From NCBI GenBank assembly GCA_028712475.1, contig JAQTQB010000004.1:131368-195367 (forward strand): a DNA stretch of 64,000 bases, written 5' to 3'. Below are positions 1-64,000 of this stretch, one piece after another; position 1 is the stretch's first letter, and every line of letters starts with the position of its first letter. The notes below the pieces were generated by a model. It made no database searches, had not been told where the DNA came from, and worked only from the letters and a program-made list of their open reading frames with translations. This DNA is from Verrucomicrobiales bacterium. Its GTDB lineage: Bacteria > Verrucomicrobiota > Verrucomicrobiia > Limisphaerales > UBA11358. Both the position numbers and the translations under genes were made by a program.

Positions 1-1
1 G

Positions 2-832
2 CAGCCTTCGGCGTTCGACGCGGGACAGCCGAAGGCGGGGCAATTCTGGACTTACTTTTTCCCCGCACTGACGGGCATGGTTGGCTTTTGGGCAACGCTA
101 TCGTTGAATATTCCTGACTTCTCTCGCTATGCGAAATCCCAACGTGACCAGATCATCGGCCAGACGCTCGGCTTACCGCTGACGATGGCGTTATATGCAT
201 TCATCGGCGTCGCGGTCACATCCGCCACGACCATCATCTATGGTGCGCCGATCTGGAACCCGGTGGACGTGCTGACGAAATTTACCAATCCGGTCGTGCT
301 GGTAGTCGCCATGCTGGCGCTTTGCATCGCCACTCTGGCCACGAACATCGCGGCGAACGTCGTCAGTCCGGCAAGCGATTTCGCACAACTTGCGCCTCGT
401 AAAATCTCCTTCCGCATCGGCGGACTCATCACCGGCATCGTCGGCATATTGATGATGCCGTGGAAGCTCGTGGCCGATCCGAATGGTTACATCTTCACCT
501 GGCTCATCGCTTACAGCGCGTTGCTCGGACCGATCGGCGGGATATTGATTGCGGACTATTTTGTTTATCGGAAGCGCAAGCTGAACGTGGCCGCGCTATA
601 CAAAACTGAAGGCGAATACCGTTTCACCAGTGGCATCAGCATTGTGGCTTTGATTGCGCTGGTGGTCGGAGCATTGCCGAGCCTGCCCGGATTTCTGGTG
701 AACATCAATGCCTTGCCGGCGGAAAGCATCCCGGCCTCGCTGGCGCATCTTTATAATTACGCGTGGTTCATCGGTTTTGCCGTGGCGTTTGTGGTTTACC
801 TCGCCGGACGCAAGCTTGCGCCAAAGTCGTAA
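2..832 (+). CDS. NCS1-family nucleobase/hydantoin/allantoin permease, C-terminal part (5' end outside window)
   Basis: Open frame runs from the window edge (QPSAFDAGQPKAGQFWTYFFPALTGMVGFWATLSLNIPDFSRYAKSQ...), a typical NCS1 transporter pattern with multiple TM segments. Confidence 0.85.
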   Translation, partial: QPSAFDAGQPKAGQFWTYFFPALTGMVGFWATLSLNIPDFSRYAKSQRDQIIGQTLGLPLTMALYAFIGVAVTSATTIIYGAPIWNPVDVLTKFTNPVVLVVAMLALCIATLATNIAANVVSPASDFAQLAPRKISFRIGGLITGIVGILMMPWKLVADPNGYIFTWLIAYSALLGPIGGILIADYFVYRKRKLNVAALYKTEGEYRFTSGISIVALIALVVGALPSLPGFLVNINALPAESIPASLAHLYNYAWFIGFAVAFVVYLAGRKLAPKS

Positions 833-921
833 CGGAAAGTTTTCAGCGTTGAACATTCCGCACGGAAAGTCCATGTTGGTCGCCGAAATAATAAGGAGCA
901 GAAAAGATTCGTATTTAAGTT

Positions 922-2262
922 ATGAAAAACATCCCGTTGCCCCCGACAAGTCATCAACCAAAAAAATATTCAGGCCCGTCCGCCGATGAAGTGCTCGCGC
1001 TGCGCAAGCAGTTCATGAATCCCGGCATTTTTCTCTATTACAAAAAGCCGCTCATGGTCGTCGAGGGTTCGATGCAATATGTCTGGGACGATTCGGGCAA
1101 GCGCTATCTCGACGGTCTTGGCGGCATCGTGACGATCAGCGTGGGGCATTGTCATCCGCACGTCATCGCGGCGGGCAACAAGCAAAGTGAACTTTACCAG
1201 CACTCGACGACAATTTATCTGCACCCGAACGTGGCGCAATACGCCGAGAAGCTCGCGTCGAAGATGCCGGGCGACTTGAAGGCGTGCTATTTCGTGAACT
1301 CCGGTTCGGAGGCGAACGATCTCGCGCTGCTCATGGCGCGCGCCAGCACGGGGAACTACGACATCATCGCGTTGCGCAATGCGTATCATGGCGGCAATGC
1401 GTCGGGCATGGGCGTCACGGCTCACAGCACCTGGAAATACAACGTGCCGCACAGTTTTGGCGTGCATCACGCGCTCGCGCCGTATCAATATCGCGGGCCG
1501 TTCGGCTACGACGACGCGCACGCGGGCCTGAAATACGCGAACGACGTGAAAGAGGTGATTGATTTCGCCACGCCTGGAAAGGTCGCGGGCTTCATTGCGG
1601 AATCCATACAAGGTGTCGGCGGCTTCGTGGAATTTCCACAGGGTTATCTCAAGCAGACCTACGAATATGTCCGCGCGGCGGGCGGCGTGTGCATCGCGGA
1701 TGAAGTGCAGACCGGCTTCGGTCGCACCGGCTCGCACTTCTGGGGGTTTGAAACACAGGACGTGATTCCTGACATCGTGACGATGGCGAAGGGCATCGGG
1801 AACGGTTGTCCGCTCGCGGCGGTGGTGACGACGCATAAAATCGCCGCGTCGTTGCAGGGCAAAATCCATTTCAACACCTTCGGCGGCAATCCCGTGGTGA
1901 GCGCGATGGGCAAGGCCGTGCTGGAAGTCATCGAGAAGGACAGTCTTCAAGCGAACTCGCTCAAGCTCGGCAACCATATCCGCGTCGGGCTGTATAAACT
2001 GAAGGAGAAACACAAGATCATTGGTGACGTCCGCGCCAAGGGCTTGATGATCGGCATCGAGATGGTGAAAGATCGTGAGACAAAAGCGCCGGCTTCTGCC
2101 GAATGCGCCATGGTTTTGGAGAAGGCGCGCGAACTGGGTTTGCTCATCGGCAAAGGCGGCTTGTGGGGCCAGACCATCCGTTTCGCGCCGCCAATGTGCA
2201 TCACGCAGGCGGATGCGGATTTTCTGCTGGAAGTTTTGGACGAATCGTTTTCGACGCTGTGA
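922..2262 (+). CDS. Class III PLP aminotransferase, alanine-glyoxylate / beta-alanine-pyruvate type (AGXT2-like)
   Basis: 446 aa. [42 protein letters not shown] and FNTFGGNPV motifs. Confidence 0.88.
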
Positions 2263-2373
2263 ACGGGGCGCGGCATTCACGCCGCTTCAACTCTCGAATC
2301 TGCGGGCGAGCCAGATTTTTTGGCTGCTTTCCAATGGACGATGAAGCAAACCGAAGCCCGCGTTCCATCAGGC

Positions 2374-3153
2374 TTATTCTGTCGTGCGGTTGTAAAACTT
2401 GACGATTTTGCGCGGCAACATGCGGGGCAAAATCCGGCTCATGAAAACAAACAGGTGATTTTGCAGTCCTGGAACGGCGGTGATTTTTCCATTCCGAAAC
2501 GCGCGATGTCCGTAAACCGCGACGGCTGCAGCGGTCATTTTCGAGGTCTTTAGTTGGCGGACTTTTTTTCCGCGTGCGACGCTGCCAAAATTGCTTTCGG
2601 TCGGGCCGGGGCACAAAACCGACACTTTCAATCCTGTGCCGTGAATTTCTTCCGCCAGCGCTTCGGTGAACGAAAGCACAAATGCCTTGGTCGCGTAATA
2701 AACCGCCATGCCGGGGCCGGGCTGGAAGCCGGCGACGGAACCGACGTTGAGAATGCCGCCGCGCTTGCGTTGGATCATGCCGGGCAAAAACAATCCGGTG
2801 AGTTCCGTCAGCGCGGTGATGTTGACCTGAAGCATTTCGAGCTGTCGTGGCAATGGAATTTCAGCGAACGAACCGTTGGCGCCGAAGCCGGCGTTGTTGA
2901 CCAGAACGTCCACAGAAATTTCCGCCGCGCGCAATTCTTCAAAAATCCGTTTCGGAGTTTCGGGCAGGGAAAGGTCTGCGGTCAGGACGCGCGCTTCAAT
3001 CTTGTGAGCCTGGCGCAATTCTTTGGCAAGCGTCTCAAGCGCTTCTGTGTTCCGGGCGACAAGAATCAATCGGCAGCCGTCCGCCGCAAAACATTTTGCC
3101 AGTTCCAGCCCAATGCCGGAAGACGCGCCGGTGATCAAGACCGTTTCTTTCAT
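2374..3153 (-). CDS. SDR-family short-chain dehydrogenase
   Basis: TGASSGIGLELAK, NNAG and YYATKAF motifs. Confidence 0.88.
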   Translation of the reverse strand: MKETVLITGASSGIGLELAKCFAADGCRLILVARNTEALETLAKELRQAHKIEARVLTADLSLPETPKRIFEELRAAEISVDVLVNNAGFGANGSFAEIPLPRQLEMLQVNITALTELTGLFLPGMIQRKRGGILNVGSVAGFQPGPGMAVYYATKAFVLSFTEALAEEIHGTGLKVSVLCPGPTESNFGSVARGKKVRQLKTSKMTAAAVAVYGHRAFRNGKITAVPGLQNHLFVFMSRILPRMLPRKIVKFYNRTTE

Positions 3154-3159
3154 AATCTG

Positions 3160-3237
3160 GTAGGAGCCGAGGTAACGAGGCTCAAATTTATACGGCTCCG
3201 TATGATTTAGTCAGAGACTCCTCACGTCGTCTCCTAC
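3160..3237. repeat. GTAG-type palindromic repeat pair (intergenic copy)
   Basis: GTAGGAGCCGAGGTAACGAGGCTC ... GAGACTCCTCACGTCGTCTCCTAC, an imperfect inverted repeat of ~24 nt arms. Related to copies at 8452, 19147 and 26806. Confidence 0.8.
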
Positions 3238-3248
3238 ATTTGCAAAAA

Positions 3249-4508
3249 TTATTGATTGCCCCAGCCGAACCGCCCGGTGATCGGCCAATAAACGAAGAAC
3301 GATTTGCCGATGACGTTCTTGGCTGGAAACGGCCCCCACGCGCGCGAGTCAAAGCTGTTGCAGGTGTTGTCGCCCATCACCATGTAGGAATTGGAGTCGT
3401 TGTTGAAAACGGTCTGCTCATCGGGAAACAGCGGCGCGAGGTTGGGATACAATCCAAACTGCTGCGCCACCGTGCCGTTGACATGGCCGGAGAACTGGCT
3501 TTCGCGCGGTGGCGTTGCGGGATTGAAGCCATAGACATTTTCAAAATGCGGTGTGGAGGCGTCGAGGCGCTGGCCGTTGATGATCAAGTGCCGGTCATTG
3601 CCGATCTGCACATGGTCGCCGGGCATCACGACCATGCGCTTGATGTAAAATTGATCCTGTTTCATCTGTGGATGATCAATGCCCTTGGTCTCAAACACGA
3701 TGATCTCGCCGCGCTCCGGCTTGCGGAAATTGTAAGTGAGCCGGTCCACGAACAGATGGTCGCCCGCATTCACCTGCATCTTGATCACTTCATCCCCTTT
3801 GTGAAAAAAATGTTCCGGATCCAAAAACAGGCCGGCTCGTTTTTCGATGGGCTGCTCGCCGAAATCCGGCGGAAACCAGAGCGTATGTTCGATCCCGCCA
3901 ATCCAAATAGATTGCTTGATGTTAAAAATCAAAAAACGCCGCATCGGGCTGATTTTATCAATTTTGCCATCCGCCTGGGCGACGACGTGAACATAGGAGA
4001 TTCCTTGAAACCACTCTTTGACATGCTCCCATCCAGTTGGAATGGTCAGCGTGTTGCGCAATTTTGCCTGCTCGCTGATTTGATTTTCAATCTTGGCGCG
4101 GTCGCTCTGCCAAAAATCAATTTTAGTGAAATCCGGTGACGACGTGACCCCAAACAACGTCGGCTGCATGGAGCCGGTGGGGATCTTGAACGGCTGGATG
4201 AAAAAGGTGCGGATGGCCATCGCCACCGCGAGCGCGACGAGCAGGACTTCGACGTTCTCACGCCAGGCGGCATGCGGATGCGGCTTGAGCCATTTGTTGG
4301 CTGCGAATTCCATTTCCTCCATCTTGATGCGGATCTTGCCGGTGTGCTTTTCAGCAATGGCCGCGTTCAAGGCATTGATAGCGACCGTCACCCCCGAAAT
4401 CGCCGGTGGTGCCAGCAGATCACGTTGCGCGCACAGCAGACGTTGAACGTGCTTCCGCATCGCAACGGCATCCCGGACGGTGGAAGACATGAACCAGTGT
4501 AAAATCAT
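3249..4508 (-). CDS. lepB: Signal peptidase I (long form)
   Basis: PTGSMQPTLFG, GDHLFVDRLTYNFRKPERGEIIVF, KRMVVMPGD and MGDNTCNSFDSRAWGPFP motifs. Confidence 0.9.
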   Translation of the reverse strand: MILHWFMSSTVRDAVAMRKHVQRLLCAQRDLLAPPAISGVTVAINALNAAIAEKHTGKIRIKMEEMEFAANKWLKPHPHAAWRENVEVLLVALAVAMAIRTFFIQPFKIPTGSMQPTLFGVTSSPDFTKIDFWQSDRAKIENQISEQAKLRNTLTIPTGWEHVKEWFQGISYVHVVAQADGKIDKISPMRRFLIFNIKQSIWIGGIEHTLWFPPDFGEQPIEKRAGLFLDPEHFFHKGDEVIKMQVNAGDHLFVDRLTYNFRKPERGEIIVFETKGIDHPQMKQDQFYIKRMVVMPGDHVQIGNDRHLIINGQRLDASTPHFENVYGFNPATPPRESQFSGHVNGTVAQQFGLYPNLAPLFPDEQTVFNNDSNSYMVMGDNTCNSFDSRAWGPFPAKNVIGKSFFVYWPITGRFGWGNQ

Positions 4509-4581
4509 AACAGTTTCTTAGAACCACAAATGCAATTCATTCTCTGACAGTTTGTGCCTGTTCGTGTTCATTCGTGGTTGA

Positions 4582-6372
4582 TCAAGATTTGAGCACGGCG
4601 ATGAACGCCTCCTGCGGAATGTCCACGTTGCCGATGGATTTCATGCGCTTCTTGCCTTCCTTTTGTTTCTCCAACAGCTTGCGTTTGCGCGACACGTCGC
4701 CGCCGTAACATTTCGCCGTCACGTCCTTGCGGAATGCGCTGATGACTTCCGATGCGACAATTTTTCCGCCGATGGCCGCCTGGATTTTCACCTGGAACTG
4801 CTGGCGCGGAATCACCTCTTTCAACTTTTCGGCCAGCGTGCGTCCCCTGCCCTCCGCCTTCGTGCGATGCACGATGCAGGAAAATGCGTCCATCGGTTCG
4901 GTGTTCACGAGCATGTCGAGCTTCACCATGTCGGATTCCATCGAGCCGTCAAACTCATAATCCATCGAGCCGAAGCCGCGCGTCATGCTTTTGATGCGGT
5001 CATGGAAATCAATCAGTATTTCGTTCAGCGGCAGCCGGCTCGTCAGCATCACCCGCCGGGCGTCGAGCGTTTCCGTGTGGTCCACCGCGCCGCGCTTTTC
5101 CGAGATCAAGGCCATCATGTCGCCGATGCTTTCGTTCGGGCAGATCACGAACGCCTTCACCATCGGCTCCTCGATCTTGGCGATGTGGCTGGGGTCGGGC
5201 ATGAACACCGGATTGTCCACCTGCTTCATCGTGCCGTCGTTCATCGTCACTTTGTAGATGACGCTGGGATACGTCGCGATGATGTCCATGCCGTATTCGC
5301 GCCGCAACCGTTCCTGCACGATCTCCAGATGCAACAAGCCGAGGAAGCCGCAACGGAAACCGAAGCCGAGCGCCACGGAGCTTTCCGACGAATAGACAAA
5401 CGCCGAGTCATTCAACTGCAACTTGCCCATGCTCACTTTGAGCTGCTCGTAGTCCGCCGTGTTGATCGGATAAATCCCGCTGAACACCATCGGATGAATC
5501 TCTTGAAAACCCGGCAGCACCTCGGAAGGATTGCGCGAATCGGTGATCGTGTCGCCCATCTTCACTTCCTTGGGCGACTTGATGTTCGCCGTGAAATAAC
5601 CAGTCTCGCCGACTTCCAGTTTCTCGCGCGTGTAAGGTTTCGGGTTGAAGCTGCCGACTTCCTTCACCTCGACCGTTTTACCGGAGTGCAGCAGCTTCAC
5701 CATCTGGCCGGCTTTTAATTCACCGTTGAACACGCGGACATGCGTGACGACGCCTTTGTAGGTGTCGAAATAAGAATCAAAGCCCAGCGCCTGCAAACTC
5801 GGCTGGCCAGTCGGCTTCGGCGGAGGAATGCGTTCCACGACCGCTTCGAGAATGTCCTCGATGCCGATGCCCTGTTTGGCGCTCGCCAGCACGGCGGTCT
5901 CGGCGGGAATCGCCAGAATGTCCTCAAGCTGCTGCTTGGCCAGCGCAATGTCCGCGTGCGGCAGATCAATCTTGTTGATCACCGGGATGATCGTGAGGTT
6001 CTGCTTCATTGCCAGATGCACGTTGGCGACGGTCTGCGCCTCGACGCCTTGCGCCGCGTCAATGATGAGCAGCGCGCCTTCGCACGCGCTCAAGCTGCGG
6101 GAAACTTCGTAGGAAAAATCCACATGGCCGGGCGTGTCAATCAGGTTCAGCTCGTAGGTCTCGCCGTTCCTGGCCTTGTAAAGCATCGTGACCGGATGCG
6201 CCTTGATGGTGATGCCGCGTTCGCGTTCGAGATCCATCGCGTCGAGCAACTGCTCCGACATGTCGCGCGTGGCGATGGTGCCGGTGCGATGCAGGAGGCG
6301 GTCGGAGAGCGTGGTCTTCCCGTGGTCAATGTGGGCGATGATGCTGAAATTGCGTATGTGTGCGGCGTCCAT
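4582..6372 (-). CDS. lepA: Elongation factor 4 (LepA GTPase)
   Basis: 596 aa. IIAHIDHGKTTLSDRLL, DTPGHVDF and NKIDLPHAD motifs; full-length LepA. Confidence 0.97.
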   Translation of the reverse strand: MDAAHIRNFSIIAHIDHGKTTLSDRLLHRTGTIATRDMSEQLLDAMDLERERGITIKAHPVTMLYKARNGETYELNLIDTPGHVDFSYEVSRSLSACEGALLIIDAAQGVEAQTVANVHLAMKQNLTIIPVINKIDLPHADIALAKQQLEDILAIPAETAVLASAKQGIGIEDILEAVVERIPPPKPTGQPSLQALGFDSYFDTYKGVVTHVRVFNGELKAGQMVKLLHSGKTVEVKEVGSFNPKPYTREKLEVGETGYFTANIKSPKEVKMGDTITDSRNPSEVLPGFQEIHPMVFSGIYPINTADYEQLKVSMGKLQLNDSAFVYSSESSVALGFGFRCGFLGLLHLEIVQERLRREYGMDIIATYPSVIYKVTMNDGTMKQVDNPVFMPDPSHIAKIEEPMVKAFVICPNESIGDMMALISEKRGAVDHTETLDARRVMLTSRLPLNEILIDFHDRIKSMTRGFGSMDYEFDGSMESDMVKLDMLVNTEPMDAFSCIVHRTKAEGRGRTLAEKLKEVIPRQQFQVKIQAAIGGKIVASEVISAFRKDVTAKCYGGDVSRKRKLLEKQKEGKKRMKSIGNVDIPQEAFIAVLKS

Positions 6373-6376
6373 TTAC

Positions 6377-6411
6377 AAATTGTCGAATATCGAATTTCAA
6401 ATTACGAATCC
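6377..6411. repeat. 7-nt-period tandem array upstream of lepA
   Basis: AAATTGT CGAATAT CGAATTT CAAATTA CGAATCC read in consecutive heptamers. Confidence 0.6.
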
Positions 6412-6561
6412 GAGCGCAGCAGGATAACCGGAAAGTGATTGAAGAAAAGGAAATTTGCCAGAATGTAACCAGTCTTGCCCGCCAGCCGAAGCCCCGCAAA
6501 TTTGCTTCAACCGTAATCATGCAATTGCCTTCGCTGATTTGTTCCAGCAAACTGGCGGCAC

Positions 6562-6995
6562 GTGAAACCAGACGACATACTCATTGCGCTTCAATCCTTC
6601 ACCGGACAAGAACGCATTGAATTTCTGCCGCTCACGCCCGACCTGCGAACGCCTTCGCCTTACGCGCCGATTGAAAAGTATCTTCTCGACCTGAAGAACG
6701 GCACCAAGCCCGAATCCGCCGCCGAAGACCTGTTCACCGCGCTCTGCAAGGATGTCCTGGGTTTTCAACCAACCCGTCAGGTCGGTGTCATGGAAGGTTT
6801 CGTGGATTTCATGCTTCCGGAACGGATGGGCGATCCGTTGCCGTTGGAATTAAAGCCGCTATTCCAACGCGACGGCTCGGATGCGGTCTGGCGCAAAGAT
6901 GCCAACCCGGAACATCACGTCGCCCAGGTAAAAAAATATCTTCGCGACCACGAGTATTTGGTTCTCACCGACCTTCGCACCGCCTGGTTTTTTGC
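6562..6995 (+). CDS. Type IIG-like restriction-modification enzyme, N-terminal nuclease part (frame 1; GTG start)
   Basis: GFVDFML...LPLELKP resembles a PD-(D/E)xK core. The frame is lost at a T6 run (6989-6994) and continues in another frame. Confidence 0.65.
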
Positions 6996-9900
6996 GCCCG
7001 CGATTTCTTTTTCGACAACAAATCATTCGCCGAACTGCCCTTCGCCGATTTTCTCGCGCGTTGCCGCGAAACCCGCAGCGTGCTGGACACCTTGCGCCGC
7101 GTGGAAGACACGGCGGAACGCCCCGAACTGGAGCAGCAGTTCTTCACCGACCTGAAGATTTGGTATAACGAATTCGACAAGGTAAAATGGGTGCAGCCCG
7201 AACTCGCCGCCGAGTCCATCATTTTGCTCATCAACAAACTCATCTTCGCACGCACCATTGAAGATTTTGGTCTTGTCCCGTATCGCTTCACGCAGGACGA
7301 ATACATCCGCCAGACCCAGCGCTGGGAAGCCAAGGGCGCGCATCGCATCGTTCCCAAGTTCCTTGATGAGTTTGAAGACTTCTTCGATGAATACTATGAC
7401 ACGGAAATCTTCTCCGCCCGAGTTTGGGATCGTCTCGACAAAGACCCGGACAACCTCCAGCGCTTCTGCGAAAAATTGAACTTCGTCCTCGGCATCAATT
7501 CCTGGGATCAAACTTTCAGCACGCGCGGCATCGTCCATTACAACTACCGCCGCATTGACGAGGACATTTTCGGCAAGAGCTACGAAATGTTTCTCGCGTC
7601 CAACCGCAAGGACGAGGGCATCTACTACACGCCCGCCGGCATCACCGGCCCGATGGCCGACTCGCTCGTCAACTCGCTGGCCGGAAAAATCGTGGACGAA
7701 ATCTGCGACGCCGTGGGCAGCCAGAAGTGTGATTTCAAGCGCGCCGACCAGCTCATGGCACAGCTTGCCGAACTCCGCGTGGCCGACACGGCCGGCGGTT
7801 CGGGCGGCTTCCTCATCAAAGTCCTCCGCGCCTTCTGGCGGCAATACCAGCGCATTGATGCCGCCGGGGCGTGGGTGCAAAAAATCCTCAAGCCTGAAAA
7901 CGGAGAAATGTATCTCGCCGAAATGCCGCCCAACGTCGAGGCCGCGCTGGCCTTCCGTCGCAGCCACAATTTCGACACCCGCCGCATCCTCATCGCCCAG
8001 ATTCTCCTGCGTCACATTTTTGGCGTGGACAAAGATCCCGGCGCGCTCGAAGTCGCCAAGACCAACATCTGGAAGGAAGCCGTCAAACTTTCCCCCGCAG
8101 ATTACAATTACCGCGAACTCAAAACCGATGTCGTCAAAATCCTGCCCAATCTGGAACTGAATTTCCACTGCGCTGACTCGCTCGTGGACGTGGAACTGGA
8201 GAAACAGACCAAGTGGCTGGCGGAATATCATCAGGCCGAACTGAAAAAACTTTCCGAACTCCGCGCCCGTTACATCGCCAACCCGATGCGGCACGAACCG
8301 CTCGATGAAGCGCTGGCCTTGCGCAAAAAAGTCCGCGCCAACTTCGTCGAACATTTCCAAGCTGAAAATCTGCCGTGCGAACCCGGCGGCTTTGCGCTTC
8401 ATTTCTGGCCGTGCTGGTTTAATGCGGACGGGACGGCGAAACCTTTTATTGGTAGCAGCCGAGGTGACGAGGCTCAAACTGCTTCCCCGCCGAAACCGTC
8501 CGCAGAAAAGGAACAGAGCCTCCTCACGTCGGCTGCTACGGATGAAACGCTGGCCGGCTTCGACGGCATCATCGGCAATCCGCCGTGGGAAGGGTTCAAG
8601 CCTTTTCGCAAGGAGTTCGCCGCCAAATTTCATCCTGATAAACCGCAGTTCAGCAAAATGGGCATGGATGGCCCGGCGTTTGAAAAGTGGTTTGGGAAAG
8701 AATTAGAAACGAACAAGGACTTTGCCGTCCGCTGGCACGAATATGAAGCCGGTTACGAACGGCATTCGGAATTCTTTGACCGTCGGTTCAAATATCAAGG
8801 CGGCGGCGACTATAATCTCTACAAGCTTTTTATCGAAGGGGATCTCGCGCTGCTTCGCACCGGCGGACGGCTCTCCCTGCTTGTGCCGTCCGGTTTGCAG
8901 ACCGACGAAGGCTGTGGCCTGCTCCGCAAGCTCATGCTCACCAAGCATTGTTTTGAAGAACTCACCTCTTTTGAGAATCGCGGCTACATCGTGATTGAAG
9001 ACGGGAAAGAGAAGACCAAACAGATTTTCCCGGACGTGGACAGCCGCTTTAAATTTGGCTTCTTCAAAGTAACAAAGGGCGAGAAGCCTAGTAACAAGCA
9101 CGCTTTTGACGGGCGTTTTTATTTGCATCACCCAAAGGATGTTTTCGCCACTCCGATTCGTTACAACGTGGAAATGATCCGGCGTTTCTCACCGGAAAAC
9201 ATGAGCATCATGGAATTTCGTTCGGAGGCTCACTACAGGCTTTGTGGAATTATTTGTGGTGAACACCTTCGCTTGCCGGATTTGGGGTTTCAGTTCGGCA
9301 GTGAACTCCACCTGACCAATGACGCACATTTCTTCCGAAAGCTCACAGACAAGAAGCCATCGCCCGGCCAGATGCCACTTTACGAAGGCAAGATGGTTCA
9401 CCAATTCGACGCAAACTTTTCACCCATAAATTGGTTTGTGGTTGAAACAGAAGTGCGTGAGCAACTGTTGCGAAAGGAAATCTTTCGTGCCATTCAATTC
9501 ATCCGTGAGCAGGACGTGGCGAAAGTCGGTGGAAAGAAAGCGCCAGAGAAGCGCGACCAACTGGAGGCTTTGCTACAAGAGCAATTTGAGACTGGTAAAT
9601 TTAAGCTACAGTATGAATACGAGAGGCTCGGCGCACGCGATGTGAGGCGTTCAACCGATGAACGCACAATCATTGCAACCGTAATGCCCAAGCACGTCTG
9701 CATCGGAAATACGATTAACTACCTCCGGCCTTTTCGTTACGTCACTGATGCCAAAGGCAATTTAGGACAAGCAGAATTGAGCCAATCGGAAGTTCGTTCA
9801 CTTCTCTGCCTCCTAAACTCGTTTGTCCTAAATTATTTTATCCGCAGCAAAGTTTCAGCACACGTCAACATTCACCAGCTTTACGAACTACCCATTCCAA

Positions 9901-10133
9901 AACTCACCGGCGCACAGAAACAGAAACTGGCTGAATTTGCCGCGAAGCTTTTGAAAAACCCGCGCGACGTGAAGGAACGTGCCGCGCTGGAAGCCTTCAT
10001 CGCCCGCGAACTTTACGGCCTCTCGCGGGAGGATTGGCAGCATCTCACCAGCACCTTCACCTTCGGCGGCGGCGACTCCAAAGCCGAGCTGGACGAAATC
10101 ATCCGCCAATCCCTCGCCCTCTGGCCAAACTAA
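6995..10133 (+). CDS. Type IIG-like restriction-modification enzyme, adenine methyltransferase/specificity part
   Basis: Reads CARDFFFDNKSFAELPFADFLARCRETRSVLDTLRR... into ORF 7080-10133. Contains SAM motif I variant ADTAGGSGGFL and motif IV GIIGNPPWEGF. Confidence 0.8.
8452..8539. repeat. GTAG-type palindromic repeat pair inside the methyltransferase ORF
   Basis: GTAGCAGCCGAGGTGACGAGGCTC ... GAGCCTCCTCACGTCGGCTGCTAC. Arms match with 2 mismatches over 24 nt; read through in frame. Confidence 0.88.
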
Positions 10134-10166
10134 TCGTGCGTGCCAGACACGCAGATCGCATTGCAC

Positions 10167-10385
10167 TTAAACCAAGACGGCCTTGTTCGCTTTCAGATAT
10201 TTCTCAATGGTTTTGATGCCGCTGCAAGAGTTGGCGATGCGGACGGCGTCCGGCTTGCCCAGTTTGTAATGCACCAGCAGTTTGCCCACCATGCCCACTT
10301 GCAGATTCGCTTCCGCCATGCGCCAGACTTGACCGGCTGCCAGCGGTTGCGGACGAATGCGGCGGGGCGACTTGATTTTTATCAC
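10167..10385 (-). CDS. Small conserved-looking protein, paralogue of 14174-14554 without the basic tail
   Basis: Shares VWRMAEANLQVGMVGKLLVHYKLGKPDAVRIANS...EKYLKANKAVL with the protein at 14174-14554. Confidence 0.75.
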   Translation of the reverse strand: MIKIKSPRRIRPQPLAAGQVWRMAEANLQVGMVGKLLVHYKLGKPDAVRIANSCSGIKTIEKYLKANKAVLV

Positions 10386-10442
10386 GGCTAATCATGCACT
10401 TTAACTTTTGATTAAACCAGTTGAATCGCCGGGTGTTTGAAT

Positions 10443-10732
10443 TTACCCGGCAGGTGCTCCGGCCATCTGCCAGTGTTTGATCGCATCAACCGGATGAACC
10501 AGCATGATGATGTTGAGGGCCAGGTTATCGCGAACCCACAGCGCGCAGCCGGCTTCCATCACAATCACGGCAGCCACCGCGACCCACGGTCTGGCACGCC
10601 AGGCGAACAGAAAACCAGTGGTCATCATCAGAACGTCGCTCAAAGAATTGAGCACGCTGTCGCCAACGTAGCCAAGCGCGATGGTGGCCTCGCGGTAGCG
10701 GTTGATGCACGGAGGCAGTCTGTTTCCGGCTC
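10443..10732 (-). pseudogene. DUF2585/UPF0314-type membrane protein, C-terminal remnant
   Basis: INRYREATIALGYVGDSVLNSLSDVLMMTTGFL...VRDNLALNIIMLVHPVDAIKHWQ. In-frame TGA just upstream and no start codon for the homologous part. Confidence 0.6.
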
Positions 10733-10858
10733 ATGAGTCCGCAGGGAGTCCGCGCGCTGAAAAATATCCTGACGGGCGCGGGAATCTCCGCCGATGTGGA
10801 CGCGCTGGCCTGTCAGCCGATGGGAAGCTTCACCGGCTTCAACCGCATTTCCGGCGCG

Positions 10859-11296
10859 TCACTGGCCGGGCGGGTGTTTTGAAAAAGGGTTGAAGGTTTT
10901 GCATCCCATTGCTTGAAAATCTGTCTCGTCTGAAGTCCAGACCGTCCGGTTTGTTCGCCGGGCTGTGGCGGCAATCAGCCCGTCAGGAAATGACGGACGA
11001 GCGGCGTTGTTGAAAATTGCCTCCCCTGCCAACCGTGCCGCCTCCTTAAAGTCCTCCGGGAAGTGGGGAAACCTTGCCGCCGGTTCAACCGTTGAAATAA
11101 AAAACTCGCGCGCCTGCTCCCGCGTCTTTTTATCGCGGGGCGCGTAAAGCCCAACCTCGAATTCCCCGACCGCCGCATCGCAGGTGGCGATGTCCGTCTG
11201 CACGGCAATCAGTTCCCGGAATTTTTGCGGGTCACGCTGTCCGGCGATCCACACGGACGAATCAACCAAGATTGAAAGATTTTCGGCTGGCATCAT
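10859..11296 (-). CDS. PIN-domain toxin (VapC-like)
   Basis: ILVDSSVWI, VGEFEVG and PDGLIAATARRTNRTVWTSDETDF motifs; overlaps the upstream antitoxin ORF. Confidence 0.85.
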   Translation of the reverse strand: MMPAENLSILVDSSVWIAGQRDPQKFRELIAVQTDIATCDAAVGEFEVGLYAPRDKKTREQAREFFISTVEPAARFPHFPEDFKEAARLAGEAIFNNAARPSFPDGLIAATARRTNRTVWTSDETDFQAMGCKTFNPFSKHPPGQ

Positions 11297-11522
11297 CCAT
11301 CCTCTTTAGAATTTTCTCCATTGCGTCCGCCGCTTCCGGCGCGGGCTTCAAATGTTCCATCCTGCGGGCAATCGCCGCGCCGCTGGTCATCTGCGGCATG
11401 GGAATCATCGCCGCCGTGGGGAAGCCATGCTTTTCGATAAGCACCGTCTGACCACGCTCCACCTGCCCAAGCACCTTGGACGGTTCCCGGTTGTATCGCG
11501 TCGCTGTTTCTGTCGCAATCAT
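11262..11522 (-). CDS. Phd/YefM-like antitoxin
   Basis: MIATETATRYNREPSKVLGQVERGQTVLIEKHGFPTAAMIPM; overlaps the PIN toxin ORF. Confidence 0.75.
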   Translation of the reverse strand: MIATETATRYNREPSKVLGQVERGQTVLIEKHGFPTAAMIPMPQMTSGAAIARRMEHLKPAPEAADAMEKILKRMDDASRKSFNLG

Positions 11523-11531
11523 GTAACTACT

Positions 11532-11867
11532 TTAGCCCCCTTCGGTTTGTTTGCAAGGACGTTTTGGGACGTTTTTACGCCGGACGGTCAAAACCCCGTT
11601 TATCTTCTCCTTGTCCGTTTTTGCGGGGGTTTTAGGCGGATTCTGGACGTAACCGGCGTCCGGCAGCCGGTTCAGTTTGAGCAACTGGCTTGTCCGGCTG
11701 ATTTCCAACTTGTCGCATTGTTCTTTCGTAAATCGAATCGTTGACCTTGTCGGCTGAATCGGCTTGAACCGGCTGTTTTTTTTCAAAAGGGCAACCCAGC
11801 GGCGCACTGTGCCGTCGCTGACTTTCCAGCGTTGGGCAATGTCTTGGTAGGTGTGGAGGTTATTCAT
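11532..11867 (-). CDS. Small helix-turn-helix protein
   Basis: TYQDIAQRWKVSDGTVRRWVALLKK is a typical HTH; directly upstream of the TA pair. Confidence 0.6.
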   Translation of the reverse strand: MNNLHTYQDIAQRWKVSDGTVRRWVALLKKNSRFKPIQPTRSTIRFTKEQCDKLEISRTSQLLKLNRLPDAGYVQNPPKTPAKTDKEKINGVLTVRRKNVPKRPCKQTEGG

Positions 11868-12122
11868 AATTTTTGGACGCGTGGGATCGTGACGGGAATT
11901 TTGTATTGCAGCAGCAGCAGGTTGAGGTTATTTGCGCCACCGGCCCGCAATGCGCGCCGGTGGCGCTCCAGCCGCTTCCGGCACGCTGGCGTGGCAATCC
12001 CCCTCGCGCACCGGCTCGCCGCAGCCGCAGCCACAGACGCGCTGCGGCCTCACCGAGCGCGCCAGGATCGTCACCAAGGACAAGCGAGACCAGCACGCGC
12101 GGCGGGATGGCCGGGAACCGCG

Positions 12123-12296
12123 TCACAGTTTCACCGATGGTTGGCTCGTGACCGCCGGTCCAGTCACGGTTTGACGCCGGGCATCCGGCCCGAACAGCGA
12201 GCGTCCCATCCACAGTTCAATGCCGCCGGTCAGAACAAGCACCGCAATGAAAGCGAGAACCATTTTCTTCACGTGCGGTGTCAGTTCAAGTTTCAT
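12123..12296 (-). pseudogene. Possible N-terminal remnant of the DUF2585 protein
   Basis: MKLELTPHVKKMVLAFIAVLVLTGGIELWMGRSLFGPDARRQTVTGPAVTSQPSVKL*: one TM segment followed by MGR, as at the start of DUF2585 proteins. Confidence 0.4.
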
Positions 12297-12315
12297 TGAC
12301 CGGGTAAAAACAGGT

Positions 12316-12651
12316 TCACGCCAGCAGTTTGTTCAGCCGGGCATGCTGGCGTTTGTATTGCTGGATCAGCCGGTTGTAATGCCGCAGCCGCCACAGCGAG
12401 TGGTAGATCAGATACACCGCCAGCGCGACGAGGCCGAGATTGATGAATACCAACGGCAGCAGCCAGTGCACGACCTCATGAACATCGTAGAGCCTGGATG
12501 TAGCGATGAGGACGCTCAAGACCGACAGCGGGAACGCGAAGATGGCGACACCAGTGCGCAGCGTGGACAGCACCGTGCGTTTCTCCGCCAGCAACAACTG
12601 CATCTCCTGCAAAACGAGCATGTCCAGCGGCACTTCCAGTTTATCGCTCAT
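12316..12651 (-). CDS. DUF202-like small membrane protein
   Basis: LLLAEKRTVLSTLRTGVAIFAFPLSVL followed by a second TM segment. Confidence 0.65.
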   Translation of the reverse strand: MSDKLEVPLDMLVLQEMQLLLAEKRTVLSTLRTGVAIFAFPLSVLSVLIATSRLYDVHEVVHWLLPLVFINLGLVALAVYLIYHSLWRLRHYNRLIQQYKRQHARLNKLLA

Positions 12652-12961
12652 GGTGCGGCGAATTTATCACAAGTCCTGCGGAGGGAAACATTTTTGCGCG
12701 CCGGTTAAATTCGACGCGTAGAATGAGGGTCAGGAAACCCGGTCGCCGAAGAACTCTTTCATCGCCGCCCCCCAGATACTCAACCAACCGCCACCAAAAC
12801 AGGACATGAACGACAAAATTGCCGATCACTATTTGGACACGCCGGCACCCGGCACCGCCAACCCCAAACTGCCCCCAGAATTCAGCCGGTTACGGAATAT
12901 CTCATGCGGACAAATTTAAATTAACCGCTGGCAAAAAACCTGCTTTGTCTTAAGTCGAATT

Positions 12962-13597
12962 ATGCGTGCGACAATATCCGCGCCCCTCCTCTACCGGGTC
13001 AAAACCTGGCAACTCATTGGACTGGGCTTCACCGGCTGGGTCACCCTCTACAGCATCGCCCTCATCAACTGGGCTGCCTGCGGCAGATTCATCGCCAACA
13101 CTCAAGGAGGCTGCTTCGCCGCCACCATGGCTCTCGCCGGCCTCGAAGCCCGGCGTCTCAAAAAATATAAAATCAAATGTGAACACGATGCGCTCCATTG
13201 GGCCGATAACATCCCCACCTTCCAGCTTAACCAAACGCTCGAACAAATCCAGCAGAAAAACGGGTTCTCGACCGAGGTGCTCCACGCCCAGGAAGCGGAA
13301 TTGGGGTTCGGCTTGCGCGCCGTCAAAGATGGCCGCACCTTCGTATTCGAAACCAGCCGCTGGAAAGAACCCACCATTGACCTGCTCCACGCCCAAGCCA
13401 CCGATGAGAACCGGAAAAGGGCGATGGCCGACCGGGCCGTCATCGTCAGCACCGGAGTTCCAGACGAAGACACCAAACTCTTTGTCAAATCCACCCCGCT
13501 TCATCTCCTCGTCGGCGAAGAACTCCAGAGCCTCATTGAAGCAGAAATATCCATGCCTGAAGAAAGCCTGACGCCTGACCCGGAAAGCTCGGTTTAA
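12962..13597 (+). CDS. Hypothetical protein with N-terminal hydrophobic segment
   Basis: 211 aa ORF; hydrophobic WQLIGLGFTGWVTLYSIALINW near the N-terminus. Confidence 0.55.
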   Translation: MRATISAPLLYRVKTWQLIGLGFTGWVTLYSIALINWAACGRFIANTQGGCFAATMALAGLEARRLKKYKIKCEHDALHWADNIPTFQLNQTLEQIQQKNGFSTEVLHAQEAELGFGLRAVKDGRTFVFETSRWKEPTIDLLHAQATDENRKRAMADRAVIVSTGVPDEDTKLFVKSTPLHLLVGEELQSLIEAEISMPEESLTPDPESSV

Positions 13598-13616
13598 GCG
13601 GCAATCATCCGCCTCC

Positions 13617-14048
13617 TCAATCTTTGACTTTTGGTTCGTTGTGGTTTTTTCCGTGCGGAACCGCGCACTTTCCCGATTCGCACGCAGGCCCGCCAAAGAA
13701 TCGTCCGATGCCCGCGCGGTTGCGGGCGAACCCTTCGTAAAGCCGGTCGGCAATCCAGCGCAGCCCCGGCCAGCCGGTCGGCGCGAGCAGCCAGCCCAGG
13801 CCCACCACGCGATAAGCCTCCCGGAACGCCGCGACTTTGCGCACGATGCGTCCATCAGGAAAGACGCCGTGCATCACACCCATGACTTCCGTCTGCGTGA
13901 CGCCATAGCGCGACGGGTCAAAACCGGAAGTGGAAATATCCTCGAACGCCAGCCGTCCGTGACTGTCGCGGCGCTGGAGCCATTGCGCTTCGCGGCGGCA
14001 GAACGGGCATTGTCCGTCGTAAAGTAATTTGAATTCCCATTGGCCCAT
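13617..14048 (-). CDS. DCC-family (DUF393) thiol-disulfide oxidoreductase-like protein
   Basis: MGQWEFKLLYDGQCPFCRREAQWLQRRD; likely start at 14048 rather than 14138. Confidence 0.8.
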   Translation of the reverse strand: MGQWEFKLLYDGQCPFCRREAQWLQRRDSHGRLAFEDISTSGFDPSRYGVTQTEVMGVMHGVFPDGRIVRKVAAFREAYRVVGLGWLLAPTGWPGLRWIADRLYEGFARNRAGIGRFFGGPACESGKCAVPHGKNHNEPKVKD

Positions 14049-14109
14049 AACACAGGCGACGATTCCACACCTGCGACTGAAAACTACCACGCGACGGTGG
14101 AAAGTTAAA

Positions 14110-14136
14110 GGAGCGCCGGGCATTACCCGGCGCTCC
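14110..14136 (-). terminator. Hairpin downstream of the H1-like gene
   Basis: GGAGCGCCGGG-loop-CCCGGCGCTCC perfect 11-bp stem; followed on the minus strand by TTTAACTTT. Confidence 0.5.
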
Positions 14137-14173
14137 AAAATTTCCGCCCAAAAACAACCGCCCGGATGACCGG

Positions 14174-14554
14174 CTAAACTTTATTGGCTTTGGCCGCAGC
14201 GACCTTGTCAATCCCGATCAGAATGGCCTTGTTGGCTTTCAGATATTTTTCCACAGTCGCCCGGCCACCAACGGAGTTGGCGATGCGGACGGCATCAGGT
14301 TTGGCGAGCTTGTAATGCACAAGCAATTTGCCGACGAGTCCGACCTGAAGATTCATTTCCGCCATGCGCCAGATCTGGCCGGATTCCAACGGCTGGAGGA
14401 TGAAGCGGCCTTTGGACGTGCCATTGGTGGCAGGCTTCTTGGGCGCAGACTTGGACACGGCCTTGACCATAGATTTTTTGGATGCGCCATTGGGTGCAGG
14501 CTTCTTGGGCGCGGCTTTGGACTTGGCCGCAAGCTTGCCATTAATTTTCTTCAT
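14174..14554 (-). CDS. Small protein with histone-H1-like basic tail
   Basis: N-terminal KSKAAPKKPAPNGASKKSMVKAVSKSAPKKPATNGTSK tail, then the domain shared with 10167-10385. Confidence 0.75.
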   Translation of the reverse strand: MKKINGKLAAKSKAAPKKPAPNGASKKSMVKAVSKSAPKKPATNGTSKGRFILQPLESGQIWRMAEMNLQVGLVGKLLVHYKLAKPDAVRIANSVGGRATVEKYLKANKAILIGIDKVAAAKANKV

Positions 14555-14647
14555 TGCTAATCATCTCCAGAATCCTTGAATTTAACCAGTTAAATCGCAC
14601 TGCAATTGACGCCCTCATCCAGACCTCACCGTTCGTGCTTGATCAGC

Positions 14648-14676
14648 AAAAAACCGGATCACTTTCATGATCCGGC
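14648..14676 (-). terminator. Rho-independent terminator of aceE
   Basis: Minus strand GCCGGATCA TGAAAG TGATCCGG TTTTTT. Confidence 0.8.
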
Positions 14677-14698
14677 TTGTGAATGAACAAAATGATTT

Positions 14699-17389
14699 TC
14701 AAACGATCTGCGGCTGGAGTTGTTCGGGATCAACGCCCAGGTCTTTGATCGCCTGCCCCACAACTTCGCGACCGATCTGGCCTTTCTCCGCCAGCGCGTA
14801 AAGCGTGCCGATGACCGTGGACTCGACATCCACGCCGAAGAACCGGCGCAGCCGCGTCCGCGTGTCGCTGCGGCCAAAGCCGTCCGTGCCAAGCGTGAAC
14901 AATCCGCCCGGAACCCACGGCGCGATCTGGTCCGGCACGGAACGAACGTTGTCCGATACCGCCACGAATGCCCCCTGCTCTTTCGCGAGCAATGTTTCCA
15001 AACAAGATTTCCGCGGCGACTCCGCCGGATGCAGCATGTTCCAGCGCTGGCAACGGATGGCATCAGTGCGGAGCAGTTTGTAGCTCGTCGCGCTCCAGAC
15101 ATCGGTGCTCACGCCGTAGCGCTCAAGAATTTCCTGCGCCTTCAACGCCGATTGCATGATCGAACCGCTGCCGAAAATGTGCGCCTTGATTTTTTCACCT
15201 TCAACGCCGGGCTTGAATTTATAAAGCCCTTTCAAGATGCCCTCTTCGCATCCCGCAGGCATCGCGGGCATCGGATGATTTTCGTTATAGACGGCGAGAT
15301 AATAAAAAATGTCCTCGTTCTCGACATACATCCGGCGCAGGCCGTCGGTGACGATGACCGCGAGTTCGTAGCTGAACGCCGGATCGTAAGGCAGACAGGT
15401 CGGAATCGTGCCCGCGTGCAGCAAACTGTGGCCGTCCTGATGTTGCAGACCTTCGCCGTTAAGCGTGGTGCGGCCGGAAGTTGCCCCGAGCAAAAAGCCT
15501 TTCGCCCGGATGTCACCCGCAAGCCAGAACAGATCGCCGACGCGCTGCGGCCCGAACATCGAGTAATAAATGTAGAACGGAACCATCGGCACGCCGTGCG
15601 TGGCGTAGCTCGTGCCGGCGGCGATGAACGACGCCATCGAACCAGCTTCGCTGATGCCTTCTTCGAGGATCTGACCGTCCTTGGCTTCGTGATAATACGA
15701 AAGCGTCTGGCTGTCCACCGGTTCGTATAGCTGGCCCTTGGAGGAATAAATCCCGATCTCGCGAAACAACGTATCCAGGCCAAACGTCCGAGCCTCGTCA
15801 GGAATGATCGGCACGAGATGTTTGTTCAAACCCTTATGCTGAAGCATCAGGCTTAATAAACGTCCGAAGGCCATCGTGGTGGAAACTTCGCGCGCCGAGC
15901 CGCGGACAAATTCGGCAAAATGATCCATGTTCGGCACATCGAGCCTGGCCGGCTTGACGATGCGCGCGGGCACAAATCCACCCAGTTTTTTGCGCTGGCC
16001 CAGAAGGTATTTCATTTCCGGACTGTCAGCCGGCGGACGATAAAACGGCATGTCGGCGATGACATCGTCGGTGAGCGGAATGTCGAAACGTGCGCGGAAC
16101 TCGCGGAGCTCCTTCTCGTTCATTTTTTTCTGCTGGTGCGAAATGTTTTTGCCTTCGCCCGCCTCGCCAAGACCATAACCCTTGACGGTCTTCGCCAGAA
16201 TCACCGTCGGCTGGCCCTTGTGCTCCATCGCGGTTTTGTAGGCCGCATACACCTTGCGCACGTCGTGACCGCCGCGCAGCAGCTTGGAAATCTGCACGTC
16301 GCTCAAATGATGCACCAGTTCGAGCAACTGCGGATATTTGCCGAAGAAATGCTGGCGCGTGTAGCTGCCCGGCTCGACGATGTATTTCTGATAATCGCCG
16401 TCCACGCATTCTTCCATGCGCTTGAGCAGCAGCCCGGACTTGTCGCGCTTGATGATCTCGTCCCATTCCGTGCCCCAGATGACCTTGATGACATTCCAGC
16501 CCGCGCCGTGGAACAGACCTTCGAGTTCCTGGATGATTTTTCCATTGCCGCGCACCGGTCCGTCTAGCCTTTGCAGATTGCAATTCACAACCCAGATTAA
16601 ATTATCGAGGTTCTCGCGCGCGGCGAGCGTGATCGCGCCGAGCGATTCGGGTTCATCCGATTCGCCGTCGCCGAGGAATGCCCAGACTTTCGGCTCTTCC
16701 TTCCAGCTCACCAATCCACGCGCTTGCAGGTAACGGTTAAACCGCGCCTGATACAGCGACATGATCGGGCCAAGTCCCATCGAGACCGTTGGAAACTGCC
16801 AGAATTCCGGCATCAAATACGGATGCGGATACGAGGAAAGCCCGCCGCCCTCGGCCAGTTCCTGCCGGAAATTTTGCAGTTGTTTCTCGTTCAGACGGCC
16901 TTCGAGATAAGCCCGGGCATACATTCCGGGCGCGGCGTGACCTTGGAAATAAACAATGTCGCCGGGGAAATCTTCGGTGGCTCCACGGAAAAAATGATTT
17001 TGCGCCACTTCGTAAAGCGTCGCTGACGACGCGAATGACGCGATGTGTCCGCCGACGTTCGTCGTGGAATTCGCCTTCACCACCATCGCCATCGCGTTCC
17101 AGCGGATGAGGCTCTTGATGCGTCGCTCGATCTCGCGGTCGCCGGGAAACGCCGCCTGCTGATCCGGCGGAATCGTGTTGACGTAAGCCGTGGTCAGGCC
17201 AGAAGACGGGCGCGGCGTGGTGCGTAATTGATCCGCGAATTTTTCCAGCAGTTGCGCCGTGCGCTCCGGCCCCTGGCTTTGCAGCGACAATTCAAGCACC
17301 GACTGCAACGATTCGGACACCTTGTCGCCGTTGCTGGTGGATGCGGACGCGCCGCGCGAACCGTAAATATCTTTTTTTGATGCTTTCAC
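14699..17389 (-). CDS. aceE: Pyruvate dehydrogenase E1 component (homodimeric)
   Basis: 896 aa. GHIASFASSATLYEVAQNHFFRG, GDGESDEPES and GLGEAGEGKNISHQQKKMN motifs. Confidence 0.95.
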   Translation of the reverse strand: MKASKKDIYGSRGASASTSNGDKVSESLQSVLELSLQSQGPERTAQLLEKFADQLRTTPRPSSGLTTAYVNTIPPDQQAAFPGDREIERRIKSLIRWNAMAMVVKANSTTNVGGHIASFASSATLYEVAQNHFFRGATEDFPGDIVYFQGHAAPGMYARAYLEGRLNEKQLQNFRQELAEGGGLSSYPHPYLMPEFWQFPTVSMGLGPIMSLYQARFNRYLQARGLVSWKEEPKVWAFLGDGESDEPESLGAITLAARENLDNLIWVVNCNLQRLDGPVRGNGKIIQELEGLFHGAGWNVIKVIWGTEWDEIIKRDKSGLLLKRMEECVDGDYQKYIVEPGSYTRQHFFGKYPQLLELVHHLSDVQISKLLRGGHDVRKVYAAYKTAMEHKGQPTVILAKTVKGYGLGEAGEGKNISHQQKKMNEKELREFRARFDIPLTDDVIADMPFYRPPADSPEMKYLLGQRKKLGGFVPARIVKPARLDVPNMDHFAEFVRGSAREVSTTMAFGRLLSLMLQHKGLNKHLVPIIPDEARTFGLDTLFREIGIYSSKGQLYEPVDSQTLSYYHEAKDGQILEEGISEAGSMASFIAAGTSYATHGVPMVPFYIYYSMFGPQRVGDLFWLAGDIRAKGFLLGATSGRTTLNGEGLQHQDGHSLLHAGTIPTCLPYDPAFSYELAVIVTDGLRRMYVENEDIFYYLAVYNENHPMPAMPAGCEEGILKGLYKFKPGVEGEKIKAHIFGSGSIMQSALKAQEILERYGVSTDVWSATSYKLLRTDAIRCQRWNMLHPAESPRKSCLETLLAKEQGAFVAVSDNVRSVPDQIAPWVPGGLFTLGTDGFGRSDTRTRLRRFFGVDVESTVIGTLYALAEKGQIGREVVGQAIKDLGVDPEQLQPQIV

Positions 17390-17474
17390 TTGAGTAAATT
17401 CCCGCTGCCAGCGCAGAAAATGCGCGAATCAGATTAAACCGAATCCGACCACCCGACGCCAGCGAAATTACTAA

Positions 17475-18221
17475 TTGATGAAGTCATCCCATCCCATCCT
17501 CTCCTCGCCTGCCGAACAACTCGCGAGCGACGAGGCGCTGCTCGACTGGTGCGAAAACGGCCACGGCGAAGAAACTTTGCTGTTCTGGGAGCCGTGCAAA
17601 ACGTTCGTGGTAGTCGGCTACGCGAACAAAGTGGAGACCGAAGTGAATGTTGCCGCGTGCGCCGCGAATGGGATTCCGATTTTCCGGCGCTGCTCCGGCG
17701 GCGGCACGGTGTTGCAAGGCGCGGGCTGCTTGAACTACGCGCTCGTTCTGCGAATCACCGGCGACGGCCCGCTCCGCAACATCACCTCGGCCAACCAGTT
17801 CATCATGGAACGCAACCGCATGGCGATTGAAACTTTGCCGCCCAAATCAGCGCTCCGCATTCCGCACTCCGCAATTTCCGTGCGCGGCCACACCGACCTT
17901 TGCCTCGACGACCTGAAATTTTCCGGCAACTCGCAGCGCCGGAAAAAAAACTTCCTGCTCTTCCACGGGACATTTCTTCTGAACTTCGACCTCGCGCTCA
18001 TCGGTGAATTTCTGCGGATGCCGTCGCAGCAGCCCGAATATCGCGCCAGCCGCAGCCATGATGATTTTCTGGTGAACCTGAACTTGCCCGCCGGCCAAGT
18101 CAAAGCCGCGCTGCAAAAGGTTTGGGGCGCGACCGATGAACTGCAAAATTTCCCGGAGCAGGAAACCAGACAGCTTGCCGCGCAGAAGTATTCGACCGAT
18201 GCGTGGAACTTGAAATTGTAA
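17475..18221 (+). CDS. Lipoate-protein ligase A family protein
   Basis: RRCSGGGTVLQGAGCLNYALVL, GHTDLCLDDLKFSGNSQRRKKNFLLFHGT motifs. Confidence 0.88.
   Translation: MMKSSHPILSSPAEQLASDEALLDWCENGHGEETLLFWEPCKTFVVVGYANKVETEVNVAACAANGIPIFRRCSGGGTVLQGAGCLNYALVLRITGDGPLRNITSANQFIMERNRMAIETLPPKSALRIPHSAISVRGHTDLCLDDLKFSGNSQRRKKNFLLFHGTFLLNFDLALIGEFLRMPSQQPEYRASRSHDDFLVNLNLPAGQVKAALQKVWGATDELQNFPEQETRQLAAQKYSTDAWNLKL
17849..17876. repeat. 7-nt-period array inside the lipoate ligase ORF
   Basis: GCGC TCCGCAT TCCGCAC TCCGCAA, encoding SALRIPHSAI. Confidence 0.6.
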
Positions 18222-18261
18222 GTTGTATTGCCCGATGCAAACCGTTAAGCCATTTCCCCAG

Positions 18262-19077
18262 ATGCGAAAATTTATCGCCATCCTGTTTTTCCTCGCCTTC
18301 TTTGTGTCCGTCCAGCGCGGGTTTTGCGCGGACGCCGATTACAAGCAGGTCATCATTTCCACCAACGGCGATGCGGTCCGCGTCCGCCTGCCGTTGACCG
18401 ACGTGACCGGCAAGGTGCGCGTGAAGGAGAACTCCCCCAACGGCTTCGGCCTGGCCATCGCGCCGTCAAAAACTTCACTTGGCAAAAAACATTACCTTGA
18501 GTGGCAGATCGGCTACGACATCCCGAACACGAACAGCCCCAGCGTCGTTTCTGAAATCAGATTTACCCGCAACGGCGAGACAAAATACGGACATGAGCTT
18601 TCCAAAATCATTTTTGAAGCGGTTCGCCTCGGTCTGCTTTCAACCAACGACCTTGCCCGCGAAATTGAGGCGTTGAAGAAAATCCCTGCGGCTGAATTCG
18701 AGGAAAGCCAGCCCATCCAAATCGAGGCAGAAACGAACGGCGCGGCGGGCGGATTTCAGCGCGCCATTCAGCGGTTGCCGCAATTCACCAAGACCACGCC
18801 GCATGGCTGGGTGCAGATCCAGCTCAAGCAGAAACAGCACGCCGTCGGCTATCAGGCGATGGTCTATGTCTGCCTGCCGATGAATGAAGTGTTGACGATG
18901 GACGGCTCGCCGCGCAAGACCGTCCCGGCCAGATCCAAAGAAACCGTCTATTACGATTTTAACCGCGACAACGCAGCGTTCCTGCTCGATATAATCCACG
19001 CCTTCGGGCTGGCCTCACAACAACACAACGAAGATGCGCGCAACATTCTCGGCAAGATTCTGGAGACGGCGCACTAA
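18262..19077 (+). CDS. Secreted hypothetical protein
   Basis: Signal-peptide-like MRKFIAILFFLAFFVSVQRGFCA; no recognised domain. Confidence 0.65.
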   Translation: MRKFIAILFFLAFFVSVQRGFCADADYKQVIISTNGDAVRVRLPLTDVTGKVRVKENSPNGFGLAIAPSKTSLGKKHYLEWQIGYDIPNTNSPSVVSEIRFTRNGETKYGHELSKIIFEAVRLGLLSTNDLAREIEALKKIPAAEFEESQPIQIEAETNGAAGGFQRAIQRLPQFTKTTPHGWVQIQLKQKQHAVGYQAMVYVCLPMNEVLTMDGSPRKTVPARSKETVYYDFNRDNAAFLLDIIHAFGLASQQHNEDARNILGKILETAH

Positions 19078-20213
19078 ACTTTCTTCCGCCGCCAGCCCGC
19101 GATAAACATTCCGTTCCCGCCCAAGTCCTGCGGCCAGATTGTTTTCGTAGCAGCCGACGTGAGGAGGCTCTGACTTTGCGGAATTTGCAGGAGAGGCATC
19201 GGTTCAAACTCCGCCGCAAACTTCGCGTTGAAATCTTGCACCACTTCCGTCGTCTCCGCGCGCGTCAAAGTGCAGACGGAGTAAATCAGTTTTCCACCCG
19301 GCTTCACGCTCGGCGCGACGTTTGTGAGCAGCTTCTTCTGGATTTCGGAAAGCTCGCGCACGTCATCCAACGTTGTCGTCCAACGCGCCTGCGGGTTGCG
19401 CTGCCAGGTTCCCACGCCGCTGCATGGCGCATCCACGAGCACGCCGTCGAATTTCGTTTTCGTCGGCAATTTCGCGCCGCCATCCCAGAACACCAAGCGA
19501 TAATTGAAAGCCTTGGCCCGGCCGGTGCGCCGCTTGAGTTTCGTCAAACGCCACTCCGCGCGGTCGCTCGCCCAGATCAGTCCCTTGTTCTGCATCAGGT
19601 CGGACAAGTGCAATGTCTTGCCGCCCTCGCCCGCACAGGTGTCCCACCACGTCTCGCCCGGTTTCGGATCGCACAGCAACCCGACCATCTGCGACGCGAT
19701 GTCTTGAATCTCAAATTCACCCGCGTGAAATTCCGGCGTCTTGAACAAATCCGTTTCGCCACGAAACATCAGAGCGTCCGGCATCACTGGACTGACTTCC
19801 GCGCCAAATAATTTTCCCGCGAGCGCTTCCGCTGTCCCTCGTTTGGCACGCAGCCAAAGCTTCGGCTGCCGTTGCAGCGAAAGCAGCCATTCGTCGCTCA
19901 CGTCCATTTGTTCTGCCGTCCAGGCGGGCACGGCCTTGGCACGCAGTTCGGCCAGCGGGATGTTAGATTCATTCGCGCGAAACCGTTCGTCCAGCCGCAG
20001 CGCGAGGCGCATCTTGGATTCCACGCCGCGTTCGTCGCGTAGCCAGACGTGCCAGCGGTAATAGATGAAAACGGTCCTGGCGATTTCCGTCGCGTCGAAG
20101 GGCGCGAGGTCTTTGATCTGCTTGAGGACTTCGCGCAACGCGGCGTCCGCCGGCTTGTCCTTGCCCGTTTGCCGGATCACTTCCGCCGCAATCTCATGAA
20201 CTTTATGAATCAC
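19074..20213 (-). CDS. RsmB/NOP2-type SAM-dependent RNA cytosine methyltransferase
   Basis: DTCAGEGGKTLHLSDLM, VDAPCSGVGTWQRNP and KPGGKLIYSVCTLTRAE motifs. Confidence 0.9.
   Translation of the reverse strand: MIHKVHEIAAEVIRQTGKDKPADAALREVLKQIKDLAPFDATEIARTVFIYYRWHVWLRDERGVESKMRLALRLDERFRANESNIPLAELRAKAVPAWTAEQMDVSDEWLLSLQRQPKLWLRAKRGTAEALAGKLFGAEVSPVMPDALMFRGETDLFKTPEFHAGEFEIQDIASQMVGLLCDPKPGETWWDTCAGEGGKTLHLSDLMQNKGLIWASDRAEWRLTKLKRRTGRAKAFNYRLVFWDGGAKLPTKTKFDGVLVDAPCSGVGTWQRNPQARWTTTLDDVRELSEIQKKLLTNVAPSVKPGGKLIYSVCTLTRAETTEVVQDFNAKFAAEFEPMPLLQIPQSQSLLTSAATKTIWPQDLGGNGMFIAGWRRKKV
19147..19173. repeat. Half-copy of the GTAG-type repeat inside the RsmB-like ORF
   Basis: GTAGCAGCCGACGTGAGGAGGCTCTGA; encodes SLLTSAAT on the minus strand, the same peptide as in the 8452 copy. 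Confidence 0.75.
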
Positions 20214-20258
20214 AGCCCGCAGCTTACGCGATTAAACACAGGGACCACAACGCAAGAT

Positions 20259-20329
20259 GGAGCGCCAGTCTCCGACCCGGCGCGTTCGTTTTCACCATAT
20301 CAACGAGCCGGACCGGAGGCCGGCGTTCC
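20259..20329. repeat. GGAG-type REP doublet (3' flank of RAYT)
   Basis: GGAGCGCCAGTCTCCGACCCGGCG ... GAGCCGGACCGGAGGCCGGCGTTCC inverted pair. Confidence 0.82.
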
Positions 20330-21049
20330 GGGCGGAATCACCAACCGCGCATATTCATCGCGAAACCGTGCGCTGCTGAAAGGCCACTCTTCCGGGACGC
20401 GACAAAGTTTTGCTTTCACAGGATTATATTCAATGTAGCGAACGGCGGTTCTCTCCTGCGCCCTATCACGCATGAACGTGTCCCAGTATTCTCGCTGCCA
20501 TCGGAGCGCCGCTCTCCGAGCCGGCGCTTTGGTGTAGTTTTCAGAAACTCGCCGGGTCGGAGACCGGCGTTCTGTTTCTGTTGCCACAAACCGTTTCCAA
20601 CTTTGCACCATCTTCCACAACGGCGTCTGCCAGACATGAACGAGAACATGGACATGATTCGGCATCACACACCACGCTAATAATTCATGGCGGGCATTGT
20701 GAAAATGAAGCAAAGCGTCTTCAGTGATTTTGGCAATTCGCGGGTCATGTAAATGACATTCGCCGACTCCGCGATCCAAATACTCCTCCAGTTTGCTGCG
20801 CTTCTCGCGGTCGTCTTCGATCTTCAGCAGATGTTCCCATTCTCCACGCCGTGATTCCGGCATGGAATCGGCAAGGCGAAAGGTGACGAACTGAACCAGA
20901 CCCGGGAAGTCGCAATGCGGCAGATAACCGCGCTCGTGCCAGCCAATAAAACCGAGGTCGCGATCCTCGTCAGTCAGTTGGCGGTCAAACCAGCGGTTCT
21001 TTCCCTCGACGAGTTCACGCAAGTATTCACGTTTGGTTCTCGGCGTCAT
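20300..21049 (-). mobile_element. REP-associated tyrosine transposase (RAYT, Y1/HUH)
   Basis: MPNHVHVLVHVWQTPLWKMVQSWKRF, WQREYWDTFMRD and YIEYNPVKAKLCRVPEEWPFSSARFR motifs; flanked by REP doublets. Confidence 0.92.
20503..20572. repeat. GGAG-type REP doublet inside the RAYT ORF
   Basis: GGAGCGCCGCTCTCCGAGCCGGCG ... CGCCGGGTCGGAGACCGGCGTTC; read in frame as ERRSPTRRVSENYTKAPARRAAL. Confidence 0.82.
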
Positions 21050-21051
21050 GG

Positions 21052-21127
21052 TTGGAGCGCCGGTCTCTGACCCGGCGTGTTTCTATTTTTTTCTTCTTTC
21101 GAGCCGGGTCGGAGACCGGCGCTCCAA
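21052..21127. repeat. GGAG-type REP doublet (5' flank of RAYT)
   Basis: TTGGAGCGCCGGTCTCTGACCCGGCG ... GAGCCGGGTCGGAGACCGGCGCTCCAA. Confidence 0.88.
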
Positions 21128-21130
21128 TAA

Positions 21131-23986
21131 CTACGTCTTCGCCACCAACTGGCGCAACACATACGGCAAAATGCCGCCGTGCTGGTAGTAGTCAATTTCG
21201 ATGGGCGTATCAATGCGGCAGCGGACGTTCACGTTCTCCACACTGCCATCCTTGCGCGTGATCTTCAGCGTGAGGTCTTGCTGCGGCTTGATGTTCGCGT
21301 CGAGGCCGACGATGTCGTAGGTCTCCGTGCCGTCGAGCTTCAAGGTCTGCGCGGTGGTGCCTTCCTTGAATTGGAGCGGCAGCACGCCCATGCCGACGAG
21401 GTTGCTGCGGTGAATGCGCTCGAAGCTTTGCGCCACGACGGCTTTCACGCCGAGGAGATTCGTGCCCTTCGCGGCCCAGTCGCGGCTGGAGCCGGTGCCG
21501 TATTCCTGTCCGGCGATGACGATGAGCGGCGTGCCTTTGGCCTGATACGCGATGGACGCGTCGTAGATGGAAGTCTTCTGACCGTCAGGACCGATGGTGT
21601 TGCCGCCCTCCTCGCCTCCAAGCATGAGGTTTTTGATGCGGACGTTGGCGAACGTGCCGCGCGTCATGATGCGGTCGTTGCCGCGCCGCGAACCGTAGCT
21701 GTTGAAGTCAGCGAATTCAACGCCGTTCTCGCCGAGAAATTTTCCGGCGGGCGACGATTTCTTGATCGCACCAGCGGGCGAGATGTGGTCGGTCGTGACC
21801 GAGTCGCCAAAAACACCGAGCGCACGCGCGCCGTTAATGGGCTTGATGCTGCCGGGCGTCATCGAGAAGTTTTCGAAGAACGGCGGCTCCTGGATGTAAG
21901 TGGATTTGCGGTCCCACTCATACACGTTGCCGACGGACGATGGAATTTCGTTCCACTTCGGATTCTGCGCGGCGAAATTTTTGTAAAGCTTGCGGAAGAT
22001 TTCCGGCTTGAGCGCGGATTGCATGGCGTCGCGGACTTCCTGAAGCGTCGGCCAGATGTCGGCTAGATAAACGGGCTGGCCGTCCTTGCCCGTGCCAAGC
22101 GGTTCGCAGGACAAGTCAATATCCACACGGCCCGCGAGCGCGAACGCGACGACGAGCGGCGGCGACATGAGGAAGTTCGACTTCACGTTTTGATGCACGC
22201 GCGCCTCGAAGTTGCGGTTGCCGGAAAGCACGCTGGCGGTGACGAGGTCGTTCTTGGTGACGGCGTCCTCGACCGCCGGGTGCAACGGACCGGAATTGCC
22301 GATGCAGGTGGTGCATCCGTAGCCGACGGTGTTGAAGCGAAGCTTGTTGAGATACGGCGTGAGCCCGGTCTTCTTGAGATAATCAGTCACGACGCGCGAT
22401 CCGGGCGCGAGCGATGCCTTGACCACGGGATTGACCTTGAGGCCCTTCTCGACCGCTTTCTTCGCGAGCAAACCGGCCGCGAGCATGACGCTCGGATTGC
22501 TGGTGTTCGTGCAGCTCGTGATGGCAGCGATAAGCACGGAGCCGTGGCGAATCTTGCCTTTCAGCGGCGGCGCGGACGCGACCACCGGGTCGGGGCTGGG
22601 ACGATTGAGAACCATTTCGCGCTCGGTCACGGGATTTGTTCCAGCGGCGAGCGACTGCTGCGATGACACGGGTTCCTGACTGCCGCCACCTGGATGAACA
22701 GGCCCGTCACCCGTCAAAGTCACAACCTTGCTGAAATCCGCGCGGCTCTTGCCAAAGCCATTTTCGGTGACAGGCCGCTGGAAGGCGCTGAAAAATTCGC
22801 GGCGCAGGTTCGGCAGCTCGATGCGGTCCTGCGGACGTTTCGGACCGGCGACGCTCGGCCGCACGCTGGCGAGATCGAGTTCCACGACCTGCGAATATTC
22901 AATCTGGCCCTGCTGCGGAATGCCCCAAAGCCCTTGCGCCTTGTAATAATTTTCGTAGAGCCTGCAATGTTCCTCGCTGCGGCCGGTGGCGCGCAGGTAG
23001 TTCACACATTCCTCGTCAATCGGGAAGAAGCCCATCGTCGCGCCGTATTCGGGCGCCATGTTCGCGATTGTCGCGCGATCCACCAATGGCAACGCCGCCG
23101 AGCCGGGGCCGAAGAACTCGACGAACTTGCCGACCACCTTGGTCTTGCGGAGCAGTTGCGTGACGGTGAGCGCAAGGTCGGTGGCCGTGACGCCTTCCGA
23201 AAGCGAGCCGGTGAGATGAACGCCCACGACATCCGGCGTGAGAAAATAAACCGGCTGGCCCAGCATGCCCGCTTCGGCTTCGATGCCGCCGACGCCCCAT
23301 CCTACGATGCCCAAGCCGTTGATCATCGTAGTGTGCGAATCCGTGCCGACGAGCGTGTCAGGATAAAATAGTTGAAAGTTGTTAGTTGAGGGTTGAGAGA
23401 GAACGCCCTTGGCGAGATATTCGAGATTCACCTGGTGCACGATGCCGATGCCCGGCGGAACGACCTTGAACGTGTCGAACGCCTGCATGCCCCATTTCAA
23501 AAATTGGTAGCGCTCGCGGTTGCGCGTGAATTCCAGATCCAGATTGCGCGCCATGGAATCGGCCGTGCCGGCAAAATCCACCTGCACCGAATGATCCACG
23601 ACCAGATCCACCGGCACGAGCGGCTCGATGATTTTAGGATTCTTGCCGAGTTTGGCCACGGCGGTGCGCATCGCCGCCAAGTCCACGAGCAGCGGCACGC
23701 CGGTGAAATCCTGCAGCACGATGCGCGCGACCACGAACGGAATTTCCGCCGTGCGCGATTCCACGGGCTTCCAGTTGGCGAGTTCCTTCACATTGGCCTC
23801 TTGAACTTTCAGCCCGTCGCAATTGCGCAACACGGACTCCAGCACGATGCGGATGGACACGGGCAGTCTGGAGATCGGGCCGATGCCGGCGGCTTCCAGT
23901 GCCGGCAGCGAATAAAAGTTCCCCTGCTTCCCGTTGCCGAGATCAAATTGTTTCAACGTCTCGAACAAATTGTGTGGTGCGCTCAT
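21131..23986 (-). CDS. acnA: Aconitate hydratase A
   Basis: 951 aa. [45 protein letters not shown] and [16 protein letters not shown] motifs. Confidence 0.97.
23371..23401. repeat. 7-nt-period array inside acnA
   Basis: (A)GTTGAA AGTTGTT AGTTGAG GGTTGAG AG; encodes [10 protein letters not shown] between conserved aconitase blocks. Confidence 0.65.
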
Positions 23987-24062
23987 AATTAAAAATCAAA
24001 TCCCGACCAGCATAAAAATGAAGATGAAGCGCAGGCGTGTCAAGCGAAGCGCGCAGAGTTTT

Positions 24063-24205
24063 CAGCCGCGTAGCGGCGAAAGACAATAGCCCACGGTGAC
24101 AACCGTGGGTTGGCCATACAAAGAACACAAGCCCCGTCAGGGGCGGCAGAAAAATTCGCGGGGCTTTTTGCCATCGGACATTTTTCCCACGGCTCAAGCC
24201 GTGGG
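24063..24205. repeat. Cluster of strong intergenic hairpins
   Basis: GCCGCGTAGCGGC; CCCACGGTGACAACCGTGGG; GCCCCGTCAGGGGC; CCCACGGCTCAAGCCGTGGG in ~140 nt. Confidence 0.7.
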
Positions 24206-24251
24206 CTGCTATCTGACGCGCCTCCGGTGCTGGAAAAAATATGGCGGAAAA

Positions 24252-24632
24252 TCATTCCGCAACGGACTTGTGATGCAGCAGTTCGCCGATGCGTTTTTCC
24301 AGCCGGGGCAGATCCAGCGGCTTGGTGAAGAAATCCTCGGCGTGCATCGCCACCGTGCGCTTGGTCACATCGCCGGTGAGCGCGCTCATGAAGATGATCG
24401 GGATTTTTTTGGTGGCGGGCTGTCGGTGCAGAATCTCGCAGACGGAAATGCCGTCGAGGTCGGGCAGCAGGATGTCGAGCAGGATGAGGCTGGGTTTCAA
24501 CAGCCGCGCCTGGCTCAAGGCGTGGACGCCGTCGTTGGCCACGACCAGTTCATAGCCGTGCCCCGCGAGTTTGTATTGCAACAGCTCGATGAAATCATTC
24601 TCGTCATCCACGATCAAGATGCGCGGCACCAT
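24252..24632 (-). CDS. Response regulator receiver-domain protein
   Basis: ILIVDDENDFIELL, LILLDILLPDLDGISVCE and IIFMSALTG; no output domain. Confidence 0.9.
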   Translation of the reverse strand: MVPRILIVDDENDFIELLQYKLAGHGYELVVANDGVHALSQARLLKPSLILLDILLPDLDGISVCEILHRQPATKKIPIIFMSALTGDVTKRTVAMHAEDFFTKPLDLPRLEKRIGELLHHKSVAE

Positions 24633-24793
24633 GCTGACAACCTAATCCGGTTCGCGCCAAACACAAAGACGACCGGGTTACAACCATGTGACGAAATGGA
24701 GACGGAAAAGTTGCATGGCTCGGAAAATTTTGACGCGAATTTTCCGTCTATGTTAACAGGTGAAATTCTTGTCGCGAATTCCTGTAGCGTGGT

Positions 24794-25141
24794 ATGATTT
24801 ACCAACGAGATTTCTGGATGGCCGAACAACTGAAACGACAAATGAAAACACTGCAATTACACCGGCTTCAACAAGTCGAAAACAGCATCGCCGTTCTGCG
24901 GCAACAACTCGGGGTTTCCGCTCACGGCGAGATGATCTTCCAAGCTCCACGAGGCATGTGGTCTGCGACAGATGTGGTCGTCGAAGCGGATGGAACTGGC
25001 GGAGCCAAGCTTCTTATCGTGGAAGGCAACTATCCTTCTGACTACACGACGCACAAAGAAAAAAGTTTTCAGACAGAAGACGAAGCTTGCGAGGCGGCGG
25101 AGCGATTGATTACACCGACAAAAAACTCCAATGCTACCTGA
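24794..25141 (+). CDS. Hypothetical protein
   Basis: 115 aa ORF, convergent with the restriction-enzyme-like ORF; no recognised domain. Confidence 0.45.
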   Translation: MIYQRDFWMAEQLKRQMKTLQLHRLQQVENSIAVLRQQLGVSAHGEMIFQAPRGMWSATDVVVEADGTGGAKLLIVEGNYPSDYTTHKEKSFQTEDEACEAAERLITPTKNSNAT

Positions 25142-26045
25142 TTGAGCCCGAATAATCTCGGCGAAACTCGTCATAAACCACTCGGAGAACTTTCTGCCTG
25201 TCTTCAGAATCTTCAAAGCCGCGCGCAATCGCCAACAACTGGTCTTTCTTGATGGATTGCACCTTCATGTTGACGAGATAACGCCGAACCTCTTCGGAGA
25301 TGTCATCAATTACTAAAATTACGTTACCATCCTGAAGACGTTCACTGTCGAAGTTGAGTTTTAGTTCCGCATACAGCTTATCCGCGTCAGACCGTGTGAG
25401 AACACGAAGTTTTTTCACCTGATACACGACTCCGAAATTTGTGGCTAAGTCCACGCCACGATCATGAGCCGAAGTTCGCGTGTCACGATAGATTCTGCAC
25501 GCGAATTGTTCCAAATGCACCTTGATGACCGCAAAACTGACAATTTCAAAGCTGGTGGGATTTAGTGTCAACTGCTCCTCAATTAGCCCAAGAAAATTTG
25601 AAGCATCTGCGGCAAGTGAAAGCCGCTCCGCCGCATCAGCTAGTTTTGGTATGATTCCAATGCGTGAATCAATATGCTGTTTGATGCGGTCAGGAATCCA
25701 CTTGCACAAACCGACAGCGTGCCGGGTGAATGTCGCGTCAAGTTCGTATTTCAAATGCCCGATAGAACTCAAGAAACCGTAGCGAGACATTCGCATCCCG
25801 TAGGCATCTTCGTATTTCGCACCAATGTGGACATCGTGGCCGAGATGTTTCTTGAGAATCCGAAGCGCTTCTTGATAGGCGAATTTGATTTGAGCATCGC
25901 TTAAGACGGTTTGTTTAGTCGATGAGGAATGACGGAGCACTCCAAATGCGACCACGGGCATAATTACTTTGGTCTGGGAATTCTTGAGCATTCGCTCAAT
26001 CTCAGACCGGCAATCCACCTCTGTTATTACTGGCAAGCGTTTCAT
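25134..26045 (-). CDS. Putative Type II restriction endonuclease (possibly HaeII-family)
   Basis: IYRDTRTSAHDRGVDLATNFGVVYQVKKLRVL looks like a D-x(n)-QxK nuclease core. Family assignment is from memory only. Confidence 0.5.
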   Translation of the reverse strand: MKRLPVITEVDCRSEIERMLKNSQTKVIMPVVAFGVLRHSSSTKQTVLSDAQIKFAYQEALRILKKHLGHDVHIGAKYEDAYGMRMSRYGFLSSIGHLKYELDATFTRHAVGLCKWIPDRIKQHIDSRIGIIPKLADAAERLSLAADASNFLGLIEEQLTLNPTSFEIVSFAVIKVHLEQFACRIYRDTRTSAHDRGVDLATNFGVVYQVKKLRVLTRSDADKLYAELKLNFDSERLQDGNVILVIDDISEEVRRYLVNMKVQSIKKDQLLAIARGFEDSEDRQKVLRVVYDEFRRDYSGSIR

Positions 26046-26155
26046 TTGAAAATACTCAATTCAAAGCCGCTGGAGTGATTGAATCGAATCCCTGCGCCAT
26101 ACCACTCTCCGATTGAGTATCGGTTACGAATTTTCGGTTTATTCGACTTTGCCAT
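26042..26155 (-). CDS. 37-aa ORF translationally coupled to the restriction-enzyme-like gene (possible remnant)
   Basis: MAKSNKPKIRNRYSIGEWYGAGIRFNHSSGFELSIFK*; its TGA overlaps the ATG at 26045 (ATGA). Confidence 0.5.
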   Translation of the reverse strand: MAKSNKPKIRNRYSIGEWYGAGIRFNHSSGFELSIFK

Positions 26156-26209
26156 GTGCACGGAGCATATAGAGAAAAGCCTGGATCGCGAAAGCTCAAA
26201 GGAATTTAA

Positions 26210-27475
26210 TTATTTTTCTTTCCGGTAAATAAACCACCAGAACCAGATCGTTCCCAGCGCGCCGCAGATGGCCGCGCCGATGAAATTCGCCTGCGGACTC
26301 GCGCTCCACAGCCATGCACCGAGAAAGGAGCCGCTCGTCACCGTGCAGTCGCGGATGAGATAATACGCGCCGTAAGTCCGCGCCCGCAGTTCCGGCACCG
26401 CCTCGCCGATGATGAGCGCCTTGCGCGCCGGCTCGCCAAATTCCTTCAGCCCGCGCACGGCGAACGCCAGTGCCAGCCACCTGAAATCATGCGCCCACAG
26501 CAGCGTCACCGGAAACAGCGTGAAGAACACAAACGTGATCAGCACAAACGGGCGGCGGCCGTATTTGTCCGCCAGGTGCGCGACGGGAATGTAGCAGAAC
26601 ATCGCCGTGACCATCTCGAACGTGACGAGATAGCCGAATTGCTGCGCCGTTACACCACCGTGATTCATCGCCCATAGGATCACGAACGCATACGGAATCC
26701 GTTCGCAGAAGCGGATGAGGATGTCGCTCACGAGCAGTTCCTTCAGCCCGGGCGTGAAGGATTTTACGACGGTGAAAAAAGTCGGCGCAACATTAACTTC
26801 TGATTGCAGGAGACGACGTGAGGAGTCTCTGACTGAATCCCCGTTATTAATTTGAGTCTCGTCACCTCGACTCCTACGAGATTTTTCGTCCGGCTCGAAC
26901 ATGAACCATTGAAACGCCAGCGTCAGCAGGCTCATTGCGATGCACAGGGCGAGCGCGTAACGCACGCCGTCCGTCCAGCCGTAGCGCGTGAGCAGCCAGC
27001 CGCCGATGAGCGGGCCGAGCATCATCGGGACGCGGCGGATCATGGATTGCACGCCCACGCCCATCGTGTGGCGATGGCTTTGCAGCGAAGTGGCGATGAC
27101 GGAAAACGTCGCGGGCAATGACAGCGCGCTCCAAGCGAGAAATAAAAATGCACCGAGCAGCAGCGCCAGCCAGTGATGCCAGACCAAGACCAAAATGTAA
27201 CCGGCCACAGAGATCAGACTGAACAGCAGCAGCGAACGGCGTTGGCCCCAATGATCCGTCAGCCAGCCGCCGGGATAGGCATACACCGCACCGAGCAGCG
27301 TTTGCAGCGCGTCGAAAATCCCGATGATCAATATCCCGCCGCCGATGGTTTCGATGTATTTTGGGGCAAAGCCGAGCCAGAGTTTTTCGCCCGTTCCCGC
27401 CAGCACGAGCGCGACGAGCAGCAACGAGGTGTTGCGCCGCAACGCGAGAAATTCGGAAATGTTTTTCAAACTCAT
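26210..27475 (-). CDS. MFS transporter
   Basis: 12-TM-like pattern; [14 protein letters not shown] and [15 protein letters not shown] loop motifs. Confidence 0.88.
26806..26877. repeat. GTAG-type palindromic repeat pair inside the MFS ORF
   Basis: GCAGGAGACGACGTGAGGAGTCTC ... GAGTCTCGTCACCTCGACTCCTAC; 72 bp = 24 codons, in the central loop. Confidence 0.85.
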
Positions 27476-27524
27476 CGGCGAAAAAATCTGACACGAATTT
27501 CACAAATTGGCACGAATTGAATTT

Positions 27525-27552
27525 GCAGCGGCGGCCGGCAGACTGCCGCTAC
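27525..27552 (-). repeat. Solo GTAG hairpin
   Basis: Minus strand GTAG-CGGCAGTCTGCCG-GCCGCCGCTGC. Confidence 0.55.
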
Positions 27553-27603
27553 AATTTTGCTGCTTGCCAAGCGGGCGATTTCTTCGCTCAATTTTGCCCG
27601 CCA

Positions 27604-28104
27604 ATGAAGAAATCATCTAACAAACAAGTCGTCGGCATTTTGATGGGCAGCGATTCCGACTGGCCGATCATGAAAGCCGCCGCCGAGACATTGACGGAAT
27701 TCGGCGTGGTCTCGGAAGCCAAAGTGATCTCCGCCCATCGCGATCCGCGCGGCCTTGAAGAATATGCGAGCGCAGCCATCAAACGCGGCTTGCGCGTCAT
27801 CATCGCGGGCGCGGGCGGCGCGGCGCATCTGCCGGGCGTCACGGCGGCGTCCACGACGTTGCCCGTCATCGGCGTGCCGATCCAGGGCAAGACCTTGGAC
27901 GGAATGGATTCGCTGCTCTCAATTGTCCAAATGCCGCCGGGCGTTCCCGTGGCGACGGTGGGTGTCAACGCCGCGAAGAACGCAGGGATTCTGGCGGTTC
28001 AGATTCTCGCTACGGGTGATGCGCGATTGCAAAAGGCGCTGCTCAATTTCAAGGTGAAGCTCACCGCCGAATCGCGTGCGAAGAACAAAACGCTGGCACG
28101 TTGA
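27604..28104 (+). CDS. purE: N5-carboxyaminoimidazole ribonucleotide mutase
   Basis: [29 protein letters not shown] and [25 protein letters not shown] motifs. Confidence 0.96.
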
Positions 28105-28107
28105 ATT

Positions 28108-28746
28108 ATGGAACGGCTCATCGAAGGCGTTCATCGTTTTCACAACGACGAGTTCGGCAATTACCGGAAGCTGTTCCGCAAGCTCTCGCAGGAGGGGCAG
28201 AATCCGCACACCTTGTTCATCACCTGCTCGGATTCGCGCGTGCTGGCGGAACTCATCACGCAGAGCAAGCCGGGCGATTTGTTTGTCGTCAAAAACGTCG
28301 GCAACATCATTCCGCCCGCCGGCGTGACCGGCAGCACCAATTCCACCGCCGCCGCGATTGAGTTCGCCGTGGAGACCTTGCGCGTCAGCGACATCGTGGT
28401 GTGCGGCCATACGCAATGCGGCGCAATGACGGCGTTGCTCGGCGGGTTGCCGGATAACAGTTCGATGCCGCACTTGCGCGAATGGCTCAAGCTTGCCGCG
28501 CCCGTGAGCGAAATCATGCGTTCCCAATACGTTCATCTCCGCGACGAAGCCAGCCGGGTCAATGCCGCCGGCGAAGAAAATGTCCTGTTTGGACTGGAAA
28601 ATCTGCACAGCTACCATTGCGTGCAGGAACGGTTGATGGACGGCACCTTGCGGCTGCACGGCTGGTTTTTCAAGATCGCCACGGCGGAACTGTTCGCTTA
28701 CGACCCGGAGACAAAACAATTTCTGCGGCTCGTCGCCGAAGGTTAA
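28108..28746 (+). CDS. Beta-carbonic anhydrase
   Basis: LFITCSDSRV, VVCGHTQCGAM and VKNVGNIIPP motifs. Confidence 0.94.
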   Translation: MERLIEGVHRFHNDEFGNYRKLFRKLSQEGQNPHTLFITCSDSRVLAELITQSKPGDLFVVKNVGNIIPPAGVTGSTNSTAAAIEFAVETLRVSDIVVCGHTQCGAMTALLGGLPDNSSMPHLREWLKLAAPVSEIMRSQYVHLRDEASRVNAAGEENVLFGLENLHSYHCVQERLMDGTLRLHGWFFKIATAELFAYDPETKQFLRLVAEG

Positions 28747-28763
28747 GAATGACGTCGCATGAA

Positions 28764-28932
28764 TGTAGCGGCGGGCGTCCCGCCTGCCGTAGAGCCGTGG
28801 CGTCCCGCCCGGCGGAAAAAACCTCCGCCGGAACAACACCTTCGAATTGTTTGGAACCGTGAAATCTGCGAGCGTTTTTTCCGGGCGGCGAGACGCCAGC
28901 CCTCTACGTCAGGCCAGAGTCCCGACGCTACA
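28764..28932. repeat. MITE-like element with ~57-nt imperfect terminal inverted repeats
   Basis: TGTAGCGGCGGGCGTCCCGCCTGCCGTAGAGCCGTGGCGTCCCGCC... vs revcomp of the right end TGTAGCGTCGGGACTCTGGCCTGACGTAGAGGGCTGGCGTCTCGCC.... Confidence 0.75.
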
Positions 28933-28936
28933 AATT

Positions 28937-29686
28937 TCAAACTCCGCCGAAGCGACGGTTGCGCTTGGCGTATTCCTCCAGCGCGGCAATAAATTGCGGT
29001 TTCTTAAAATCCGGCCAGAGCGTCGGGGTGACGACCAGTTCCGCATAGGAAATCTGCCACAGCAGAAAATTGCTCACGCGCATCTCGCCGCTGGTGCGGA
29101 TGAGCAGATCTGGATCCGGCACATTGCGCGTCCACAAGTGGTCGGAAATGACTTTCTCCGTGATGTCGGCGGGATCGAGTTTGCCGGACTTGACCTTCTG
29201 CGCGATTTGCCGGACGCCTTCGACAATCTCGATGCGGCTGCTGTAACTCAATGCCATGATGAGCGTCAGGCCGTTGTTCTTGGAAAGCGTGGCGATGGAT
29301 TTGGCGAGATGCTCCTGCACATTGTCCGGCAGCCGATGGATCTGGCCGATGACTTCAAGCCGGACGTTATTTTTGTTCAGGTCCTTCGTCTCGGTCTTGA
29401 GATAGTGGACGAGATACTTCATCAGCGCGTCCACCTCGTCCTTGGGCCGATTCCAGTTCTCGGCGGAAAATGCGTAGAGCGTGAGATACTTGATGCCGAG
29501 TTCGCCCGCCGTGCGGATGATTTCGCGGGCCGAATCCGCGCCGCGCCGGTGCCCCTCGATGCGCGGCAGATGGCGCGACTTCGCCCAACGCCCGTTGCCG
29601 TCCATGATCACCGCGACGTGGCGCGGAAGATTGGCGGCGGCTTCGGAACTCAAGCTGGTTGGAGAGGCGCTCATTTGATTAACCAC
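28937..29686 (-). CDS. uppS: Isoprenyl transferase (undecaprenyl diphosphate synthase family)
   Basis: VAVIMDGNGRWAKSRHLPRIEGHRRG, LYAFSAENWNRP and DLLIRTSGEMRVSNFLLWQ motifs. Confidence 0.95.
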   Translation of the reverse strand: MVNQMSASPTSLSSEAAANLPRHVAVIMDGNGRWAKSRHLPRIEGHRRGADSAREIIRTAGELGIKYLTLYAFSAENWNRPKDEVDALMKYLVHYLKTETKDLNKNNVRLEVIGQIHRLPDNVQEHLAKSIATLSKNNGLTLIMALSYSSRIEIVEGVRQIAQKVKSGKLDPADITEKVISDHLWTRNVPDPDLLIRTSGEMRVSNFLLWQISYAELVVTPTLWPDFKKPQFIAALEEYAKRNRRFGGV

Positions 29687-29689
29687 AGA

Positions 29690-30022
29690 TTAGGCGGATT
29701 GTGAAAGCGAATACGCCTGATCAATAACGGTTCGTGCCGCCCTGTAAAAAGCTCGCGGGCTGGAATCAACATCATGTTCAGTAATTTCCACGATCCAAAT
29801 GCTCCCGGTTTTTGGAAATTCCGGAAACCGGGCCGCCATCCCGTCTTCAATGCCCATGATGATGGCGCTGCGATATTCTTCTGGCGGAGCAACCCTGAAA
29901 TGAATGCCCGGCGCCACGTTGTAATGAAATTGCACACGCAACCCGGCGGCTTCCATGCGAGTGCCAATATGCTGCCTAAAGTAGCAATAAACTTCAATTT
30001 CTCCCGGCGCGAAATAAGGCAT
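29690..30022 (-). CDS. Hypothetical protein
   Basis: 110 aa ORF just upstream of uppS on the same strand. Confidence 0.55.
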   Translation of the reverse strand: MPYFAPGEIEVYCYFRQHIGTRMEAAGLRVQFHYNVAPGIHFRVAPPEEYRSAIIMGIEDGMAARFPEFPKTGSIWIVEITEHDVDSSPRAFYRAARTVIDQAYSLSQSA

Positions 30023-30106
30023 AAGTCTGACTGTAAATTACACGAATTCCGCTGATTATAAAATAATAAACTGCGCATTCTATGAAATTTACAGGCGGCT
30101 TTCAGC

Positions 30107-31378
30107 TCAAACAAAAATCGTCTGGTCGCGCCCCGGCCCGATGGACGCGATGAACAAGTTCGCATCCGTCAATCCCGCGATAGCCTTCAAATACTCGCGC
30201 GCTTTGATCGGCAGGTCTTTGAACGTGCGCGCCTTGTCGGTCGGCGTGCGCCAGCCTTCGAACTCGACGTAAACCGGAACGCATTGAGCGAGAATTTCGG
30301 CGTCGTTCGGCACGAAGTCGTATTGCTTCCTGCCGTGGCGATACGCGACGCAAACCTTGATCGTCTCCACCGTGTCGAGGCCGTCGAGATTCGTGATGGC
30401 AAGATCATCAATGCCGTTGACCATCGTCGCGTGGCGTGTCGCAACGGAATCAAACCAGCCGCAGCGGCGCGCGCGACCGGTCGTCGCACCGAATTCGCGG
30501 CCCATGCCGTGCAGCAAATCGGAAATCTCGGAGTTCTCCGTCGGCAGCGGCCCTTCGCCGACGCGCGTGGTGTAAGCCTTCATCACGCCGACCACGCGAT
30601 CCATGCGATGCGGCGGCACGCCGGAACCCGTGCAAGCGCCGCCAGCCGTCGTATTCGATGACGTGACGAACGGATAGGTGCCGTGGTCAATGTCAAGGAA
30701 TGTCCCCTGCGCGCCCTCGAACAAAATGTCCGCCTGATTGCGGATCGCGTTGTGCAAAAGAACCACGGTGTTCGTCACAAACGGCTTGAGATATTTTCCG
30801 GCGGCGTTGTAATCCGCGAAAACCTTTTTAAACGACAGCGGTTTCGCACCCAGCGATTTGAGAACGATGTTGTTCTCCTTGATGCGGGCGGAAAGCTTGG
30901 CTTCGAGACGGACCGGGTCAACCAGATCATTCACGCGCAAACCAACACGCGCGGCCTTGTCGCCGTAAGCCGGGCCGATGCCGCGCTTGGTCGTGCCGAT
31001 CTTGTTTTTGCCCTTGATGACTTCGCGCTGCGCGTCGAGTTCGCGATGATACGGGAACACGACGTGCGCGGTTTCGCTCAAAAGGAAATTTTTAGGGCTG
31101 ACCTTGACGCCGATTTTTTTCAGCCCTTCGATCTCGCTGACGAGGCCGAGCGGATCCACGACCACGCCGTTGCCGATGACGCAGAGCTTGTTCTTGCGCA
31201 GGATGCCGGACGGCACGAGATGCAAAACATATTTCTGCCTGCCGATATAAACCGTGTGGCCGGCGTTGTTGCCGCCGGCGTAGCGGACGACGATGTCCGC
31301 CTGCTCGGTGAGCACGTCAATGATTTTGCCTTTGCCTTCATCGCCCCACTGGGCGCCGACGAGAATTGTGTTTGCCAT
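30107..31378 (-). CDS. purA: Adenylosuccinate synthase
   Basis: GAQWGDEGKGKIIDVLTE, GNNAGHTV and TTKRGIGPAYGDKAAR motifs. Confidence 0.97.
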   Translation of the reverse strand: MANTILVGAQWGDEGKGKIIDVLTEQADIVVRYAGGNNAGHTVYIGRQKYVLHLVPSGILRKNKLCVIGNGVVVDPLGLVSEIEGLKKIGVKVSPKNFLLSETAHVVFPYHRELDAQREVIKGKNKIGTTKRGIGPAYGDKAARVGLRVNDLVDPVRLEAKLSARIKENNIVLKSLGAKPLSFKKVFADYNAAGKYLKPFVTNTVVLLHNAIRNQADILFEGAQGTFLDIDHGTYPFVTSSNTTAGGACTGSGVPPHRMDRVVGVMKAYTTRVGEGPLPTENSEISDLLHGMGREFGATTGRARRCGWFDSVATRHATMVNGIDDLAITNLDGLDTVETIKVCVAYRHGRKQYDFVPNDAEILAQCVPVYVEFEGWRTPTDKARTFKDLPIKAREYLKAIAGLTDANLFIASIGPGRDQTIFV

Positions 31379-31396
31379 AAATTTTTATTTTTTTGC

Positions 31397-31420
31397 GGCG
31401 GCGCAGCAGCGCCGCCCTAC
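31397..31420 (-). repeat. Solo GTAG hairpin
   Basis: Minus strand GTAG-GGCGGCGC-TGCT-GCGCCGCC. Confidence 0.5.
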
Positions 31421-31430
31421 CGCCGACAAT

Positions 31431-31456
31431 AAAAATCCCCGGACATGATCCGGGGC
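31431..31456 (-). terminator. Rho-independent terminator downstream of frr
   Basis: Minus strand CCCCGGATCATGTCCGGGG then ATTTTTATT. Confidence 0.75.
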
Positions 31457-31555
31457 AAAGCGGCGGGGTCTTTGCCGGAAGAAGTTAGAAAACTGCGGCG
31501 GGCGTGTCAATTAAATGAGCGGGTGGATTGCTGCGCAGTTTGGAGCGCCGCACGA

Positions 31556-32116
31556 TCAAACCGTCAAAATTTCTTTTTCTTTGTGCGCAAGGTGCGCGTC
31601 AATCTTGGCGATGTATTGGTCGGTCAGCTTCTGGATTTCCTTCTCCGTCTTTTCCTGGTCCTCTTCACTGGTCTCGTGCGCTTTGACCGCTTTTTTCAGA
31701 AGTTCCATCGCGTCGCGGCGGACGTGGCGCACGGCCACGCGGCTGTCCTCGGCCATCTTCTTGGTGATCTTCACGAACTCCTGACGGCGTTCTGCGCTCA
31801 ATTCCGGGAACGAGACGCGGATGATTTTTCCCTGCACGACCGGAGAGAGGCCGAGGTTCGCCTTCTGGATCGCCTTCTCAATGGCCTGGATGCCGGTTAT
31901 GTCCCACGGCTGCACGACCAGCATGCGGGCTTCCGGCGTGGTGATGCCCGCAAGTTCGCGCAGGCGCATCTGCGAACCGTAAACCTCCACCAAGATGTTT
32001 TCGATGAGCGACGCGGACGCCTTGCCCGTGCGCACGCCGGCGAATTCGTTGACCACGACCTGCTCGGTCTTGATCATTTTCTCTTCCGCTTCCATCAAGA
32101 TTTCATCGGATGACAT
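31556..32116 (-). CDS. frr: Ribosome recycling factor
   Basis: VNEFAGVRTGKAS, QPWDITGIQAIEKAIQKANLGLSP and RHVRRDAMELLKK motifs. Confidence 0.96.
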   Translation of the reverse strand: MSSDEILMEAEEKMIKTEQVVVNEFAGVRTGKASASLIENILVEVYGSQMRLRELAGITTPEARMLVVQPWDITGIQAIEKAIQKANLGLSPVVQGKIIRVSFPELSAERRQEFVKITKKMAEDSRVAVRHVRRDAMELLKKAVKAHETSEEDQEKTEKEIQKLTDQYIAKIDAHLAHKEKEILTV

Positions 32117-32194
32117 AATGCGGTCAGGCTAACAATGAAACTGTGGCTGGTCTAATGAAAATTAAACCGCCTTCTGCCGGTTGGGAACCGATCC

Positions 32195-32560
32195 TTACAA
32201 CTCCAGCACCCTCGCCGCCTCCGTCATCGTTGCGCAGGTGACGATGCGGATTTTTTTCGAGTAATGAAACAGACCGATGATTTTAAGGCCGATGTCTTTT
32301 GAAGGATCGGAGATTACGCGCACCACCCGTTCGAGGCCGCGCTGCTCCAGCATTTCCATCGTCTTGCCGATAATCCCCTCGCAGGCGATGTCCATGGATT
32401 CCAGCCGGCCCAAATCCGCGAGCATTTCAAAACCGTCGGGAAATTCCGCCAGCAACGCCACCACCTCGGGATAACCGCGCTCCAGTTCCGCCACCGTCAC
32501 CTTGTCAATGTAACTCAAATGCAACAACCGCCGTGCCTTGTTCGTCGTCGCCAAAAACAT
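32195..32560 (-). CDS. Hypothetical protein, STAS-like
   Basis: 121 aa, weak resemblance to a STAS fold; no firm motif. Confidence 0.5.
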   Translation of the reverse strand: MFLATTNKARRLLHLSYIDKVTVAELERGYPEVVALLAEFPDGFEMLADLGRLESMDIACEGIIGKTMEMLEQRGLERVVRVISDPSKDIGLKIIGLFHYSKKIRIVTCATMTEAARVLEL

Positions 32561-32656
32561 GAGCAGACTTTAGCCCAACACGTGTGAAATGCCAAACCTG
32601 CAGAATCGCGACTAACAGGAGGTTGAATGCACTCATTGAAAAGGCATCTTGTTCCT

Positions 32657-34537
32657 TCAGGTCAGCACGACTTGCTTCAACTTTTGTTCCGCCTGCTCAT
32701 TCGTCAGCTTCTCTTTTGCACGCAGCACGGCCATGCCCACTACCGGCGGATACGCCTGGTCCGCCTTCATGCGCGGCTCGACGTATTCGATGATCTCAAA
32801 CAGCAGCGCGTTGGCCGCTTCGTAATTCATGTCCGTCAGCTTGGTGATGTAACGTGTCGCGCGGTCAATCAGCTTCAGATTGCTCGGCACCACCCAGACC
32901 ATGTAATTGCCCATCACGCGGCCCAGCCGGACCATCGTGCAGGTGGAGAGCGCGTTCATCACCAGCTTCACCGCCACGCGCGTCACGCCGTCCAAAAGTA
33001 AATCCGTGTGCGGGACGGGAACAAAAACCATCGCATCAGGCGGGGCGAGCGTCCCCGAGAGCCAGAAATCACTTAAAGCAACGGCTTGCCGGGAGTCTCG
33101 CCCCACCGCTTCATTTGCAAAACAAATCACGCCCGTTTGTGCGCCGGCCTTCCGCGCGGCTTCGAGCTGTGAACGCTGGAAATTTTCCGGCGAACTGAAA
33201 TTTTCCAGTTCCGTTTCGTTCAGGACGGCCACCGCGCAATCGCCCGCGCCCGGCGGACGCTGCCGCACGCCGTCCAGCCCGATGCGAAACCGCATCAGTT
33301 CCGCCGCGCTGATTTTGTGCATGATTTCCCGCGTGCGCGCCACCTTGTCACCACCTACCAGCGCGCCGGTTTCCGCCTCGCTCCATTCCACGCAGCGCGG
33401 GGCGCGTTTCAAAATGCTCCGCCACGCGGACGCCGCGTCCGGCTCCGGCAAAAACAAATACGCCCAGGATTCGGTCGCCGTCGCGTCGTCAAACTTGCGG
33501 AACGGCGGCGTGCAATACGTCGGTGAACGCTCGGTCGTGTCCGTCAAAACGTCCGCGCCAAAGCGGCCGGCGAAGTAATTATTTTTGTGGCCACCGCGAT
33601 AAACCGATTCCTCCAGGGCGACGAGCTTCGCCAATTGCGCGAGAAATTCCGGCGACTTCAGGCCCGCGTGCATTTCAGCCATTTTTTCCAAGAAAGTTTC
33701 AGGGACGGACGCCGACGCGACTCCGGTCAAATCCCTCACGACCATTTCCAAAACCGTGAGCATCACGCAAAGCTGGATCGAGGTAGCCTGCATCCGCGTG
33801 GAACCGGTGATCGCCATCGGCCCGGTCGTGAGGTTTATTTTCTCGATGCGCGCATCTTGAATGACTTCGCGGCTGCGTTCGACCGTCGCACAAAGAATGT
33901 CGTCGGGATTGTTATAGACGAAATAAACCTTCGCGCCCGCTTCAACGCCCGCCCACGCCGTGCCGATGACGAACGAGGTTTCGCCGCCTTCGGTGATGGC
34001 AAACACCACGTCCTTGGCCGACACGCCCAGATCGGCAATCTGCTTTTTGCCGAACGCGGTGAAGTCCTCGAAACCCTCGACAGATTTGATGAGCGCGTAA
34101 TCGCCGCCGGCCATGACGCTGAACGTGCGGTTTTCAAAATCCACCCCCTCGCCCATCTGATGGGAGAGGGTGGCCGTAGGCCGGGTGAGGGTTTTCTGTT
34201 GCTGCCAGAAATCGCGCCAGATGGAATCCAGCAGGATGCTCAAGCGCCCGGTCGAGCCGCAGCCGGTGAATAAAATCCGCCCGCCGTTTTTCAACGAACG
34301 CAAAATGGTTTCCTTCATCTCCCCCGCCCTGCCCGATTCCACAAACTCGCGGAATTTGCGAACCACGTCATCATCCACGTCAAAGAGCAGCTTGAGCGCG
34401 GCGACTATATCGCCCTTTGCCACTTCACTTAAACTGGCCGTGACAGGATGCGATGATTCCGTGACGAGTGCGCCAAGCTTGAACTGGCCGCTGATTTTCA
34501 GAAATTCTTCGGAACGCGCCTGCGAAAAGGAACTCAT
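32657..34537 (-). CDS. Double-SIS protein (MurQ / glucokinase-regulator-like)
   Basis: ILFTGCGSTGRLSILLD, GGDYALIKSVEGFEDF, ITEGGETSFVIG and GPMAITGSTRMQATS motifs. Confidence 0.85.
   Translation of the reverse strand: MSSFSQARSEEFLKISGQFKLGALVTESSHPVTASLSEVAKGDIVAALKLLFDVDDDVVRKFREFVESGRAGEMKETILRSLKNGGRILFTGCGSTGRLSILLDSIWRDFWQQQKTLTRPTATLSHQMGEGVDFENRTFSVMAGGDYALIKSVEGFEDFTAFGKKQIADLGVSAKDVVFAITEGGETSFVIGTAWAGVEAGAKVYFVYNNPDDILCATVERSREVIQDARIEKINLTTGPMAITGSTRMQATSIQLCVMLTVLEMVVRDLTGVASASVPETFLEKMAEMHAGLKSPEFLAQLAKLVALEESVYRGGHKNNYFAGRFGADVLTDTTERSPTYCTPPFRKFDDATATESWAYLFLPEPDAASAWRSILKRAPRCVEWSEAETGALVGGDKVARTREIMHKISAAELMRFRIGLDGVRQRPPGAGDCAVAVLNETELENFSSPENFQRSQLEAARKAGAQTGVICFANEAVGRDSRQAVALSDFWLSGTLAPPDAMVFVPVPHTDLLLDGVTRVAVKLVMNALSTCTMVRLGRVMGNYMVWVVPSNLKLIDRATRYITKLTDMNYEAANALLFEIIEYVEPRMKADQAYPPVVGMAVLRAKEKLTNEQAEQKLKQVVLT
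33043..33105. repeat. GGGGCGAG palindromic pair inside the SIS ORF
   Basis: GGGGCGAGCGTCCCCGAGAGCC ... GGCTTGCCGGGAGTCTCGCCCC; 63 bp = 21 codons. Confidence 0.7.
34142..34193. repeat. CCCTCACCCGGCC...CCCTCTCCC-type repeat inside the SIS ORF
   Basis: Minus strand AACCCTCACCCGGCCTACGGCCACCCTCTCCCATCAGATGGGCGAGGGGGTG, with internal GGCC/GGCC and CTCTCCCATC/GATGGGAGAG pairings. Confidence 0.7.
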
Positions 34538-34597
34538 GACGGGTGAGTTAATGCGATTGTCAACGGCGTGTCACGCCGATAGGTTTGTGCCGTCCAC

Positions 34598-37423
34598 ATG
34601 ATGCCCGCTCAACAACTGGCAACGCTGAATGCCGCGAACTGCGGAGTCGCCTTCGACAATCTCACGCGGCAGCTATACGCCACGGACGCGTCGCCCTACC
34701 AGGTCGTGCCGCTGGCGGTGGCGTTTCCGAAAAATGTGACGCAGGCCAGCTCCATCATCCAGGCGGCGGCGCAGGCCGGCGTGGCGGTGATTCCGCGCGG
34801 CGCGGGAACGGGTCTTTCCGGCGGGGCGATTGGCGAAGGGCTGGTCATTGATTTCGCGCGGCACAACCGGGAGATCTGGGATTTCAACAAGGAGGCCCGA
34901 ACCGTCCGCGTCGGGCCGGGCGTGGTGCTGGATCAGTTGAACAATTTTCTCCATCCGCGCGGATTTCGTTTCGGGCCGGACGTGGCGACCAGTTCCCGCG
35001 CGACGCTCGGCGGAATGATCGCGAACGATTCTTCAGGTTTGCACACGCCGGTCTATGGAACGACGGGGATGCATGTGAACGAACTGCAGATCGTCCTGGC
35101 TGACGGAAATGTTGTGAAGGTCGGCCCCGGCCACGACACCTTGCAGCGTCAACGGCTTCTGGTGGAAGACATGGTCTCGCTCAACTCGCTGCAGATTGCC
35201 GAACGCTTTCCGCCGGGGCTATTGAAGCGCTGGCCCGGTTATGCGCTGGCCCGCGCGGCACACGACCCGGCCAACCTGCTTTCTATTTTGACCGGCAGCG
35301 AAGGCACGCTGGCGGCGATCCTGGCGGCGGAGCTGAAAATTGTTCCGCTGCCACAGGAGCGCGGCGCCGGCCTGCTGTTTTTTGCGTCCGTGGCCGAGGC
35401 GATGCAGGCCACGGAAGCATTGCTCGAACTCAAGCCCGCCGCCATCGAGCACATTGACCGTCCGCTGTTCGACCAGACGCGCGGCCAGTTGGAATTTCAG
35501 GCCGCCCGCGACCTGCTCGAACTGGACACGAAGCCGTGCGAATCCATTTTGATCGTCGAATTTTTCGAGGACGTCAAAGCGCGGCTGGCGTTGCTGAAAA
35601 AAAAGAAACTCGGACTGCGCCGGTTGATTTTGCGGACGCAGGCCGAGGCTGATCTCGTGTGGGCAGTGCGCAAGGCTGGCTTGTCCCTGCTGACCGGCTG
35701 CAAAGGCAGCGCGAAGCCCGCGTGCTTTATCGAGGACGCGGCGGTGCGTCCGCAGGATCTGCCGGAATACGTCGGCAACCTGCAGGCATTGATGAAGAGC
35801 GTGGGCGTGTCGGCTTCCTATTACGGCCACGCGGCGGCGGGTCTGCTGCACGTCCGTCCCGTGCTGGATTTGCATCGCGACGCCGACCTGGAAAAATACC
35901 GGCAGATCGCCGACGAGGTTTCCGCGCTTGTGTTGCAATTCAAAGGTTCGCTCGCAGGCGAACATGGCGTGGGCATTGCGCGCACGGAATTTCTCAAGGA
36001 ACAGGTTGGCGCGGAACTTTACCGGCTGATGAAGGAGATCAAACTCTCCTTCGACCCGAACAATGTTTTTAATCCGGGCAAAATCATTGCCGATGGCCGC
36101 TACAAGATTGACCGCAACCTGCGGATCGGAGCGGGACGCCCCATTGAACTGCCGTTTGAACCGCATCTCGCGTTTGCGGCCAGGGACGGGTCATTCGCCG
36201 GCAATCTGGAACAGTGCAACGGCTGCGGCGGCTGCATCAAGATGACGCCGACGATGTGTCCGACATATATCGCGACCGGCGAAGAAATCATGTCCACGCG
36301 CGGTCGTGCCAACGCGATCCGCGCGTCGCTGGAGTTGCGCGGAACGGGCGGCGACCCGTTACGCTCGGTCGAACTGGAGGCCGCGTTGAGCAATTGTCTC
36401 TCCTGCAAAGCCTGCACCACCGAATGTCCGTCCAATGTGAACATGGCGCTGCTCAAGGCCGAACTGCTGCACGCACGCATCCGCCGCGACGGGCTAAAAT
36501 TGCGCGAACGATTGTTGAGTGACGTGGATCAGCTCGGACGGATTGGCTGCACCCTGCCGGGCGTCGCCAACTTTCTTCTGAAGTCCGGTTCCCTGCGCCA
36601 CATCTTCGGGAAAGTTCTAGGCTTGACGCACGAACGCCTGCTGCCGCCGTTCGCGCGTGAACGATTTGATCATTGGTTTGCGAAGCGTCCGCCATTTCGG
36701 AAAGCCTTTCGCGGCCGCGTCATTCTTTGGGACGACACGTTTGCACGTTATCACGAGCCGGAGATCGGCATCGCCGCCGTCACCGTGCTGGAGACCGCCG
36801 GGTTTGAAGTCACGCTTCCGACGCAGCGCAAATGCTGCGGACGCCCGGCCTTCAGCATGGGCAACCTTGACGAGGCCGCAAAACTGGGGCGCCACAATCT
36901 CGCCCTCCTGAACCATGATCCTGATGAAGCTCCAATTATTTTTCTGGAACCGTCGTGCTACTCCATGTTCATCGAAGATTACCGCGAATTGAAATTGCCG
37001 GACACGGACAAGGTTGCGCGCCGCTGCATGTTGTTCGAGGAATTCATCGAGAATCTGCTCAAGCAGGAACCAAACGCCTTGAGATTTGATGAGGAGGCGC
37101 AGAAGCTTGTCATCCACGCGCATTGCCACGCGAAGTCTCTGGCCAACACCGGCTACATGCTCCAGCTTGCGGAGCGCCTGCCGAACCGGACGGTCACGAT
37201 GCTCGACACCGGCTGCTGCGGCATGGCCGGCGCATTTGGGATGCTGGAATCAAAGTATGAACTGTCATTGAAGGTGGCCGAGCCGCTCATCCAGAAAATC
37301 AAAAGCCAGCCTTACGGAACCGTCGTGGTGGCGTCCGGCACCAGTTGCCGCAATCAAATCCAGCACCTCGCCCTGAACATGACGCAGCACATGGCCTGCG
37401 TGCTGGCCGACGCGCTGGTGTGA
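34598..37423 (+). CDS. FAD-linked oxidase fused to 4Fe-4S/CCG domains (GlcD-GlcF fusion)
   Basis: PRGAGTGLSGGAIGEGLVIDF; GEHGVGIARTEFL; two CxxCxxC clusters (CNGCGGCIKMTPTMCPTY, CLSCKACTTECP); CCG motifs (KCCGRPAFSMGN, DTGCCGMAG). Confidence 0.92.
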   Translation: MMPAQQLATLNAANCGVAFDNLTRQLYATDASPYQVVPLAVAFPKNVTQASSIIQAAAQAGVAVIPRGAGTGLSGGAIGEGLVIDFARHNREIWDFNKEARTVRVGPGVVLDQLNNFLHPRGFRFGPDVATSSRATLGGMIANDSSGLHTPVYGTTGMHVNELQIVLADGNVVKVGPGHDTLQRQRLLVEDMVSLNSLQIAERFPPGLLKRWPGYALARAAHDPANLLSILTGSEGTLAAILAAELKIVPLPQERGAGLLFFASVAEAMQATEALLELKPAAIEHIDRPLFDQTRGQLEFQAARDLLELDTKPCESILIVEFFEDVKARLALLKKKKLGLRRLILRTQAEADLVWAVRKAGLSLLTGCKGSAKPACFIEDAAVRPQDLPEYVGNLQALMKSVGVSASYYGHAAAGLLHVRPVLDLHRDADLEKYRQIADEVSALVLQFKGSLAGEHGVGIARTEFLKEQVGAELYRLMKEIKLSFDPNNVFNPGKIIADGRYKIDRNLRIGAGRPIELPFEPHLAFAARDGSFAGNLEQCNGCGGCIKMTPTMCPTYIATGEEIMSTRGRANAIRASLELRGTGGDPLRSVELEAALSNCLSCKACTTECPSNVNMALLKAELLHARIRRDGLKLRERLLSDVDQLGRIGCTLPGVANFLLKSGSLRHIFGKVLGLTHERLLPPFARERFDHWFAKRPPFRKAFRGRVILWDDTFARYHEPEIGIAAVTVLETAGFEVTLPTQRKCCGRPAFSMGNLDEAAKLGRHNLALLNHDPDEAPIIFLEPSCYSMFIEDYRELKLPDTDKVARRCMLFEEFIENLLKQEPNALRFDEEAQKLVIHAHCHAKSLANTGYMLQLAERLPNRTVTMLDTGCCGMAGAFGMLESKYELSLKVAEPLIQKIKSQPYGTVVVASGTSCRNQIQHLALNMTQHMACVLADALV

Positions 37424-37429
37424 AATTTG

Positions 37430-38221
37430 TCACCGGATGTGATGAGCCCGTCCCATCCAGACTTCGTCAAAGCCGGGTGAGTAATTGGCGCCGGACAGCC
37501 GCGCACCGCTGAACCACGGCCAGGTTTTCTTCAGCAACGAATCATCCGAAATTGAAACTTTCACTCGAATCTGCGGCCATGGCGGATGCCAGATGCGGAA
37601 GAACCGCCGCGTTGAACCGTGCGAAGTGAAGGCCGTGTAGCGTTCGAGGAGAAATTTATCGGGCGAATCATTTTCACACGGGGCAAAAGTCGTGTCCGGC
37701 GCAAGGCGCGCGTCGTAATTGAAATTGCAACGGCGATTGTGCGTTTCAACCTTGCCGGATAGACGGCCTTTTTCGTGCGCGTGCTTGTAATTTATTTTTG
37801 CGTAGTGATACGGCAGTCCATAAAGCAACGGCCCAAGCCGGACGCTCAACCAGTTCGACAGCCACTCGGTCAGGAAATAAATGCCGCCTTCGTCACCGTG
37901 GCGCACATACGTCCGCACGTTGAGAAACTCATGGGTTGAAACGGGCTTGAGCATCCATGACAGCGCCTTTCCGCCGATGCGAAAGCGCATATCAAGCATC
38001 GTGAAAGCGACGAGACTGACGTAAGCCTTGCCATCGCGCAGATCAATTGGAAACGGCACGTCGCGTTGCAACTGCACCGCGTCCACTTCAAAGTGGATGA
38101 ACAGCACGCGCTCCCAGCCCGCGAGAAACGGCGGCTCGCCGCGCCGCGACAGCAGACGCGCCCTGCCCGCGTCGCTTAATGTCTGCGCCGGCTTTTCCAG
38201 AATGGATGATGAAAGATTCAT
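37430..38221 (-). CDS. DUF2071-type protein
   Basis: WERVLFIHFEVDAVQLQRDVPFPIDLRDGKAYVSLVAFTML. Confidence 0.75.
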   Translation of the reverse strand: MNLSSSILEKPAQTLSDAGRARLLSRRGEPPFLAGWERVLFIHFEVDAVQLQRDVPFPIDLRDGKAYVSLVAFTMLDMRFRIGGKALSWMLKPVSTHEFLNVRTYVRHGDEGGIYFLTEWLSNWLSVRLGPLLYGLPYHYAKINYKHAHEKGRLSGKVETHNRRCNFNYDARLAPDTTFAPCENDSPDKFLLERYTAFTSHGSTRRFFRIWHPPWPQIRVKVSISDDSLLKKTWPWFSGARLSGANYSPGFDEVWMGRAHHIR

Positions 38222-38238
38222 TGTTCATGCGTCGGAAA

Positions 38239-39168
38239 TTATTTGGAGAGGTCCGCCAGCGCGCCGCGCAGTTCGGGAAATTGAAATTTGAACCCCGAAG
38301 CCAGCAATTTTCCCGGCACGACGTAACGGCTTTTGATGAGCAATTCCGTCTCCGTCCGCAGAAAAAATGCGCCGACTTCCAGCATCCATTCTTCAGCCGG
38401 AAGACCAAACGGAGCGCCGCACGCTTCACGAATTAGTTTCATCGTTTCGTGATTCGGCAGCGGATTGGGCGCGGCGAAATTGACCGGCCCGCTCATGTCG
38501 TCATGGATGATGAGCCATTCAACCGCGCGGCAAAAATCTTCCTGATGAATCCATGAAACAAATTGTCGGCCACCGCCCATTTTCCCACCGAGACCAAGCC
38601 GCGCAAGCCGTCGCAACACGGGAAACACGCCGCCGTCCCTGCCAAAAACGAGTGTGATGCGCATGGCGACTTTGCGCGTGTTTGGCGTCCGCGCCTCATT
38701 CAGCGCGCGTTCCCACTCGCGGATTACTTCGATGGAAAATTCGTCCTTCGCTTCCGCCGTCGCGCCGACTTCGCCCTCCTCGTCCATCGGCGTGTTGAAC
38801 GTATGCTTGTAAAGCGTCGCCGAACTGGCGTTGAGCCACACGCGCGGCGGCCGCTTGCACTTCGCAATCGCTTCGCCCAAACCGCGCGTCGAATCCACCC
38901 GCGAAGCTATGATGGCTTTGCGATTGGCCTCGGTGTAACGGCAATCCACGGACTTGCCCGCCAGATTGATGACCACTTCCGCGCCGTCCACAAACTTCGC
39001 CCATTCGCCCAAAGATTTTGCGTCCCAGAAAATTTCCTCCACGCCGTCACCGCGCTCGCGCGGCGAACGCGTCAGGACGACAACTTCGCAATCGCGCTGG
39101 ATAAATTTCTTCGCCAGGGCATTGCCGAGAAAACCGCTGCCACCGGCGAGGATGATTCGCTTTTTCAT
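38239..39168 (-). CDS. TIGR01777-type NAD-dependent epimerase/SDR
   Basis: ILAGGSGFLGNALAKKF, VINLAGKSVDCRYTEANRKAIIASRVDSTR. Confidence 0.9.
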   Translation of the reverse strand: MKKRIILAGGSGFLGNALAKKFIQRDCEVVVLTRSPRERGDGVEEIFWDAKSLGEWAKFVDGAEVVINLAGKSVDCRYTEANRKAIIASRVDSTRGLGEAIAKCKRPPRVWLNASSATLYKHTFNTPMDEEGEVGATAEAKDEFSIEVIREWERALNEARTPNTRKVAMRITLVFGRDGGVFPVLRRLARLGLGGKMGGGRQFVSWIHQEDFCRAVEWLIIHDDMSGPVNFAAPNPLPNHETMKLIREACGAPFGLPAEEWMLEVGAFFLRTETELLIKSRYVVPGKLLASGFKFQFPELRGALADLSK

Positions 39169-39971
39169 ATAGTTGTCCTTTCAGAAACAATGAGCCGTCC
39201 ACGCGCCTGCCATTCGTGGGCAATCCCGCGCATAAGGAAAGCACTGTCAAATTTTGCGGAACCAGATGGAAACAATTCTGTGTTTCCAAAAAGGCTCGAA
39301 GCGACGTGCTCAACAGCCAAAGGCTCCATCCGCCATTCGCGGCAGACTAATTCCAGACCATCAAACTCGCCATGCATCGGACGGGCAGACCAGCCTAATG
39401 CACCGCCGTGAAAAAAATCCGAAGCCTCGGCAAGCGAATTGAAAACCGATCCGCCCGGCATTCCGTCTATCACCCGCGCCGCCACACGAACGAACGCCTC
39501 GCCGTCCTCGCTCTGCATTTCCAGTTTGAAGTGATTTTCCGTTTCATTGATTTCAAATTTCGCGGCGTGATGTATGCCGGGAAAAACCTTGCCGCCAACC
39601 AGCCGATTCAGCGACGCATTCGTGTCGCGGCGCGGAATAAAAACACCCTCACGCGTCGCGCCGTCTTCATCCCATTCCACGGCGATGCGATGTGCGGCAT
39701 TTTCCGAAGTCAATCCGCCAAATGCGGGCAGGAAGGCCGGGCGGATTCCGCCGAGCCGAATGAGACAAATGCCAGCCATGCCCCAACCACTGACCAACTT
39801 TGGGCGGAACGGCGGCGGCAACAATCGGGCAAGCATATCAGGCTCGCAGCGAAAATTGACAAGCATCCTGCGCTCAATTATTCCGCTTACCACCGGCAGA
39901 TGAAAAAGTGGTTGATGAATCGTGAATGAATTTGCGTTATTCATCCCTTGCCTCCTTTCCACGCAACCCAT
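39165..39971 (-). CDS. DUF2071/acetoacetate-decarboxylase-like protein
   Basis: ERRMLVNFRCEPDMLARLLPPPFRPKLVSGWGMAGICLIRLG. Confidence 0.7.
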   Translation of the reverse strand: MGCVERRQGMNNANSFTIHQPLFHLPVVSGIIERRMLVNFRCEPDMLARLLPPPFRPKLVSGWGMAGICLIRLGGIRPAFLPAFGGLTSENAAHRIAVEWDEDGATREGVFIPRRDTNASLNRLVGGKVFPGIHHAAKFEINETENHFKLEMQSEDGEAFVRVAARVIDGMPGGSVFNSLAEASDFFHGGALGWSARPMHGEFDGLELVCREWRMEPLAVEHVASSLFGNTELFPSGSAKFDSAFLMRGIAHEWQARGRLIVSERTTI

Positions 39972-40366
39972 GCATAAATAACTGGCAAATAGACAAAGAC
40001 GATGTTGATCGCATGATAACCAAGCCGCCGGGGAAAATTTGTCAAATAAGGCCGCATATCAAAAATAAAAGTCCCGGCAATCAGCCTGATTGTCCAAAAC
40101 ACAGCGAAGAACGCGCAGAGAGCACGGGCCAGATTGCCGCCTGCCGCAAGCGTATCGGCAAATGTGACGGTGATGACGCCAAAACTCACCAAACAAAGTC
40201 CGATGAAAGAATAATAGACCCAAAACAGTTGCCGGATAAATGGCGGCAGCGCGGCGAGATGCGTTCGCATATTGACGACTCGCGGCATAAGCGCACCCGC
40301 ACACATCAATCCAAGATGCAGCACACCGGCGATTTGAAGCAACAAGGTCAGGTTTGGCGTTTTCAT
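39941..40366 (-). CDS. Small membrane protein of unknown function
   Basis: About 4 hydrophobic segments; between the DCC-MBOAT and DUF2071 genes. Confidence 0.65.
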   Translation of the reverse strand: MKTPNLTLLLQIAGVLHLGLMCAGALMPRVVNMRTHLAALPPFIRQLFWVYYSFIGLCLVSFGVITVTFADTLAAGGNLARALCAFFAVFWTIRLIAGTFIFDMRPYLTNFPRRLGYHAINIVFVYLPVIYAWVAWKGGKG

Positions 40367-40373
40367 TTTTCTT

Positions 40374-41636
40374 TCAGGTTGCGCCGATGGCTTGAAGCAT
40401 CGGCAGGATTACGTTGCGGACAAAAATTGGATGAAAAAGCCAGAAGGCAGGGCCGACGGTGCAAATTGCCGTGAACAGCCAGCCGCGCCAGCCACGCCCA
40501 AATCCAAGCCAGTTCGCAAAAGTTGTGCGTTCGAAAACCACGCCGAGTCCTTGGATCAAAAAATACGCCGTCGGCAAACCGTAGCCGCCGCGCGCAGGCA
40601 GCGAGATGATAAAATCGTGGATCAATCCAGAAAGTAAAAACACAAGGATCGTCGCCACCGTTGCCCCGCATTTTCGCAACAATGGCCGGAAGGCAAAATC
40701 ATTCACCAGAATATGAAAAGCTGCGTTCCAGCGTCGTCCCCAAAAATCGGCCAGCGACGTTGACCGCAACGGTTCGCGCATAATGGGCTGGGCGCTCACC
40801 CCGGCTCTCTGCCAGACCAGCGCAAGCAGTTGGAACAATCCAAAGTGCAGGCACAGGATGAATCCTACCATGCTAATCCAGCCAGCAGCCAGGGGCTGCG
40901 TTCCAAGAAAGCGGCGAGCCACTAACCAGATCAAAACAACACCGAGAAAAATTTTGCCTGCCGCCAGCAGCCAGTCGCCCGGTTTTGGCGCAATAACATT
41001 GCGCTTGCCGCGAAGAAAATTCCTTGCATCCATGCCAACCCAGACGAACAAATATCCGAGAGAAATAAATCTGTTTACGCCGTGGATTTGCCGTAACGCC
41101 CTTCGCCATGTCAGCCATTTGCAGCTGGAAAAAATCGAGAACGCCAGCAGCCACATGAAAATCCACGCCGGTAGAAAATCCCTCGTGAAGACAATCAGCG
41201 GCGGCAAAAAAAACAAAGGCAGCCAGTCGCTGATTTGATTTTGCTTTGGAATCTCGCAAGCGCCGTTCAAGCAGTGCCGGTTCACGGCAATCCAGCGATA
41301 GCCGGACCGGAACAAAAACTTCACGCCGGGAACCTGCGCCAGCGCGAACAGCGGCATTGCCCACCAGATTCGTCGCGCGATTTGCACCAACGCATCCGCG
41401 CCTCCGTAAATCCGTCCGTCCTCCACCAGTAATTTCATCTCGGCCAGCGGCTCGCCTGTATTCAAGCCGATCCTTTGTTGCACCCATGCCGTTTGCAACG
41501 GCGCGAGACCGAAATGATAGCGGTGCAGCGTCGGCGCGAACCGTGCGACGGCGTTGAGGCAAAGCGGACACTCGCCGTCGTAAAGCACCCAGCTTTGCGC
41601 CGTTTCAATCGTTCGTTCTGGAATTGCAGCATTCAC
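40374..41636 (-). CDS. DCC (DUF393) domain fused to wax-synthase-like MBOAT membrane domain
   Basis: N-terminal WVLYDGECPLCLNAVARF (DCC); C-terminal LADFWGRRWNAAFHILVNDFAFRPLLRKCG...FLLSGLIHDFIISLPARGGYG (wax-synthase-like). Confidence 0.8.
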   Translation of the reverse strand: MNAAIPERTIETAQSWVLYDGECPLCLNAVARFAPTLHRYHFGLAPLQTAWVQQRIGLNTGEPLAEMKLLVEDGRIYGGADALVQIARRIWWAMPLFALAQVPGVKFLFRSGYRWIAVNRHCLNGACEIPKQNQISDWLPLFFLPPLIVFTRDFLPAWIFMWLLAFSIFSSCKWLTWRRALRQIHGVNRFISLGYLFVWVGMDARNFLRGKRNVIAPKPGDWLLAAGKIFLGVVLIWLVARRFLGTQPLAAGWISMVGFILCLHFGLFQLLALVWQRAGVSAQPIMREPLRSTSLADFWGRRWNAAFHILVNDFAFRPLLRKCGATVATILVFLLSGLIHDFIISLPARGGYGLPTAYFLIQGLGVVFERTTFANWLGFGRGWRGWLFTAICTVGPAFWLFHPIFVRNVILPMLQAIGAT

Positions 41637-41647
41637 AAAAATTCAAA

Positions 41648-42181
41648 TCATTTCCCTATGCCCAGCAGTTTCTGAATTTTGCCGCCGAGCTTCACAAATT
41701 TCGTCAACGCACTCGTCGGCCAGCTTCGGATTTGCTCATACCATTCGTTTGTCGTCTCAAAAAATCCCGCGAGGTCGCGGAGACGCTGCTCGGTGTATTT
41801 GCCGGTGGCGGAATCTTCCTTCGCCTTGGCGATGCACTCTCGCAAGACTGCCAGCGTCGGGTCAATCTCCCGCTTCTTTCGCTCGTCCAGCACGATGCGG
41901 AATGTCTCCCACACGTCCGGCAGCGCCTCGAAATGGTCGCGCTTGTCACCCATCACATGCACGAGCTTCACGATGCGCCAGCCCTGTAATTCCTTGAGGC
42001 TGTTGCTGACATTTGAACGCGCCACCGCCAGCGTGTCGCTGATCTCCTCGGCATTGAGCGGCTTGGGCGTGATGTAAAGCAGCGCGTGGATCTGCGCGAC
42101 GGTGCGGTTGATGCCCCACTTGGTTCCCATCTCGCCCCAATGCAGGATGAACTTCTGTTCGACCGGGCTTAGCTTATTCAT
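41648..42181 (-). CDS. GbsR/MarR-type transcriptional regulator
   Basis: HWGEMGTKWGINRTVAQIHALLYITPKPLNAEEISDTLAVARSNVSNSLKELQGWRIVK; start MNKLSPVEQKF at 42181 preferred. Confidence 0.88.
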   Translation of the reverse strand: MNKLSPVEQKFILHWGEMGTKWGINRTVAQIHALLYITPKPLNAEEISDTLAVARSNVSNSLKELQGWRIVKLVHVMGDKRDHFEALPDVWETFRIVLDERKKREIDPTLAVLRECIAKAKEDSATGKYTEQRLRDLAGFFETTNEWYEQIRSWPTSALTKFVKLGGKIQKLLGIGK

Positions 42182-42192
42182 AATTCTTTTAT

Positions 42193-42217
42193 TTCTGTCA
42201 CAACAGAATTTACAGAA
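42193..42217. promoter_or_regulatory. Candidate operator upstream of the GbsR-type regulator
   Basis: TTCTGT-CACA-ACAGAA inverted repeat plus a further ACAGAA half-site (42212-42217). Confidence 0.4.
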
Positions 42218-42263
42218 TATAAGGAATATCGTCAAGCTGATTTTTGAAGAAAACTGCGTCCGG

Positions 42264-42713
42264 TCAAGCGGGTGTATGAATCAAGCCGAGCTGCGGAAGG
42301 TTGGCCTGGGTCAATGGGTTGACCTTGAAATCGTGTAATTCGAGTTGGCCGAGCCAGCTTTGAATCAACGCCTGCACCCGTTCCAAGTCCAACTGCTCAT
42401 GGACGCGGGGATATTTTCCCAGGTTCGCCTGGGACAGCTTGAACAGCGCGGCGGACGGACGCAGCCGGTTCTTTTGCAGATGCACAAATGCACCGGCAAG
42501 CTGGATGAGCCCCTTGTAAAAATTTCCGTTCGCTCCGTGGCGGTCGGGCAGCCACAAATTTTCCAGCACATCGTGCGCCTCGTAAAAAAGCTGGCGGTTG
42601 AAGCAGTCGAAATATCCGAGGTAATGCGCGTCGAGTTCCCGTCCCTGGAAGGATTCGATCATCGCGGCGATGCGGGCGCTTTTATGGCTCACCGGTTCAG
42701 GATAAAGTCCCAT
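42264..42713 (-). CDS. DUF309-type protein
   Basis: FNRQLFYEAHDVLENLWLPDRHGANGNFYKGLIQLAGAFVHLQKNR; start at 42713 inferred. Confidence 0.8.
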   Translation of the reverse strand: MGLYPEPVSHKSARIAAMIESFQGRELDAHYLGYFDCFNRQLFYEAHDVLENLWLPDRHGANGNFYKGLIQLAGAFVHLQKNRLRPSAALFKLSQANLGKYPRVHEQLDLERVQALIQSWLGQLELHDFKVNPLTQANLPQLGLIHTPA

Positions 42714-42780
42714 GCCCAAAGTCCAAAGGCTAAAGTCGTGCCGGCTTGACGCTGCTCCGTGTCCCGGTAAAGTCCAGCCC

Positions 42781-43875
42781 ATGAATCTTGGCAAGCTTTT
42801 CTTCACGAGCGCATTCGCCTTCACTGTCGGCATCCTCATCAGTGGTTGCGCCTCGCCGCGCGGCGACGCCAGCCAGCCCATGCTTTCCGTCCTCGCGCAG
42901 TTTGAAAACGCCCCGGCCAAAGGCCCGGCTGAAGCCGACAATCCCGTCCGCCCGCTTCCGGGCAACGGCACGAACGCCGCCATGACCATGGAATCATTGC
43001 CCGGCAATGGGCTCGCGCAACATCCTTTCCTCTATTACGGCGAAGGCAACAACGTCCTTTACGTCGTCAATCACGGAAAGGTTGTCTGGACTTACGCCTT
43101 CCCCAAGGGCGGCGAGATTGACGACGCCTGGATGCTTTCCAACGGCCACATCATCTGCACCGTGATGAACCATTGTTACGAAGTCACGCCGCAGAAAAAA
43201 ATCGTCTGGGCCTACGACTGTCCCGCCAACACGGAAGTTCACGCACTTCAACCCGTCGGCCTCGATAAGGTCATGATTGTCCAGAACGGCCTTCCGCCCC
43301 GCCTGTTCATCTTGGATAAAAAAGACAACTCTGTCGTCATGAAGCACGAACTCTCCGTCACCAATGCCGCCGATCCCAAAAGCGTCCACCTCCAGTCCCG
43401 CAACTGCCGCCTCACCGCGCAGGGCACTTACCTGATCACTTTCCTCAAAGGCGTGCGCGTGGTTGAATACGATAAAGATTGGAAAGAAATCTCGACCCTC
43501 AAAGCCGAAACTCCATGGAACGCCATCCGCCTGAAAAACGGCAACACCCTCATCCCCGGCGACGACCATGCCTGCGTCCACGAACTGAATCCGAAGGGCG
43601 AAATCGTCTGGGCCATCGAGAAGAACGACCTGCCCGGCATTGAACTCCGTGACATCCAGTCAGCGAACCGCCTTGCCAACGGCAACACCGTGTTCTGCAA
43701 TCGCGCCTGGGGCGCAGGCGGCAACCGTTTCCGCGTCGTGCAAGTCATCGAAGTCACACCCGATAAAAAAGTCGTCTGGGCGCTGCGCGACTGGAACCAT
43801 CTCGGCTCCGCCACCGGCATCCAGCTCCTTGACCAGCCCGGCATCCCCGAAAAACCCGGCGACCTCCAGCGCTGA
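42781..43875 (+). CDS. Lipoprotein with PQQ-like beta-propeller
   Basis: Lipobox-like GILISGCAS; repeated KIVWAYD / EIVWAIE / KVVWALRD blades. Confidence 0.75.
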   Translation: MNLGKLFFTSAFAFTVGILISGCASPRGDASQPMLSVLAQFENAPAKGPAEADNPVRPLPGNGTNAAMTMESLPGNGLAQHPFLYYGEGNNVLYVVNHGKVVWTYAFPKGGEIDDAWMLSNGHIICTVMNHCYEVTPQKKIVWAYDCPANTEVHALQPVGLDKVMIVQNGLPPRLFILDKKDNSVVMKHELSVTNAADPKSVHLQSRNCRLTAQGTYLITFLKGVRVVEYDKDWKEISTLKAETPWNAIRLKNGNTLIPGDDHACVHELNPKGEIVWAIEKNDLPGIELRDIQSANRLANGNTVFCNRAWGAGGNRFRVVQVIEVTPDKKVVWALRDWNHLGSATGIQLLDQPGIPEKPGDLQR

Positions 43876-43900
43876 TTTTCATTCGAGGAAAATCTAAATC

Positions 43901-44644
43901 CTACTTTTTGACTGGGAGATCATTTTGCGGATTCAAAGGTTCACCGCGCAGTTTTGGCTGATCCGAAGCGAACAGAACGATCACCTTGACGTTGAAGGCG
44001 CGAAACAGGTCTTGGAAGCGCGTTTCAATCATTTGCTTCGCATCGCCAATCGCCAGGGTTGAATCCGCACTTTTGCGGGCCTGCGCCTTGAGCTGCATCA
44101 GAATCTGCCGGTGATCTTCCGTCGTGATTTTATTGATCACTCCATCCGCCGCCAGATAGTAGTTCGGCGCCGGGCTGGAGGATTCGAGGGATAATATCTT
44201 CGGCTCCGGCAGCGTGATGGTCACCACCCGGTTGGAAGCATCGTAAGAGGCGGAAAATTTGGCCGCCAGATCAAAGCCGATTTTCGCGACAAACGTCTGT
44301 TCCGCGATGATGCGCTTGTTGCTGCCCAGGTCGGTCTTGGAATAATCCACGATCTCCCGGATGTTCCGCTGCAACACAGCCAGTTCCGCGATCGGGGTGG
44401 CATCGCACACGGTGGATGAAGCCACCACATTGACCTGCGACTGAAAAATGGCCGTGAACGCTTCCGCCACCCTGTCAATTCCATGTTTCCCCAACTCTGC
44501 CACCTTGGCCACTCCATGACTTGCAAATGATCCCGCCGCCTCCACCCCTTTCTGCGCCGGCCGGGTCACGTTCAAATAGACGACCAGACCAACGATCAAC
44601 GCCAGCAGGGAAAGGCCGATAAAAAAGGACAGGATTTTATTCAT
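43901..44644 (-). CDS. DUF4230-type membrane-anchored protein
   Basis: N-terminal TM followed by ELAVLQRNIREIVDYSKTDLGSNKRIIAEQTFVAKIGFDL. Confidence 0.65.
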   Translation of the reverse strand: MNKILSFFIGLSLLALIVGLVVYLNVTRPAQKGVEAAGSFASHGVAKVAELGKHGIDRVAEAFTAIFQSQVNVVASSTVCDATPIAELAVLQRNIREIVDYSKTDLGSNKRIIAEQTFVAKIGFDLAAKFSASYDASNRVVTITLPEPKILSLESSSPAPNYYLAADGVINKITTEDHRQILMQLKAQARKSADSTLAIGDAKQMIETRFQDLFRAFNVKVIVLFASDQPKLRGEPLNPQNDLPVKK

Positions 44645-44660
44645 GAATTTCCGTTAGAAA

Positions 44661-44975
44661 TCAGATGTTCAATCGCTCCGCCAACGCATCCAAAACTTGA
44701 TTCATTTCTGCTTCGGTCAAAGCGCCCGGCTTGCGTTCCAACCTCACGGTCGAAACGCTCTGGATTTGCTGCAAATGAAACGCGCCGGGTTTTAGAAATG
44801 GTTTGGGGATGGAAAGTTCCCAGCGATTACCCCGCAAAGAAGTTGTGTGGAGCAGAACCGTGACAAGATCGAGTTCGTCATCCGCAGGATTGCCCGTGAG
44901 CAGCAGCGCGGGACGCACTTTGGCCGCCAGCCCGAAATCCACCTGCCAGACCTCACCGCTGCTGATGGCGCGCAT
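44661..44975 (-). CDS. MazF/PemK-type toxin
   Basis: SSGEVWQVDFGLAAKVRPALLLTGN...VTVLLHTTSLRG. Confidence 0.85.
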   Translation of the reverse strand: MRAISSGEVWQVDFGLAAKVRPALLLTGNPADDELDLVTVLLHTTSLRGNRWELSIPKPFLKPGAFHLQQIQSVSTVRLERKPGALTEAEMNQVLDALAERLNI

Positions 44976-45141
44976 CTTCCTCCTCCATGCGGTCGAGCAT
45001 CATCGCGCCTTCCAAAGCGGCCTGGTCGCAAAGCGCAACCTCCACATTTTCCGCCGCCAGTTCTGACAACTTGCGCCGCACCGCCCGCCGTTCGGCCTCG
45101 GTCAACTTCGGCAACTCGCTCAAGATTTCAGTCGCGCTCAT
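44953..45141 (-). CDS. Cognate small antitoxin
   Basis: 62 aa, ILSELPKLTEAERRAVRRKLSEL; overlaps the toxin start. Confidence 0.7.
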   Translation of the reverse strand: MSATEILSELPKLTEAERRAVRRKLSELAAENVEVALCDQAALEGAMMLDRMEEEDARHQQR

Positions 45142-45150
45142 GCGAAGAAT

Positions 45151-45285
45151 CTACCGCCGATGAACCATGCTGGCAAGCCCGGCGGCAGCGCGCCTGGTGA
45201 ACACGATGCCGGAAATCAAAACCTCGTCGCCGACTTTCAGCGAGCGGATTTTTTCTTCGGTGAAGAGAACGGTAAGTTGGGGCAT
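45151..45285 (-). pseudogene. Truncated class I fumarase beta-domain, N-terminal remnant
   Basis: MPQLTVLFTEEKIRSLKVGDEVLISGIVFTRRAAAGLASMVHRR*: matches the start of fumarase beta (IRSLKVGDEVLxSGxxFTGRDAAH) then breaks off. Confidence 0.6.
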
Positions 45286-45296
45286 GGCAAATTTAA

Positions 45297-45539
45297 TCAG
45301 GCCTTGTGTAACGGTTTGTCATTTAGCGCAAATGCGGATTGTCCGGCCATCTGCCGTTCCTTTTCTGCTACCAGTTCGCGCAGCCCTGCGGCTGAACGAA
45401 TAACCTTCCGTCCCGCTGTTTCCTCGGCGACGGCAATCGCGCCCAGCTTCGCAAAATAAGCCTCCGGAGCGGCAGCCATCTCACGCGACAACTTGTCTTT
45501 GACGCGCCAGACCTCTTCAAGAATCGGATCAGCTTTCAT
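45297..45539 (-). CDS. Short antitoxin-like hypothetical protein
   Basis: 80 aa, MKADPILEEVWRVKDKLSREMAAAPEAYFAKLG. Confidence 0.5.
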   Translation of the reverse strand: MKADPILEEVWRVKDKLSREMAAAPEAYFAKLGAIAVAEETAGRKVIRSAAGLRELVAEKERQMAGQSAFALNDKPLHKA

Positions 45540-45558
45540 ACGGGAAGCCTCCGACGAC

Positions 45559-45801
45559 TCAAGCCGTTTGCAATTCGCGGGCGTGGGTGATTTCCCGTTT
45601 GTGAACCGGGCGGACTTGCCCGGCCTCCACCGTCACCACCGCTGCGGTGTATCCTTCCAGCGTCGTGAACTCGACTTCGTAGGCGAGGCCGTCGCGATAA
45701 ATATGCACGACCGTTCCCACGTCGCCAGCCTCCAAACCCTCGGCGGGCACGGCGGACTTCAGCACCACTCGTTCATGTTCTTTGATCATAATGCCTCTCA
45801 A
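45559..45801 (-). CDS. DUF4926-type protein
   Basis: MIKEHERVVLKSAVPAEGLEAGDVGTVVHIYRDGLAYEVEF. Confidence 0.7.
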   Translation of the reverse strand: MRGIMIKEHERVVLKSAVPAEGLEAGDVGTVVHIYRDGLAYEVEFTTLEGYTAAVVTVEAGQVRPVHKREITHARELQTA

Positions 45802-46136
45802 TCTTTGCGCGGATAAGCCGTGACCAATCTAGCCACATCCAATCCCCTGTCCACAATCCAAATCGTCTGCACCTGCGCGACTTTTCCGCCCGGCGATTCA
45901 ATCCACCCAACGATAACATATTTTCTTCCATGCGGCGACTCCGTGCTGCCGGCCACCTCTGCTGTTTGCGCCAAAGTCCGAAGTGCCGCCGCCAATGCTT
46001 CCCATTCCTCGCGCCGGAAACCCAGCTTGCCGAAAAACTCCGCCTTGCCGCCGTTGTCGGGATGCGCCGGGTTGAGCAGGTAATCCGCGACCTTCTCGCG
46101 CTCGACCACCAGCTTGTCTGTGTTCGGCAATTTCAT
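45798..46136 (-). CDS. DUF6883-type protein
   Basis: MKLPNTDKLVVEREKVADYLLNPAHPDNGGKAEFFGKLGF; overlaps the DUF4926 start. Confidence 0.7.
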   Translation of the reverse strand: MKLPNTDKLVVEREKVADYLLNPAHPDNGGKAEFFGKLGFRREEWEALAAALRTLAQTAEVAGSTESPHGRKYVIVGWIESPGGKVAQVQTIWIVDRGLDVARLVTAYPRKD

Positions 46137-46345
46137 TTAACAACGCGCCCGGCGAACCCGACGCCGGAAAGCAAAACCTCGGCGATGACTTCCTGCAAAA
46201 TCACACAGGCGAATAGCCCGCTCCGTTCCGCCCACCATTCGTTGGTGAGTTGCTGACGCCACGCCGTCACCGGCTCACGGCTGGGCCGCGCCACCAGATA
46301 GCTCACCACGCTCGTCTCGATGTAAACAGATTCCATCTTGTTCAA
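46133..46345 (-). pseudogene. Truncated PIN-domain protein with a fumarase-beta-like tail
   Basis: MESVYIETSVVSYLVARPSREPVTAWRQQLTNEWWAERSGLFACVILQEVIAE then VLLSGVGFAGRVVK*; the tail resembles the fumarase fragment at 45151-45285. Confidence 0.5.
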
Positions 46346-46352
46346 GACTCAC

Positions 46353-47960
46353 CTACATTGTTTTTGTCGTCGCATTTGGAATGTGCGAGCCGATGTAGCC
46401 AACCACAATTTTTTTTCTCTTCTCGTCGAAGTCAAAGTGAATCCTCACCATTTTCGGCGCTTGGTTTCCATGCTTCAAATGCGGTGTGATGTCATACTCG
46501 CGCCCGTTATGTTGAATCTTTCGAAGCCCCATAAGTTTTTTATCCTTTTTGGTGTTACTCCCTTCACTCATCGCAAGTTCGTAACCCGTTTGATCTTGAA
46601 ATGTCCGCTCCCAATCTTTTTGTTCTGCGCTCTCGAATTTCAGCTTATACATCGCGTCATTAAGATGGCGCAACATTTGCCATGCTTCACCGATGCTTTT
46701 GCAATCATGGTATTCCTTGGCCGATTCTAAAGCTCCTTCGGTAATAACTAAGCGAGGGAAAAATCGGCTCGCCGCTTCAGCAACTTGCAGCAGATTGTTT
46801 GGCAGCGTTGGAAGAAGTTTAGCAATTTCCGTAGCGCTCACACCTTGTCCGGCGGCATCCAAGCGACTTTCATAATCCTTGCACTGCCATTCCAGTTTCC
46901 TCGTTTCTGCTTCCAGTCGGTCAACTTCGGAAGCGTAAACTCCCGATTCCTGTTTCCACTGGTCACGCTCGGCAGCTACTCGCGAATGTTCTTGCAAAAA
47001 TTCGTCCAGTTGCTTTTGCTGTTCGGGACTTGCCGCTTCCAATTTCAACAGCTTGCTTCGGTTTACCAGACTGTAAATGTCGTCAATCGTTTCGACTGCA
47101 CCTTTTTCTAGCAAGTTGTGGCTTCTCAACAAACAGTTGATGATGCCGCGTCTTTGTTCGGGATAATCTGCGCTTTGCAAATCATACCAGCGATGACGCA
47201 GCGGCGAGTTGCGCCGCTGATTGAATGGAAAGAAAATCCTAAATTGCCCGAATGGAATGCGAAAATCTTCCGGCAAAAAAGTTTTAATTTCCTCCGCCAG
47301 TTCAGCGTTGTGCGACACTACGGCGACAAGGCTTTTTCCAGTTAACACTCTCGCCAATTGACCGGCCTCGTTTACATGGGCAGAGCCGTCACCGTTAAAT
47401 ACGATAAGTGGATAACGACGGTCTCCAGATTGTATGAAATCACAAAGGGCTTTACCCATCCCCGGCTCGTTGAACTGAATCGGCTTTTCCACAAGACGGA
47501 ATTCAGGCCGTCCACTGTAAACATGATTGCCTTGCAGGATATAACGGATTACTATCGGAACAGTCGGCGTCGGGGCTTCTTGTTGGTGGCTCAAATCCTC
47601 CTCATTCCACGCAAAAGAAACACGCACCGAGACAACTACTGACCCGCCATCTTTTTTCAATCCAATATCCGAATACCAAAAACGCTTGCGCCCGAACTCC
47701 TTGTCAATTTCCGTGTAATGAATAGCCCAAGCATCACCGTCTTCCGAACAAAACGAGGCTGTGCAAATGGCGGAGTGAGTTCCAAACATATTTCTCCAGT
47801 CGCATCGCGAAAAGAAACTGGACTTGTCTTTTTGAATAATTCGGTCTTCTTCCTTCTTTACAACCCATCCATAGACCACAGCTTTCAGACGCATGAGCGC
47901 ATCGCTATCTGAATCATTAACCCGGAAACTCGTTTGATAATGTGTGATTGAATTGCTCAT
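46353..47960 (-). CDS. Large hypothetical protein with coiled-coil centre
   Basis: 535 aa; coiled coil EFLQEHSRVAAERDQWKQESGVYASEVDRLEAETRKLEWQ; basic C-terminal RKIQHNGREYDITPHLKHGNQAPKMVRIHFDFDEKRKKIVVGYIGSHIP. Confidence 0.7.
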   Translation of the reverse strand: MSNSITHYQTSFRVNDSDSDALMRLKAVVYGWVVKKEEDRIIQKDKSSFFSRCDWRNMFGTHSAICTASFCSEDGDAWAIHYTEIDKEFGRKRFWYSDIGLKKDGGSVVVSVRVSFAWNEEDLSHQQEAPTPTVPIVIRYILQGNHVYSGRPEFRLVEKPIQFNEPGMGKALCDFIQSGDRRYPLIVFNGDGSAHVNEAGQLARVLTGKSLVAVVSHNAELAEEIKTFLPEDFRIPFGQFRIFFPFNQRRNSPLRHRWYDLQSADYPEQRRGIINCLLRSHNLLEKGAVETIDDIYSLVNRSKLLKLEAASPEQQKQLDEFLQEHSRVAAERDQWKQESGVYASEVDRLEAETRKLEWQCKDYESRLDAAGQGVSATEIAKLLPTLPNNLLQVAEAASRFFPRLVITEGALESAKEYHDCKSIGEAWQMLRHLNDAMYKLKFESAEQKDWERTFQDQTGYELAMSEGSNTKKDKKLMGLRKIQHNGREYDITPHLKHGNQAPKMVRIHFDFDEKRKKIVVGYIGSHIPNATTKTM

Positions 47961-48003
47961 TTTTCCGCCCGCCTCTCTTGTTTAATCCGAATTCACGTTC
48001 ATT

Positions 48004-48882
48004 TTAATAAAGCCACTTCCCAATCTTCCCCTCCGCATCCAGCGTTACGCCTTGGCGCCGATACGCCCAGCACATGTAGCTGATGCTAACGAAAAAAGAC
48101 GCCGGCACGCGGTTCGCCGCGCAGATCTTCACGCCCAGCAGCGTCGTCTTGCCGCCAAAACCCATCGGGCCGATGCCCAGTTCGTTCGCCGTCTTCAAGA
48201 TGTCCTGCTCCAGTTCGTCGAGTTCGGGATTCGGATTCCGGTCTTCGAGCCGGCGGAGAAATTGCGTCTTGGAAAGTTCGTAGCCCGTCGCGCGGTCGCC
48301 GCCGATGCACACGCCGAGGATGCCCGGCCCGCAGCCCTTGCCCTGCGCCTGCAACACCGCGTCCAGAATCACCTTGCGGCAGCCGTCGTGGTCACGGTTT
48401 GCTTTCAGCTTCTCGATCGGCAGCGAGTATTGCGCGCCGACATTTTCGCAGCCGCCGCCTTTGAGGATGAGCTTCACGCTGACTTCCGGCTCACGATGCT
48501 GATGAAAATGAAATGCCGGCGCGCCCGGCCCCACGTTCGTGCCGTCATTTTTGCCGGTGAGCGAATTCACGGAGTTCTGGCGGAGATAACCTTTCTTGGT
48601 GGCGAGCTTCACGGCTTCGCGGGCCGTTTCGGCGAACGTGATCTCGTCGTAGCCGACCGGCACGTCCACATAAAACAAAATGCTGCCGGTGTCCTGGCAG
48701 ATGGGCTGCGACTTCGCTTTCGCCAGCGCGATGTTCTGGTCAATGATCTTGATGGCGCTGGCGGCGAGGGAATTTTTCTTCTCGTTCTCCAGCGACGCGA
48801 GGATGGCCTGATGCACGTCGTCGGGAATCTCGGCGGACGTGCGGCGGATGAGTTCGACCAGTGAATCTTGCAATTGGCTCAT
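48004..48882 (-). CDS. Class I fumarate hydratase, alpha/N-terminal subunit
   Basis: ICQDTGSILFYVDVPVGY, NDGTNVGPGAPAFHFHQ, KGGGCENVGAQYSLP and GIGPMGFGGKTTLLGVKI motifs. Confidence 0.9.
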   Translation of the reverse strand: MSQLQDSLVELIRRTSAEIPDDVHQAILASLENEKKNSLAASAIKIIDQNIALAKAKSQPICQDTGSILFYVDVPVGYDEITFAETAREAVKLATKKGYLRQNSVNSLTGKNDGTNVGPGAPAFHFHQHREPEVSVKLILKGGGCENVGAQYSLPIEKLKANRDHDGCRKVILDAVLQAQGKGCGPGILGVCIGGDRATGYELSKTQFLRRLEDRNPNPELDELEQDILKTANELGIGPMGFGGKTTLLGVKICAANRVPASFFVSISYMCWAYRRQGVTLDAEGKIGKWLY

Positions 48883-49052
48883 AAGTTTACGGATAGCGTA
48901 AGACCTGGCGATGAAAGCGTCAATTGCGCGCAGTTGCATTTCGCTGCGCCGCTCTGTTTAATCTGCGCGTGCAACAAGCCGGCACAATTATTTGACCGGG
49001 CCGCAAAGTTATTCTCGACAAAATAATTTTCCCAACTCAAATAGACGACGTT

Positions 49053-50186
49053 ATGGCGAAATCCAAAATCAAACGCATCGGGATTTTAACCGCCGGCGGC
49101 GACAGCCCCGGACTCAACGCCGCCATCCGCGGCGTCGGCAAGACCGCGCTCGGCTTCTACGGCATGGAGATTCTCGGTTTTCGCGACGGCTTTCGCGGCC
49201 TCGTGGAAGACCGGCGGCTGAAGCTCGACAAGACCGCGCTTGCGGGAATCCTCACCGTGGGCGGCACGATTCTCGGCACCAGCCGCGACAAGCCGCACCG
49301 CATGTTGATTGATGGCCGCACGCGCGACATGACCGATGTCATCGTCAAGAATTACCAAAAATACGACCTCGAATGTCTGGTGTGCCTGGGCGGCGGCGGC
49401 ACGCAAAAAAGCGCGCTGCGCCTTCACCAGGCCGGACTCAACGTCATCACCCTGCCCAAGACGATTGACAACGACGTGGCGATGACGGATTCAACTTTCG
49501 GTTTTGCCACCGCGCTCGACATCGCGACCGAGGCCATTGACCGGCTGCATAGCACGGCGCACAGCCATCATCGCATCATCATCGCAGAAATCATGGGGCA
49601 TCGCGCGGGCTGGCTGACGCTGGGCGCGGGCATCGCGGGCGGCGCGGACGTGATTTTGATCCCGGAAATTCCCTATCGCGTTGAAAAAATCGCCCAGGCC
49701 ATCCGCGCGCGCAGCCGGCACGGAACGAATTTCAGCATCGTGGCCGTGGCCGAGGGCGCGATGAGCGTGGACGACGCGCGCGCCTTTGCCGCCGCCGAGG
49801 CCAAACGCGAACGGGCGCGGTCATTGCACGACAAGAAGGAGGCCAAGGTGGAACTCGCCGCGCTTGAAGCCCGGCACACCGGCAACACGTTGCGGCTCGC
49901 CCGGCAACTGGAGGAACTCACACACCTCGAATCGCGCGTGACAATTCTCGGCTACGTCCAGCGCGGCGGCACGCCCTCGCCGATGGATCGTCTGCTGGCC
50001 ACGCGGCTCGGCGGTGCATGCGCGGACCTGATCAACGAAGGCGTTTTTGGCGTGATGGTGGCCGCGCGCGGCGACCGGACGGAACCCGTGCCGCTGGAGA
50101 AAGTCGCCGGCAAACGCCGTTCCGTTCCGCCCGACCATTCGTGGATTGAAACCGCCCGGCACGTCGGGACTTGTCTGGGGGATTGA
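49053..50186 (+). CDS. pfkA: 6-phosphofructokinase family
   Basis: [48 protein letters not shown] and [21 protein letters not shown] motifs. Confidence 0.93.
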
Positions 50187-50386
50187 ATTTTTGCGGCTCG
50201 ACAGGTTTGGGGTCGCACAGTATGTATGGCTTCATGGTGTTTGCTTTTCGTTTCAGTGTTGTTACGGACGCGAGTCCCACAACGGGTGGCCCGGTGCCGC
50301 TCCCGCGGCGCAACCCACGTTTGATCCGGAGAGCAGACACCGCTTTCACTTTCATCGCCAGTCATACTGCTAGGCCATTTATCGTT

Positions 50387-51058
50387 ATGAAAAAACTGAT
50401 CGCATACACTCTTGCAGTGATTGCATTCTGGCATGCCGCCAACGCCCAGAACCTGGTAACGAATGGTGGCTTCAATACCAGTGCTTCGGGATGGACAACG
50501 ACTGCAACATCGGGATATTTCGACCTTTTCAAGGGCAACCCCGGAGGATGCTTTGTGCTTGCCTCTCCTTCCACACCAACAATCAGCCAAACTATCAATG
50601 GCTTGATTCCGGGTCGCAGCTATGCCATCTTGGGGAGTTATAGCATTGAGGGCGGCGTGCGCACCAACACGCCAAGTCTTGGTATTGGAATCGACGGCGT
50701 GTTTGTATTTCAGATAGCACAAACAAATTTTGGGTGGTTTAGTTATGGTTTCCCCTACTCAGCAACCTCTCCAAGCATCACTTTGAGCATCGCTGCACGG
50801 ATAAACGGAACCAGCACCGTGTATGTTGTGGACAATATCGTGATGCAGCCGATTCCATCGCTTGCATTACAAACTGGCGAATCAAGTATTGTGTTGGTGT
50901 GGCCCACGAACACGTTGGGATTTACTCTCCAGTCCGCGACAAATTTTGATGGATTGAACTGGGCATCAGTCACGAATACGCCAGTCATAGTTGGCACCAA
51001 TTACACAGTGACATTAGGTGTTTCCAATCAAGTGCAATTTTTTACACTCAAAAAATGA
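50387..51058 (+). CDS. Secreted protein with carbohydrate-binding-like N-terminal part
   Basis: Signal peptide MKKLIAYTLAVIAFWHAANAQ, NLVTNGGFNTSASGWT, and C-terminal SIVLVWPTNTLGFTLQSATNFDGLNW. Confidence 0.7.
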   Translation: MKKLIAYTLAVIAFWHAANAQNLVTNGGFNTSASGWTTTATSGYFDLFKGNPGGCFVLASPSTPTISQTINGLIPGRSYAILGSYSIEGGVRTNTPSLGIGIDGVFVFQIAQTNFGWFSYGFPYSATSPSITLSIAARINGTSTVYVVDNIVMQPIPSLALQTGESSIVLVWPTNTLGFTLQSATNFDGLNWASVTNTPVIVGTNYTVTLGVSNQVQFFTLKK

Positions 51059-51607
51059 CGCCATGGCCTCCTATGAGGGTTCATCGGTCAAGCGTTAAGT
51101 GAAGGGTTTCATTTTTTCTTAAAAGTGCTTTTGCTTTTCCGGTCAGCGTCTCCGTCCGCATGGCGTTGAACTTCCATTCAAGCTCATCCTCCTGTCCGTG
51201 CGTCAACTCAAAGGTTGCCCGCTCAAACGCCTCCTCAACTTGCCGGGGCTTTTGCATTTTCTCTCGTTCGGTTGGGCTGTGATGGCACTTTGACGTGGTT
51301 CCAAGCCAGCCGCCTCTGGCTTCGCAACATTTGCAGCGGTCTGCCAGCCGGCCTTCAAAGCGCGCGTTTGCAGCAGCAAAATACGATGCGAGTCCGGCAA
51401 TAAGCGGGAAGCAGGTTGATAAGCGTTCAAGCATCTTGACCGCAGATTGGTGAACAATTTGTTGAATTAGTCAGCTAAAAAACAACCGAAGAATCGTTAT
51501 AAAAATCAAACCTGCCAAACAGTCCGGCCACCCGGTCATCATGCCTGGTGCCAGTGGTTCCGGGCGGTTTTACAGGAATGTCGTGGAAAAAGGCCGCGCA
51601 ATGCCGA

Positions 51608-52507
51608 ATGACAACTGAAACTGCAATCTCTCCGCCGAAAGGGACGCCCGCCCCGCATGCCGGCCTTCCAGGCTCGGCATTTGGCTGTCCGCGCGAATTT
51701 TTGGGCAACCGGTTTGTTTATGCGGTGGTGTCGTCGCGCGCGCGCGGACTGTCCATCGGCGTGAACATGAACCCGGACAAGCGCTGCAATTTCAACTGTG
51801 TGTATTGCGAAGTGGATCGCACCGTGCCTGCGGAGGAAAAATCGCTGGACGTGGACAGGATGGCGGAGGAATTGCAGCACACGCTTGAGCTGGCTCATTC
51901 CGGAGGACTGCATCACCTTGACCACTATCGCAACACGCCCGCCGAGCTGCTTGAAATCAAGCATGTGGCGTTGAGCGGCGACGGCGAGCCGACGCTTTGC
52001 CCGAACTTTCTCGATGCCGTTCACGCGGTCATGCATGTCCGCGCATTGATGCTGTTCCCGTTTTTCAAAATCGTGCTCATCACCAACTCGTGCGGCCTCG
52101 ATTTGCCGGACGTGCAAAATGGTTTGAAATTATTCACCCGTTCGGACGAGGTCTGGGCCAAGCTGGATGCCGGCACGCAGGAATTCATGGACAAGGTAAA
52201 CCATCCCGACTGCCAGCTCAAAAAAGTCCTGTCGAACATTCTTTTGGTGGCATGCCAGCGTCCGGTGATCATCCAGAGTCTTTTCTCAAAGTGGAACGGT
52301 GAAGAGCCGCCGGCCGGAGAAATCGAACAATTTGCGCTGCGGTTGCGCGAGCTGAAGGAAGCTGGCGCGCAAATTCCGCTCGTGCAGATCTATTCGGCCA
52401 CGCGACCGACGCCGCGTTCGGAGTGCGGACATTTGCCGTTGAAAACTCTCGCGCGCATCGCAGAGCGCGTGCGGGAAGTCAGCGGGTTAAGAGCAGAGGT
52501 CTTTTGA
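51608..52507 (+). CDS. Radical SAM protein
   Basis: NPDKRCNFNCVYCEVDR (CxxxCxxC) and HVALSGDGEPTLCPNF; start approximate. Confidence 0.87.
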   Translation: MTTETAISPPKGTPAPHAGLPGSAFGCPREFLGNRFVYAVVSSRARGLSIGVNMNPDKRCNFNCVYCEVDRTVPAEEKSLDVDRMAEELQHTLELAHSGGLHHLDHYRNTPAELLEIKHVALSGDGEPTLCPNFLDAVHAVMHVRALMLFPFFKIVLITNSCGLDLPDVQNGLKLFTRSDEVWAKLDAGTQEFMDKVNHPDCQLKKVLSNILLVACQRPVIIQSLFSKWNGEEPPAGEIEQFALRLRELKEAGAQIPLVQIYSATRPTPRSECGHLPLKTLARIAERVREVSGLRAEVF

Positions 52508-52642
52508 AAAGGCACGCCCCAGACCTGGCCAAATCTGCCTGATGTTGAGCCTATGAAGGGTGGCTGCATTCATAAGGCAGCAAACGAAAAAATATCATTG
52601 GATGAAAAAGCGGACATTCACCAGCAAACCAAAGATAAATTC

Positions 52643-53098
52643 ATGCAAATCACCACCTCCACCCTGGCGGCGCAACCCTTTTTCAGGGGATTGTCCGGGC
52701 AGCAGCTCGGCCTGCTCTTGAATAATTCCATGTCGGTTGAATTTCCAGCGGGCAAATCAATCTTTCGTGAAGGCGAGCTGGCCAACCGCTTTTACCTCGT
52801 CATTGAGGGCGAAGTCGCGCTAGAATCAGCGTCCAAGGAAAAGGACGGCATTCCCCGGCTGATCCAAACCATCGGTGCCGGCGATGTGCTGGGCTGGTCA
52901 TGGCTGATCCCGCCGCATTTCTGGCGCTTCGACGCGCGCGCGGTGAAACCCACCAAGGCCATATTCATTTATGGCACGCGGGTGCGCGAACTCTGCGAGA
53001 ATGACCACGATCTCGGTTATGAGCTGATGAAGCGGACGGCTGAAGTCGTCATCGGACGGTTGCAGTCCACGCGCCACCAACTATTGGGACAAAGTTAA
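52643..53098 (+). CDS. Cyclic-nucleotide-binding (CRP-like sensor) domain protein lacking an HTH
   Basis: MQITTSTLAAQPFFRGLSGQQLGLLLNNSMSVEFPAGKSIFREGELANRFYLVIEGEVAL; ends before any HTH. Confidence 0.83.
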   Translation: MQITTSTLAAQPFFRGLSGQQLGLLLNNSMSVEFPAGKSIFREGELANRFYLVIEGEVALESASKEKDGIPRLIQTIGAGDVLGWSWLIPPHFWRFDARAVKPTKAIFIYGTRVRELCENDHDLGYELMKRTAEVVIGRLQSTRHQLLGQS

Positions 53099-53254
53099 AA
53101 TCTGCTCCGGCCAAAATAAGAGTTTTCCCTAGTTCGCCTAGTTGTTTCACACTAAAGACAATCAGGCTCGCCCCCGATTGCCCCGTTTGCCGGCTTCCCG
53201 TATTTTGCACACGTCACAACAAATTATGTGTCGTGCAAACGGGAGAAAAAGATT

Positions 53255-54130
53255 ATGGCAAAACCTTTGATTGAAGCACTGGCCGGTTCTAAAATTTATC
53301 AGGACTACGAAAACGCGTTCAGCGAGATGACCGGGCTGCCCGTCGCGCTGCGTTCGGTGGAATCGTGGCAGCTGCCGCATCATGGCAAGCGTTTTGAAAA
53401 TCCATTCTGCGGGATGCTCTCGCAAAAAAGCCGCGCCTGCGCCTCGTGCCTGCAAGTGCAGCAGCGGCTCTCTGAAACCACCACCCGCGAACCGCAAACC
53501 GTCACCTGCCAGGCCGGTTTGTGCGACATCGCCATCCCGGTGCGGATGGGCGACCAAGTGATCGGGTTTCTGACGACCGGCCAGGTGTTCTGCAAAAAAC
53601 CGACGGAGACCCTGTTCAACCGCACCCTGAAACTGCTCGCGAGCTGGGGCGTGCAAACGGACCCGAAAAAGCTGCGCGAAGCTTATTTTAACACGCGCGT
53701 CCTCTCATCGCGGCAGCATGAGTCGGCCATGAAACTGCTGACCATTTTCGCCGAACATCTTTCGATGGTGAGCAATCAAATTATCGTGCAGGAGCAAAAT
53801 GGCGAGATGCCCGTAATCACGCGCGCCAAACAATTCATCGCCGAACATCAAACCGAGGAGCTTTCGCTGGAGCAGGTCGCCCGGTCGGTCAACACTAGCA
53901 AATTCTATTTCTGCAAAATGTTCAAGAAAGGAACCGGCATCAATTTCACCGATTACCTCTCGCGCGTGCGCACGGAGCGGGCGAAAAATCTTTTGCTCAA
54001 CCCGAATCTTCGCGTGACGGAAATCGCCTACGAAGCCGGCTTCCAATCGTTGACCCACTTCAACCGCGTGTTCAAGCGCATCCTGGGCCGGTCGCCCACC
54101 GGTTATCGCGAACAGCTGGCGCGGTCGTAA
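53255..54130 (+). CDS. PocR-domain AraC-family regulator
   Basis: CGMLSQKSRACASCLQVQQRL...TCQAGLCDIAIPVRMGDQVIGFLTTGQVF (PocR) and a C-terminal AraC HTH (SKFYFCKMFKKGTGINFTDYLSRVR...FNRVFKRILGRSPTGYR). Confidence 0.9.
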   Translation: MAKPLIEALAGSKIYQDYENAFSEMTGLPVALRSVESWQLPHHGKRFENPFCGMLSQKSRACASCLQVQQRLSETTTREPQTVTCQAGLCDIAIPVRMGDQVIGFLTTGQVFCKKPTETLFNRTLKLLASWGVQTDPKKLREAYFNTRVLSSRQHESAMKLLTIFAEHLSMVSNQIIVQEQNGEMPVITRAKQFIAEHQTEELSLEQVARSVNTSKFYFCKMFKKGTGINFTDYLSRVRTERAKNLLLNPNLRVTEIAYEAGFQSLTHFNRVFKRILGRSPTGYREQLARS

Positions 54131-54184
54131 ATCCCGTTTTTCTTTTCGCGTGTCTCGCCGCCGGGATTTATTACCATCCGGCTG

Positions 54185-55321
54185 ATGAAAGAACCTGGAC
54201 GGCTGACGCGCGCAGAATTGATCAAGCTCACCGGAAAACTGCAGCGAAAGGTGGGCGTCAACGAAGTGCAACAAGTCAAACATACCCGCGCGCGCCAAAA
54301 GGCGGAAGCGGCTTTGCACGAAAGCAGCGAACGCCTGCGGGCGATCCTGGAAACGGCGGTCGAGGGCATCATCACCATTGACGAACGCGGCCGTATTGAA
54401 TCCTTCAACCCGGCGGCGGAAAAAATTTTCGGCTACACGGCGCGCGAAGCCATCGGGCAAAATATCAAGCTGCTCATGCCGGCGCCCTATCGGCAGGAAC
54501 ATGATGGCTACCTCGCCAATTACCGGCACACCGGCCATGCAAAAATCATCGGCATCGGCCGCGAAGTCGTCGGCCAGCGCAAGGACGGAACGACTTTCCC
54601 GATGGACTTGTCCGTAAGTGAAGTGCGCATGGCGGAACGGCGGCTTTTTACGGGTTTCGTGCGCGACATCACGGAGCGCAAGCAGTTGGAAAAGGAAATC
54701 ATTGAAATCAGCAACCGCGAGCAGCAGCGCATCGGCCAGGATTTGCACGACGGCTTGTGCCAGGAACTGGCCGGCATTGAGATGATGTGCCAGGTGCTTG
54801 AACAAAAGCTGGCGGCGAAATCCAGGCTGGAGGCGGAACAAGTGGGTAAAATTGGCCGGCACATCCGCGACGCCATTTCACATACGCGCAAGCTGGCGCG
54901 CGGACTTTCACCTGTTGAATTGGAAACCAACGGCCTGATGTCCGCACTGCACGAATTGGTGGCGCATGTGCAAAAGTTATTTAACATCGAATGCCGCTTT
55001 GAATGTCCCGAACCGGTTTTGATCCAGAACAATGTTTTTGCGACGCATCTGTATCGGATCGTCCAGGAAGCCATCAACAACGCCGTCAAACATGGCAAGC
55101 CCAGGCGCATCCTTGTTTCGCTGAAACCGGCGGGCGGCAGATTCGCACTAGCCGTCACCGACGACGGCACCGGCTTTTCAACTGAATCCCAAAAAAGCGG
55201 CGGCATGGGCCTGCACATCATGAAATATCGCGCCGGCGTCGTGAACGCGGCGCTCGAAGTGCGCTCCGGCGCTGACGGCGCGGGCACGACGGTCATGTGT
55301 GTTTTTCAAGAAAATTTATGA
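54185..55321 (+). CDS. FixL-like PAS sensor histidine kinase (HisKA_3/NarX type)
   Basis: PAS: YRQEHDGYLANYRHTGHAKIIGIGREVVGQRKDGTTFPMDLSVSE; kinase: REQQRIGQDLHDGLCQELAGI, HLYRIVQEAINNAVKHGKPRRI. Confidence 0.93.
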   Translation: MKEPGRLTRAELIKLTGKLQRKVGVNEVQQVKHTRARQKAEAALHESSERLRAILETAVEGIITIDERGRIESFNPAAEKIFGYTAREAIGQNIKLLMPAPYRQEHDGYLANYRHTGHAKIIGIGREVVGQRKDGTTFPMDLSVSEVRMAERRLFTGFVRDITERKQLEKEIIEISNREQQRIGQDLHDGLCQELAGIEMMCQVLEQKLAAKSRLEAEQVGKIGRHIRDAISHTRKLARGLSPVELETNGLMSALHELVAHVQKLFNIECRFECPEPVLIQNNVFATHLYRIVQEAINNAVKHGKPRRILVSLKPAGGRFALAVTDDGTGFSTESQKSGGMGLHIMKYRAGVVNAALEVRSGADGAGTTVMCVFQENL

Positions 55322-56001
55322 CGAAGAAATCCGCGGCGGCGCAGAACCGGAAACGCATTTTTATCGTGGACGATCACCCGATGATGCGGCAGGGGCTCGC
55401 CCAGCTCATCGGCGCAGAACCGGATCTGACCGTTTGCGGCGAGGCGGAAAATGCCGGTGCCGCGCTCGCTGCCATCAGCACCTTGAAACCCGAACTCGTG
55501 CTGGCGGACATTTCGTTGCCGGGCAAAAACGGCCTCGAACTCATCAAGGATTTTCAGGCGATGCAGCCCGGACTGCCGGTGCTGGTCATTTCCATGCACG
55601 ACGAATCGCTCTATGCCGAGCGCGTGCTGCGCGCAGGCGGCCGCGGCTACATCATGAAACAGGAAGGCGGCAAAAAACTGATGCAGGCCATCCGGCAGGT
55701 CTTGAGCGGACAAATTTACGTCAGCGAAAAAATGTCGGCGTCCATTCTTGAAACATTCTCCGGCCGCCGCCCCGGCACGGAAAATTCGCCGATGGAAAAA
55801 TTGACCGACCGCGAATTTGAAGTCTTCCAGCTCATCAGCCAGGGCAAGGGAATGCGGGAGATTGCTGAACAGTTTCACTTAAGCGTCAAGACCGTTGAAG
55901 TGCACCGCACGAACATCAAGGCGAAACTGAAATTGAAGTCGGCGTCCGAATTGATGCGTTTCGCCGTGCGCTGGTCGGAATCGCAAAGCGCGGGGACGTA
56001 A
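55318..56001 (+). CDS. NarL/FixJ-type response regulator
   Basis: RIFIVDDHPMMRQGLAQLI and LTDREFEVFQLISQGKGMREIAEQFHLSVKTVEVHRTNIK; ATGA overlap with the kinase. Confidence 0.95.
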   Translation: MTKKSAAAQNRKRIFIVDDHPMMRQGLAQLIGAEPDLTVCGEAENAGAALAAISTLKPELVLADISLPGKNGLELIKDFQAMQPGLPVLVISMHDESLYAERVLRAGGRGYIMKQEGGKKLMQAIRQVLSGQIYVSEKMSASILETFSGRRPGTENSPMEKLTDREFEVFQLISQGKGMREIAEQFHLSVKTVEVHRTNIKAKLKLKSASELMRFAVRWSESQSAGT

Positions 56002-56012
56002 AGCGGCCAGCT

Positions 56013-56480
56013 TTAATACCGGATCTTGTCCGTCTTGTTCTTCCACGACTTGAAAACTTCCAGCGCCTCGGGGCGGAGCAGTTGTTTCATGGGGATGATC
56101 CGGCGGGAAACCGGGCGCGCCACTTCGCTGTAGATCAGATCATCGTCAAAATCAATTTTCGCCGCGTCCTTGCGCGTGTTGGCGTAATAAACCTTCCGCA
56201 ACCGCGCCCAGTAGATCGCCGCAAGACACATCGGACACGGCTCGCAACTCGTGTAAAGTTCACAATCATCGAGCTGAAAGGTTTTCAGTTTTTTGCAGGC
56301 GTCGCGGATGGCCGAGACTTCCGCGTGCGCCGTGGGATCGTTCGTGGAGGAGACGCGGTTCCAGCCGCGCCCGACGATTTTTCCTTTCCGCACCACGACC
56401 GCGCCAAACGGTCCGCCGCAATCGGCCTTCATTTTGGCGAGCGAAAGCCGGATGGCTTCCCGCATGAACTTCTCCTTCAT
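56013..56480 (-). CDS. Cytidine/guanine deaminase-family nucleoside deaminase
   Basis: PTAHAEVSAIRDACKKL and CELYTSCEPCPMCLAAIYWAR motifs. Confidence 0.9.
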   Translation of the reverse strand: MKEKFMREAIRLSLAKMKADCGGPFGAVVVRKGKIVGRGWNRVSSTNDPTAHAEVSAIRDACKKLKTFQLDDCELYTSCEPCPMCLAAIYWARLRKVYYANTRKDAAKIDFDDDLIYSEVARPVSRRIIPMKQLLRPEALEVFKSWKNKTDKIRY

Positions 56481-56528
56481 GCGGACAGGATTAACAGGAT
56501 TAGCCGGATGAAGAAAAGATTTTTGTTT

Positions 56529-57386
56529 TCAGCGGAACAAGGTCACCGGATTCTGCTTCGCACTTAATAACTTCCCGGCCTTGGAAACTTTTTGCAATTT
56601 CCGTCTGTGCCACTGTTGCAGACGGTAAATAGTGGCGAACGTGAAATCAGGCGCCACACCGCCCTGCCCGCCCACCAGTTCCGTGCCGCGCCGCACATTG
56701 TCCATCATCCACGCTGGCAATCGCGCCTGATACGGATTCCGCCGCACTTCGCCGGCGTGACACGTCAGCGCCGCAACGAGATCGCCCACGTCTCCCACGC
56801 TTGATTCGACGAGCAGGTTTGGATTCGCCATCTGCCCCCAGAATTCCGTCTCGACGACGAAACATCTGAAGCTTTTTGGCAATGTTTTCAGCGCGTCCAA
56901 AACTAAAAAATGCGTCCCGACGTGCGCCGCATGCCCGTCATTTTCATGGGGAATAAAAACCACGCGTGGCTGATGCTCCGCCAGAATTTTGGCGACCGCC
57001 CCGACCGCCGCCGCCCAATTTGCCCGGTTCTGCTCCCGCGTTTCCAAATTGATGCGCTCCAAACCGTGACTGCCCGGCACCTCCAGATTAAAACCAAGCA
57101 CGGCACAGGCGTGCTGCAATTCCCGCAGACGGGCAGCCTGTCGCCCGCGTTTGCTGCCCAGTGTCACGGCGACGTTGGTAACATTCCATTTTGCCTCGCG
57201 CAAAAGCCGCAACGCCAGCCCGCCAACAATGCACTCATCATCCGGGTGTGGTGAAAAAATCAAAGCCCTCGGCGCGCCGGGTGGAATCTTTGAACGCTTC
57301 AAAGCTCCTGGCTTGACGGCGGGAAGTTTTTTCCCGCTTTGGAAAAGCTGCGCGTGTTCGGAAACAAATTTTTGAAAAGGATTCAC
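56529..57386 (-). CDS. PIG-L (LmbE-like) deacetylase
   Basis: ALIFSPHPDDECIVGGLALRL; PHENDGHAAHVGTHFLVL. Confidence 0.88.
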   Translation of the reverse strand: MNPFQKFVSEHAQLFQSGKKLPAVKPGALKRSKIPPGAPRALIFSPHPDDECIVGGLALRLLREAKWNVTNVAVTLGSKRGRQAARLRELQHACAVLGFNLEVPGSHGLERINLETREQNRANWAAAVGAVAKILAEHQPRVVFIPHENDGHAAHVGTHFLVLDALKTLPKSFRCFVVETEFWGQMANPNLLVESSVGDVGDLVAALTCHAGEVRRNPYQARLPAWMMDNVRRGTELVGGQGGVAPDFTFATIYRLQQWHRRKLQKVSKAGKLLSAKQNPVTLFR

Positions 57387-57391
57387 GGTGA

Positions 57392-59719
57392 TTATTTCGC
57401 CGACGTCTTGCCAAACAACAACCGCAGGCTGTTCATCACCACGACAACGGTGCTGCCTTCGTGGCCGACTACGCCGATGGGCAGCGGGATTTTTCCGAGC
57501 ATCGCAAACGTGACCAGCACGACGACGGTGCCAAGCGAGATGACCAGATTCTGCCGGATGATGCGCCGCGCACGCTGGCTTAAGCGAAAGGCGGCCAGAA
57601 AATTTTCCAGCCGGTCGTGCATCAGCACCACGTCGGCCTGCTCCAAAGCCGCGTCCGAACCGCGCGCCCCCATCGCCACGCCGATGTGCGCCGCCGCCAG
57701 GCTGGGCGCGTCATTCACGCCATCGCCGACCATGGCAACGAATTTTCCCTGCCCGGTCAATTCGCGGATGGCGGCGACTTTTTGTTCCGGCTTCAATTCG
57801 GCGCGCACATCGTCGAGCTTCAGTTCGTTTTTGATATGCTCCGCCGTCGCCTTGCGGTCGCCGGTCAAAACGACGGAGCGCAGACCTTCATGGCGCAATT
57901 CTTCAATGATGGACGCGGCCTGCGGACGGATGTCGTCGCGCAAAACAATCCGGCCAAGCAAACCGTCCGCCTCAACCCAGACTTCGGAAAATCCGGCCTC
58001 GGTCGCGGCCATGCGCGCGATGACATCGGCGTGACGGCCCTGCGCCAGCCATTCGCGGCGGCCCAGGCGGGCTTCGCCGCCATTGATCCGTGCATGCAAT
58101 CCCTGGCCGGTGACAGACTCGAACTTTTCAAACGCGAGCGGCTCAAGCCGGTGCTGCTTGCCGTGGCGCGTGATGGCGCGGGCGAGCGGATGCGTGGAAA
58201 GCCGGTCTAGCGAATAGGCCAGCCGCGCAATTTCGTTTTCGCGTCCGGGCGGAAAGCTCTCCACCTTCTCCACGCGCAGTTCGCCGGTGGTGAGAGTGCC
58301 GGTCTTGTCGAGCGCGACGACGTTGACCTCGGCCAGTTTTTCAACCGCTGCGCCGCCGCGAAACAAAATCCCGCGGCTCGCGCCCCACGCGATGGACGCA
58401 AGCACGGCGGACGGAATCGAAAGCACGAGCGCGCACGGTGAAGCGACCACGAGCAATGTCATGGCGCGGTAAAAGGCGCTGTGCGACTCGACGGCGCTGG
58501 TAAAAGGCGCGAGGCCGAAACCAAGCCACCAGACAAAAAACATCGCGAACGAAATGCCCAATATGATGTAAGTGTAAATGGTTCCAAACTTGTCGGTGAA
58601 TTGCTGGGCGGGCGCTTTTTGCTGTTGCGCGTCCTTGATGAGCGCGATGATTTTTTGCAGCGCGCTTTCGGCGGCAGGCCGGGTGACGAGGACTTCGACC
58701 GCACCCCAAAGGTTGATGGTTCCGGCAAGCGTGGAGTCGCCGACATTTTTTTCGACGGGCGTGGCTTCGCCGGTGAGATTGGATTCGTCGGCGGCGGTGC
58801 TGCCCTTGGTCACTTCCGCATCCACGGGAAACTGCGCGCCGGGCTTGATGAGCAGCCGTGTTCCGGCGCGGAGACCGGCGACGGTGACTTCCAGTTCATT
58901 TCCGCTGGCATCAATGGCCGTCGCCGTTTTCGGTGCCTCACGGAAGAGGGAACGAATTTCCTTTTGCGTCCGCCCCATCGCGTAATGTTCGAGCGCGCCG
59001 GACAGGGAAAACAAGAACAGCAGCGTCGCGCCTTCCGCCCACGCGCCGATGCTTGCCGCGCCGGCGGCAACCGCGATCATCAGAAAATGAACGTCCAGCA
59101 CGCGCTTTTGCAGGCGTTCCCAGACTTCTTCCGCCGGATAAAATCCACCGGCGATGTAGGCGACGACGAACGCAAGCAGTTTGAATTGCGCGGGCAGAAA
59201 AAACACCGCCGCAAGAGCGGACACGCCGCAAAGAACCGCGGCGGCAAGCTGCCATTTCCATTCGTCCGGGTGGTAGTCCTCGTCAGGCGCTTCAAATTCA
59301 ATGGTGCGCGGCGTGAGGTGCGGCAGCGGGAAGTCGCGCCAGCGCCAGAATTTCGGCGCGGTCGGACAGGTGACGCGCGCGATGGTGGTTGTCTGTCCAT
59401 CGTGCTGGATGGTGATCCGGCGCAGCTCGTCCGGCGAAAGCGGCGCGTCGCAAGTGCCGCAATCGCCGGTGCCTTCCAGCAAGGCGCAGTGCGCCTCCTT
59501 TCCCGCAGCCTGCGCCTGCTGCAACCGCTCGGTCAACTGGCTGCTAAGCCGCAGGACGTCGGTCTGGCCAAGCGTGGCGACGGAAATTTTTTGCTCTGCG
59601 GGATTGATGCTGACAGCTTCGAGCGTCGGCTCCTTTGCCAGCATGTCCACCACCGAACGGGTCAGGCATTTCGAAGGAGCGGGCTGTGATTCGGTTCGGC
59701 ATTCGGATCTGACGCTCAT
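57392..59719 (-). CDS. Heavy-metal P1B-type ATPase with SPC motif
   Basis: VVASPCALVLSIPSAVLASIAWGASRGILFRGG, ALDKTGTLTTGEL and MVGDGVNDAPSLAAAHIGVAMG; start at 59719 inferred. Confidence 0.93.
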   Translation of the reverse strand: MSVRSECRTESQPAPSKCLTRSVVDMLAKEPTLEAVSINPAEQKISVATLGQTDVLRLSSQLTERLQQAQAAGKEAHCALLEGTGDCGTCDAPLSPDELRRITIQHDGQTTTIARVTCPTAPKFWRWRDFPLPHLTPRTIEFEAPDEDYHPDEWKWQLAAAVLCGVSALAAVFFLPAQFKLLAFVVAYIAGGFYPAEEVWERLQKRVLDVHFLMIAVAAGAASIGAWAEGATLLFLFSLSGALEHYAMGRTQKEIRSLFREAPKTATAIDASGNELEVTVAGLRAGTRLLIKPGAQFPVDAEVTKGSTAADESNLTGEATPVEKNVGDSTLAGTINLWGAVEVLVTRPAAESALQKIIALIKDAQQQKAPAQQFTDKFGTIYTYIILGISFAMFFVWWLGFGLAPFTSAVESHSAFYRAMTLLVVASPCALVLSIPSAVLASIAWGASRGILFRGGAAVEKLAEVNVVALDKTGTLTTGELRVEKVESFPPGRENEIARLAYSLDRLSTHPLARAITRHGKQHRLEPLAFEKFESVTGQGLHARINGGEARLGRREWLAQGRHADVIARMAATEAGFSEVWVEADGLLGRIVLRDDIRPQAASIIEELRHEGLRSVVLTGDRKATAEHIKNELKLDDVRAELKPEQKVAAIRELTGQGKFVAMVGDGVNDAPSLAAAHIGVAMGARGSDAALEQADVVLMHDRLENFLAAFRLSQRARRIIRQNLVISLGTVVVLVTFAMLGKIPLPIGVVGHEGSTVVVVMNSLRLLFGKTSAK

Positions 59720-59895
59720 AAAATAAAACCTGCAATGAGTTGAAATATAAACCCAGTTTACGAGCCAGCACAAGCGCGGCGATAATTTGATGAAGAGCGC
59801 AAAACATGTTGAGGCTCGGACAAGATATGCAAAGCGGTAAAGCCGTCAGCAATTAGAGTTGAACTATCACATCATTGATTTAATTTGATTTTTAT

Positions 59896-61671
59896 ATGCG
59901 CAAACTGACACTTGGAAACCGGAACACTGAAAATGAATCGCTCATCCGCTGGGTCGAATCTCAGGCCAAACTCTGCCAGCCGGACAAAGTTTTTTGGTGT
60001 GACGGTTCGGAAGCGGAAAAAGAGGCGTTGACCACCGAGGCCGTGGCCCAAGGCATTCTCGTCAAGTTAAACCAGGAGAAACTGCCGGGCTGCTATTACC
60101 ATCGCTCGAATCCCAACGACGTGGCGCGCGTCGAACAATTCACCTACATCTGCACCCAGATGCAGGAGGAAGCCGGGCCGACGAACAACTGGATGGCGCC
60201 AAAAGCGATGTATGCCAAGCTTCACGCGTTGTGCAACGGCGCGATGAAGGGCCGCACGATGTATGTCGTCCCCTACCTCATGGGGCCGCTGGGTTCGCCG
60301 CTCACCAAGGTCGGCATCGAACTGACCGACTCCCTTTATGTTGTGTTAAGCATGCGCATCATGGCGCGCATGGGAAAGGCCGCCTACGAGCAGCTCGGCG
60401 ACAGCGACGATTTCAACCGCGGCCTGCACTGCATGTTGGACGTGGATCCCGACGTTCGGTTCATCGCGCATTTTCCGCAGGACAACGCCGTCATCTCCGT
60501 CGGTTCGAATTACGGCGGCAACGTGCTGCTCGGCAAAAAATGTCTCGCGTTGCGCATCGGTTCGTATCTCGGCCGCAACGAAGGCTGGATGGCGGAACAC
60601 ATGTTGATCCTCGGCGTTGAATCGCCGTCCGGGGAAAAAACCTATGTCGCGGCGGCGTTTCCAAGCGCGTGCGGCAAGACGAATTTCGCCATGATGGTTC
60701 CGCCGGCGCATTTCAAAGGCTGGAAAATCTCGACCATCGGCGACGACATCGCGTGGATGAAACCCGGCCCGGACGGAAGGCTTTATGCCATCAACCCGGA
60801 GGCGGGTTATTTCGGCGTTGTGCCCGGCACGAATTCAAAATCCAATCCCACCGCCGTGCAGACCATCCGCCGCGACACCATTTTCACCAACGTCGCGCTC
60901 ACGCCCGACGGCGATGTCTGGTGGGAAGGCAAGGACGGCGACGTGCCGAAGGAATGTCTCGACTGGCGCGGCAACAAGTGGACGCCCGATTCAAAGGAAA
61001 AAGCCGCGCACCCGAATTCACGTTTCGCCGCGCCGATGGCGAACAACCCCTCGCTCGATCCGCTGGCGAACGATCCGCACGGCGTTCCCATCAGCGCGAT
61101 CATCTTTGGCGGACGCCGCGCGGACACCATGCCGCTCGTGTATCAGGCTTTCAACTGGATCCACGGCGTTTACATCGGCGCGACGATGGGTTCGGAGATG
61201 ACCGCCGCCGCCGTGGGCGGTCTCGGACAGGTGCGGCGCGACCCGATGGCGATGCTGCCCTTCTGCGGCTATGACATGGGCGATTATTTCCGGCACTGGA
61301 TCACGATGCGAAAGCTCATCAAAATCCCACCACGCATTTTTCATGTGAACTGGTTCCGCAAGGACAGCGACGGGCAATTTCTCTGGCCCGGCTACGGCGA
61401 AAACATGCGCGTGCTGAAATGGATTGTGGACCGCTGCAACGGGCGCTCGAACGCCGTCGAGACGCCGCTGGGCTGGGTGCCTTACGCGAAGGATTTTGAT
61501 TTGCGCGGCCTCGCCAATTATTCGCCGGAGAAATTCGACCGCGTGCAAAGCATCAACTACGACGACTGGCGGCGCGAACTGTTGCAGCAGGACGAGCTGT
61601 TCATGAAAATCTATACGCATCTGCCCAAGGAACTGATCTTCCAGCGCGAACTGCTCGTGGCGCGATTGTAG
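59896..61671 (+). CDS. pckG: Phosphoenolpyruvate carboxykinase (GTP)
   Basis: [29 protein letters not shown] and a [17 protein letters not shown] block. Confidence 0.96.
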
Positions 61672-61685
61672 CAACGCCTCACGCA

Positions 61686-62243
61686 TCAGGCGGAAGCCCG
61701 CTGCCATTCGGCCTGCAAGCCGCGTTGCTGGATCAACTCGTTCAGCGCAGGCCGGTCCATTTGTTCGCCCGACACCGCCAGCATTGCGCGGATGTCGCGC
61801 AGATGTTTTTCCGAGCCGCCCGCGCGGAAATATTCCAACTTGCGGATGATCACATATTCCGGCGGGGCAAGCACGAGCGTCTCGCCTTGGAACTCAATCC
61901 GACGTTTGTTTCGAAAAGCCCACGCATTCAATTCATCCCTGCCGGTGGGATAGACATCCGCTTTGAAGCTGGTGTTCAGGTGGATGATGTTAAAGTGGCC
62001 GCGCTGTTCGCGCGCCACTTCGGCTGTGATGGCGGCAACCGGAGGCAGGTAGAAATCACTTGGTGGAAAAAACTCCGGCAACCTCTGAATGTCCGCTTCG
62101 TTCAGAAATGTCACGAAGTCCACGTCATTCGTCAGCCGGGGTTCACCGTAGAAAATCGCCGCCACGCTGCCGCCGATCACATAGCGGATGCCCGCGCGAT
62201 TGAACGGCCGCACAAATAGAAGAAATAATTCAGCTTCGGGCAT
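61686..62243 (-). CDS. DUF6036-type nucleotidyltransferase
   Basis: IRYVIGGSVAAIFYGEPRLTNDVDFVTFL; EYVIIRKLEYFRAGGSEKHLRDI. Confidence 0.75.
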   Translation of the reverse strand: MPEAELFLLFVRPFNRAGIRYVIGGSVAAIFYGEPRLTNDVDFVTFLNEADIQRLPEFFPPSDFYLPPVAAITAEVAREQRGHFNIIHLNTSFKADVYPTGRDELNAWAFRNKRRIEFQGETLVLAPPEYVIIRKLEYFRAGGSEKHLRDIRAMLAVSGEQMDRPALNELIQQRGLQAEWQRASA

Positions 62244-62433
62244 GAAGGAAAATCCGGTTGACCTCGGCGTTCACTTTTTCTTCCGGCCAATCAGGGTGGT
62301 TACTGCGGACGCCTGCCGTCTTCAATTTGCGAGCCGACCAATAAAGCATCTCGGCCAGCTTCAATCTCCGCTCACCCGGCATGGCGCGCAAAATGGCGAA
62401 CTGTTCAGGACTTGTTTGCTCATCCGCAAGCAT
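62230..62433 (-). CDS. Small partner protein of the nucleotidyltransferase
   Basis: 67 aa, overlaps the downstream start by 14 nt; RAMPGERRLKLAEMLYWSARKLKTAGVRSNHPDWPEEKVNAEVNRIFL. Confidence 0.65.
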   Translation of the reverse strand: MLADEQTSPEQFAILRAMPGERRLKLAEMLYWSARKLKTAGVRSNHPDWPEEKVNAEVNRIFLHARS

Positions 62434-62644
62434 GGTTAAACTGTGCGCCGAAAAACTTAACCGGGCAAGCTCTTTGCCTTGGCCAACGCTTCATCAGGTT
62501 TGCCGGCATCTTTACCGCCGCGTGCGTTGTCTGGTTTGCCAGCCGACGCGGCCGACCACCCGGCAATTTTCTGCCCAAAGCATTGGACGGACATCCGGAC
62601 TGAACGCGGATTGCCAAAACAAAACCGCCCGGCTAGGGTGTCCC

Positions 62645-63787
62645 ATGTCCGCGCCTCAAGCACCTGCCCTGAAATGGCTCTGCACCGGCCAGGAAATTTT
62701 TCCGGCCATGCTCGACGCCATCCGTTCGGCGCGCGTCTCCATCCGCCTCGAAACCTACATCTATTCCGATGGCGACTCGGGGCGGCAATTTCTGGCCGGG
62801 CTGCTGGCGGCGGCACAACGCGGCGTGCGCGTGAGCGTGCTGGTGGATGCATTCGGGTCATGGGAGCTGCCGGATGCTTTTTTTGCACCGCTGCTGGCCG
62901 CCGGCGCAAAGGTGCATTATTTTAATCCGCTCCGTCTCTGGCGGTTCGGGGTGCGAGATCATCGCAAGCTGCTCGTGTGCGACGATTCCGTGGTGTTCAT
63001 CGGCGGCTTCAACATTGCTGATGAATATGACGGCGACGGCGTGACCCGTGGCTGGTGCGATCTGGGCGCACGGATTGAAAACTCCCCGCTGGCCTGGGAG
63101 CTGGCTGCCTCGTTCGATGAATTGTTCGCGCTGGCGGATTTCCGCCGCAAACCGCTGATGCGGCTGCGGCCCTTCAAACGCAAACGCAAATCCCAGCCCA
63201 ATCTGGCGGGGGAACTGTTGCTTAGCCAGCCGGGCCGCGGTGCCAGCCCTTTTCAAGCCGCTTTGCACCGCGATTTTGTCCGGGCGCGCGACATCCAGAT
63301 CATCACGGCTTATTTTTTGCCGACGCGCCGGGTGCGGCGATACTTGATGCATACGGCGCGGAATGGCGGACGGGTTCAATTGATTCTCGCCGGCAAATCG
63401 GATGTGCTGATTTCCCAGATGGCCGCGCGCAGTTTGTATCATCGCCTGATGAAGGCGGGCGTGGAGATTTATGAATATCAACCGCAGATCCTCCACGCGA
63501 AAATGATTGTCAGCGACGGCATCACTTATGTCGGCTCCAGCAACCTCGACATCCGCAGCCTGAACCTGAATTACGAACTGATGCTGCGGTTTGCGGATAA
63601 AACCATCGCCGCCGGGGCGCAGGAAATTTTCGAGCGCACCTTGAAACATTCCCGCCGGATCGAACACGGCACCTGGCTCAAATCCCAAACGTGGTGGCAG
63701 CGCTGGCAACACCGATGGGCGCGGTTTATGTTGGCACGGATTGATCCGTTCGTCGCCCTGCGCCAGTTCCGGGCGGTGAAGAAATGA
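62645..63787 (+). CDS. Phospholipase-D-family cardiolipin synthase-like protein
   Basis: DHRKLLVCDDSVVFIGGFNIADEY and LHAKMIVSDGITYVGSSNLDIRSLNLNYEL: two HxK-type motifs. Confidence 0.9.
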   Translation: MSAPQAPALKWLCTGQEIFPAMLDAIRSARVSIRLETYIYSDGDSGRQFLAGLLAAAQRGVRVSVLVDAFGSWELPDAFFAPLLAAGAKVHYFNPLRLWRFGVRDHRKLLVCDDSVVFIGGFNIADEYDGDGVTRGWCDLGARIENSPLAWELAASFDELFALADFRRKPLMRLRPFKRKRKSQPNLAGELLLSQPGRGASPFQAALHRDFVRARDIQIITAYFLPTRRVRRYLMHTARNGGRVQLILAGKSDVLISQMAARSLYHRLMKAGVEIYEYQPQILHAKMIVSDGITYVGSSNLDIRSLNLNYELMLRFADKTIAAGAQEIFERTLKHSRRIEHGTWLKSQTWWQRWQHRWARFMLARIDPFVALRQFRAVKK

Positions 63788-63860
63788 TGGCGGTCAATAT
63801 TTTAACTAGACATGCACGACGCATTGCGCCATTTACTTCCCCACAACCACTTACAACCTT

Positions 63861-64000
63861 ATGAAAAAACATCTCTCGATTCTGACCACGGCAATTCTTT
63901 GTTTTGGGCTCATCCCGGCCTTCGCGCAATTCGGCAGGACGCCAGGCGGGCCGAAGCTCGACGCCGCAATGTCAAAATTATTCGGCGACAACTCCGCCTT
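63861..64000 (+). CDS. Secreted protein, N-terminal part (3' end outside window)
   Basis: MKKHLSILTTAILCFGLIPAFAQFGRTPGGPKLDAAMSKLFGDNSA; signal peptide. Confidence 0.6.
   Translation, partial: MKKHLSILTTAILCFGLIPAFAQFGRTPGGPKLDAAMSKLFGDNSA

Follow-up and report, generated by a model that had tools for sequence, protein, structure and literature searches.

A predicted GbsR-repressed operon of a Verrucomicrobiales bacterium that may acylate a membrane lipid

In a 64,000-nucleotide stretch of a Verrucomicrobiales genome (contig JAQTQB010000004.1 of assembly GCA_028712475.1, positions 131,368 to 195,367; here called the window) we identified a tight operon of six genes on the minus strand (37430-42181, defined by ORF coordinates and by Pfam and NCBIfam profile matches), which we take, with somewhat more confidence than doubt, for an accessory and locally repressed operon for the acyl modification of membrane lipids. 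From 5' to 3' it encodes a GbsR-type repressor, a DCC-MBOAT_2 fusion (g2), a four-helix membrane protein (mem), a divergent DUF2071 protein, a TIGR01777 SDR and a second DUF2071 protein (Table 1). We infer both the repression and the membrane-lipid acylation from sequence, and the product of the operon is probably an acylated membrane lipid that nobody has described. This reading is drawn from an MBOAT_2 domain with an intact active site, from its conserved partner mem, and from the desaturases and lipid-transport-like SRPBCC proteins of related clusters and the predicted regulon. Gaps of 11 bp (GbsR/g2), 7 bp (g2/mem) and 17 bp (SDR/second DUF2071) separate the genes, and mem and the first DUF2071 as well as the first DUF2071 and the SDR overlap by 4 bp. 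Coordinates and strand agree with the preliminary description of six same-strand genes with short or overlapping junctions, apart from two starts: GbsR begins at ATG 42181 instead of TTG 42235, and for the first DUF2071 ATG 39944 is more likely than 39971, as it is preceded by AGGAGG and forms a 4-bp ATGA overlap with the stop of the membrane-protein gene. The domains named in that description are likewise backed by Pfam and NCBIfam, in the case of the type B DUF2071 with a score below the cut-off.

Table 1: Features of the operon and of its predicted promoter region (window coordinates).
Feature	Position	Strand	Remarks
-35-like hexamer TTGACG	42230..42235	-	
-10-like hexamer TAAATT	42207..42212	-	spaced 17 bp from the -35; the operator overlaps it
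Predicted GbsR operator ATTCTGTTGTGACAGAAA	42192..42209	-	18-bp palindrome that departs from TTTCTG-n6-CAGAAA at one position
GbsR/MarR-type transcriptional regulator, 177 aa	41648..42181	-	MarR_2/GbsR-type profiles; Mj223 1ku9
DCC1-like thiol oxidoreductase domain (CPLC) and MBOAT_2 wax-synthase-type acyltransferase (g2), 420 aa	40374..41636	-	GTG start
Four-helix small membrane protein (mem), 141 aa	39941..40366	-	no Pfam or PDB match
Divergent DUF2071 (type B), 259 aa	39165..39944	-	PF09844 below cut-off
TIGR01777/SDR39U1-type atypical SDR with DUF1731 tail	38239..39168	-	TIGR01777 above cut-off
DUF2071 (type A), acetoacetate-decarboxylase fold, without a conserved lysine	37430..38221	-	PF09844 above cut-off

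Upstream of the operon the window encodes a DUF309 protein (42264-42719), a 74% homologue of which also lies upstream of GbsR in locus L044. At the other end a convergent gene (34598-37423) for a 941-aa FAD-oxidase and iron-sulfur/CCG protein, related to the D-2-hydroxyglutarate dehydrogenase YdiJ, ends 6 bp from the end of the operon.

Of 390 genomes of the phylum covered by a protein search, 14 encode the MBOAT domain. Scanning species genomes yielded 58 MBOAT loci from Verrucomicrobia, Planctomycetes and a few others, the last being mostly weak matches. Gene order was counted in the 47 loci with an MBOAT match of at least 100 bits; as near-duplicates occur in the homologue set (L068/L069/L074/L079, L071/L072 and L054/L056), these counts do not represent independent events. 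The order, whose conservation among relatives the preliminary description had put forward as one test of its proposal, turned out to be conserved: in 44 of the 47 loci the gene following MBOAT is mem, in the same orientation and mostly with a slight overlap or within 40 bp, GbsR is found upstream of MBOAT in 22, and in none of the 47 is a member of the gene set on the opposite strand. The SDR (12/47) and DUF2071 (11/47) are each present in about one quarter of the loci and thus are optional members, and the Planctomycete loci have mostly retained the MBOAT-mem core alone. The closest locus, L044, encodes a GbsR with 91% identity, a DCC-MBOAT fusion, mem, a fatty-acid desaturase, DUF2071B and the SDR, in the order of the window except for the inserted desaturase. 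As the order recurs across many genera and L044 holds four more members in order besides its closely similar GbsR, the grouping goes beyond chance, and one genome of the same genus lacks both MBOAT and mem, which makes the module accessory. A desaturase is also found in the cluster of L074 and an SRPBCC protein in that of L045. The single-chain fusion of DCC and MBOAT is confined to few loci (the window, L044, L045 and L073); DCC is separate but adjacent to MBOAT in L046, L047 and L051, and located downstream in clusters of the L068 type. L046, labelled Acidobacteriales, contains GbsR-DCC-MBOAT-mem, by transfer or by a binning error. A rearranged same-strand cluster (L078:1070-7932) consists of GbsR, c14, DCC, DUF2071A, SDR, a c52-family protein, MBOAT and mem; the c52 family is that of the DUF805-SRPBCC protein of L045.

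The Pfam search gave E-values of 5.7e-16 for the DCC1-like domain of g2 and of 3.9e-10 for MBOAT_2, the latter with 40.3 bits against a cut-off of 25. The fusion also gave a PDB sequence match with T7 DNA polymerase (E 0.3), which we put down to chance. Among the MBOAT homologues the motifs FWGRRWN and SGxxH are near-invariant, the F, the W and the WN of the first and the histidine of the second being present in 68 of 68 sequences; this catalytic histidine is residue 340 of g2. Judged from these nearly invariant motifs, g2 should be an active O-acyltransferase. Plant-type MBOAT wax synthases share the MBOAT_2 domain with both motifs, whereas g2 is bacterial, is partnered by its own four-helix membrane protein and belongs to a family that is sometimes fused to DCC. 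MBOAT_2 also includes acetyl- and sterol-acyltransferases, and 'wax synthase' is therefore a label only. The operon might nevertheless serve neutral lipid storage, with the MBOAT esterifying fatty alcohols or hopanoids with acyl-CoA to wax esters or steryl/hopanoid esters, as MBOAT_2 is the plant wax-synthase domain and a squalene-hopene cyclase-type gene is present in the same genome. We consider this unlikely, since no fatty-acyl reductase was found in the operon or among the scanned neighbour genes and the NAD_binding_4 matches of the genome are generic, of a kind found in 14 of 14 control genomes. Furthermore, a dedicated repressor and companions such as SRPBCC, DoxX and DCC would fit membrane modification better than bulk storage.

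The predicted model of mem is confident (pLDDT 94), and W91 and R94 are invariant in an alignment of 47 family members. Neither by sequence nor by fold was a PDB relative found (none with E <1), nor was there any Pfam match; fold similarities to the sigma-2 receptor and to LTC4 synthase were non-significant and both candidates were rejected. The family occurs in 24 of 380 genomes of a drawn sample of the phylum, which contain all 14 MBOAT genomes (p ~1.7e-19 for the co-occurrence, with relatedness ignored). Ten sampled genomes carry mem without MBOAT, so mem is not exclusive to MBOAT; some of these copies lie beside DUF2071 or GbsR (L105, L107, L113), and MBOAT genomes contain further copies beside DUF2071B-like genes (L112, L116). 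The variant cluster L107:6095-7835 consists of GbsR, mem and DUF2071A, with no MBOAT. A divergent paralogue, mem2, directly precedes DUF2071A in L031, L037, L040, L051 and L072, and a DoxX_3-like gene follows DUF2071A in L031, L037, L040 and L072.

The regulator, assigned to the winged-HTH family of GbsR and Mj223, matches the CudC model with an E-value of 2.9e-11, below its equivalog cut-off, and Mj223 (1ku9) with 3.5e-12; the linker aromatics are present, and the reference positions of the aromatic cage, which refer to the osmostress branch only, are not alignable. The 18-bp palindrome in front of these GbsR genes is new here. Allowing at most one mismatch and a distance of at most 70 bp, TTTC[T/A]G-n6-C[A/T]GAAA was found upstream of 22 of the 23 GbsR genes, with a chance expectation of about 0.004-0.015 per locus, and most loci have a second copy between GbsR and the acyltransferase. 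The operator of the window is of the T-type with one mismatch; an exact second operator was searched there and rejected, as the copy present is degenerate with 3 mismatches. Since the inner 16-mer has its sole exact match in the 3.4-Mb genome at this place, the repressor seems to be reserved for the operon. The base at position 5 of the half-site tracks the recognition helix, with 14 T to 2 A for ARSNVS and 0 to 7 for SRGNA (p 1.5e-4, from few lineages that are not independent). The footprint of the GbsR-type protein CydE, TATTTCAGAAATTTCTGAAAGTTCA, includes the A-type 18-mer TTTCAG-n6-CTGAAA exactly (PMC6096048), whereas most GbsR proteins of the module pair a T-type half-site with the ARSNVS helix. 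GbsR, OpuAR and CydE share the sequence family and the Mj223 fold template with our regulator, but its target here is an acyltransferase/SDR/DUF2071 operon and not osmolyte or cytochrome bd genes.

Searching whole genomes for the operator, we found it in one relative (G023), where it precedes a c14-family membrane gene (L122:3040-3501) by about 42 bp; this gene is followed by an SRPBCC gene and an SRPBCC-like gene with no Pfam match. In G023 the operator also lies before a class-I methyltransferase gene (L124:3338-4259). As c14 genes lie inside the module in L068, L069, L078 and L079, the search recovered a module gene independently of gene order. The reversed pattern, used as a control, gave 0-3 matches per genome, and four of the other genome-wide matches, located inside a coding sequence (L123) or within long ORFs (L125, L126, L127), look like chance; further matches lie in G023 C27 and C49, G015 C288, G191 C4 and G237 C5. 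The methyltransferase, as a predicted regulon member, might be taken as a sign of a locus for lipid protection against light or oxidative stress, like the light-inducible LitR/photolyase/UfaM cluster of Pseudomonas with its furan-fatty-acid synthase, which also combines an SDR and a fatty-acid-modifying enzyme with a local regulator (PMC9758184). This is improbable: the regulator class differs from LitR, the cluster has no CFA/UfaM-type gene, the methyltransferase matches generic class-I models and not CMAS, and the photolyase FAD-binding domain PF03441 is absent from the genome (97.95% complete), leaving a light response unsupported here. The preliminary description had called the co-occurrence of TIGR01777, DCC and DUF2071 in light- or stress-responsive lipid-modification loci established, for which the literature search gave no support: DUF2071 turned up in one paper and TIGR01777/DUF1731 in two unrelated ones. 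The membrane-lipid or acyl-transfer pathway it proposed stands as the best reading, whereas the operator, the Planctomycete MBOAT-mem core and the restriction of the DCC fusion to few loci had escaped it. Just as improbable is a loose set of membrane-stress genes under one GbsR (osmotic or respiratory stress) with no common pathway, for although characterised GbsR regulators have roles in the osmostress response or in the control of cytochrome bd (PMC6207618, PMC6096048) and the members other than MBOAT-mem vary, the conserved set contains no compatible-solute or cyd genes and the MBOAT-mem adjacency is far too regular.

The SDR is a full-length match to TIGR01777 (249.6 against a cut-off of 207.35), as are YfcH, SDR39U1 and ThyD, but sits here in an operon; its nearest solved relatives are SDR39U1 and a SulA-family protein (PDB relatives 4b4o and 3oh8), and its DUF1731 tail (PF08338, 5.6e-12) is the only one in the genome. 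Both DUF2071 copies of the genome are located in the operon. Type A matches PF09844 with 134.9 bits (E 3.9e-39), type B with 20.9 bits (E 0.00031) against a cut-off of 27, which the type B homologue of L066 exceeds with 32.9 bits. The model of type A shows the ADC fold (best match 5upb, E 4.7e-11; all 24 PDB matches with E <0.001 are ADC-like), a predicted fold shared with ADC, MppR and Swit_4259. However, no invariant lysine that could form a Schiff base was found in 12 homologues, and an acetoacetate decarboxylase was rejected on this basis; the missing lysine of DUF2071 has been noted before (PMC4520260).

For the acylation of a membrane lipid we propose the following model. According to sequence and literature the GbsR-type protein would bind the palindrome over the -10 region of the promoter from which it is itself transcribed; in most relatives it would bind the second copy before the acyltransferase as well. 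Transcription would be blocked until a small ligand releases the repressor. The MBOAT_2 domain would then use an activated donor to acylate the hydroxyl of a lipid (a fatty alcohol, a hopanoid, a glycolipid or similar), assisted by mem and, in the lineage of the window, by the fused thiol-redox DCC domain. The TIGR01777 SDR may reduce or prepare the acceptor lipid, and the two DUF2071 proteins (with the ADC fold modelled for type A) may bind or process a hydrophobic intermediate with no Schiff-base chemistry.

The literature search found no description of this gene set or of a bacterial MBOAT_2 partner. Tentatively, and with less confidence than for the operon itself, the module could represent a new bacterial system for membrane-lipid acylation, made of a wax-synthase-type MBOAT and an obligate four-helix membrane subunit, together with a new lipid-sensing GbsR branch with its own operator code; the MBOAT-mem core would then belong to Verrucomicrobia and Planctomycetes and the control by GbsR to Verrucomicrobia. 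One predicted regulon ties together an orphan acyltransferase family, two orphan families (the four-helix protein and c14) and several DUFs. The proposed switch is testable and would offer a direct path to a new bacterial lipid, and it might bring the function of TIGR01777 and DUF2071, which are widespread yet uncharacterised, within reach.
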